DNA of 35,328 bases from Hyphomicrobiales bacterium (GTDB lineage Bacteria > Pseudomonadota > Alphaproteobacteria > Rhizobiales > Xanthobacteraceae): NCBI GenBank assembly GCA_009377695.1, contig WHTP01000061.1, positions 1 to 35,328 of the forward strand, given 5' to 3'. The notes under the pieces are model-generated. The model saw nothing but the letters and a program-made list of their open reading frames with translations. It did no database searches and was not told the DNA's origin. Position 1 is the stretch's first letter. Each line of letters begins with the position of its first letter. Positions 1-35,328 of this stretch are shown here, piece by piece. The position numbers were made by a program, and so were the translations under genes.

Positions 1-25
1 AGATCGATGTGTTTTGCTACCGCCC

Positions 26-119
26 TGGATAAGGCGTTCGAGAAAATCGATTGCATGATCGCGATCCTCAGCTGCCAAGCAAAGAATCGCCTTTATGAAT
101 CAACTCAACGCCTTATCCA
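26..119. repeat. 13-bp inverted repeat pair before the first gene
   Basis: Positions 26-38 (TGGATAAGGCGTT) and 107-119 are perfect reverse complements, 68 bases apart. The rest of 1-277 holds no gene I can support. The pair could be a palindromic intergenic element or a dyad bound by a regulator. It is too far apart to be a simple terminator and has no T-tract. Confidence 0.5.
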
Positions 120-277
120 ACCGCGTCGAGTACTATGATCGGCGGCACTAACAGACAGTGTTTCGCCGCAGGCCGACGCCGAAAGCAAGTGTAGAGTGCC
201 GCCGTAGAGTCCCAAGCGTTCAGTGCAAGCGTGGCGCCCTTGCGGTCCCCAGCCATGATTCTGATGGATCGTTTTGC

Positions 278-1486
278 GTGAGCGACGGATCTGACGACCG
301 GACGATCCCGCGGCGCACCCTCGCCGGTGCGACGATCCTGCAGATCGTGCCCAAGCTCGAGGAAGAGCCTGCCGCCCGCACCGCCGTCAATATCGCGCAC
401 GTGCTGCTCCTTGCCGGAGCCCGCGCACTCGTAGCCGCCGAGGGCGGGCCGCTGGTGAACGAGCTCACCGCCGCGGGCGGCGAATGGATCCCGATGGTGA
501 ACGCCACGGTCAACCCATTGCGGCTGCGGCGCAATGCGAAGCAGCTCGAGCAACTCGTCAGAGAAGACCGCATCGACATCATCCACGCCTACGACGCCGG
601 CGCGGCGTGGAGCGCACGCGTCGCGGCGTCGCGGATCGCGGTGTGGCTCGTCGCCACGCTGCCCGATGACCCGTCCTACACCGGCATGCGCGGTCGCTAC
701 GCGAGCGCGCTCGCGCAGGGCGACCGTGTCATCGCGCCGTCAAATTACTCGGCCGCACCCATCATGAAGCGCTACGGCCTGCGCCCCGAGCAGATCACGA
801 TCGTGCCGCGCGTGATCGATACCGCCACCTATAATCCCGCCGCCGTATCGAAGGAACGCGCGGATGCGCAACGCGAGCACTGGCACGTGGCGGCCGATGA
901 AAAAATCGTGATGGTGCCGGGGCGGGTCGCTCCGTGGAACGGCCAGATTCTTGTGCCCGGGATCGCGCGTGCCATGATTGACAACGGAATCAGCGGATTC
1001 GTGTTCGTCGTCATTGGCGAAAGCACCACGCACGCCAAATACGCGCGCGATATTCTCAAGCGTGCACACGCCGTTGCCGTAGGCGACCTGATCCGCATGA
1101 TGGGGCATTGCGAGGACATGCCGGCGGCGATGTCGGCGGCTGACTACATCCTCGTACCAGCGATCGAAGCGCCGCTGCTCGGCCGTGTCGTCGCACAGGC
1201 CCAAGCCATGGGACGGCCGGTGGTGACGAGCGACATCGGCGTGCTCAGTGAGCAGATCGTCGCGCCGCCGCGAATGCCGGAAGACGTGCGCACCGGATGG
1301 ACGGCGACGCTGGGCGATTCAGCCGAGTTCGCGCAGGTTCTTGGCACTGCGCTGTCGATGAACGCGAATGCTTATCGCGTGATGTCGGCCCGTGCGCGAC
1401 AATTTGCGGAGTACATGTTTTCGCCCGAGAGCGTTGCCGAGGCGATGCGCTCAGTCTATACGTCGCTCCTGGCGCGCGATCTCTAA
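278..1486 (+). CDS. Family-4-like glycosyltransferase, degenerate active site
   Basis: About 402 residues from GTG 278. The frame is open to 158, but the conserved part begins near RTLAGATILQIVP, so the upstream part is probably not translated. The fold reads as GT-B/GT4: an N-terminal acceptor domain (ILQIVPKL..., HAYDAGAAWSA) and a C-terminal donor domain (GRVAPWNGQ, ADYILVPAIEAPLLGRVV). GT4 enzymes normally carry a Lys in the GR...KG motif and two Glu in EX7E that bind the nucleotide sugar. Here the Lys is Asn (GRVAPWNGQ) and the two Glu positions are Pro and Gln. The next gene, a clear paralogue, keeps all three. The protein may be a non-catalytic partner or use a different donor. Its substrate is unknown; a cell-surface polysaccharide role is only inferred from the family. 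Confidence 0.8.
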   Translation: MSDGSDDRTIPRRTLAGATILQIVPKLEEEPAARTAVNIAHVLLLAGARALVAAEGGPLVNELTAAGGEWIPMVNATVNPLRLRRNAKQLEQLVREDRIDIIHAYDAGAAWSARVAASRIAVWLVATLPDDPSYTGMRGRYASALAQGDRVIAPSNYSAAPIMKRYGLRPEQITIVPRVIDTATYNPAAVSKERADAQREHWHVAADEKIVMVPGRVAPWNGQILVPGIARAMIDNGISGFVFVVIGESTTHAKYARDILKRAHAVAVGDLIRMMGHCEDMPAAMSAADYILVPAIEAPLLGRVVAQAQAMGRPVVTSDIGVLSEQIVAPPRMPEDVRTGWTATLGDSAEFAQVLGTALSMNANAYRVMSARARQFAEYMFSPESVAEAMRSVYTSLLARDL

Positions 1487-1776
1487 CTAGTGCGGCGGTT
1501 CGGAATCGAAGGACACTAGCAACTCTTTTGAAACTAGCGTGGTTTTGGTTCAGAAGTCCACATGTCGGATTCGCTGCGAGGATGATGCGGACTTCTGAAC
1601 CGCCACACGAGTGGTCCGATTCTAACATTCGCATCCCTTCTCAGCGGGCGACTTTGCGAATGTTAGAATCGTAGGGACCACTAGCAAATATAAGCTGCTA
1701 GTGGAGTTTTGGATTTGACATTCGCTTTGGGAGTCTGCGGTCAACGGGGTAGCGAATGTCAAATCCACTCCACTAG
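1487..1776. repeat. Mosaic of CTAG-bounded palindromic repeats
   Basis: This gap is made of successive hairpins. Arms 1547-1559/1589-1601 (13 bp, perfect), 1618-1632/1656-1670 (15 bp, perfect; outer arms 1611-1617/1675-1681) and 1711-1726/1751-1766 (16 bp, perfect; outer arms 1698-1707/1767-1776, 10 bp). The second and third share the core ACATTCGC and a GTGG..GATT lead. The tetranucleotide CTAG occurs at 1487, 1516, 1534, 1681, 1698 and 1773, mostly at unit borders. A half unit like the first hairpin recurs at 27577-27603. The architecture resembles short intergenic mosaic elements of rhizobia (RIME-like); I cannot assign a named family. The last unit ends two bases before an in-frame GTG at 1779. 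Confidence 0.85.
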
Positions 1777-1835
1777 CTGTGGAGCATCTTATCAGCGGAC
1801 CGTGGGTTCGCTGCCGAACCATCGAGGCGTTGTTC

Positions 1836-3086
1836 GTGAGTTCGCAGCCAACCACTGTCAGCTTTATTCGTAACGAGGATCAAATCGTTTCGCTCGCGCC
1901 GATCGCGGCATCGACGAGACCGCTCACCGCCTTGATCGTGACGCCCAGTCTGCACGCGGGCGCGGCCGACTCGGGCGCCGTTCAGCTCGTGCGCATTCTT
2001 GCGTCCGCCGGACACCGGGCGATCGTCGTGTCGAGCGGCGGCCGCTTAGTCCGCGATGTCACCGCGGCGGGCGCGACATTCATCGCGATGAATGTCGACA
2101 GCACCAATCCGGTCACGATGATACGCAATGCGTTCGCGATCGCGCGCATTGCACGCGAGCGACGATGCGACGTGATCCATGCGCATGCGCGCGCGCCTGG
2201 CTGGAGCGCCTACTACGCGGCGCGGCGAACCGGCGTGCCATTCCTGACGAGCTGGTACAAAGGATTCCGCGAGCAGAACCTGTTCAAGCGGCTTTACAAC
2301 GGCGTGATGGCGCGCGGCGACTGTGTGGTCGCGATCAGCGACCAGATCGCGGAACACGTTGTTGAGCGCTACAAGACGCCGTGGCAGCGGATCGCCGTCA
2401 TTCCAGCCAGTGTCGACTTCGAGCGATTCGATCCCGCGCGCATGTCGCAGGCGCGCATCGAGGCGGTGAGAAATAGCTGGGGCATTCTGCCGGATACCAG
2501 GATTGTTCTGGTGATCGGCCGCATGCTTCGCCGCAAAGGTCATCACATTGTCGTCGACGCAGTGCGCCGGCTGAAGGAGATGGGCCTCAAGGATTTCATG
2601 TGCGTGTTCGTCGGCGAGGACCAGGGCAAGTCGCGCTACTCCGGCGAACTCTGGGATCTGGTGCTCGCCACCGGAACGGCCGATGTCATCCGCATGGCGG
2701 GCCCGACCGATGACCTGCCCGCGGCATTCGCTGCCGCGACGGCTGTGGTCAGTGCCGCGATCCAGCAGGAAGGCTTGCAGCGGGCGATCCTCGAAGCCGA
2801 GGCGATGGCGAAGCCGGTGGTCATATCCGACTTGGCCGCCGGCCCGGACGCGGTGCTGGCGCCGCCGGCGGTTGCCGAGGATCGTATGACCGGACTGCGG
2901 TTCTCCGCCGGCGATTCGCTTGCGCTGGCGACCGCCGTGGTCCGGCTGTTCTCATTGCCGGCGGCCGCGCGAACGGCGATGGGCGCACGCGGGCGCGCCT
3001 GGGTGCTGGCGAATTTCAACACGGCGGCCGCCGCCGAGCCCACCCTTCGCCTCTATGAGGAGATCGCGGCGCACCGCCGGGCTTGA
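1836..3086 (+). CDS. Family-4 glycosyltransferase (GT-B fold)
   Basis: About 416 residues from GTG 1836. An in-frame GTG at 1779 would give 435 residues but begins just after the palindrome, so 1836 is preferred; neither start has a strong ribosome site. The N-terminal domain reads LTALIVTPSLHAGAADSGAVQLV and has the HAHARAPGWSAYYAARRTGVPFL segment. The C-terminal donor domain has GRMLRRKGHH (phosphate-binding Lys) and EGLQRAILE, an intact EX7E motif, followed by AMAKPVVISD. The enzyme should transfer a sugar from an NDP-sugar to an acceptor at the cytoplasmic side; donor and acceptor cannot be read from sequence. It is a paralogue of the gene before it: motif spacing and the APP..(A/P)ED..TG segment are the same. 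It lies upstream of infC with a 167-base gap. Confidence 0.88.
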   Translation: MSSQPTTVSFIRNEDQIVSLAPIAASTRPLTALIVTPSLHAGAADSGAVQLVRILASAGHRAIVVSSGGRLVRDVTAAGATFIAMNVDSTNPVTMIRNAFAIARIARERRCDVIHAHARAPGWSAYYAARRTGVPFLTSWYKGFREQNLFKRLYNGVMARGDCVVAISDQIAEHVVERYKTPWQRIAVIPASVDFERFDPARMSQARIEAVRNSWGILPDTRIVLVIGRMLRRKGHHIVVDAVRRLKEMGLKDFMCVFVGEDQGKSRYSGELWDLVLATGTADVIRMAGPTDDLPAAFAAATAVVSAAIQQEGLQRAILEAEAMAKPVVISDLAAGPDAVLAPPAVAEDRMTGLRFSAGDSLALATAVVRLFSLPAAARTAMGARGRAWVLANFNTAAAAEPTLRLYEEIAAHRRA

Positions 3087-3175
3087 ACCCGCGGGAACTG
3101 CAACCCATTTGAGCGGCCGCCGTTGCCGCGAGAGCAACATTCGTTATCCAAACCGCGATTCCGGCCGCAATCCCG

Positions 3176-3246
3176 TTGACTTGGGTGCGGTTTGTCACGA
3201 TCCTTCACGACCCGCTTCGGCGGGTAGGTGCAACAGCATAGGAGAA
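3176..3246 (+). promoter_or_regulatory. infC leader: candidate promoter, UUCG hairpin and ribosome site
   Basis: A possible -35 TTGACT is at 3176-3181, with a weak -10 (GATCCT) 17 bases later at 3199-3204. A perfect five-pair hairpin with a UUCG tetraloop, CCCGC-TTCG-GCGGG, occupies 3211-3224. A strong ribosome site AGGAGAA at 3240-3246 sits seven bases ahead of ATT 3254. The hairpin lacks a T-tract and is more likely a stable leader structure than a terminator. The promoter is a guess; the hairpin and ribosome site are seen directly. Confidence 0.45.
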
Positions 3247-3253
3247 TATAGCC

Positions 3254-3793
3254 ATTCGTCGTCCGATGAGAGCGCCGCCGCCCGTCCAGAAGGACGGCCC
3301 GCGTGTCAACGAGGAGATCAGAGTCCGAGAAGTCCAATTGATCGACCAGACCGGTCACAATCATGGACCGACCGACATCCAGGTTGCCCTGTCCAGGGCC
3401 CAGGAAGCCGGACTCGACCTCGTGGAGATTGCCCCCAATTCAACCCCGCCAGTCTGCAAGATCCTGGACTACGGTAAGTACAAGTACCAGGCGCAGAAGA
3501 AGGCGGCGGAAGCCCGCAAGAAGCAGAAGATCGTCGAGGTCAAGGAGATCAAGCTCCGGCCGATGATCGACGACCATGACTACGACGTGAAGATGCGCGC
3601 CATGCAGCGCTTCTTCGAGGAAGGCGACAAGGTGAAGATCACGCTGCGCTTCCGCGGTCGCGAGATGGCGCACCAGGAGCTCGGTATGGCGCTGCTCAAC
3701 CGGGTCAAAGACGACACGTCCAAATTCGCCAAGGTCGAGATGGACGCCCGCTTCGAAGGCCGCCAGATGGTGATGGTCTTGACGCCGCGTTAG
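3254..3793 (+). CDS. infC: Translation initiation factor IF-3, probable AUU start
   Basis: IF-3 binds the 30S subunit, prevents premature 50S joining and proofreads the start codon and initiator tRNA. The product carries [16 protein letters not shown] (N-domain), the Lys/Arg-rich linker [17 protein letters not shown], and the C-domain ([30 protein letters not shown]). From the first ATG (3266) it is 175 residues, but that ATG has no ribosome site at the right distance. AGGAGAA at 3240-3246 points to ATT 3254, giving a 179-residue protein starting (M)RRPMRAPPP, the usual N-terminus in relatives. An AUU start is the classic basis of infC autoregulation: IF-3 rejects non-standard starts, its own included. 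It heads the infC-rpmI-rplT-pheS-pheT run. Confidence 0.95.
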
Positions 3794-3832
3794 CGGGTTC
3801 TGCTCGCCCGCAATAGGAATTTTATCAATAAA

Positions 3833-3852
3833 CCCCGGAGCGCGCTCCGGGG
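3833..3852. other. GC-rich perfect palindrome after infC
   Basis: CCCCGGAG (3833-3840), a CGCG centre and CTCCGGGG (3845-3852) form a perfect dyad 39 bases after the infC stop. On the plus strand it has no T-tract. On the minus strand it is followed by an A/T-rich run, but no minus-strand gene reads into it. It may attenuate or protect the infC transcript. The rest of the 264-base gap to rpmI shows nothing else that I can support. Confidence 0.4.
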
Positions 3853-4057
3853 TGCGGTCGGTGCTTGCCGCACGGCCGGCGTCGCCAAAGGTTGTCATCG
3901 CCGCGCGCCTCTGTCATAACGCCGGCCTCCCGTCGCCCGGCCACCAAGGGCTGCCGTGGCGGCGGCGAAGTGCTCAATCAGCACGCTCATATCGAGCAAA
4001 AATGAACCGGCGCGGCCGCCGTCAGGCATGCCATAGCGTCCCGGAAAGGAGAGCCAA

Positions 4058-4258
4058 ATGCCCAAGCTGAAGACCAAATCGGGCGCTAAAAAGCGCTTCA
4101 AGATCACCGGCACCGGTAAAGTGCTTTACCAGCAGGCCGGCAAGCGCCACGGCATGATCAAACGGACCAAGAAGCAAATCCGTCAACTGCGCGGCACCAA
4201 CACGCTGTTCAAATCGGACGGCGACACCATCAAGAAGTACTGGCTGCCCAACTGCTAG
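4058..4258 (+). CDS. rpmI: 50S ribosomal protein L35
   Basis: A 66-residue basic protein that matches L35 in full: [18 protein letters not shown] at the start, [19 protein letters not shown] in the middle and the terminal [12 protein letters not shown]35 is a small component of the large ribosomal subunit. The ATG has a clear ribosome site (GGAAAGGAGAG, ending about six bases upstream). Gene order infC-rpmI-rplT is the standard bacterial arrangement; in other bacteria L20 represses this operon by binding its mRNA, but I did not identify that site here. A dispersed repeat starts at the last base of its stop codon. Confidence 0.97.
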
Positions 4259-4306
4259 AGCATGATCCCGAAGAGTGGGAACCGGTTTTCGGAAAACATC
4301 ATGCTC
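4258..4306. repeat. 49-bp palindromic repeat between rpmI and rplT
   Basis: GAGCATGAT (4258-4266) and its reverse complement (4298-4306) bound the element. It contains an interior GGGAACCGGTTTTCGG. I recognise this as a very common intergenic element of Bradyrhizobium-type genomes (general knowledge, not searched). It begins on the last base of the rpmI stop codon, so it forms a stem-loop in the rpmI-rplT transcript. A degraded relative is at about 34278. Confidence 0.8.
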
Positions 4307-4356
4307 CAACAATGAGCCGCACCAGCACACCCGCGCATTCCTGAAGGAGATTTGTC

Positions 4357-4722
4357 ATGGCCCGCGTCAAACGTGGCGTCACCTCGCACGCCAAGCACAA
4401 GAAAGTCTTCAAAGCCGCCAAGGGCTTTTACGGCCGCCGCAAGAACACCATCCGTGTCGCCAAGCAGGCGGTGGAGAAGGCGAACCAGTACGCCTACCGC
4501 GACCGCAAACGCAAAAAGCGCACGTTCCGCGCCCTGTGGATCCAGCGCCTGAACGCGGCCGTGCGCCCGTTCGGCCTCACCTACAGCCGGTTTATCGACG
4601 GACTGAACAAGTCCGGCCTGATGGTCGATCGCAAGGTTCTGTCCGACCTCGCCATCACCGAGCCGGCGGCGTTCCAAGCGATCGTGGAGAAGGCCAAGGC
4701 CGCATTGCCGGCGGCGGCGTAA
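4357..4722 (+). CDS. rplT: 50S ribosomal protein L20
   Basis: A 121-residue protein matching L20 end to end: [19 protein letters not shown], then [34 protein letters not shown] and the C-terminal [19 protein letters not shown]20 is an early assembly protein of the large subunit and, in several bacteria, a translational repressor of its own operon. The ATG follows GAAGGAGA with normal spacing. It lies 98 bases after rpmI; that gap is partly filled by a palindromic repeat. The 182-base gap to pheS holds another repeat. Confidence 0.97.
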
Positions 4723-4754
4723 ACGCCGAACGACCCGACCACGACTCCGCCGCC

Positions 4755-4877
4755 GTCATGGCCGGGCACAGCCCGCCGAAGACGGGCGTAAGACGCCCTT
4801 TCGTTCCCGGCCATCCACGTCTTGCAAGCGCAGCAATAGACCAAGACGTGGACGCCCGGCAGAGGGCCGGGCATGAC
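4755..4877. repeat. Dispersed palindromic repeat between rplT and pheS
   Basis: The ends are inverted: GTCATGGCCGGGC at 4755-4767 and GCCGGGCATGAC at 4866-4877. Inside, CCACGTCTTG (4815-4824) pairs with CAAGACGTGG (4842-4851) around a 17-base loop. The nested design (GTCAT...inner arms...ATGAC) matches the elements at 19040 and 22955, although the inner sequence differs. It ends 27 bases before the pheS start, so it would fold in the leader of the pheST part of the transcript. Confidence 0.8.
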
Positions 4878-4904
4878 TAACGGAAATAGCGCGGATCACA
4901 GCCC

Positions 4905-5984
4905 ATGTCCGACATCGACACGCTCGAACAGCAAATCCTCTCCGACATCGCGGCGGCAGCCGACGAGGCGGCGCTGGAAGCCGTGCGCATCGCCGCGCTC
5001 GGGCGCAACGGGACCATCACGGCGCTGCTCAAGACGCTCGGCACCATCACGCCGGCCGAACGCCGCGTGCAAGGTCCGCTGATCAATGGACTGAAGGACA
5101 AGGTCACGGCGGCGCTCGCCGCGCGCCGGGACGCTCTCAAAAACTCCGGGCTGGATGCGCGCCTCAACACCGAGATGGTCGACGTCACGCTGCCGGTGCG
5201 CGAGGCACCTACCGAACTGGGCCGCATCCACCCGATCAGCCAGGTGATCGACGAATTGACGGCGATCTTCGCCGATATGGGCTTCGCAGTCGCCGAAGGT
5301 CCCGACATCGAGACCGACGATCTCAACTTCACCAAGCTCAACATCCCCGAGGGTCATCCGGCGCGCGAGATGCACGACACCTTCTTCTTCAATCCGAAGG
5401 CGGACGGTTCGCGCCTCTTGCTGCGTACACACACTTCGCCGGTGCAGATCAGGACGATGCTCGCGCAGAAGCCACCGATCCGCGTGATCATTCCCGGCCG
5501 CACCTATCGCGTCGACTCCGACCAGACCCATACGCCAATGTTCCATCAGGTCGAAGGGCTGGTGATCGACAAGAGCTCCAATCTCGGCCACCTCAAGTGG
5601 ATCCTCGAAGAATTCCTGAAGGCGTTCTTCGAAGTCGAGCAGGTGAAGATGCGCTTCCGTCCGTCGTTCTTCCCGTTCACGGAGCCATCGCTCGAAGTCG
5701 ACATCCAGTGTCGGCGCGAGAAGGGCGAGGTACGCTTCGGCGAGGGCAACGACTGGCTGGAGATTCTCGGCTGCGGGATGGTCCATCCGAACGTGCTGCG
5801 CAATTGCGGGCTCGATCCCGAGGAGTACCAGGGCTTCGCCTGGGGCATGGGGATCGACCGCATCGCGATGCTCAAATACGGGATGCCGGACCTGCGCGCC
5901 TTCTTCGAAGCCGACGTGCGCTGGCTCTCGCACTACGGCTTCCGCCCGCTCGACCTGCCGACGCTGGCGGGGGGATTGAGCTGA
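4905..5984 (+). CDS. pheS: Phenylalanine-tRNA ligase alpha subunit
   Basis: The catalytic subunit of the alpha2-beta2 synthetase that charges tRNA-Phe. Its 359 residues match the family: an N-terminal helical arm (about 1-85), then the class II core. [19 protein letters not shown] and [12 protein letters not shown] are near motif 1. [20 protein letters not shown] is motif 2, [16 protein letters not shown] follows, and [20 protein letters not shown] is motif 3. The ribosome site ahead of ATG 4905 is weak. In most bacteria pheT follows directly; here 578 bases carrying a DUF559 gene separate them. Confidence 0.98.
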
Positions 5985-6032
5985 TGATGATTGCACACGC
6001 CTCGTTGGAATTGAGCTTGGCAGTGCTGCAGG

Positions 6033-6080
6033 CTCGGTCTGTCCCCTCTCCCGCTTGCGGGGGAGGGCTAGGGAGGGGGC
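6033..6080. repeat. Left 48-bp inverted REP-like repeat flanking the DUF559 gene
   Basis: A G/C-rich element beginning CTCGGTCTG and ending in GGGAGGGGGC. It contains an internal hairpin (CTCCCGC-TT-GCGGGGGAG). Aligned by hand to the reverse complement of 6471-6518, 40 of 48 bases match with no gap. It ends 18 bases before the DUF559 ATG. Comparable elements, also as an inverted pair, lie at 26682-26845. Confidence 0.8.
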
Positions 6081-6098
6081 CAGCAAGCGAGGGTGCCT

Positions 6099-6566
6099 AT
6101 GGTTAGCACTCCAAAGCCAACGTGGCAGGTTCCGAGCAAGCAACGCTCACGTGCGCGGTTACTTCGCCGAAATTTAACTGACGCGGAGCGCATCATCTGG
6201 AACGCCGTGCGTGCTCACCGCATGGCTGGTGCGAGCTTCCGACGCCAGACGCCGATTGGACCGCATATCGTCGATTTCGTCTGTCATGACGCCAATCTCG
6301 TGATCGAGGTCGATGGCGGACAACATTTTGAACCCGAGCACATCAGACGCGATTCGCGCCGCGATGCGTTCTTGTCATCGAAGGGCTACCGCGTCCTTCG
6401 TTTCAACAATCACGACGTGATGACAAATCGTCAGGGTGTTTTGGAAACGATCGCTGCTGCCATCGCACATACCCCCTCCCCACCCCTCCCCCGCACGCAG
6501 GGGAGGGAGCAGACCGAGTCCGCCTCGCTGTCCGTGCCACGATCAGCGCACGGAGCGCGCCCATGA
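6099..6566 (+). CDS. DUF559 (Vsr/PD-(D/E)XK-like) nuclease-domain protein
   Basis: About 155 residues from ATG 6099, which has GAGGG at 6088-6093 upstream; an in-frame GTG at 6093 is less likely. The family domain covers about residues 13-123: [48 protein letters not shown] and RFNNHDV. Asp59 and the Glu70-Val-Asp72 pair fit the PD-(D/E)XK nuclease core, as in Vsr and restriction enzymes. The biological role of DUF559 proteins is not established. Residues 125-140 ([16 protein letters not shown]) are encoded by the right inverted repeat, so the C-terminus is built from repeat DNA. The stop overlaps the pheT start (ATGA), so the three genes are probably translated from one mRNA. It looks inserted between pheS and pheT. 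Confidence 0.88.
6471..6518. repeat. Right 48-bp inverted REP-like repeat, inside the DUF559 3' end
   Basis: The reverse complement of this segment matches 6033-6080 at 40 of 48 positions by hand alignment. It runs ACCCCCTCCCC... to ...CAGACCGAG and sits within the coding sequence of the DUF559 gene, 45 bases ahead of the pheT ATG. Together with the left copy it frames the nuclease gene as a unit of about 486 bases. Confidence 0.8.
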
Positions 6567-8977
6567 AATTCACCCTCTCCTGGCTCAAGGAGCACCTCGA
6601 CACCGACGCCTCTGTTGCGGCGATCGCCGACAAACTCACCATGATCGGACTCGAGGTCGAAAGCCTCGCCGACAAGGGTACGCTGCTCGCGCCCTTCACG
6701 ATCGCGCGCGTGATTTCCGCCGAGCAGCACCCCAACGCCGATCGGCTGCGCGTCTGCATGGTGGACACCGGCAGCGGCGATCCGGTGCAGGTCGTGTGCG
6801 GCGCGCCGAATGCGAAGAGCGGCATGATTGGCGTGTTCGTGCCGACCGGCGCTTACATCCCGGGCAAGGACATCACGCTCGGCGTCGGCAAGATCCGCGG
6901 TGTCGAGAGCCACGGCATGCTGGTGTCCGAATTCGAGCTGCAGCTTTCCGAGGACCACGAGGGCATCATCGAATTGCCGGCCGACGCGCCGATCGGCGAA
7001 AACTATGCCAAATGGGCCGGGCTCGACGATCCCGTGATCGAGATCAAGCTCACGCCCAATCGCCCCGACTGCACCGCTGTCTCCGGCGTCGCGCGTGACC
7101 TTGCCGCCGCCGACATGGGCAAGTTCATCGACAAGATGGTCAAGCCGGTTCCGGGCACCGATCCCTGCCCGCGCACGGTGACGCTCGACTTCGGCGCGAC
7201 CCCGTCGCTTTGCCGCGGCTTCGCGCTGCGGCTGGTGCGCGGCGTGAAGAACGGCCCGTCACCCGACTGGCTGCAGAAGCGCCTCACCGCGATCGGCCTG
7301 CGCCCGATCAATGCGCTGGTCGACATCACTAATTTCATCACCTACGACCGCGGCCGCCCACTGCACGTGTTCGACGCCGCCAAGGTGCGCGGCAATCTCG
7401 TGGTGCGGCGCGCCAAGCCCGGCGAGCAACTGCTCGCGCTCGACGGCAAGACTTACGCCCTCGACGACACCATGTGCGTGATCGCCGACGACGCCGGGCC
7501 TGAATCGCTCGCCGGCATCATGGGCGGCGAAGCCTCTGGCTGCGACGAGAACACCACTGACGTGCTGATCGAGTCGGCGCTGTGGGAGCCGCTCAACATT
7601 GCGCGGACCGGGCGCAAGCTCGGCATCAATTCGGACGCGCGTTACCGCTTCGAGCGCGGCGTCGACCCGGCCTTTCTGGTGCCGGGGCTCGAGCTCGCGA
7701 CCAAGATGGTGCTTGATCTCTGCGGCGGCACGCCATCCGAGATCACCATCGCCGGCAATCCGCAGGTGCCGGAACTGGTGATCGATTTCCCGCTCACGGA
7801 ACTAAAGCGCGTCGGAGGCCTCGACGTTCCGTTCCCGGAGGTGCGCGGCGTGCTCAACCGCCTCGGCTTCATGGTTGCCGGGCAAGACAAGACCGTGAAG
7901 ATCGCGACGCCGTCGTGGCGGCCCGACGTGCATGGCAAGGCCGACATCGTCGAGGAGGTCATGCGCATCGTCGGCGTCGACCGCGTGCCGGCGACGCCGT
8001 TCGATCGCGGCCCGAACCCGCGCAAGCCGATCCTCACGCCCTTGCAGGTGCGCACCCGCAAAGCCAAGCGCGCGCTCGCCGCGCGCGGCATGGTCGAAGC
8101 GGTGACGTGGTCGTTCATCTCGAAGATGCAGGCAGAGCTGTTCGGCGGCGGCAAGGGAGAGCTGGCCCTCGCGAATCCGATCGCGTCCGACCTCTCGGAC
8201 ATGCGGCCGAGTCTCCTCCCCGGCCTCATAGGGGGCGCGCAGAAGAACGCCGACCGCGGTTTCCCCGACGTCGCGCTGTTTGAAGTCGGCCAGATTTTCC
8301 GCGGCGACCGGCCGGAGGATCAGTGCATCGCAGCTTCGGGCGTGCGTCGTGCGCTTGCCAAGGCTTCCGGCATCGGGCGCCACTGGCAGGGTAACGGCGA
8401 GGTCGACGCCTTCGACGTGAAGGGCGACGTGCTGGCGCTGCTCGCGGCCGCCGGCGCGCCCTCGCAGGCGCTGCAGGTCGTGCCGGGCGCGCCGGCGTGG
8501 TTTCATCCCGGCCGCTCCGGGACGATCCAGATCGGACCCCAGAATGTGATCGGTTATTTCGGCGAGGTGCATCCGCGCGTGCTTGAGGTGCTCGACGCCG
8601 AGGGCCCGCTGATGGCGTTCGAAGCGATCCTCGAAAAAATCCCGGAGCCGAAGGCCAAGCCTACGCGCGCCAAGCCTGCGCTTGAGCTGTCGCCGTTGCA
8701 GCCGGTGTCGCGCGACTTCGCGTTCATGCTCGATCGTGCCGTGAAGGCCGCTGATCTCGTGCGCGCGGCCCAAAGCGCCGACCGCGCGCTGATCACCGGC
8801 GTCACGGTGTTCGACGTCTACGAAGGCAGAGGCATCGAGCCCGGCAAGAAATCGCTCGCCATCTCCGTGACCATCCAGCCGCGTGAGAAGACCATGACCG
8901 ATGCGGAGATCGACGCCCTCGGCGCGAAGATCGTGGCGGAAGTCACCAAGCGCACGGGCGGGATATTGCGGGCATGA
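6563..8977 (+). CDS. pheT: Phenylalanine-tRNA ligase beta subunit
   Basis: The 804-residue beta subunit of PheRS. It has an N-terminal [12 protein letters not shown] and a tRNA-binding OB domain around residues 40-150 ([23 protein letters not shown]). The B3/B4 editing region lies at about 215-380 ([45 protein letters not shown]) and B5 at about 400-480. A catalytic-like core follows, and a C-terminal FDX-ACB domain ([46 protein letters not shown]). Length and domains are normal. The ATG overlaps the stop of the DUF559 gene as ATGA, implying coupled translation. No terminator is visible in the 73 bases before the convergent transporter gene. Confidence 0.98.
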
Positions 8978-9050
8978 TGGCAAGCACTGTGGTCGGCTAA
9001 CGATCGCGAAATCAGACCGCGGCCCGAGGTTACACGAACCGGATCATGGG

Positions 9051-10385
9051 TCAGTCCGCCCTGCGCTGGTCCCCCGGGTCCCCCTCCTGCGTGTTCGCCT
9101 CCTGCACTGCGGGCTCCTCGGCCGGCGGCGGATACGGCTCCGGCACCGCGATCGAGGGGTCGGCCGGATCGGGCGCCTCGGGCGTAACGACAGCGCCGAC
9201 AGAAGCGGTCGTGGCGAGATCGAATTCAGTCTTCTCGGGCGGGGTGAGCGAGGCCTGCACCCTCGTGCGATAGAACACGAAGCCCGCGAGCGTCGCCTGC
9301 GTGATCGCTGCGAACAGGAACAGCGCCTTCGGCCCTTCCACCACCATGAATGCAGCGGCAGGGAGCGGGCCGATCATCGAACCGAGCCCGTTGGCGAGCA
9401 GGATCGTCGCTGCGGTCGGCACCACGTCGCTGGCCGACGTCTTGTCGTAGGCGTGGGCGGCGGCGAGCGAATAGCCGGGCAAGGCGAGCGCGCCGAACAG
9501 AAAGCCGAACAGGAGCAGCTGCATTCCGGATGCCGGAACGAGCCACAGCGCAAGGCTGTTGAGGGCAGCCGCGATCAGGAGCGCAAGCAGGACGAGGCGG
9601 CGGTCGACATAGTCGGACAGGCGGCCGACCGGCCATTGCGCGAGCGCACCTGCAAGCACTGCGGCGCTCATGAACAGCGCCACCTGATCGACATTGAGGC
9701 CGCTATCGGCAGCCGACACCGGCCCGAGTCCATAGAATGCGCCGTTGGCCATGCCGATCATGAAGCTCGCGACCAGCGCGACTGGCGCGGCGTGATAGAG
9801 CTGCATGGGACGGAAACTCACGATGGCGATCGGCGCGGGCTGTGCCGACCGGGTCAGCGCCACCGGGATGATCGCAAGCGACGAAAGCATGGCAGCGACC
9901 ATGAAGTTCCCGGCATGCTCGACCGGATAGAGCGTGACAAGCATCTGGCCGAGCGTCATCGCGCCGAAATTGACGACGATATAGGCGGACATGACGAGTC
10001 CACGATTTTCGTTGGACACGCGGTCGTTGAGCCAGCTCTCGACCACGAGATAGAAGCCGGCGAAGCAGAAGCCGGTGACGATGCGAAAGGCGACCCAAGC
10101 CGCCACAACGGGAACGAGCGCGTAAGCCAGCGCCACGGCGGCGGCGAGCGCCACCATCGCCGAGAACGCGCGGATGTGCCCGGCGCGCAGGATCGCATAG
10201 GGCCCGAGCAGGCAGCCGCCAACGAAGCCGACATAGTAGGCCGAGCCGATCACGCCGAGCGCCACCGTGCTGAAGCCCTCGCTGCTTCCGCGCAATGGCA
10301 GCAGCGTGATCTGCAAGCCATTGCCGGCGAGCATGAACGCCACACCCAGGAGCAACGATGCGATCGGATGCAGGCTCTTCTTCAT
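9051..10385 (-). CDS. MFS transporter (YcaD-like)
   Basis: About 444 residues from ATG 10385 (MKKSLHPIASLLLGVAFML). An upstream ATG at 10427 is in frame, but GGAGAG lies ahead of 10385 and the membrane segment begins right after it. Around twelve hydrophobic segments are visible. RIVTGFCFAGFYLVVESWLND and the later GRLSDYVDRR loop are typical of the YcaD-like branch of the major facilitator superfamily. The substrate is unknown. The last roughly 60 residues form a soluble tail rich in Pro, Glu and Ala (PPPAEEPAVQEANTQEG), not usual for the family. It is divergent from the next transporter and convergent with pheT. Confidence 0.85.
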   Translation of the reverse strand: MKKSLHPIASLLLGVAFMLAGNGLQITLLPLRGSSEGFSTVALGVIGSAYYVGFVGGCLLGPYAILRAGHIRAFSAMVALAAAVALAYALVPVVAAWVAFRIVTGFCFAGFYLVVESWLNDRVSNENRGLVMSAYIVVNFGAMTLGQMLVTLYPVEHAGNFMVAAMLSSLAIIPVALTRSAQPAPIAIVSFRPMQLYHAAPVALVASFMIGMANGAFYGLGPVSAADSGLNVDQVALFMSAAVLAGALAQWPVGRLSDYVDRRLVLLALLIAAALNSLALWLVPASGMQLLLFGFLFGALALPGYSLAAAHAYDKTSASDVVPTAATILLANGLGSMIGPLPAAAFMVVEGPKALFLFAAITQATLAGFVFYRTRVQASLTPPEKTEFDLATTASVGAVVTPEAPDPADPSIAVPEPYPPPAEEPAVQEANTQEGDPGDQRRAD

Positions 10386-10462
10386 TCGGGTCGACTCTCC
10401 GGTATGCTGGGGTCCGATAGTTTCCAACTACCTTCCCGTTCAGACGTCGCCAAGCGAAGGTG

Positions 10463-10497
10463 CGACCTTATGGTTCCCAGAGGGAACCGTAAGGTCG
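10463..10497. promoter_or_regulatory. 35-bp dyad between divergent transporter genes
   Basis: CGACCTTATGGTTCCC (10463-10478) and 10482-10497 are inverted arms of 16 bp with one mismatch and a three-base centre. The dyad lies 77 bases from the start of the minus-strand transporter and 93 bases from the plus-strand one. A smaller hairpin (GTGCC-CGTT-GGCAC) follows at about 10499. No T-tract suits a terminator. An operator shared by the two divergent genes is a reasonable inference; no regulator gene is adjacent. The rest of 10386-10590 shows nothing further. Confidence 0.5.
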
Positions 10498-10590
10498 TGT
10501 GCCCGTTGGCACGAGGGAACATGGTTGCGGAGGGTCTCGGATGCAGCGTGGCTTCGCGGTTGGTGTGCAACGTTTTGCGGGAGGCCTCTG

Positions 10591-12000
10591 ATGCTTGACG
10601 CATACGAGGCTGCGCGCTCGCACGGACCCCAAGGCACCCAACCTCTGATCGTCGACGAGCAGGACGTCAAACGCGCGGTCGGTGCCACTGCCATGGGAAA
10701 CATGATGGAGTGGTTCGACTTCGGTATCTACAGTTACCTCGCCGTCGTCCTCGGGAAGGTGTTCTTTCCTGAGAGCGGCACCATGGGATTGATCTACAGT
10801 CTGTCCGCCTTTGCAGTGGCGTTTCTGGTCCGGCCGATCGGAGGATTTTTCTTCGGCATGCTCGGCGATCGGGTCGGACGCAGGGGCGTCCTCGCCACGA
10901 CGATCATCATGATGGCGGCGGCTACCTTCTCGATCGGCTTGATCCCGACGCAGGCATCGATCGGCATCTGGGCACCGATCCTCCTGTATGCCGCTCGGCT
11001 GGTGCAGGGCTTTTCCACCGGCGGCGAGTATAGCGGTGCCTCGACGTTCATCACCGAGTTCTCGCCCGACCGGCGACGCGGATTCCTGGCATCGTTCCTC
11101 GAGGTCGGCACGATCACCGGATTTGTCGCCGGAGCAGCGCTGGTCACCGCCCTGACGGCAGCGCTCGGCAATGTTGCAATGGAGGCGTGGGGCTGGCGGG
11201 TGCCATTCCTGATCGCTGGCCCGCTCGGCATCATCGGACTGATCTTGCGTTTCCGGATTCCGGAGACGCCGGCCTTCGCCGATATCGAGGAGCAGGCACA
11301 GACGCGGTCAGCCGGGAGCAGGTTGCACGAGATCGTTGTCGAGCACGGCCGGGCCCTTCTCCTGTGCATGGCCCTGGTGATGGCGCTCAACGTGACCAAC
11401 TATCTGGTGCTGACCTACATGCCGAACTACCTGACCGGAACGCTCGGATACGACAACGCGCATAGCCTCTTCCTCAACGTGCTGACCATGCTGGTGATGC
11501 TGGCGGCGATCCCTTTCGTCGGACGGTTAGGGGACCGGATCGGGCGACGTCCGGTGTTACTCGCGGCATGCCTCGGCTATCTGGTGCTGTCCTGGCCGGC
11601 TCTGTGGCTGCTGCAACAGGATCAGGTGGCGGCGACATTCGCAGGACTCCTTATCCTTGGGCTATGCCAGACACTGTTCATCGGGACAACGCCGTCGGCG
11701 CTGCCAGCCATGTTCCCGACTGAGATTCGGTACGGCGGAATGGGAATCGCGTACAACGTGTCCGCATCTTTGTTTGGTGGGACGGCGCCGCTGGTGGCGG
11801 AATCCCTGATCCGCCTGACCGGTAGCCAATACATGCCGGCCTACTACGCGATGCTGGCGGCGGTGGTCGGTCTGGTCGCCGTACTGCTGATGCGCGAGAC
11901 GTCGCAACGGCCGCTCGAGGGCTCGGCGCCGACCATCAGCACCGAAGAGGCCAAAGCGAACGGCCTGCCGCGCGTCGCGACCGTCGAGGCGAAGGGATAG
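10591..12000 (+). CDS. MHS-family MFS transporter (ProP-like)
   Basis: 469 residues from ATG 10591, supported by GGGAGG at 10579-10584; the frame is open further upstream but nothing there looks coding. It belongs to the metabolite:H+ symporter branch: GNMMEWFDFGIYSYLA at TM1, RPIGGFFFGMLGDRVGRR between TM2 and TM3, RLVQGFSTGGEYSGA, and FRIPETPAF after TM6. ProP, which imports proline and betaine, is the best-known member, but the long C-terminal coiled coil that ProP uses as an osmosensor is missing; the tail is about 35 residues. It converges on ectD with 17 bases between stop codons, so import of a compatible solute is plausible. The substrate is not provable from sequence. Confidence 0.88.
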   Translation: MLDAYEAARSHGPQGTQPLIVDEQDVKRAVGATAMGNMMEWFDFGIYSYLAVVLGKVFFPESGTMGLIYSLSAFAVAFLVRPIGGFFFGMLGDRVGRRGVLATTIIMMAAATFSIGLIPTQASIGIWAPILLYAARLVQGFSTGGEYSGASTFITEFSPDRRRGFLASFLEVGTITGFVAGAALVTALTAALGNVAMEAWGWRVPFLIAGPLGIIGLILRFRIPETPAFADIEEQAQTRSAGSRLHEIVVEHGRALLLCMALVMALNVTNYLVLTYMPNYLTGTLGYDNAHSLFLNVLTMLVMLAAIPFVGRLGDRIGRRPVLLAACLGYLVLSWPALWLLQQDQVAATFAGLLILGLCQTLFIGTTPSALPAMFPTEIRYGGMGIAYNVSASLFGGTAPLVAESLIRLTGSQYMPAYYAMLAAVVGLVAVLLMRETSQRPLEGSAPTISTEEAKANGLPRVATVEAKG

Positions 12001-12017
12001 CGCGGCGCAACGTCTCG

Positions 12018-12935
12018 TCACGCGGCAGCCTGGAACAGTGGACCTGCAACCGGCACAATCGTCTCGACCGCGCTTCGCGCCGCGATGATTTCGGGACGCG
12101 GCTTGGCTGGCCCGAACGGCGCCCGCAGCTTGTTCGACACCGCATTGAAGACGAAGAATCCATTCCAGCGCGGATACGGCGTGATGTTGGAATTGGACCC
12201 ATGCATGGTGTTGCACTCGAAGATGACGACGGTCCCTGCTGGCCCGGTGGGCATGGCGATTCCGTCTTTCGCCAGCTGCGACAGACTCTCCTCGTCGGGC
12301 ACGCCGTATTCCTGTTTCTTCAGCGATTGCTTGTAGTGATCGTCCGGCGTCTCGCCGACGCAACTGACATAGATCTTGTGCGAGCCTGGAATGAACATCG
12401 TCGGACCGTTGAGCGGCGTGTTCTCAGTCAAGAGAACCGACATGGAGAGCGCCCTCATCCGCGGCATGCCGTCTTCGACGTGCCAAGTCTCGAAATCGGA
12501 GTGCCAATAGAAGTCCTCGCCGTGGAATCCCTGCTTGAGATTAAGGCGTGACTGATGGATATACACGTCATCGCCCAACAGGAACTCCGCAACTTTCGAT
12601 AGCCGGGCATCGGCCACGAGGCGTGCGAATACGCTGTTCTGCTTGTGAATTCTGAAGACGGAGCGTATCGCGCCGCTGCCAGGCTCCGTGATCGTGGTCT
12701 CCGCTTCCAGTTCCTGCGAGCCGGCCTCGAGCCTGGCGGCTTCGGTCCGCAGGCCCGCAACTTCGTCCGGGCTGAAGATGCCCTTCAGGACCAGAAAGCC
12801 ATCGCGCTCATAGGACGTTACCTGTTCCAGCGTCAGCGGCGATCTCTCGCTCCACGTGCTGTAGACGACCGGGTCTTGACGGACCATCGTCGCAAGCTTC
12901 GCAGACCGCCGCGATACGTATGGATCGTTAGTCAT
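12018..12935 (-). CDS. ectD: Ectoine hydroxylase
   Basis: A 305-residue Fe(II)/2-oxoglutarate dioxygenase that converts ectoine to 5-hydroxyectoine. The family signature is present: FYWHSDFETWHVEDGMPRMR. The iron ligands are His145, Asp147 and His245 (in NTMHGSNSN), matching the HxD...H triad of characterised EctD. It also has the conserved IHQSRLNLKQGF and the ITPYPRWNGFFVFNAVSN end. It starts three bases after the ectC stop, so the two are translated from one mRNA. EctD separates true hydroxyectoine producers from ectoine-only strains and related PhyH proteins; this one is a clear EctD. It is the last gene of the ectABCD run. Confidence 0.96.
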   Translation of the reverse strand: MTNDPYVSRRSAKLATMVRQDPVVYSTWSERSPLTLEQVTSYERDGFLVLKGIFSPDEVAGLRTEAARLEAGSQELEAETTITEPGSGAIRSVFRIHKQNSVFARLVADARLSKVAEFLLGDDVYIHQSRLNLKQGFHGEDFYWHSDFETWHVEDGMPRMRALSMSVLLTENTPLNGPTMFIPGSHKIYVSCVGETPDDHYKQSLKKQEYGVPDEESLSQLAKDGIAMPTGPAGTVVIFECNTMHGSNSNITPYPRWNGFFVFNAVSNKLRAPFGPAKPRPEIIAARSAVETIVPVAGPLFQAAA

Positions 12936-12938
12936 CGC

Positions 12939-13340
12939 TCACAACCTCGATACCGATTCCTCGAGAACGGGATACGAGCCGCTTTCGTCGTGTACTTCGC
13001 GGCCCGTCACGGGAGGATTGAACACGCAGGCCATCGTCATCTCTGACTTGGCGCGCAGGAGATGAGGGTCGTTCTGGTCGAGCGCGTACATCACGCCCGG
13101 CCTGATCTCGGAGACCTTGCCGGTCGCCAGATCCTCGATGCTGCCATCACCCGATATGCAGTACACGCACTCCAAATGGTTCGTGTAGTGCATCCTGAGC
13201 TTGCAGCCTTCGTGAATGGTGGTGATGTGGAACGAGAACCCCATGCCGTCGCCCTTCAACAGCAGGCGCACGCTGTGCCAGCCATCTGAGTCGACACGCC
13301 GTTCGGTGTCCTTCGCCTCGTGATAGTCGCGGATGATCAC
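12939..13340 (-). CDS. ectC: Ectoine synthase
   Basis: 133 residues from GTG 13340 (the product begins [16 protein letters not shown]). A longer frame reaches 13457, but the ribosome site AGGAGG at 13345-13350 fixes the start; its first bases are part of the ectB stop TAG. EctC is a cupin-fold dehydratase that cyclises N-gamma-acetyl-diaminobutyrate to ectoine. Glu57, Tyr85 and His93 fall at the metal-binding positions reported for characterised EctC, within HTNHLE-type and ALDQNDPH motifs. The length is normal. The overlap of stop codon and ribosome site indicates tight coupling to ectB. Confidence 0.95.
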
Positions 13341-13348
13341 GACACCTC

Positions 13349-14659
13349 CTAGGCTGCTACCTTTGGCGGATCGGCAAGTGCGGCCTGCGTAGCATCGACC
13401 AGGATATCCAGGCCTTTCTGCAGGTCGCACTCTGCAATCGTCAGTGGCGCAAGGCATTTGACGACTTCGTCATGAGGACCGCTGGTCTCGATGACGAGAC
13501 CGTTGTCAAAGCACCGGCGTACGATCCTGCTCGCCACCTGACCGGAATTCACATCAAGGCCCTGCATCATCCCCCGGCCCTTCACGCGCGCGATCTTGCC
13601 TTCGTGCTTGTCGGCGACCGCCTGCAGCCGGTTCTCCAGAAGCTGGGCCTTGCGTTGCACAGACTTCTCGAATGCGTCGTCGCGCCAGAAGCCCTCGAGC
13701 GCAGCCTTTGCAGTCACGAAGGCATGACAATTGCCTCGGAACGTACCGGTGTGCTCGCCACGCTTCCAGACATCCAGGTCGCGACGGAAAAGGGTCAAGG
13801 CCATTGGCAGCCCGTACCCGGACACCGACTTCGCCAGCGTCACGATGTCGGGCTTGATCCTCGCAGGCTCGAAGCTGAAGAAGGTGCCGGTCCTGCCAAT
13901 TCCGGCCTGGATGTCATCGACGATGAAGTATGCGCCGTGTTTGCGCGCGATCCGTTCGATTTCGCGCAGCCATCCCAAGGACGCCGCATTCAGCCCGCCT
14001 TCACCCTGCACGGTTTCCACGATGAACGCCGCAGGTGGGTCGATGCCGCCGGAGGGATCCGTGAGCATCTTGTCGATACAAGCCGCTGTATCGACGCGTT
14101 CGCCAAAATACCGGTCGAATGGCATCCGGGTGACATTGGCGAGCCCGACACCGGCCGCACCGCGATTGTGCGCATTGCCCGTCAAGGCGAGCGCGCCGAG
14201 ACTGCAGCCGTGAAAGCTATTGGTGAAGGCGATGACATTTGAGCGCCCCGTCGCCTTGCGCGCAACCTTGAGCGCCGCCTCGACTGCGTTGGCTCCGGTC
14301 GGTCCCGGAAACTGGACGACGTAATCGAGTCCGCGCGGGCGCAGGATCGTCGCCTCGAACTCCTCCAGGAAAGCCTCCTTGGCGTCGGTCTCCATGTCGA
14401 GGCTGTGGGCGAGCCCGTCGCGCACGATGTAGTCCGTCAGCGCCTTCTTCAAAGCCGGATGATTGTGTCCGTAATTGAGCGACGAGCAACCAGCCAGGAA
14501 GTCCAGGTACTCTCTGTCGTCTGCATCATAGAGATGGACACCGGAAGCGCGCACGAATTTTGTCGGAAAGCTGTGCGCGTAGCTGCGCACCTTGGATTCC
14601 CGCCGCTCAAAGACGCTTGCTCGTCCGGTGTCCGCGCTGGCGAGAGCACTATAATGCAT
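13349..14659 (-). CDS. ectB: Diaminobutyrate-2-oxoglutarate transaminase
   Basis: A 436-residue class III PLP aminotransferase that makes L-2,4-diaminobutyrate from aspartate semialdehyde with glutamate as donor. Visible family features: [29 protein letters not shown] at the start, the cofactor-binding [14 protein letters not shown], the [17 protein letters not shown] segment with its Asp, and the PLP lysine at Lys277 in [20 protein letters not shown] follows, as in other EctB. The ATG at 14659 overlaps the ectA stop by 11 bases and has AAAGGA seven bases upstream. Length is slightly above the common 420-430. First committed step of the ectoine pathway. Confidence 0.96.
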
Positions 14660-15275
14660 CCGTTTTCCTTTCTCTTGGCGTTATGTGATTGACCCCAGCG
14701 GATCGGTGGCCAGATTCGGCCGCCGACGCGTGCCAGGGTCCGATGGTGAGCATGTACTCACTCTGGTGCCGCCCCCCGAAATGCTGCTCGCGGTCGAAAT
14801 GCGCTTGGCTGATCAGGGGAGCATTCAAAGAGTCGGCCACGGAACGGAACAACGCCCATGAAGCCTTGTTGTCCCGCGTGACGGTGGCCTGCAGTTGCCG
14901 TATGCCGCGCACCGCATCGCGTTGCAGGAGTTCTTTGATCAACGAGCTCGCCAGGCCGCAACCCCTGGCTTCGCGGGGGATGGCGACTTGCCAGATGAAC
15001 AAAGTCTGCGGATCCGTGGGCGGCCGATAGGCGGAGACCCAGCCGCGAATGCGTCCACCCTGCTCTGCGAGAATGCAGGTCTCGGCGAAGTGCGTGCATT
15101 GAAGGAGATTGCAGTAGAGCGAGTTTGGATCCAGCGGCCGGCAATCTGCGACCAGTTCCCACACCGCACGTGCGTCAGCGGCCGTCGGCCCCCGAAACAG
15201 GTACGATGCGCTGGTAGGCGTCCCCCTCGCGGCATTCTCGCCGCGCTGTACGCTGGCCGCTTCCTTCCACTCCAT
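14649..15275 (-). CDS. ectA: Diaminobutyrate acetyltransferase
   Basis: A 208-residue GNAT acetyltransferase that acetylates the gamma-amino group of diaminobutyrate. Family signatures: VWELVADCRPLDPNSLYCNLLQCTHFAETC, IRGWVSAYRPPTDPQTLFIWQVAI, and the acetyl-CoA loop REARGCGLASSLI. TVTRDNKASWALFRSVA and HFGGRHQSEYMLTIG close the domain. Compared with common EctA of 160-190 residues, it has about 25 extra residues at the N-terminus and a 25-residue tail; the tail partly overlaps ectB. The start ATG 15275 has only a weak ribosome site, but no other start precedes the conserved part. First gene of the minus-strand ect run; the control region is shared with the divergent regulator. Confidence 0.95.
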   Translation of the reverse strand: MEWKEAASVQRGENAARGTPTSASYLFRGPTAADARAVWELVADCRPLDPNSLYCNLLQCTHFAETCILAEQGGRIRGWVSAYRPPTDPQTLFIWQVAIPREARGCGLASSLIKELLQRDAVRGIRQLQATVTRDNKASWALFRSVADSLNAPLISQAHFDREQHFGGRHQSEYMLTIGPWHASAAESGHRSAGVNHITPRERKTDAL

Positions 15276-15309
15276 GGCCCGTTAATAAGCTTAGCGAAGC
15301 AAAGTTCCG

Positions 15310-15350
15310 GGCGATTTCCATGTTTTGGAAATCGCCTTTTGGAAATCGCC
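15310..15350. promoter_or_regulatory. Inverted and tandem repeats in the ect control region
   Basis: The 14-mer TTTTGGAAATCGCC occurs twice in exact tandem (15323-15336, 15337-15350). An inverted 11-base copy of its core (GGCGATTTCCA, 15310-15320) precedes them, giving one strong hairpin and three half-sites. The block lies 35-75 bases upstream of the ectA start, inside the probable ectA leader or promoter. It could be an operator array for the divergent regulator or a leader structure. On the plus strand it also resembles a terminator (hairpin then TTTT), but no plus-strand gene ends here. Confidence 0.5.
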
Positions 15351-15448
15351 GGTTCCAGCGGTATCCCGCGATTGGTGCGTTGAAACGCCGCGGATTTGCT
15401 CTTCACAAGCAGGGAACGCAGGCAGCCGCATGACGACTTGTTTCGACG

Positions 15449-15477
15449 TTGGCGTGCTGGCGGCAACAGTATATAGT
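15449..15477 (+). promoter_or_regulatory. Candidate promoter of the EctR-like gene
   Basis: TTGGCG (15449-15454), a 17-base spacer and TATAGT (15472-15477) make a fair sigma-70-type promoter about 107 bases ahead of GTG 15591. The -10 region includes TATATAGT (15470-15477), identical to one half-site of the EctR1 operator described in a methanotroph (recalled from the literature). The partner half-site is not recognisable. The minus strand of the same A/T-rich patch could supply a -10 for ectA. The rest of 15276-15590 holds the repeats above and nothing else clear. Confidence 0.35.
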
Positions 15478-15590
15478 TCGAATAGGCGAATGAACTGGTC
15501 AGCGAGCCGCGCCGTCTCCATCGAATTCGGTCTCATCGAATCAAGGCGCGACGGCGATTTCGCCACACGAGGGCTCGCGAAGGAACCGAT

Positions 15591-16079
15591 GTGGAGGACA
15601 AGACCAAAACCGCATTGATCGCCCTGCGGCAAATCCTTCGGGCGACGGAAATGAGCGGGCGGGCCTTGGCGCAAAAGGCGGGAGTCACGCCGACCCAGCT
15701 CATCATCCTGCAACTGATCAGCAAGTTCACGGAGCGAACTCCCAGCGAGATCGCCAAAGAGGCCGGGATCACGCAGCCGACGGTCACCTCGATCATCGAC
15801 AAGCTGGAGCGCCGGCATCTGATCGTTCGGCGCAAGGGCATCGTCGATAGGCGCAGGGTCTACATCAACATCAGCGAGCAAGGCCACGAGGTGCTCGCCC
15901 GCGGTCCTGACCTGCTTCAGGAGCGCTTCATAAGCCGGTTCAAGGAATTGGCCGACTGGGAGCAATCCAGCCTGATCGCAGCCTTGGAGCGGATCGCAGC
16001 GATGCTCGATGCCACGCACCTCGATGTCGCACCAATTCTGGACGTGGGCGCGATCGACCAGCCATTTTACGAAGGATAG
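15591..16079 (+). CDS. ectR: MarR-family regulator, EctR-like
   Basis: 162 residues from GTG 15591, with AAGGA at 15580-15584. A winged helix-turn-helix covers about residues 30-100: GVTPTQLIILQLI, RTPSEIAKEAGITQPTVTSIIDKLERRHLI and the wing RRKGIVDRRRVYINIS. MarR proteins bind palindromic operators as dimers through such domains. It is divergent from ectABCD with a 315-base shared control region, the arrangement of EctR regulators that repress ect operons in several halotolerant bacteria. The link to ect is therefore by family and position. It may also control the methyltransferase gene 42 bases downstream. Confidence 0.82.
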   Translation: MEDKTKTALIALRQILRATEMSGRALAQKAGVTPTQLIILQLISKFTERTPSEIAKEAGITQPTVTSIIDKLERRHLIVRRKGIVDRRRVYINISEQGHEVLARGPDLLQERFISRFKELADWEQSSLIAALERIAAMLDATHLDVAPILDVGAIDQPFYEG

Positions 16080-16121
16080 GCGTGCGAGGCACCGCCTCTC
16101 AGAATCGAGATGGAGACGGAC

Positions 16122-16868
16122 ATGAAGGATGATGTTCTCGATACCCACTACACGCGGCTGGCGAACGACTACAACGACTTTCTGCACTACTCGCCGACCT
16201 TCGTACGCGCCCTGACCTCGAAGATGATCGAGAAGCTGCAGCTCAAGGAAGACGACACGCTGGTGGATCTCGGCTGTGGCACCTGCATCTACAGCCTCGA
16301 TATCTTGAGGCAAATTCCTCTGAAGCAACCGGTGATCGGCGTGGATCCCTATCCGGAGATGCTCGCCAAGATCCCAGACGGCGCGCCGATCCGCCCGATC
16401 GCAATGGACGGGCTCGAGTTTTCCAAGAGGCCGGGCAGGTACGATAAGATTCTGATTAAAGAGGCGATTCATCACGTCGCTGAGCGCGACGAATTGTTCG
16501 GCAATCTCTATCAGCGGCTGAGCCCAGGCGGCACGCTGCTGCTGGTCCATGTGCCGCCCAACGTGCAATACCCTCTGTTTCAAAAGGCGCTGGAACGCTG
16601 TCTTACCTGGCACGCCGATCCAAACAAGCTGACCGCGCAATTGCAGCGCGCCGGATTCCAGGTCGGGCGGGATGCGGTCGAATTCACGCACGCCATTCCC
16701 AAGCAGCGTTACTTCAAGATGGTGCAGAGCTGCTATATGTCCGCATTGACGTCATTGAGCGAAGATGAACTGCGCGCAGGTCTGGTCGAGATGGAGAACA
16801 AATACCGAGACCTGGAGATCCTGGAGTTTGTCGACCATTTTGACTATCTCACCGCCATCCGTGATTGA
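16122..16868 (+). CDS. Class I SAM-dependent methyltransferase, role unknown
   Basis: 248 residues from ATG 16122, which has GGAG six bases upstream; an in-frame ATG at 16110 would add four residues. The Rossmann core has motif I VDLGCGTCIYSL, an acidic residue at the end of strand 2 (VIGVDPYPEML), AMDGLEF, and the post-motif RYDKILIKEAIHHV. LSPGGTLLLVHVPP follows. The C-terminal third (KQRYFKMVQSCYMSALTSL, VEMENKYRDLEILEFVDHFDYLTAIRD) may form the substrate lid. It is not a member I can name. It follows the EctR-like gene on the same strand and is probably co-transcribed, which links it to osmotic control; that is inference. It is convergent with the next gene. Confidence 0.85.
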   Translation: MKDDVLDTHYTRLANDYNDFLHYSPTFVRALTSKMIEKLQLKEDDTLVDLGCGTCIYSLDILRQIPLKQPVIGVDPYPEMLAKIPDGAPIRPIAMDGLEFSKRPGRYDKILIKEAIHHVAERDELFGNLYQRLSPGGTLLLVHVPPNVQYPLFQKALERCLTWHADPNKLTAQLQRAGFQVGRDAVEFTHAIPKQRYFKMVQSCYMSALTSLSEDELRAGLVEMENKYRDLEILEFVDHFDYLTAIRD

Positions 16869-16876
16869 GCGTCGCG

Positions 16877-17557
16877 CTATGCCGCGTTCGCAACGCCCAT
16901 TGTCAAATCCACATAGGCAAAGCCGTCGCGCTCGACCAGCTCTCCGATCGCGATCGGAATCCGACGCTTCAGCATTGGCCCCGCCGCCACGAAGGTGTGG
17001 AACTCGCCCTTCTCGCCGCAGGGATCGGCGCTCGCCGGCAACTCTGCGAGCAGAGCGTGGTCGAGCTGCCGACCGGCAAATGAAATCGGTAGCTGGCTGA
17101 GGTCGATGCACGCCAAATAGGTATCAACGCCTCCGTCGATCATCGCGCGCGCGAGTGTATCGGTCGGCCGTCCCCAGAGCGGAAACACCGGCGCGATGCC
17201 GGTGCCGGCAAGCTTCTCCTCGCGATACCGACGCACGTCCGCAAGAAAGAGGTCGCCAAAGATCACATGGGTGACGCCGGACGCCTTGGCATCCGCCAGC
17301 GCCGACGCCATGCGCGCCTCATAGACTTCGTTCGGACACGGATACGGGATCGGCACGCGGATCGGCGCAAGCCCGGCAGCGTCAAGCTGCGCCGCGAGCA
17401 AATCCTCGCGCACGCCATGCATGCTCACGCGGCCGAACGTCTCGGTGACCGTGGTCAACGCGCCAACGATCTCGTAATTGCCGTTGCGTCGCATCTCGTG
17501 CAGCGCCCATGCCGAGTCCTTGCCACTCGACCACGCGATCAATGCCTTTGCTCGCAT
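16877..17557 (-). CDS. PP-loop ATPase, DUF71/diphthine-ammonia ligase-like
   Basis: A 226-residue adenine-nucleotide alpha-hydrolase. The PP-loop is SSGKDS (residues 10-15), followed by AWALHEMRR. The family segments TTVTETFGRVSMHGVRED, PCPNEVYEARM, HVIFGDLFLADVRRYREE and PVFPLWGRPT are present, as is DPCGEKGEFHTFV near the C-terminus. The eukaryotic relative amidates diphthine on elongation factor 2; bacteria lack diphthamide, so the substrate here is unknown. It starts six bases after the stop of the amine oxidase gene, so the two are co-transcribed. Confidence 0.9.
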   Translation of the reverse strand: MRAKALIAWSSGKDSAWALHEMRRNGNYEIVGALTTVTETFGRVSMHGVREDLLAAQLDAAGLAPIRVPIPYPCPNEVYEARMASALADAKASGVTHVIFGDLFLADVRRYREEKLAGTGIAPVFPLWGRPTDTLARAMIDGGVDTYLACIDLSQLPISFAGRQLDHALLAELPASADPCGEKGEFHTFVAAGPMLKRRIPIAIGELVERDGFAYVDLTMGVANAA

Positions 17558-17563
17558 GTGTCC

Positions 17564-18961
17564 TCACCTCGCGCGTTGCCGGCGTCTGGGCTGCCTTGGC
17601 TGCTTCGGGACGGCAGCCGGCGGAGCGATCACGCGAAGCGCGGCCTGCGCGGCACGGTCGCCGGATTCCCAGGCGCCGCCGACGGTGCCCCAGAGCCGCT
17701 CATGCACTGCCTCGCCCGCAAACCACACCCGATTGTTCACGGATTCCATCAGCGTGCGGCGCGCAAGCTGCCCGCCCGGCGCGGCCGCCGACATCGCGCC
17801 AAGCACCCAAGGTTCTTCGTTCCAATTGGTCGCGTGGGAGCGGCCCGCCGCGCGTTTCAGAGCCGAACCATAGAGATTGTCGAGCCAGTCGAGCGCGAAG
17901 GCGACCATCTCCGTGGCGCCCTTGCCGGCGAGCTCACGCCCGAAGCGGCCGCCGACATCGATGGTGCACAGCGTGCTGCCGGCGATGTTGGCGAGCAGCA
18001 CGCCCGTGCGCGCGCTAGACGAGCGTTCGAAGACAAATTCGTCCGTCCGCAGTCCAAGCGGATTATCGGAAAGCTCCAGCGCGACATGATCGTAGCTGCC
18101 GAGCTTCAGCTGCTCGATCGCCTCGACCTGGCGCTTCGGCAGATCGGGTGCGAAGCGCAATTTTTCGGCGGCGAGCACATTGGTCGACGCCGTGACGATC
18201 GCTGCGCGGGCACCAATCGTTCCCTGCGCGGTCTCGACCTCGACGCCGGCGCGCACCCTCCAGTTGATGCGCGTGGCCGGCGTCGAGAGCTTCACCGGCA
18301 CCCCAGCGGCGAGCTTCGCGATCACCGCGCCGAGCCCTTGCCGGCAATAAGCTTGCACGTCGCGTTCGGCGGCGCGCGCGAGATCGACGGCCGATATGTC
18401 GGACACGTCTTTGCCGCAGAGATAGGGGCCGAGCATGAATTCGACGGTCGAGCGCCATTCGCCGAGGTCCTTCTGTAGCACCTGCGCGGTCGAGACGTCG
18501 GATTTGCGCGCCGCGTCCGCGATGGCTCCGTTGGCGCGCACCATGGTCGCCAGCAGGTCCTCCATCTCGCTTTCACGGGCGTAACGGCGCGTGATGCGCA
18601 TGCGCTGTCCGCGTGGCGCCGGATAGATATCAAAGCCGCTTTGCAACGCAAGCCGCGCCACCGGGTTTGATTCGGGCGTGTAGAAGGCGTGCGCGCCGCG
18701 GTCGTATGGAACGCCGAACAGCGCTGTATCAGTAAGGCACCGGCCCCCGACCACGCCCGCCGCTTCGAGCACGATGCATGTTCGGCCGGCGGACATGACT
18801 CGCCGCGCCGCGGCGATGCCGGCGGCGCCGGCCCCGATAATCACGACATCGACGCCGGAACGCCGTTTGCCCGGCGACTTCTGCCGCGCCGCGCCCAGTG
18901 CCGGTTGCGCAACGATGGCGCCGGCAGCGGCGAGAAATGATCGGCGCGTCAGATCGGACAT
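17564..18961 (-). CDS. Tat-exported FAD-dependent amine oxidase
   Basis: About 465 residues from ATG 18961; a longer frame adds 20 residues that would bury the signal. The N-terminus MSDLTRRSFLAAAGAIVAQP is a twin-arginine signal, so the folded flavoprotein is probably exported to the periplasm. The FAD-binding dinucleotide fold follows: DVVIIGAGAAGIAAARRV, then VVGGRCLTD. The C-terminal flavin motif is VWFAGEAVHERLWGTVGGAWESGDRAA. The fold matches flavin amine oxidases (monoamine/polyamine oxidase type). The substrate amine is not determinable. The last residues are strongly basic (RQPRRRQRAR). It precedes the DUF71 gene by six bases. Confidence 0.88.
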   Translation of the reverse strand: MSDLTRRSFLAAAGAIVAQPALGAARQKSPGKRRSGVDVVIIGAGAAGIAAARRVMSAGRTCIVLEAAGVVGGRCLTDTALFGVPYDRGAHAFYTPESNPVARLALQSGFDIYPAPRGQRMRITRRYARESEMEDLLATMVRANGAIADAARKSDVSTAQVLQKDLGEWRSTVEFMLGPYLCGKDVSDISAVDLARAAERDVQAYCRQGLGAVIAKLAAGVPVKLSTPATRINWRVRAGVEVETAQGTIGARAAIVTASTNVLAAEKLRFAPDLPKRQVEAIEQLKLGSYDHVALELSDNPLGLRTDEFVFERSSSARTGVLLANIAGSTLCTIDVGGRFGRELAGKGATEMVAFALDWLDNLYGSALKRAAGRSHATNWNEEPWVLGAMSAAAPGGQLARRTLMESVNNRVWFAGEAVHERLWGTVGGAWESGDRAAQAALRVIAPPAAVPKQPRQPRRRQRAR

Positions 18962-19039
18962 GGCGGGCGGCGTTCTCGGTCCATGGTGCCGGACATTGCC
19001 CGATCCCGTCTGCGCCCGCAAACGGCGCGGACCTCCGCC

Positions 19040-19137
19040 GTCATTCGGGCACCGGCCGAAGGTCGAAGCCTGGAATCCAATGTAATGTTGGCGTCATGGA
19101 TTCCGGGCTTGCCGCCGTCGCGACGTCCCGGAATGAC
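19040..19137. repeat. Dispersed palindromic repeat, GTCATTC...GAATGAC type
   Basis: The ends are GTCATTCGGG (19040-19049) and CCCGGAATGAC (ending 19137). Inner arms GGAATCCA (19072-19079) and TGGATTCC (19097-19104) are perfect complements. The same nested design and many of the same words occur at 22955-23115, so the two are copies of one family. It ends 64 bases before the next gene. Confidence 0.8.
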
Positions 19138-19201
19138 GATCGAGAGACCGCCGCGACAAGTCGCCTTGCGGCAGGTTAAATGCCGCGAGAGGTTTTTACC
19201 C

Positions 19202-19939
19202 ATGCTCGATGCCGCCATCAAAGCAATCACCCAGATGTTCTCCCCGCCGTTCCGCAAGATCCTGCTGAAGTCGGCTGGTATCGCGCTGCTCCTCATCGTT
19301 GTCGCTGCGTTGGGCCTGCATCGCGTGCTGATCTGGTTTACCGAGAGCGGCCAGGCATGGCTTGAGACCACGCTCGGACCGAACGCCACGACACCGCTCT
19401 GGGTCTTGTCCTGGATCCTCTCGATTGCCGCCGCGCTCGGCATCATCGCGGGATCGATCTTCCTGATGCCAGCGGTGACCGGACTGCTGGCAAGCTTCTT
19501 TGCCGACGAGGTCGCCGAGGAGGTGGAGCGCCGCTACTATCCTGGCGATCCGCCGGGCCATGCGCTGCCGGTGGTTCCCGCGGCGTTCCAGGGCATCAGG
19601 ACCGCGCTGCTCGCGGTTCTTGTCTATCTCGTCGCGCTGCCATCGCTGCTGTTCGCCGGCATCGGCGCGGTGATCTTCTTCCTCGCGACCGCTTTCCTGC
19701 TCAGCCGCGAATATTTCGAGCTCGCTGCCATGCGTTTCCACTCACCCACGGAAGCGAGGCAAGCGCGCAAGGCCAACCAACGCACCGTATTCATCGCCGG
19801 CCTGTTCGTCGCAGCCTTCGTATCGGTCCCGATTCTCAATCTCGCGACGCCGCTATTCGCAACGGCATTCATGGTGCACATGCACAAGCGGCTGGCGGGA
19901 CGCCCGTCGTCACTGCGGCCGGGCGGAGCCGAGAAATAG
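19202..19939 (+). CDS. EI24-domain (CysZ-like) membrane protein
   Basis: 245 residues from ATG 19202, with GAGAGG upstream; the open frame before it lies in the repeat. It has four to six hydrophobic segments: ILLKSAGIALLLIVVAALGL, WVLSWILSIAAALGIIAG, IRTALLAVLVYLVALPSLLF and VFIAGLFVAAFVSVPILNL. The segment LSREYFELAAMRFHSPTEAR and the overall layout fit the EI24/CysZ family; CysZ of enteric bacteria takes up sulfate. Alphaproteobacterial members are usually only annotated as a sulfate transporter family, and no sulfur gene is nearby, so function is uncertain. It converges on the next gene with eight bases between stops. Confidence 0.82.
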   Translation: MLDAAIKAITQMFSPPFRKILLKSAGIALLLIVVAALGLHRVLIWFTESGQAWLETTLGPNATTPLWVLSWILSIAAALGIIAGSIFLMPAVTGLLASFFADEVAEEVERRYYPGDPPGHALPVVPAAFQGIRTALLAVLVYLVALPSLLFAGIGAVIFFLATAFLLSREYFELAAMRFHSPTEARQARKANQRTVFIAGLFVAAFVSVPILNLATPLFATAFMVHMHKRLAGRPSSLRPGGAEK

Positions 19940-19947
19940 CCGCGCGG

Positions 19948-21492
19948 CTACTTCGGCAGCGACGTCACCGAGACTTTCGCCGCGCCGTCCGCCTCGGCGA
20001 TGATGCGCAAGGTCGTCGCATCGAACGCAATATCGACGACGCGCAGGTCGGCAACCGACGCGTCCACGCGCACGCCGTCGCCGGCGGTACGGAATTCGGC
20101 GATCGCCGCCTCGATGCTCTTGCGCGCATTGGCGGCGAACGGCTTGAGGTCGATCACGGTCCGCTCCGCGACCGCCGATTCGAGATAGGGCGCCGCCGCG
20201 CGGATGGCGGAGCCCAGCACGCCTTCCGATTCGAGATCGAGCTTGACGTCGGTCAGACGCAGCATCTGCGTCTTGGGATAGAGCACCGGCCGCCCCCACA
20301 CATAGACGTTCGCCTCGGTGCCCAGGCCGAACCAGCTCTTGCGCGTGGTGGCGTTGACCCGCAGCGCGATCAACAGCCGATCGCCCGAGGCCGCGATGCT
20401 GGCGCGGCGCACCGTGACGGCGAGCGCGCCGCTGTTGTCGTCCGGAAACGTCTTGCCCGCGAGCTGCGCCTCCAACAGGCGGTTGACCTCGGTGAAGGGC
20501 ACGTCGATTGGTACGGCGATGTTGACCCGACCCTGCTCGGTTTGGGGAACGATCTCCAACGTCGCCGGGAACGGACACTCCGGCTTGGTTTCCTTCGGGA
20601 CGATGCGCGTCTCCGCTTCGACCCCGACCAGCAAGGTGACAGCCTCGGCATCGACACGCGGCTGCGCCGCGATCGCGCGCTTGGGCCGGAACTCAAGCCA
20701 CAGGTTCGGCATGCCGGAACCGGCGGCACCGATCGCAAGCGAGCGGCAGAGCTTCGCCCATTCGCGCCGCGCCACGTGTTCGAGGAACGGATCGTTGCGC
20801 AGTCGCGCCTGCAGCCGTGCGACTTGCTCGTTGACTTGCCGCTCGAGCAGCGGCCGCACCTCATTCGACACGTTCAGCCGCACACCGGCGATGGCGATAT
20901 TGGCATCGGCGATAGAGAACTGCGTGGTCAGATTGGGTTCGAGCCGCCATGCAGGCGTCAGGACAGGCTGTGATACCACCGCCGCATTGCCGCGAACGTC
21001 CGTACGCTGATCGAGCGTGCGGCCCGCGAGCTTCTCGACGTTGCGTCCGACATCCTGGCCGAGGAGCCCGGTGACCGCATTGCGGAGGCTGCCGGCCGCC
21101 TGGGTGGAAATCTGTCCGGTTGCGCGTAGCGTGCCGGTCAGCACGGTCGAGACGCCGATCACGTCGGGTTTCCCGAACACACCGAGCGGTCCGCGATTCA
21201 CGGTCCATCCGATTTCCGCATTGGACAGCAACTTAGAGACCGGGTTGTCGCTTGTGCCGGTGAGATCGCGCGGAGCGGTCGTTTCAAGCATCTCGCGGAT
21301 GGCGCCGAGCGTGACCACGGTCGGTGCAACAATGGTCGACGTGCGGCTGACGGCCGGGAGCGGAGGAACGTCGGCAAGCACCACCCGCCGGCTGCTCTCA
21401 GCCGCAGGCCAAAGAACCTGCATGGCGAGCGTCGCGCCAACAAATGCCATCGCCAGAACGGCGATGCCGACCAGAATCGTCCGAAAACGCAT
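19948..21492 (-). CDS. DUF4403 family protein, membrane-anchored
   Basis: 514 residues with an N-terminal signal anchor (RTILVGIAVLAMAFVGATLAMQVL); the remainder should lie in the periplasm. Family features: RLNVSNEVRPLLERQVNEQVARL, EWAKLCRSL, NLWLEFRPKRAIAAQPRVD, and two repeated beta-rich halves ending in VDASVADLRVVDIAFDATTLRIIAEADG. DUF4403 proteins have no established function; their layout suggests lipid- or envelope-binding beta/alpha domains, which is only inference. The ATG lies 39 bases from the window's next minus gap and 86 bases from the nth stop. No partner gene is obvious. Confidence 0.85.
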   Translation of the reverse strand: MRFRTILVGIAVLAMAFVGATLAMQVLWPAAESSRRVVLADVPPLPAVSRTSTIVAPTVVTLGAIREMLETTAPRDLTGTSDNPVSKLLSNAEIGWTVNRGPLGVFGKPDVIGVSTVLTGTLRATGQISTQAAGSLRNAVTGLLGQDVGRNVEKLAGRTLDQRTDVRGNAAVVSQPVLTPAWRLEPNLTTQFSIADANIAIAGVRLNVSNEVRPLLERQVNEQVARLQARLRNDPFLEHVARREWAKLCRSLAIGAAGSGMPNLWLEFRPKRAIAAQPRVDAEAVTLLVGVEAETRIVPKETKPECPFPATLEIVPQTEQGRVNIAVPIDVPFTEVNRLLEAQLAGKTFPDDNSGALAVTVRRASIAASGDRLLIALRVNATTRKSWFGLGTEANVYVWGRPVLYPKTQMLRLTDVKLDLESEGVLGSAIRAAAPYLESAVAERTVIDLKPFAANARKSIEAAIAEFRTAGDGVRVDASVADLRVVDIAFDATTLRIIAEADGAAKVSVTSLPK

Positions 21493-21578
21493 GGTAAATC
21501 CCCGACCATGCCCCGCACGCAGTCCCAGAGAAATCTAATCCATGATGCGCCGACACGCCAGCGCGGTGTGGTGGTGCC

Positions 21579-22409
21579 TCAGGCCGCCACGGTTTTTCCC
21601 GGCCATTTACAGAGATCGGCGATCAGGCACCGTTCGCACAACGGGCGCCGCGCGAGGCACACATAGCGCCCATGCAGGATCAGCCAGTGATGGGCATGCA
21701 GCTTGTACGCGTCGGGAACCACTTCGAGCAGTTTCTGCTCGACATCGAATGGCGTCTTGCCCGGCGCCAGTCCGGTGCGATTGCCGACGCGGAAGATGTG
21801 AGTATCGACTGCGATGGTCGGTTCGCCGAACGCCATGTTGAGCACAACATTCGCGGTCTTGCGCCCAACGCCGGGCAGCGCTTCGAGCGCGTCGCGCGAA
21901 CGCGGCACGTCGCCACCATGTTCGGTGATCAGCTTCTGCGATAACGCAATGACGTTCTTCGCCTTGGTGCGAAACAAGCCGATCGTCTTGATCAGGTCGC
22001 GCACTTTGTCCTCACCGAGCGCCACCATCTTCTCAGGTGTGGGCGCCGCTGCGAACAGAGCAGGCGTCGCTTTGTTGACGCCGGCATCGGTCGCCTGCGC
22101 GGAGAGCACCACCGCGACCAGAAGCGTGTAGGGATTCTGGTGCAGCAGTTCGCCTTTCGGCACGGCGGTCGCCGCCTGGAAACGGCGAAAGCACTCCTCC
22201 ACCTCCTCCGGCGTCCATTGCGGCGTCACGCCGGCAAGCGCCTTGCGGTCGGCGCCGCGTTGCTTGTTGGGCGGCTTGAGCGTGGCCGCCTTGCCCTGGC
22301 GCGCGTTGTCGAGGCTGCGGCGCACCGATTTCCCGGCTGGCTTACCGGGACGCCCCGCCTTGGGAGGGACCCCCATCCTGGCCTTCTTGCGAGGTGTTTT
22401 CCGCGCCAT
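21579..22409 (-). CDS. nth: Endonuclease III
   Basis: A bifunctional DNA glycosylase/AP lyase that removes oxidised pyrimidines. 276 residues from ATG 22409. Helix-hairpin-helix LPGVGRKTANVV has the catalytic Lys184; VDTHIFRV has Asp202. The [4Fe-4S] ligands are Cys251, Cys258, Cys261 and Cys267, with the canonical C-X6-C-X2-C-X5-C spacing. The first 60 residues form a Lys/Arg/Pro-rich extension absent from the E. coli enzyme (about 210 residues). That tail is probably disordered and may help bind DNA. A longer open frame upstream is not coding; it runs antisense to the next gene. The start lies only 21 bases from the divergent DUF2244 ATG. Confidence 0.96.
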   Translation of the reverse strand: MARKTPRKKARMGVPPKAGRPGKPAGKSVRRSLDNARQGKAATLKPPNKQRGADRKALAGVTPQWTPEEVEECFRRFQAATAVPKGELLHQNPYTLLVAVVLSAQATDAGVNKATPALFAAAPTPEKMVALGEDKVRDLIKTIGLFRTKAKNVIALSQKLITEHGGDVPRSRDALEALPGVGRKTANVVLNMAFGEPTIAVDTHIFRVGNRTGLAPGKTPFDVEQKLLEVVPDAYKLHAHHWLILHGRYVCLARRPLCERCLIADLCKWPGKTVAA

Positions 22410-22444
22410 GCTTCCCCTATATTGAGCCCCATGACACCCGACAA
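22410..22444 (-). promoter_or_regulatory. Candidate nth promoter in a 21-bp divergent gap
   Basis: On the minus strand, TTGTCG (22444-22439), a 17-base spacer and TATAGG (22421-22416) precede the nth ATG by six bases. Transcription from this promoter would start at or next to the ATG, giving a leaderless mRNA. AGGGGA, which overlaps the -10, could serve as a ribosome site only if transcription starts further upstream. On the plus strand, TATATT (22418-22423) sits seven bases before the DUF2244 ATG. Confidence 0.4.
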
Positions 22445-22943
22445 CGACCCTGATCGGGAACCCCCGATCTTTTCGGCGGTGCTGACGCCGCATCGCTCGC
22501 TGAGCCCGACCGGGTTTGTCATCTTCATGGCCGTGCTGGGCGGCCTGAGCTTCTGCACCGGAATGGTGTTTCTGCTGGCGGGCGCGTGGCCGGTGTTCGG
22601 GTTCTTCGGCCTCGACGTGCTCCTGGTCTATTGGGCATTCCGGCTGAACTATCGCTCGGCGCAAGCTTACGAGCAGGTGACGGTGACGCCGTCGGAGCTG
22701 ACGGTGCGAAAGGTCAGCCATCGTGGCCACGTGCTGGAATGGACGCTCAATCCGGTCTGGGTGCGGCTGCACCGCAACGATCACGAGGAATTCGGGCTGC
22801 AGAGCCTGTTCCTCGAATCGCAGGGCCGCCGGCTGAAGATCGCCGGCTTCCTGCCGCCACAGGAGAAGGAGAGCTTCGCGCTCGCATTGTCCCGCGCGCT
22901 GGCGGAAGCGAAGCGCGGCCCGACCCGGACAGTGCTGGAGTGA
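22431..22943 (+). CDS. DUF2244 inner-membrane protein
   Basis: 170 residues from ATG 22431. A short polar N-terminus (PPIFSAVLTPHRSLSPTGF) is followed by two adjacent membrane helices: VIFMAVLGGLSFCTGMVFLL and AWPVFGFFGLDVLLVYWAF. A cytoplasmic beta-rich domain follows (EQVTVTPSELTVRKVSHRG, WVRLHRNDHEEFGLQSLFLESQGRRLKIAGFLPPQEKESFALALSRAL). This is the DUF2244 family, common in alphaproteobacteria, function unknown. The gene is divergent from nth with only 21 bases between start codons. No ribosome site of normal strength is present. Confidence 0.88.
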   Translation: MTPDNDPDREPPIFSAVLTPHRSLSPTGFVIFMAVLGGLSFCTGMVFLLAGAWPVFGFFGLDVLLVYWAFRLNYRSAQAYEQVTVTPSELTVRKVSHRGHVLEWTLNPVWVRLHRNDHEEFGLQSLFLESQGRRLKIAGFLPPQEKESFALALSRALAEAKRGPTRTVLE

Positions 22944-22954
22944 TACGCTGTGTC

Positions 22955-23115
22955 GTCATTCCGGAAGCCGCATCGCAGGCAAGTTTACACAGCCCGCGTA
23001 CACTTGGCTGCGCGCGCGGACTGTCCGAATCCATAATCCCGGCGGACGTTATGAAAACGGGAACTATGGATTCCGGGCTCCGGCCACCCGAGCGGATGGC
23101 CGGCCCCGGAATGAC
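22955..23115. repeat. Dispersed palindromic repeat, second copy
   Basis: The ends GTCATTCCGG (22955-22964) and CCGGAATGAC (23106-23115) are perfect complements. Inner arms GAATCCATA (23027-23035) and TATGGATTC (23065-23073) are also perfect. It is the same family as 19040-19137, with about 60 extra bases on the left side. It fills most of the gap between the DUF2244 gene and the Ada-like gene. Confidence 0.82.
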
Positions 23116-23177
23116 AGGGAGGGGCAGGAATCGGGTGGGATTGGGCCAGCTGCGCCCTTAGATCGGGAGCAAATGAT

Positions 23178-24074
23178 ATGGAGAACGCCATGCTCTCGCC
23201 CGACCGCATCACCGATGTCACACCGCTGCAAAGCGCGGCAACCGACTACGAGATCGTGCGCCAGGCCATTGGCTTCATCTCGGAGCAATGGCGCAAGCAG
23301 CCCGACGTCGAGGACGTCGCGCACGCGGTCGGCGTCACGGCGACCGAGCTGCACCATCTGTTCCGCCGCTGGTCGGGCCTGACGCCGAAAGCGTTCCTGC
23401 AGGCGATCACGCTCGACCGTGCACGCACGCTGCTGCGTTCCTCCGCGAGCGTGCTCGATGCCGCCTATGAAGTCGGGCTCTCCGGACCGGGCCGGCTGCA
23501 CGACCTTTTCGTCACCCACGAGGCAATGTCGCCGGGCGAATGGAAGACCGCTGGTGAGGGCCTCACCCTGAACTACGGCTTCCATCCCTCCCCGTTCGGC
23601 ATTGCATTGGTTGTCGCAACGCCGCGCGGGTTGGCCGGACTTGCGTTCGCCGATCCTGGCGAGGAGCAGGCAGCGCTTGCCGACATGCAGAGCCGCTGGC
23701 CGAAGGCGCGCTATGTCGAGGACGCGGCACGCACCGCGCCGCTCGCGCAACGCATCTTCGATCCTGCGAAGTGGTCCGCCGACCGGCCGCTGCGCGTGGT
23801 GCTGATCGGCACTGACTGGGAGGTTCGAATCTGGGAAACGTTGCTGAAAATCCCGATGGGGCAAGCCACGACCTATTCCGACATCGCGCACAAGGTCGGT
23901 AGCGTGAAGGCCTCGCGCGCGGTCGGCGCCGCGGTCGGTAAGAACCCCATTTCTTTTGTGGTGCCGTGCCATCGCGTGCTCGGAAAGAGCGGCAAGCTCA
24001 CCGGCTATCACTGGGGCATCACCCGCAAGTGCGCGATGCTTGGCTGGGAGGCGGGGCGCGTCGGCGCGGCGTGA
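23178..24074 (+). CDS. AraC-type HTH fused to O6-alkylguanine-DNA methyltransferase
   Basis: 298 residues. Residues about 25-125 form an AraC-type DNA-binding domain (VEDVAHAVGVTATELHHLFRRWSGLTPKAFL). Residues about 130-298 form a DNA alkyltransferase with the active-site PCHRV (Cys264), preceded by GAAVGKNPISFVV and followed by GYHWGITRKCAML. The protein removes alkyl groups from guanine O6 by suicide transfer to Cys264. E. coli Ada has an additional N-terminal zinc domain that senses methylphosphotriesters; it is absent, so the usual activation signal is missing. Many alphaproteobacteria have this Ada-like form. Start ATG 23178; an alternative ATG is at 23190. Confidence 0.92.
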   Translation: MENAMLSPDRITDVTPLQSAATDYEIVRQAIGFISEQWRKQPDVEDVAHAVGVTATELHHLFRRWSGLTPKAFLQAITLDRARTLLRSSASVLDAAYEVGLSGPGRLHDLFVTHEAMSPGEWKTAGEGLTLNYGFHPSPFGIALVVATPRGLAGLAFADPGEEQAALADMQSRWPKARYVEDAARTAPLAQRIFDPAKWSADRPLRVVLIGTDWEVRIWETLLKIPMGQATTYSDIAHKVGSVKASRAVGAAVGKNPISFVVPCHRVLGKSGKLTGYHWGITRKCAMLGWEAGRVGAA

Positions 24075-24165
24075 CCGCCTGCCGAATTCCCGGGCTGCCC
24101 ACTGGCCGTTCTGATTGACGCTCGCACTGCAATCGAGCAAAACCGGCTCGCTTTTCGCCGCCCGA

Positions 24166-24183
24166 TGCCCATGTGAGTGGGCA
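24166..24183 (+). other. Small stem-loop in the gpmI leader
   Basis: TGCCCA (24166-24171) and TGGGCA (24178-24183) are complementary around a six-base loop, 48 bases before the gpmI ATG. No T-tract follows. Nothing else stands out in 24075-24231. It may be incidental. Confidence 0.25.
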
Positions 24184-24231
24184 CGAGCGGCCTCGCTTTG
24201 TCGGACCGGTTTGTCATAAGGAACTCCCAAG

Positions 24232-25755
24232 ATGCAGCGGCGGCGCCCGGTGATGCTGGCAATTCTTGATGGTTGGGGCTGGCGCGAGGATACCGCCGAC
24301 AACGCCGTCAAGCAGGCGCGCACACCGAACTTCGACCGGTTGTGGGCCTCCTCCCCGCACGCGCTGCTCAATACGTCAGGCAACGATGTCGGCCTGCCGC
24401 CCGGGCAGATGGGCAATTCCGAGGTCGGTCATCTCAATATCGGCGCCGGGCGCGTCGTGGTGCAGGACCTGCCGCGCATCAGCGATGCGGTTGCGAGCGG
24501 CGAGATCGAGAAGCAGCCGGCGCTGCAGGAGTTCATCGCGCGCCTCAAGGCGAGCAACGGCGTCTGTCATCTGATGGGTCTTGTGTCGCCGGGCGGCGTG
24601 CATTCGCACCAGGATCACGCGGCGGGTCTCGCGAAGATTCTCACTGCTGCCGGCGTGCCCACTTTTGTGCATGCCTGGACCGACGGTCGCGATACGCCGC
24701 CGCAATCGGCCGGCGACGACATCGCCCGTCTGACGTCGGCGCTGCCGGCCTCCGTTCCGATCGCGACCGTATGCGGGCGGTATTATTCGATGGACCGCGA
24801 CAAGCGCTGGGAGCGCGTCGAGAAAGCTTATGCCGCGATGGTGGAGGCCGACGGGCCGCGTTTTCCGAATGCCGGCGCCGTCATTGCGGCGGCCTACGAC
24901 GGCAAGACGTTCGACGAGTTCATCATTCCGGCGGTCGTCGGCGACTATCGAGGCATGCGCAACGGCGACGGCGTGCTTTGCTTCAACTTCCGCGCCGACC
25001 GCGTGCGTGAAATCCTCGGTGCGATTCTCGCACCGGATTTTTCCGGGTTTGCCCGCAAGCGCACGCTGCGTTTCGTGGACGCCATCGGCATGACGCAGTA
25101 TTCCGACGAGCTCGACGCCGTCATGCGGGCAATCTTCCCACCGCAGCCGCTGACGAAGATCCTTGGCGAGGTCGCCGCCAACGCGGGCCGCACGCAGCTT
25201 CGCACCGCGGAGACCGAAAAATATCCGCACGTCACATATTTCCTCAACGGCGGTCGCGAGGAGCCATTCCCCGGCGAGGATCGCATCATGGTGCCGTCGC
25301 CGAAGGTCGCGACTTATGATTTGCAACCTGAAATGTCGGCGCCGGAGCTCACCGACAAGGTCGTCGCGGCCATCGATTCCGGCAAATACGACCTGATCGT
25401 GCTCAACTATGCCAATCCCGACATGGTCGGCCATACCGGCAGCCTTCCGGCCGCAATCAAGGCGGTGGAGACGGTCGACACCGGACTCGGACGCATCGCC
25501 GACGCGATCGAGCGCGCGGGTGGCGCGCTCGTGGTGACCGCCGATCACGGCAATTGCGAGCTGATGCGCGACCCCGACACCGGGGGGCCGCATACCGCCC
25601 ACACCACCAATCCAGTGCCGGTCATGCTGATGGGTGGCGGCAAGGTTTCGCTGGCGGATGGCCGTCTCGCCGACATCGCGCCGACGCTGCTCGCGCTCAT
25701 GGAGTTGCCGCAGCCGAAGGAGATGGACGGCTTGTCGCTGCTGCGCGAGACGTGA
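24232..25755 (+). CDS. gpmI: 2,3-bisphosphoglycerate-independent phosphoglycerate mutase
   Basis: A 507-residue manganese-dependent enzyme of the alkaline phosphatase superfamily that interconverts 3- and 2-phosphoglycerate in glycolysis and gluconeogenesis. Metal-binding LAILDGWGWRED (Asp13) and the phosphoserine Ser63 in GQMGNSEVGH are in place. Also present are SPGGVHSHQDH, HAWTDGRDTPP, CGRYYSMDRDKRWERV, NFRADRVREI, NYANPDMVGHTG and TADHGNCE. The length is typical. The ATG follows AAGGAACT. It is convergent with dapB, 51 bases apart, with no obvious terminator between. Confidence 0.97.
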   Translation: MQRRRPVMLAILDGWGWREDTADNAVKQARTPNFDRLWASSPHALLNTSGNDVGLPPGQMGNSEVGHLNIGAGRVVVQDLPRISDAVASGEIEKQPALQEFIARLKASNGVCHLMGLVSPGGVHSHQDHAAGLAKILTAAGVPTFVHAWTDGRDTPPQSAGDDIARLTSALPASVPIATVCGRYYSMDRDKRWERVEKAYAAMVEADGPRFPNAGAVIAAAYDGKTFDEFIIPAVVGDYRGMRNGDGVLCFNFRADRVREILGAILAPDFSGFARKRTLRFVDAIGMTQYSDELDAVMRAIFPPQPLTKILGEVAANAGRTQLRTAETEKYPHVTYFLNGGREEPFPGEDRIMVPSPKVATYDLQPEMSAPELTDKVVAAIDSGKYDLIVLNYANPDMVGHTGSLPAAIKAVETVDTGLGRIADAIERAGGALVVTADHGNCELMRDPDTGGPHTAHTTNPVPVMLMGGGKVSLADGRLADIAPTLLALMELPQPKEMDGLSLLRET

Positions 25756-25806
25756 TCGCGTGTCCCGGCCGGAGCGCAGCGGGTCCGCGCGAAGCGCAAT
25801 TAAGCA

Positions 25807-26622
25807 TCACACGTCGCTGAGGCCCAGCACGTCCGCCATCGAATAAAGGCCGGGCTTCTTGCCGCGCGCCCATAGCGCCGCATGCACCGCGCCGCGCGCG
25901 AAGATCATGCGATCCTCGGCTTTGTGCACGAGCTCGATGCGCTCGGCGGGACCGGCGAAGATCACACGATGGTCGCCGACGACGGTGCCGCCGCGCAGCG
26001 ATGCGAAGCCGATGTCGCCTTTGCGGCGCGCACCGGTGTCGCCGTCACGACCGCGCACGGAGCGCTGTGCGAGATCAACCTTACGGCCCTCTGCGGCGGC
26101 CCGGCCGAACATCAGCGCCGTGCCGGACGGCGCGTCGACCTTCTTGTTGTGATGCATCTCGAATATCTCGATGTCGAAATCCTCATCGAGGGTCGCGGCC
26201 ACGCGCTTCACCAACGCCGCGAGCAGATTGACGCCGAGGCTCATATTGCCGGACTTCACGATAACGGCACGCGTCGCCGCCTCCTCGATCAGCGTCTCGT
26301 TCTCGCCGGAAAAACCTGTGGTGCCGAGAATGTGGATCTTGCCGGCCTTGGCCGCGAGCTCGGCATAGATCACGCTCGCAGCGGGGACGGTGAAGTCGAT
26401 GAGGCCATCTGCGTCCGCGAGCAACGCCGCGGCATCGGTCGTGATTTTGACGCCGTTGGCGCCGAGGCCTGCGAGCTCGCCGGCGTCACGGCCGACCACC
26501 GCCGAGCCGGGCGCGTCCACCGCGCCTGCAACCACCGCGCCATCGGCGGCCGTCACCGCCTGGATCAATGTGCGGCCCATGCGCCCACCGGCGCCAGCCA
26601 CGATCAGCCGCATGTCGGACAT
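25807..26622 (-). CDS. dapB: 4-hydroxy-tetrahydrodipicolinate reductase
   Basis: The second step of the lysine/diaminopimelate branch. 271 residues with the NAD(P)-binding [28 protein letters not shown], and the catalytic segment [16 protein letters not shown], whose His and Lys act on the substrate. The C-terminal [25 protein letters not shown] is normal for the family. Two in-frame starts (26622 and 26613) fit equally well. It consumes the product of aspartate semialdehyde condensation, so it shares its precursor with the ectoine pathway elsewhere in the window. The gap to pyrF holds an inverted pair of G/C-rich repeats. Confidence 0.96.
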
Positions 26623-26681
26623 GGATCATCTCCCGGATGCGCTGCTATAGCTGCGCTGGCAACCTATGGGAAGCACGGGCG

Positions 26682-26845
26682 ATCTCTCCGCTCCCCCCCG
26701 CGAGCGTAGCGAGTGGCGGGGAGCGGTCGGGGGTGGGGCCACTAATTCGCGCCGGATGCTCGTGTTGAAGAAGGTAACCCCCACCCTTCCCCTCCCCACA
26801 TCGCGCGCGAAGGCGCACGCTCTGGGGGAGGGAAACGGAGAGACC
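26682..26845. repeat. Inverted pair of G/C-rich REP-like elements
   Basis: The left member (about 26682-26740) begins ATCTCTCCGCTCCCCC and ends GGTCGGGGGTGGGGCC. The right member (about 26773-26845), read on the other strand, begins GGTCTCTCCGTTTCCC and ends GGGTGGGGGTTACC. They are inverted copies of one type, about 33 bases apart, with no gene between them. The composition and layout are like the copies flanking the DUF559 gene. The element fills most of the dapB-pyrF gap. Confidence 0.7.
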
Positions 26846-26867
26846 GTGTCTCGCAAGTTGATGCGCG

Positions 26868-27569
26868 TTACGTACTGGCGGCCGCCGCGATCTCCGCAAC
26901 GATCGCCTCTGCGGCGGCTTTCGGGTCCGGCGCCGCCACCACCGGGCGGCCGACCACGAGGTAGTCGGCGCCAGCCTTGATCGCGGCCGCAGGCGTCATG
27001 ATGCGCTTCTGGTCGTCGGCGTCGGACTGCGCGGGACGAATGCCTGGCGTCACCAGCACCATGGTGTCGCCAACGATGGTGCGGACGTTCTCGGCCTCTC
27101 CAGCCGAACACACCAAGCCGTCGACACCAACGTCACGCGCCTGCGCTGCGCGCTCCGCCACCAGCTCCGGCACAGTAAAGTCGTAGCCCGCCGCCGCGAG
27201 GTCGGCGTCGTCGTAGGAGGTGAGCACGGTGACCGCGAGGATGCGCAGCTTCGATCCGGCGCGGGCGTCGACCGCGGCGTGCATGGTCTGTGGATAAGCA
27301 TGGACCGTCAGGAAGGTCGCGCCCATGCGTGCGATGCTCTTCACACCCTGGGCGACGGTGTTGCCGATGTCATGCAGCTTCATATCGATGAAGACTTGCT
27401 TGCCTTGGCCGACCAACGTTTCGGCGAAGGCGAGCCCGCCGGCAAAGCCAAGCTGATAGCCGATCTTGTAGAAAACGACCGACGCGCCGAGCCGCGCCAC
27501 CAGCGCCTCCGCCTCGGCAACGGAGGAAACATCAAGGGCAACGATCAGGCGCGCGCGTGGATCGAGCAT
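26868..27569 (-). CDS. pyrF: Orotidine-5'-phosphate decarboxylase
   Basis: The last step of UMP synthesis. The 233-residue TIM barrel has [18 protein letters not shown], the active-site [11 protein letters not shown] (Asp-x-Lys-x-x-Asp), TVHAYP, VTPGIRP and [11 protein letters not shown]. Length and motifs are standard for the family. It lies on the minus strand between the FMN reductase and dapB. A half copy of a CTAG palindromic repeat lies directly upstream (27577-27603), so its promoter region is short or the gene is read through from upstream. Confidence 0.97.
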
Positions 27570-27576
27570 CGTCCTC

Positions 27577-27603
27577 TCTAGTGTGGCGGTTCAGAAGTCC
27601 GCA
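27577..27603. repeat. Half unit of the CTAG palindromic repeat
   Basis: CTAGTGTGGCGGTTCAGAAG and the following TCCGCAA repeat one arm of the hairpin at 1547-1601. The match to the reverse complement of about 1587-1608 covers some 22 bases. The opposite arm is absent. The unit sits between the pyrF start and the stop of the FMN reductase gene, four bases from that stop. Confidence 0.75.
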
Positions 27604-27607
27604 ACGT

Positions 27608-28192
27608 TTAGCCGCCGAACAATCGCGCGTAGTCGACGAGCTTCTTCAGCACCGTCTTAAGCTGACCAGCCGCGCGGGCGTCGGCCAGTTCGTGCTTCTC
27701 ATTGAACGCCTGTTCCGCATTCGGAATGGCGACCTGCTCCGGCACCACCATGGCACGGCAGCCGATCGCAAGCACCTGCCGCAGGGTCAGCAGCGAATTC
27801 AGCGCGCCGGAGCGCCCGGGCGAGGCGCCGCCGAGCGCAAAGGCGCGGTTCTGGAACACGGCGAGCTGCACCTCGCCGGGTTCGCGCACGACCGAGATCC
27901 AGTCGATGGTGTTCTTCAAGAGCGGCGTGATCGACGCGTTGTATTCGGGGCTCGCGATGAATACGCCGCGATGCGCCTCGAGCAACTGCTTGAGTTTGAC
28001 CGCATTGGCCGGCGGCCCCGACTTGGCGACGACGTCGGCGTCGTAGAGCGGCAGCGGATAGTCGGCGAGCGAGATGCGGGTGACGTCCGCCTCGGCAAGC
28101 GTCAGCTCCTTGGTCGCGAGCGCAGCCAGCCGCACGTTATAGGACGCGCTGCGCAGCGAGCCCGGTATTACCAGGATTTTCGGAGCGGACAT
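27608..28192 (-). CDS. NADPH-dependent FMN reductase family protein
   Basis: About 194 residues from ATG 28192, chosen because AAGGA lies just upstream; ATG 28207 is also in frame. The flavodoxin-like fold shows KILVIPGSLRSASYNVRLA (FMN phosphate loop), ASPEYNASITPLLKNTIDWIS and FALGGASPGRSGALNSL. These match the ArsH/chromate reductase/azoreductase group of FMN reductases that use NADPH to reduce flavin, quinones or xenobiotics. The exact substrate cannot be told. It follows the PmtA-like gene by 43 bases, so co-transcription is likely. Confidence 0.88.
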   Translation of the reverse strand: MSAPKILVIPGSLRSASYNVRLAALATKELTLAEADVTRISLADYPLPLYDADVVAKSGPPANAVKLKQLLEAHRGVFIASPEYNASITPLLKNTIDWISVVREPGEVQLAVFQNRAFALGGASPGRSGALNSLLTLRQVLAIGCRAMVVPEQVAIPNAEQAFNEKHELADARAAGQLKTVLKKLVDYARLFGG

Positions 28193-28235
28193 CGTCGTCC
28201 TTGCCATCGCGGTTCAAAAGCCCGCGGATGACATA

Positions 28236-28919
28236 TCAAGGACGGTTGGCCCGGTACACCCATACACGGGCGGGCGGGAAGTTTCTCCACACGCGTCCCG
28301 ATGCCTCCGCGAAGACGCGCCCGTGCGAGCGCGGGATCGGCGAAATCGCGTTGTAGGTAAATTGCACGAACGGGGCTTCCACCTTCATCAAGGCGAACGC
28401 CTGATTGAGGAGGTCAAGTCGCATCTTGAGCGGCTTGTTGAACAGGGGCAGACCCGACACAAAAGCGGCCGCCGGCTCGCGCAGCACGCCCGCGAGCGTC
28501 TCACGCAGCTTGTAGGCGTCCCCCCGGACAACATTGGCGCCAGGAAAGCGCTGGCGCAGAAGCCGGCAAAACTCCCGATCGTATTCGACCAGTGTGAGCC
28601 GCTGCGGATCGATGCCGCGCTCGACCAACGCTTCCGTCACCGGCCCGGTACCGGGGCCGAGCTCCACGATCGGTCCTGGAATCGTGGGATCGACATAGGC
28701 CGCCATCACACGCGCAAGCGCCTTGCCGGACGGCGCAAAGGCGCCGACGGTCAACGGCTTTTCCACGAGGCTGCGGAAAAAACGGAACTCGGCGCGGCTG
28801 AGATTCTTCCGCTCGAAGTCGCGCAGCCGCCATCCGATGCGGCGACCGATCGCTCCTCGCTTAAGCTCGATGAAACGGAGCTGCCGTTGGATCTTGTCTT
28901 CCAGAGCGCGCAGCGGCAT
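28236..28919 (-). CDS. pmtA: Phospholipid N-methyltransferase, PmtA-like
   Basis: About 227 residues from ATG 28919 (MPLRALEDKIQRQLRF); an ATG at 28961 is an alternative. SAM-binding motif I is PIVELGPGTGPVTEAL, preceded by TVGAFAPSGKALARVMA and followed by LVEYDREFCRLLRQRFPG and VVRGDAYKL. VSGLPLFNKP and the C-terminal FTYNAISPIP match the rhizobial PmtA group, which methylates phosphatidylethanolamine to phosphatidylcholine. Paralogues of this group also include rRNA-dimethyltransferase-like proteins, so the substrate is probable, not proven. I recall pmtA lying next to dnaKJ in Bradyrhizobium, which agrees with this position. Confidence 0.8.
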   Translation of the reverse strand: MPLRALEDKIQRQLRFIELKRGAIGRRIGWRLRDFERKNLSRAEFRFFRSLVEKPLTVGAFAPSGKALARVMAAYVDPTIPGPIVELGPGTGPVTEALVERGIDPQRLTLVEYDREFCRLLRQRFPGANVVRGDAYKLRETLAGVLREPAAAFVSGLPLFNKPLKMRLDLLNQAFALMKVEAPFVQFTYNAISPIPRSHGRVFAEASGRVWRNFPPARVWVYRANRP

Positions 28920-29007
28920 GACGCAACTCAATCCAGGGAATTCTTGCCGTTTCCGATTCATTCGGTAAGCCGCGCACCCGTGCGGGTCAAGCGGCAGGTC
29001 CTTTCGT

Positions 29008-30126
29008 TTAGCCGGCGCGGCTGAGCAAGTCTTTGACCTTACCGAAGAATCCAGTCGATTCCGGGTGCGTCTCACGCGACGACAACCGCTCGAATTCGGC
29101 GAGCAATTCGCGCTGCTTCTTGGTGAGCTTCTGGGGCGTCTCGACGACGATCTGCACATACATGTCGCCGACCTGTCGGGAGCGCAGCACCGGCATGCCC
29201 TTGCCGTGCAGGCGGAAGCGGCGCCCGGACTGCGTGCCTTCTGGCACCTTCACGCGGGTCTTGCCGCCGTCGATGGTCGGCGCCTCGAACTCACCGCCGA
29301 GCGCCGCCTGCACCATCGAGATCGGTACCCGACAATGAAGATCGGCGCCGTCGCGCTGGAAGAACGCGTGCCCGCCAAGCGAGAGGAAAATGTAGAGATC
29401 GCCAGCCGGACCGCCGCGCACACCCGCCTCGCCTTCTCCACCGAGCCGGATGCGTGTGCCGTCTTCGACACCGGCCGGAATGTTCACCGACAGCGTGCGC
29501 TCGCGCGTAACGCGGCCCGAGCCGCTGCAGGACGGACAGGGATCGTCGATCACCTGACCGCGGCCCTGACAGCCGGTGCAGGTGCGCTCCAGCGTGAAAA
29601 AGCCTTGCGCGTGGCGAATGCGGCCGGCGCCGCCGCAGTGCGGGCAGATCTTCGGCCGCGAGCCGGCCTTGGCGCCGGTGCCCGAGCAGGATTCGCAGGA
29701 GACCGACGTCGGCAGCCGCACCTCAGCAGCCCTACCGCTATAGGCCTCCTCCAGGCTGATCTCCATGTTGTAGCGAAGGTCGGCGCCGCGTTCGCGGCCG
29801 TCGCGGCGTCCACGCGCCGCGCCCATGCCGAAGATGCCTTCGAACAGATCGGAAAATGCGGAGCCGAAGTCCGCACTGAAGCCACCGCCGCCACTGCCCT
29901 GTTCGAACGCCTGATGGCCGAAACGATCATAGGCGGCACGCTTGTCGGGATCCTTGAGGACCTCGTAGGCCTCGTTGATCTCCTTGAAGCGGTGCTCGCA
30001 CCCCTGATCGCCGGGGTTGCGATCCGGATGCCATTTCATCGCGAGCTTGCGGAAGGCGGTCTTGAGCTCGCCATCCGCAGCGTTGCGCTCAACCTCCAGC
30101 ACCTCGTAGTAACACCGCTTACCCAT
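29008..30126 (-). CDS. dnaJ: Chaperone protein DnaJ
   Basis: The Hsp40 co-chaperone that delivers substrates to DnaK and stimulates its ATPase. 372 residues from ATG 30126; a longer frame reaches 30174 without support. The J domain has the HPD motif at residues 33-35, then a Gly/Phe-rich stretch ([24 protein letters not shown]). Four zinc-binding motifs follow: [24 protein letters not shown] and CPSCSGSG. The C-terminal substrate domains include [20 protein letters not shown]. The start [15 protein letters not shown] differs slightly from the usual DYYE.LGV. It follows dnaK by 153 bases, with a terminator in the gap. Confidence 0.97.
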
Positions 30127-30192
30127 CCCCGCGCTCCACCCCGTGTCTGCCGCGGCCTCGCCGCCTCGTATCATCGACCCGTCACCATCCGT

Positions 30193-30230
30193 TGAAAAAT
30201 TTACCCACCCGAGCCTGCGCCCGGGCGGGT
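30193..30230 (-). terminator. Rho-independent terminator after dnaK
   Basis: On the minus strand an 11-pair stem (30230-30220 with 30213-30203, two G-U pairs) closes a six-base loop and is followed by AAATTTTT. This is a clear intrinsic terminator. It lies 49 bases after the dnaK stop and 77 bases before the dnaJ start, so it should reduce or stop read-through from dnaK into dnaJ. Confidence 0.75.
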
Positions 30231-30279
30231 GAGATTTGCCTGAAGATATCGTCAGCCAATGATTGCATGATGCAATCTG

Positions 30280-32208
30280 TTATGCCGACTTCTTGTTCTT
30301 CTTATCGTCGTCGACCTCGGTGAACTCCGCGTCGACGACATCGTCCTTCTTGTCACCACTGCCGGCTTCCCCGCCCGGCGCAGCGCCGCCGGCGGCAGCC
30401 TCCTGCTGCTGGCGATACATCGCCTCGCCGAGCTTCATCGAGGCTTGCATCAGCGTATTGGTCTTGGCCTTGATTGCTTCCGCATCGGCGCCTTTCAAGG
30501 CTTCCTTCAAGTCCGCAAGCCCGTTCTCGATCGCGGAGCGCTCGGTGTCGCTGACCTTGGACCCGTGCTCGGACAGCGCCTTCTCGGTCGAATGGACCAG
30601 TGCCTCGGCCTGGTTCTTCGCCTCGACCTCGGCCTTGCGCTTCTTGTCCTCCTCGGCGTGGGCCTCCGCGTCCTTCACCATTTTTTCGATGTCGGTTTCG
30701 GACAAGCCGCCCGACGCCTGGATGCGGATCTGCTGCTCCTTGCCGGTACCCTTGTCTCTCGCATGCACGTTGACGATGCCGTTCGCGTCGATGTCGAACG
30801 TGACTTCGATCTGTGGAACTCCCCGGGGAGCAGGAGGTATGCCCATGAGATCGAACTGGCCGAGCATCTTGTTGTCGGCCGCCATCTCACGCTCGCCCTG
30901 GAACACGCGGATCGTCACCGCGTTCTGATTATCCTCGGCAGTGGAGAACACCTGGCTCTTCTTGGTCGGGATCGTGGTGTTGCGGTCGATGAGCCGCGTG
31001 AACACGCCGCCCAACGTCTCGATGCCCAGCGACAGCGGCGTGACATCCAGCAAGAGGACATCTTTGACGTCGCCCTGCAGCACGCCGGCCTGGATCGCCG
31101 CGCCGATCGCGACCACCTCGTCCGGATTGACGCCCTTGTGCGGCTCCTTGCCGAACAACTGCTTTACGACCTCCTGTACCTTCGGCATGCGGGTCATGCC
31201 GCCGACCAGGACGACCTCGTTGATCTCTGCCGGCGAGATGCCGGCGTCCTTCAACGCCTGACGGCAGGGCTGGATGGTCTTCTGCACGAGATCATCCACC
31301 AGCGCCTCGAATTTAGCGCGGGTGAGTTTCATCGTCAGGTGCTTCGGACCACTCGCGTCCGCGGTGATGAACGGCAGGTTGATCTCGGTCTGCGTCGTCG
31401 ACGAAAGCTCGATCTTCGCCTTCTCGGCGGCTTCCTTGAGCCGCTGCAGCGCGAGCTTGTCGCGACGCAGGTCGATGCCCTGCTCTTTCTGGAATTCGTC
31501 GGCGAGATAGTTGACGAGCCGCATGTCGAAGTCTTCGCCGCCTAGGAACGTGTCACCGTTCGTGGACTTCACCTCGAACACGCCGTCGCCGATCTCGAGA
31601 ATGGAGATATCGAAGGTGCCGCCGCCAAGATCGTAGACCGCGATGGTGCCGGTCTTCGACTTGTCGAGGCCGTAGGCGAGCGCGGCCGCGGTCGGCTCGT
31701 TGATGATGCGCAGCACTTCAAGGCCGGCGATCTTGCCGGCATCCTTGGTCGCCTGACGCTGCGCGTCATTGAAATAGGCGGGGACCGTGATGACGGCCTG
31801 CTCGACCTTCTGCCCGAGATGGGCTTCCGCCGTCTCCTTCATCTTCTGCAGGATGAAGGCGGAGATCTGCGAGGGTGAATAGGTCTTGCCGTCCGTCTCG
31901 ACCCATGCGTCGCCGTTCGAGGCGCGCGTAATCTTGTAGGGGACGAGCTTCTTGTCCTTTTCGACCGTCGGATCGTCGTAGCGCCGCCCGATCAGGCGCT
32001 TGACCGCGAAGATCGTCTTCTCCGGATTGGTGACCGCCTGGCGCTTGGCCGGCTGTCCGACGAGTCGTTCGCCATCGTCGGTGAAAGCAACGATCGAAGG
32101 CGTCGTGCGCATGCCCTCGGCGTTCTCAATGACTTTGGGTGACGTTCCCTCCATCACGGCCACGCATGAATTGGTGGTGCCGAGATCGATGCCAATGACT
32201 TTGCCCAT
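30280..32208 (-). CDS. dnaK: Chaperone protein DnaK (Hsp70)
   Basis: 642 residues, normal for the family. The ATPase domain has [16 protein letters not shown], then [38 protein letters not shown] and [26 protein letters not shown] and [19 protein letters not shown] mark the linker and substrate domain. The C-terminal lid ends in [18 protein letters not shown], a usual alphaproteobacterial end. It binds exposed hydrophobic peptides with DnaJ and GrpE; grpE is not in the window. A heat-shock promoter lies about 134-161 bases upstream, and a terminator follows. Confidence 0.98.
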
Positions 32209-32341
32209 GGTTCTTCCTCTTTTCTCTGGCAGATCGGCCGGGCCCTATCGGCACCCGAATGAGGATCACGACGTTTTCGCAAAACCTCGTCCGACCCCCT
32301 GATAATGCGCGTTAAACGCCGCCCCCGCGGCGTCCTGCCTC

Positions 32342-32369
32342 ATATAGGAGACCCCCTTTGGCCCGCAAG
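32342..32369 (-). promoter_or_regulatory. RpoH-type heat-shock promoter of dnaK
   Basis: On the minus strand CTTG (32369-32366), an 18-base spacer and CTATAT (32347-32342) match the alphaproteobacterial sigma-32 consensus CTTG-N17/18-CYATAT. It would give a dnaK leader of about 125 bases. No CIRCE element (TTAGCACTC-N9-GAGTGCTAA) is present. The 402 bases of 32209-32610 contain this site and presumably the alkB promoter, which I could not place. Confidence 0.7.
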
Positions 32370-32610
32370 TCGAAAGGCCGCGGAATCCGCGCCTTGCGGC
32401 TGTGGGACCGGTCGCCAATCCGTTAACAGGGCGATACCTCAAGGCCTGCTCACGGCTTGGGCGCCTTTCCCGGCCGACCCGGTCCCTGGCATGAGCTGCC
32501 GTGGGTTTCACCATAGGCTCACGGCCACCGCGGCCGCGTCGAGACCGTGCCATCCCGGGTTTTATGCCTATCTAACCCACGACAATGGCTCTTGAAGGGG
32601 GATCAGCGCC

Positions 32611-33213
32611 GTGGACGGCCTCCGGATCGTGCCCGAGTATCTCGACCGCGCCGCACAGTCGGCCATGCGGGATATGATGCTGCAAGGCGTCTTGGCACGG
32701 GCGCCGCTTTACACACCCCGCATGCCGAAGACCGGTCGGCCCATGTCGGTGCGCATGACCAATTGCGGACCGCTTGGCTGGGTGACGGACGAGCGCGGCT
32801 ATCGCTATCAGGCCAGCCATCCCGAGACCGGTGAGCCGTGGCCACCGATGCCGCCCGCACTGCTTGACGCATGGCGCGAGCTTGCCGGCTACGATCACGC
32901 ACCGGAAGCGTGCCTGGTGAACGTCTACAGGCCGGACGCGAAGATGGGGCTGCACCAGGATCGCGACGAGCAAGACTTCGACGCGCCGGTCGTGTCGCTG
33001 TCGCTTGGCGACACTTGCCTGTTCCGCATCGGCGGGACGAAACGCAGCGATCCGACACGCTTGATACGCCTTGCATCCGGCGACGCGGTCGTCCTGGGCG
33101 GCGACGCACGCCTCGCGTTTCACGGGGTTACCCACATCATGCCGGGCACATCGACACTGTTGCCGGAGGGCGGGCGTATCAACCTCACCCTGCGGCGCGT
33201 CACACGGCCATGA
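32611..33213 (+). CDS. alkB: Alkylated DNA repair dioxygenase AlkB
   Basis: A 200-residue Fe(II)/2-oxoglutarate dioxygenase that oxidatively removes methyl groups from N1-methyladenine and N3-methylcytosine. Iron ligands are His115 and Asp117 (GLHQDRDE) and His171 (FHGVTHI). The 2-oxoglutarate-binding Arg residues are Arg189 and Arg195 (RINLTLRR). VNVYRPDAKMGLHQD and SLSLGDTCLFRIGG are family signatures. Start GTG 32611 has a good ribosome site (AGGGGGA). It is divergent from dnaK across a 402-base gap. Confidence 0.95.
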   Translation: MDGLRIVPEYLDRAAQSAMRDMMLQGVLARAPLYTPRMPKTGRPMSVRMTNCGPLGWVTDERGYRYQASHPETGEPWPPMPPALLDAWRELAGYDHAPEACLVNVYRPDAKMGLHQDRDEQDFDAPVVSLSLGDTCLFRIGGTKRSDPTRLIRLASGDAVVLGGDARLAFHGVTHIMPGTSTLLPEGGRINLTLRRVTRP

Positions 33214-33289
33214 TGTCGCACCTTGGTCATCCGCCGCGCTGGTTTTTGCCTGAATCACCTCCCATGCTCCTGTCATGTTAGGGACCATC

Positions 33290-34249
33290 ATGACCTTCTT
33301 CCGCTCGCTTCTGATGTTCGCATTCCCATTGGCGCTCCATTTGGCGCTTCTCGCCGCGCCTGCGCAGGCGACCGATGTCGTCTATCCCAGCGGGTCCCGC
33401 GTCGGGCTTGCGCCGCCGCCTGGCATGACGGCGAGCCGGGCCTTTACCGGCTTCGAGGATCGCGACAAGCGGGTGGCGCTGGTGGTCGTTACGCTGCCCG
33501 GCGCCGCTTATCCCGACATCGAGCAGTCGACCACTGCCGAGCCGTTGCAGAAGCAGGGTCTCACCCTCGACACCCGCGAAGAGGTGACGCATCCGCTTGG
33601 CAAGGCATTCCTGATCATCGGTCACCAGCAGATCGAGGACCAGCGCGTTCGCAAATGGATCTTCGTGGCGTCGGACGGCGCCCTCACCGCGCTCGTCACC
33701 GCCCAGGTGCCGGAGGATGCACAGTCCGCCTATCCCGACGCCGCGATCCGCTCCGCGCTGATGACCGTGTCGCTGCGTCCGAGCGTTCCAGTCGAGGAGC
33801 AACTGAGCCTGCTGCCGTTTCACGTGAACGAGCTTGCCGGCTTCAAGGTCGGTGGCGTGCTCGCCGGCCGCGCATTGATGCTCACTGACGGCGCGCTCAA
33901 CCAGCCCGCCTCGGCCACCGATACCCACATTGTCGTCGCGATTGCACCGGGCGCTCCTGCGCAAGCCGCCGACCGCGGGCGCTTTGCGCACGACGTCTTC
34001 GCAACGGTGCCGAACCTGAAGGAGGTGCGGATCAACTCTTCGGAGCCGCTGCGCATCGGCGGCCAGCAAGGTCACCAGATCATGGCACGCGGGAAGGATG
34101 GCGCCACCGGCGACGAAATCACGATCGTGCAGTGGCTGCGTTTTGGCGCCAGCGCCTATCTGCATGTGATCGGGGTGGCGCGCACGGACGGCTGGATCGA
34201 AGCCTATGCCCGCTTCCGACAAGTGCGCGACGGGATTGACTTGAGGTAG
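33290..34249 (+). CDS. Secreted protein of unknown function
   Basis: About 319 residues from ATG 33290, supported by AGGGA at 33280-33284; ATG 33275 is also in frame. The N-terminus is a Sec signal peptide (MTFFRSLLMFAFPLALHLAL... cleaved after AQA), so the product is periplasmic. I do not recognise a domain. The mature part is beta/alpha-like, with YPSGSRVGLAPPPGMTASRAFTGFED, IIGHQQIEDQRVRKWIFVASDG and FKVGGVLAGRALMLTDG. The final part reads IVQWLRFGASAYLHVIGVARTDGWIEAYARFRQVRDGID. It resembles conserved hypothetical proteins of Rhizobiales. It lies 76 bases after alkB and may share its transcript. Confidence 0.8.
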   Translation: MTFFRSLLMFAFPLALHLALLAAPAQATDVVYPSGSRVGLAPPPGMTASRAFTGFEDRDKRVALVVVTLPGAAYPDIEQSTTAEPLQKQGLTLDTREEVTHPLGKAFLIIGHQQIEDQRVRKWIFVASDGALTALVTAQVPEDAQSAYPDAAIRSALMTVSLRPSVPVEEQLSLLPFHVNELAGFKVGGVLAGRALMLTDGALNQPASATDTHIVVAIAPGAPAQAADRGRFAHDVFATVPNLKEVRINSSEPLRIGGQQGHQIMARGKDGATGDEITIVQWLRFGASAYLHVIGVARTDGWIEAYARFRQVRDGIDLR

Positions 34250-34725
34250 AGCGTCGAAGCGCGATCAGCCTTTCATGGAGCATGATCCCTCGGGCCCCGC
34301 CCGACGGCATGCTTTTTCCGGAAATCGGTTGCCACCCGATCACGTCCCGGACAGGCTTTTTCGGGGATGCTGCTCGTTCGTAAACGAACGCGCCGCAAGA
34401 TGATACGAACTCTGGGATCGGCCCCTAGTCAGCACCCCGCAGCCACCGCATAGCAGGGCCGCGCCGCAGGCCAGCGCCAGTTTCTGAGCGCCGACATCCT
34501 CGAACACGAGGTGATGGTGCCGCTGAGCGCTTCACGCCCGGTCGACGATCACCCCATTCCGACCGGAGAGATGCGATCAGAGCTACCGAGTTTCGCTGCA
34601 CCGGGGCATCGACGACCCATTCGAACATAAAGACTCTGAGCGAATATCGTTCGACTCCGCTCATCTTTGTTAAGGGACTATCCTTTCACCACGCTCATTC
34701 TTGCTCTGGTCACCGGACACTGCAG
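34250..34725. other. Non-coding, decayed stretch
   Basis: I see no gene here that I can support. It holds a degraded relative of the rpmI-rplT repeat (about 34278-34333) and a perfect 14-base palindrome at 34376-34389 (GTTCGT-AA-ACGAAC). The remainder has irregular composition and short frames only. It leads into a broken aminotransferase gene, so it is probably remnant coding DNA. Confidence 0.5.
34278..34333. repeat. Degraded copy of the GAGCATGAT repeat
   Basis: It starts GAGCATGATCCC, as at 4258, and later has CCGGAAATCGGTTGCC, similar to the inner arm of that element. The middle differs and the closing ATCATGCTC is missing. A decayed copy is likely, but the match is short. Confidence 0.4.
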
Positions 34726-35178
34726 ACCGGCTGGCGCGGATTGGCTAAGCTGGATCGTTGCGCCCGAGCCGCTGGTGCGCCCGATCGAACGTCTGCAAGG
34801 CAATCTCGCCATCAGCGTGCCGACACTGTCGCAGATCGCGGCAGAGGCGGCTTTCGAGGGCAAGAACAAGATGGATGGCGTCAAGCACGGCTATGGGGAC
34901 AACCGCCGCATTCTGATGGAAGGGTTGCCGAACGCCGGGCTCGAGAAATTCCTGCCGGTGGACGGCGCCTTCTATCTCTATGCCGATGTCTCGCGTTTCT
35001 CCGATGACTCTTACGACTTCGCCAAGCGCATGCTGGAACAGGCACATGTGGCGGCAACGCCGGGCGTCGATTTCGATCCCATCGACGGCCTGCATTATTT
35101 GCGCTTCTGCTATGCTGGCGCGCAGCCGAGATGCGCGAGGCGGTGGACCGGATCGGACAGTGGTTGCGAGGAAGATGA
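34726..35178 (+). pseudogene. Aminotransferase (class I/II) pseudogene, C-terminal fragment
   Basis: From 34736 the frame reads WLSWIVAPEPLVRPIERLQ, then NLAISVPTLSQIAAEAAFEG, NRRILMEGLP and VDGAFYLYADVS, the C-terminal half of a PLP-dependent aspartate/aromatic aminotransferase. It begins at ACCGGCTGGCGC (TGWR), which is out of frame with the rest. The PLP-lysine segment and the whole N-terminal half are missing. Near 35123 a one-base deletion shifts the frame. The true end (AEMREAVDRIGQWLRGR, stop 35176-35178) is in the other frame. At least two frameshifts and the truncation make it non-functional. Its stop overlaps the ATG of the next gene. Confidence 0.85.
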
Positions 35179-35328
35179 GCGCGGCCGCCACCGAAACCTT
35201 ACCGACCCGTGTGACCGGGCCGCTGCTCAGCCTGGTGTCCGGCTATATCGACAGCATTACTTTTCTGGCCCTGTTCGGGTTCTTCGCCGGCCAGGTGACC
35301 GGAAGCTATGTGGTCGCCGGTGCCGAAC
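35175..35328 (+). CDS. DUF1275 (YoaK-like) membrane protein, 5' part
   Basis: The first 51 residues before the window ends: a short polar lead, then LLSLVSGYIDSITFLALFGF and FAGQVTGSYVVAGAE. The SGYIDSITFLALFGFFAGQVTG pattern is the N-terminal signature of DUF1275 proteins, six-helix membrane proteins of unknown function. ATG 35175 overlaps the stop of the aminotransferase pseudogene (ATGA) and has AGGA just ahead, so the two were once translated together. The 3' end lies outside the window. Confidence 0.8.
   Translation, partial: MSAAATETLPTRVTGPLLSLVSGYIDSITFLALFGFFAGQVTGSYVVAGAE

Follow-up and report, generated by a model that had tools for sequence, protein, structure and literature searches.

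In REPtrons (REP/RAYT units), inverted palindromic repeats enclose one small gene, gene-less copies are dispersed elsewhere, and the REP hairpins carry a guide tetranucleotide. Another kind of repeat, named boxC or PIT and abbreviated here as TM (triplex motif), is a hairpin complemented by a third purine strand; a cyanobacterial repeat of similar look exists. According to the available text of Holder et al. (2015, PMC4666352), this G/C-rich motif occurs in more than 260 genomes, and E. coli K-12 carries 23 copies, including five inverted pairs, at unstable sites. The isolated E. coli motif strand folds into a triplex in solution, while no stable triplex was seen in vivo. The same available text reports no association of the motif with transposons, phages or plasmids, states that earlier work saw no promoter or terminator activity, contains neither the word DUF nor the word endonuclease and names no enzyme.

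Proteins of the DUF559 family (PF04480) have been described in other contexts. The profile of E. coli YcjD detects Vsr (PMC1189080, in the text available). The accessible part of PMC12907096 describes the Caulobacter DUF559 protein VsrA as leading to an SOS response upon loss of a cytosine methyltransferase, proposes that it acts in mismatch repair and presents methyltransferase linkage as not obligatory. In the sections available of PMC3943268, the homing endonuclease I-Bth0305I is a long intron protein that comprises several domains, forms dimers and has a target site of nearly 60 bp.

A DUF559 gene bounded by two triplex repeats

The window, i.e., the whole stretch of DNA analysed here (35,328 bases), contains the following features:

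4905..5984, + strand: pheS, host gene upstream (ORF and Pfam matches)
6044..6081, + strand: left triplex repeat (TM); strict finder, tail fit 0.91, one stem mismatch; also found by inverted-repeat search
6093..6566, + strand: ORF of the DUF559 nuclease family, 157 codons (PF04480, E 7.8e-37)
6473..6507, - strand: right triplex repeat (TM), inverted; strict finder, perfect stem, tail fit 1.0; also found by inverted-repeat search
6563..8977, + strand: pheT, host gene downstream (ORF and Pfam matches)
26688..26738, + strand: gene-less pair, left TM, tail inward (strict finder, tail fit 0.89)
26779..26832, - strand: gene-less pair, right TM, tail inward (strict finder, tail fit 1.0)

The initial annotation had placed a DUF559 gene between pheS and pheT, and the three ORFs do follow one another in this order. 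The frame opens with a GTG at 6093, the ATG at 6099 being a likely start; it matches only PF04480 and PF18741, and the DUF559 domain lies at 6138-6464. The left TM stands past the pheS stop and consists of a pyrimidine arm, a loop, a purine arm, the linker CT and a G-rich tail directed into the gene, with a single T.G mismatch in its stem. The right TM, whose tail is also directed into the gene, overlaps the 3' end of the DUF559 frame. Because the ORF runs across this copy, it is translated as the C-terminus and encodes approximately residues 127-142 counted from 6093, in agreement with the earlier view that the right repeat codes for the end of the protein. With 59 nt and 80% complementarity, the flanks 6021-6079 and 6472-6530 are the longest inverted repeat in the window. 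A hand count of 40 matching bases was reproduced by local alignment of the flank core (match 2, mismatch -3), which gives 40 matches in 47 ungapped columns with a score of 59. The 464-nt block 6044-6507 is one unit, a DUF559 gene with a TM at each end.

The strict finder returned exactly 4 TM copies in the window; after block shuffling, 5 windows yielded 0.4 on average. The only TMs besides those of the unit are the pair at 26688-26832, within the region (26682-26845) where gene-less repeats had been announced; both pairs are inverted with tails inward, and here 40 nt separate the copies with no gene inside. No cytosine methyltransferase gene is linked to the DUF559 gene of the window, the neighbours being pheS and pheT by Pfam. 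Of the four PF04480 matches in this genome, three are stand-alone genes flanked by inverted repeats, and one (L004, a fused protein) is a domain in a 412-codon frame without repeats.

Like the described boxC/PIT/TM copies, E. coli examples of which lie 3' of ycjD, these repeats are hairpins with a third purine strand and form inverted pairs; unlike them, described as gene-free repeats in the text available of PMC4666352, they bound a DUF559 gene. This link between DUF559 and the repeats is new within the open-licence literature searched. With REP/RAYT units the locus shares a small gene between inverted palindromic repeats and dispersed gene-less copies; it differs by encoding a member of a metal-dependent nuclease family instead of a Y1 tyrosine transposase, and by the triplex mirror code of its repeat. 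The nuclease travelling with a REP-like element, as initially proposed, stands as a gene-repeat unit, but its repeat is the boxC/PIT/TM triplex motif and not a REP of the RAYT kind.

The repeats follow a mirror code

In a TM copy, a pyrimidine arm and its complementary purine arm enclose a loop and are followed, after a short linker, by a G-rich tail, which is the mirror image of the purine (3') arm with T often replacing A. This rule was examined on 146 repeats with asymmetric arms (53 distinct arms), drawn from 167 hairpins with an adjacent G-rich tail among 733 unique oriented hairpins, a tail selection that acts alike on the observed set and on the permuted control. The mean fit of tail to mirror was 0.959, with 113 perfect cases, whereas 300 rounds of permuted tails gave 0.841 (sd 0.006, maximum 0.856) and 21.8 perfect cases (maximum 33). 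Compared repeat by repeat with a direct copy, the mirror was better in 94 cases, worse in 12 and tied in 40. A tail copying the 3' arm directly was rejected, its fit of 0.850 (28 perfect) being barely above that of permuted tails (mean 0.829, maximum 0.848). A purine-motif intrastrand triplex follows just such a code, mirror-symmetric with G over GC and A or T over AT; this identifies the repeat as boxC/PIT/TM, and both copies flanking the gene in the window obey the code (fits 0.91 and 1.0). The covariation seen here, together with the in vitro behaviour of the E. coli motif reported in the available text of PMC4666352, shows that the ends can fold as triplex hairpins when single-stranded.

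Single stem mismatches in TMs are T.G in 31 of 46 cases, 10 of these at arm position 6. Vsr-type T.G recognition was considered as an explanation and not retained, wobble tolerance accounting equally well for this proportion.

DUF559 genes and TM repeats are associated across bacteria

PF04480 matches were found in 59 of 61 genomes of the window's family (own genome included), at 0-10 matches per genome. Inverted flanks scoring at least 45 surround 29 of the 33 DUF559 loci read in this family; relatives thus carry the gene with the repeats. When the control was taken from the same stretches, of up to 20 kb each, such flanks were present at 17 of 21 DUF559 loci (20 genes plus the window); the 308 control ORFs all stayed below 35, and no place other than DUF559 reached 45 at the same spacing. 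A wider scan of named genomes, in which the best 80 of 581 confirmed relatives were kept, covers Pseudomonadota, Nitrospirota, Desulfobacterota, Chloroflexota, Omnitrophota and others, as judged from record titles. Here inverted flanks of at least 40 were found in 57 of 79 loci (L134, an artefact caused by a run of N, was removed) versus 4 of 434 control ORFs, and all four of these lie no more than about 460 bp from a DUF559 domain. The pattern was looser in a phylum-wide sample, where only 11 of 28 loci reached a score of 40; in each of 15 others inspected by eye, a repeat or a variant hairpin adjoins the gene.

A TM finder that accepts pyrimidine-only arms was applied to 205 DUF559 domains, of which 133 have an inward TM on both sides and 52 on one side; some TM lies within 220 bp of 192 of them. 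Among 1132 random placements in the same stretches, one had inward TMs on both sides and 25 had some copy within 220 bp. The expectation that the repeats are rarer beside other genes is therefore borne out, and chance as the source of the association is ruled out by the three controls (0/308, 4/434 and 1/1132). The 133 two-sided units span a median of 456 nt (5th and 95th percentiles, 413 and 546), with median gaps of 42 and 17 nt between repeat and coding domain, and in 88 of them the frame extends past the right repeat. The 13 finder negatives include four loci with strong inverted flanks (L031, L090, L181, L196) and two with visible repeats (L192, L193). Repeats also adjoin DUF559 on cyanobacterial and Deinococcus plasmids, and TM tails point outward, not inward, in Deinococcus loci L195, L278 and L284. 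No repeats were found beside DUF559 in a Bacillota plasmid copy (L283) or a Legionella copy (L173).

The E. coli DUF559 gene ycjD encodes a protein (NF007294) of the same DUF559 family as Caulobacter VsrA and the unit of the window. It has this repeat type directly 3' of the gene and, unlike the two-sided units, no repeat within 300 bp upstream of the domain. The sapF-ycjD interval of E. coli K-12 (L198) contains a perfect palindrome with arms of about 18 bp, observed in the L192 flank, which is not a TM.

Some loci are organised differently. Long direct similarity joins the two DUF559 flanks in L033, L048, L125 and L191 (scores 249, 115, 284 and 177), which look as though repeat blocks had been duplicated in tandem with the gene, and an A-T-rich version of the repeat stands in tandem 3' of DUF559 in L084 (genome G092).

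Protein type tracks repeat type

Repeats were assigned to classes according to the T pattern of the arm. Both ends of a unit belong to the same class in 50 of 61 cases, whereas shuffling predicts 15.6 (maximum 25 in 1000). Each protein was also compared with its nearest relative from another genus and from non-homologous surroundings, using 69 typed loci of 87 from 34 genomes in one family; loci of mixed or unclear class or with a short domain were omitted, among them the window locus, which is mixed. The repeat class was the same in 56 of the 69, against 15.6 after shuffling (maximum 27 in 300). Because homologous places are excluded, this match is not due to descent at one shared place; it can be explained by movement as a unit or by repeat recognition.

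A candidate specificity residue precedes the F-x-R-Q motif. Within the family, K occupies this position in 28 of 37 TCT-core units and in none of 39 T-core units. In loci from outside the family, which were not used to find the rule, K occurs in 51 of 60 TCT-core versus 7 of 17 T-core units (p=0.0006); 81 of 115 loci could be typed there and 77 entered the two-by-two table. Nearest neighbours outside the family agree in class in 70 of 93 cases (shuffling 51.2, maximum 65 in 2000). A second family rule, H before F-x-R-Q, generalises poorly (0 of 60 versus 2 of 17, p=0.046) and was discarded. Protein type thus tracks repeat type across genera and places, and the class matching together with the residue covariation suggests that a DUF559 protein recognises its own repeat class.

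Presence, absence and change of place

The pheS-pheT junction was read in 30 loci (own genome included), with pheT in reach in 29. Five loci (L054, L059, L065, L071, L072) carry DUF559 with repeats, two carry a gene-less pair (L076, tails outward; L077, tails inward), L055 has a lone hairpin and ten have a gap of at most 27 nt, so that empty junctions do exist in relatives; the remainder hold other spacers. Between relatives, the unit is present or absent as a whole. In a gammaproteobacterial genus, the block that follows a stop codon spans 950, 1015 and 748 nt in L097, L094 and L248, respectively, where four congeners with a left flank 90-91% identical have 106 nt instead. These empty sites (L264-L267) contain no TM in the 106-nt spacers read, and homing into a pre-existing TM accordingly finds no support there. 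The 17 loci compared in this genus occupy only two shared sites, so that inheritance and loss explain them without movement, and loss is as likely as gain at these sites.

Three Deinococcus species have the unit at three different junctions of one hpa cluster. On one plasmid of Synechocystis sp. B12 the unit sits within an anti-phage methyltransferase gene of the DUF1156 type; the two pieces of this gene align to profile positions 1-62 and 437-713 (of 960), each with a score under the curated cut-off. On a second plasmid the unit lies just 5' of a gene annotated pglX (L280/L282 loci). The ORF preceding the latter unit has no family match and ends in the methyltransferase-like motif DPTMGSGAF. 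In E. coli, a 1.25-kb stretch comprising ycjD and repeats is covered to at least 80% in 3333 of 5426 genomes, and one strain without it has an efflux operon there, described in the part available of PMC12817139. No recent strain-level insertion was found among the loci compared and no target-site duplication was seen, the filled and empty sites compared being too diverged for exact junctions. Comparison of the loci nevertheless suggests that the DUF559-TM unit has moved.

TM copy number and DUF559 in genomes

Of 200 genomes of the phylum, 47 have a strong DUF559 match (best E 1.2e-14 or better, list compiled by hand), and 34 of these contain at least 2 TM hairpins of the commonest type, as do 11 of the 153 others (p=2e-18, related genomes not being independent). 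Exceptions exist on both sides: 13 of the 47 have fewer than 2 copies, and 9 of the 153 still hold at least 5. TM-rich genomes without a strong match include G134 (57 hairpins), G219 (107), G240 (105), G278 (32) and G129 (19), two of these assemblies being incomplete; such genomes fit a loss of the gene after the repeats had spread, and also other means of spread. In the gammaproteobacterial genus, the 14 genomes with strong DUF559 have 8-636 TM hairpins and the 11 others 0-262 (p=0.02, with G288, whose gene is degenerate, counted with DUF559 and G295, which has weak matches only, counted without; moving G288 gives p=0.005). The degenerate gene of G288 (L253) has Ala for the conserved Glu, and this genome holds only 8 TM hairpins, none beside the gene.

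A RAYT/Y1 transposase was considered as the source of the repeats. Y1_Tnp matches were found in 10 of 15 genomes checked, and none in TM-rich G142 (203 copies) and G246 (169), which speaks against this source; it is also disfavoured by G240 (105 copies, incomplete genome) and G278 (32), again without a match.

The DUF559 protein is predicted to be a bare nuclease core

Residues invariant over 55 sequences include E32, D61, E72, D74 and H78. The AlphaFold2 model (136 residues, mean pLDDT 89.7) comprises the catalytic core only, and its nearest solved structures are the DUF559 protein 3hrl and the catalytic domain of I-Bth0305I, an EDxHD enzyme (3r3p, TM-score 0.81 by target length), which a sequence profile also finds (E 5e-4); Vsr ranks seventh among the structure matches (E 0.0097). 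Toxin B chains in the profile search (E 0.11 and weaker) were dismissed as chance matches. As modelled, the DUF559 fold is that of the homing endonuclease I-Bth0305I, and fold and conserved residues together make it probable that the protein cuts DNA. Unlike that enzyme, DUF559 units encode a bare catalytic domain between repeats: no DNA-binding region beyond it was seen in the 157-codon ORF, which holds one domain, or in the core-only model.

A proposed dedicated enzyme for TM repeats

We propose, with a probability of about 0.6, that DUF559 is the dedicated enzyme of boxC/PIT/TM repeats and that the unit is a minimal mobile element, or was one until recently. Single-stranded TM DNA, at a replication fork or during repair, would fold into a hairpin held closed by its G-rich tail. 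The DUF559 protein, as a bare nuclease core of the homing-endonuclease/Vsr fold, would recognise its own TM class and cut at or beside it, and repair of the break or fork would then copy the whole block, or the TM pair only, to a new place, e.g., behind a stop codon within an operon. Spread of the unit by such repair or replication after cutting is what copy number, presence and absence, and shifting places point to. Lone TMs and gene-less pairs would be non-autonomous products of the unit; the core of the initial reading, a nuclease that travels with its repeat and gene-less inverted pairs as the non-autonomous form, is supported to this extent. The occurrence of the same gene-repeat package in distantly related bacteria points to the enzyme as the missing partner by which the repeats are spread. 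A broader proposal, to which we would give even odds, is that DUF559-TM units are a new bacteria-wide class of minimal mobile elements of about 0.45 kb, whose ends form triplexes and whose sole protein is a homing-type nuclease, that they are the source of boxC/PIT/TM, and that the nuclease reads the folded triplex hairpin with a specificity that comes partly from the residue before F-x-R-Q.

The main doubt is whether recognition, cutting and spread belong to a selfish element or to a host repair enzyme with an unusual address. In the latter case, DUF559 would be a Vsr-like repair nuclease for mismatches or TM structures, TM sites would break and recombine, and there would be no element. The Vsr-like fold of the model and the long-term stay at two sites in the gammaproteobacterial genus agree with this, as does Caulobacter VsrA, which causes an SOS response upon methyltransferase loss and for which, unlike what is proposed here, mismatch repair has been put forward (PMC12907096, accessible part). 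Host repair alone, however, predicts neither matched repeats on two sides nor the match between protein and repeat class at non-homologous places, and it sits poorly with 0-10 matches per genome inside one family; we regard it as unlikely.

The TM pairs could also be spread by something else and serve as a landing site into which DUF559 genes drop. Gene-less inverted pairs are indeed found in the window, at pheS-pheT of L076 and L077 and in E. coli (PMC4666352, available text), and TM-rich genomes without DUF559 occur. Yet protein type predicts repeat class, the empty sites L264-L267 lack TMs, and the TM-rich genomes G142 and G246 have no Y1 transposase match, which makes such a hot spot improbable. 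A regulatory role of the repeats, as terminators or control elements for the nuclease gene, would agree with their position directly at both ends of the coding domain. This is very improbable, given that control genes lack such repeats, that the frame so often (88/133) passes the right one and that earlier work, as stated in the available text of PMC4666352, saw no promoter or terminator activity.

TM repeats are abundant, sit at unstable sites and form triplexes as single strands, and the papers cited, within their available text, name no enzyme by which they are made, read or spread. If a dedicated nuclease is confirmed, this question would become directly testable in E. coli K-12, which has ycjD, and a new way would emerge for a one-gene element to spread by a nuclease alone. 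The mirror rule and the class matching lead to concrete predictions on how a protein reads DNA structure.

One further repeat of the window, a 26-nt inverted pair (96%) at 1586-1611 and 27578-27603, was observed; its 22-nt core occurs in no other of 284 loci than L034, once, at 15649-15670.
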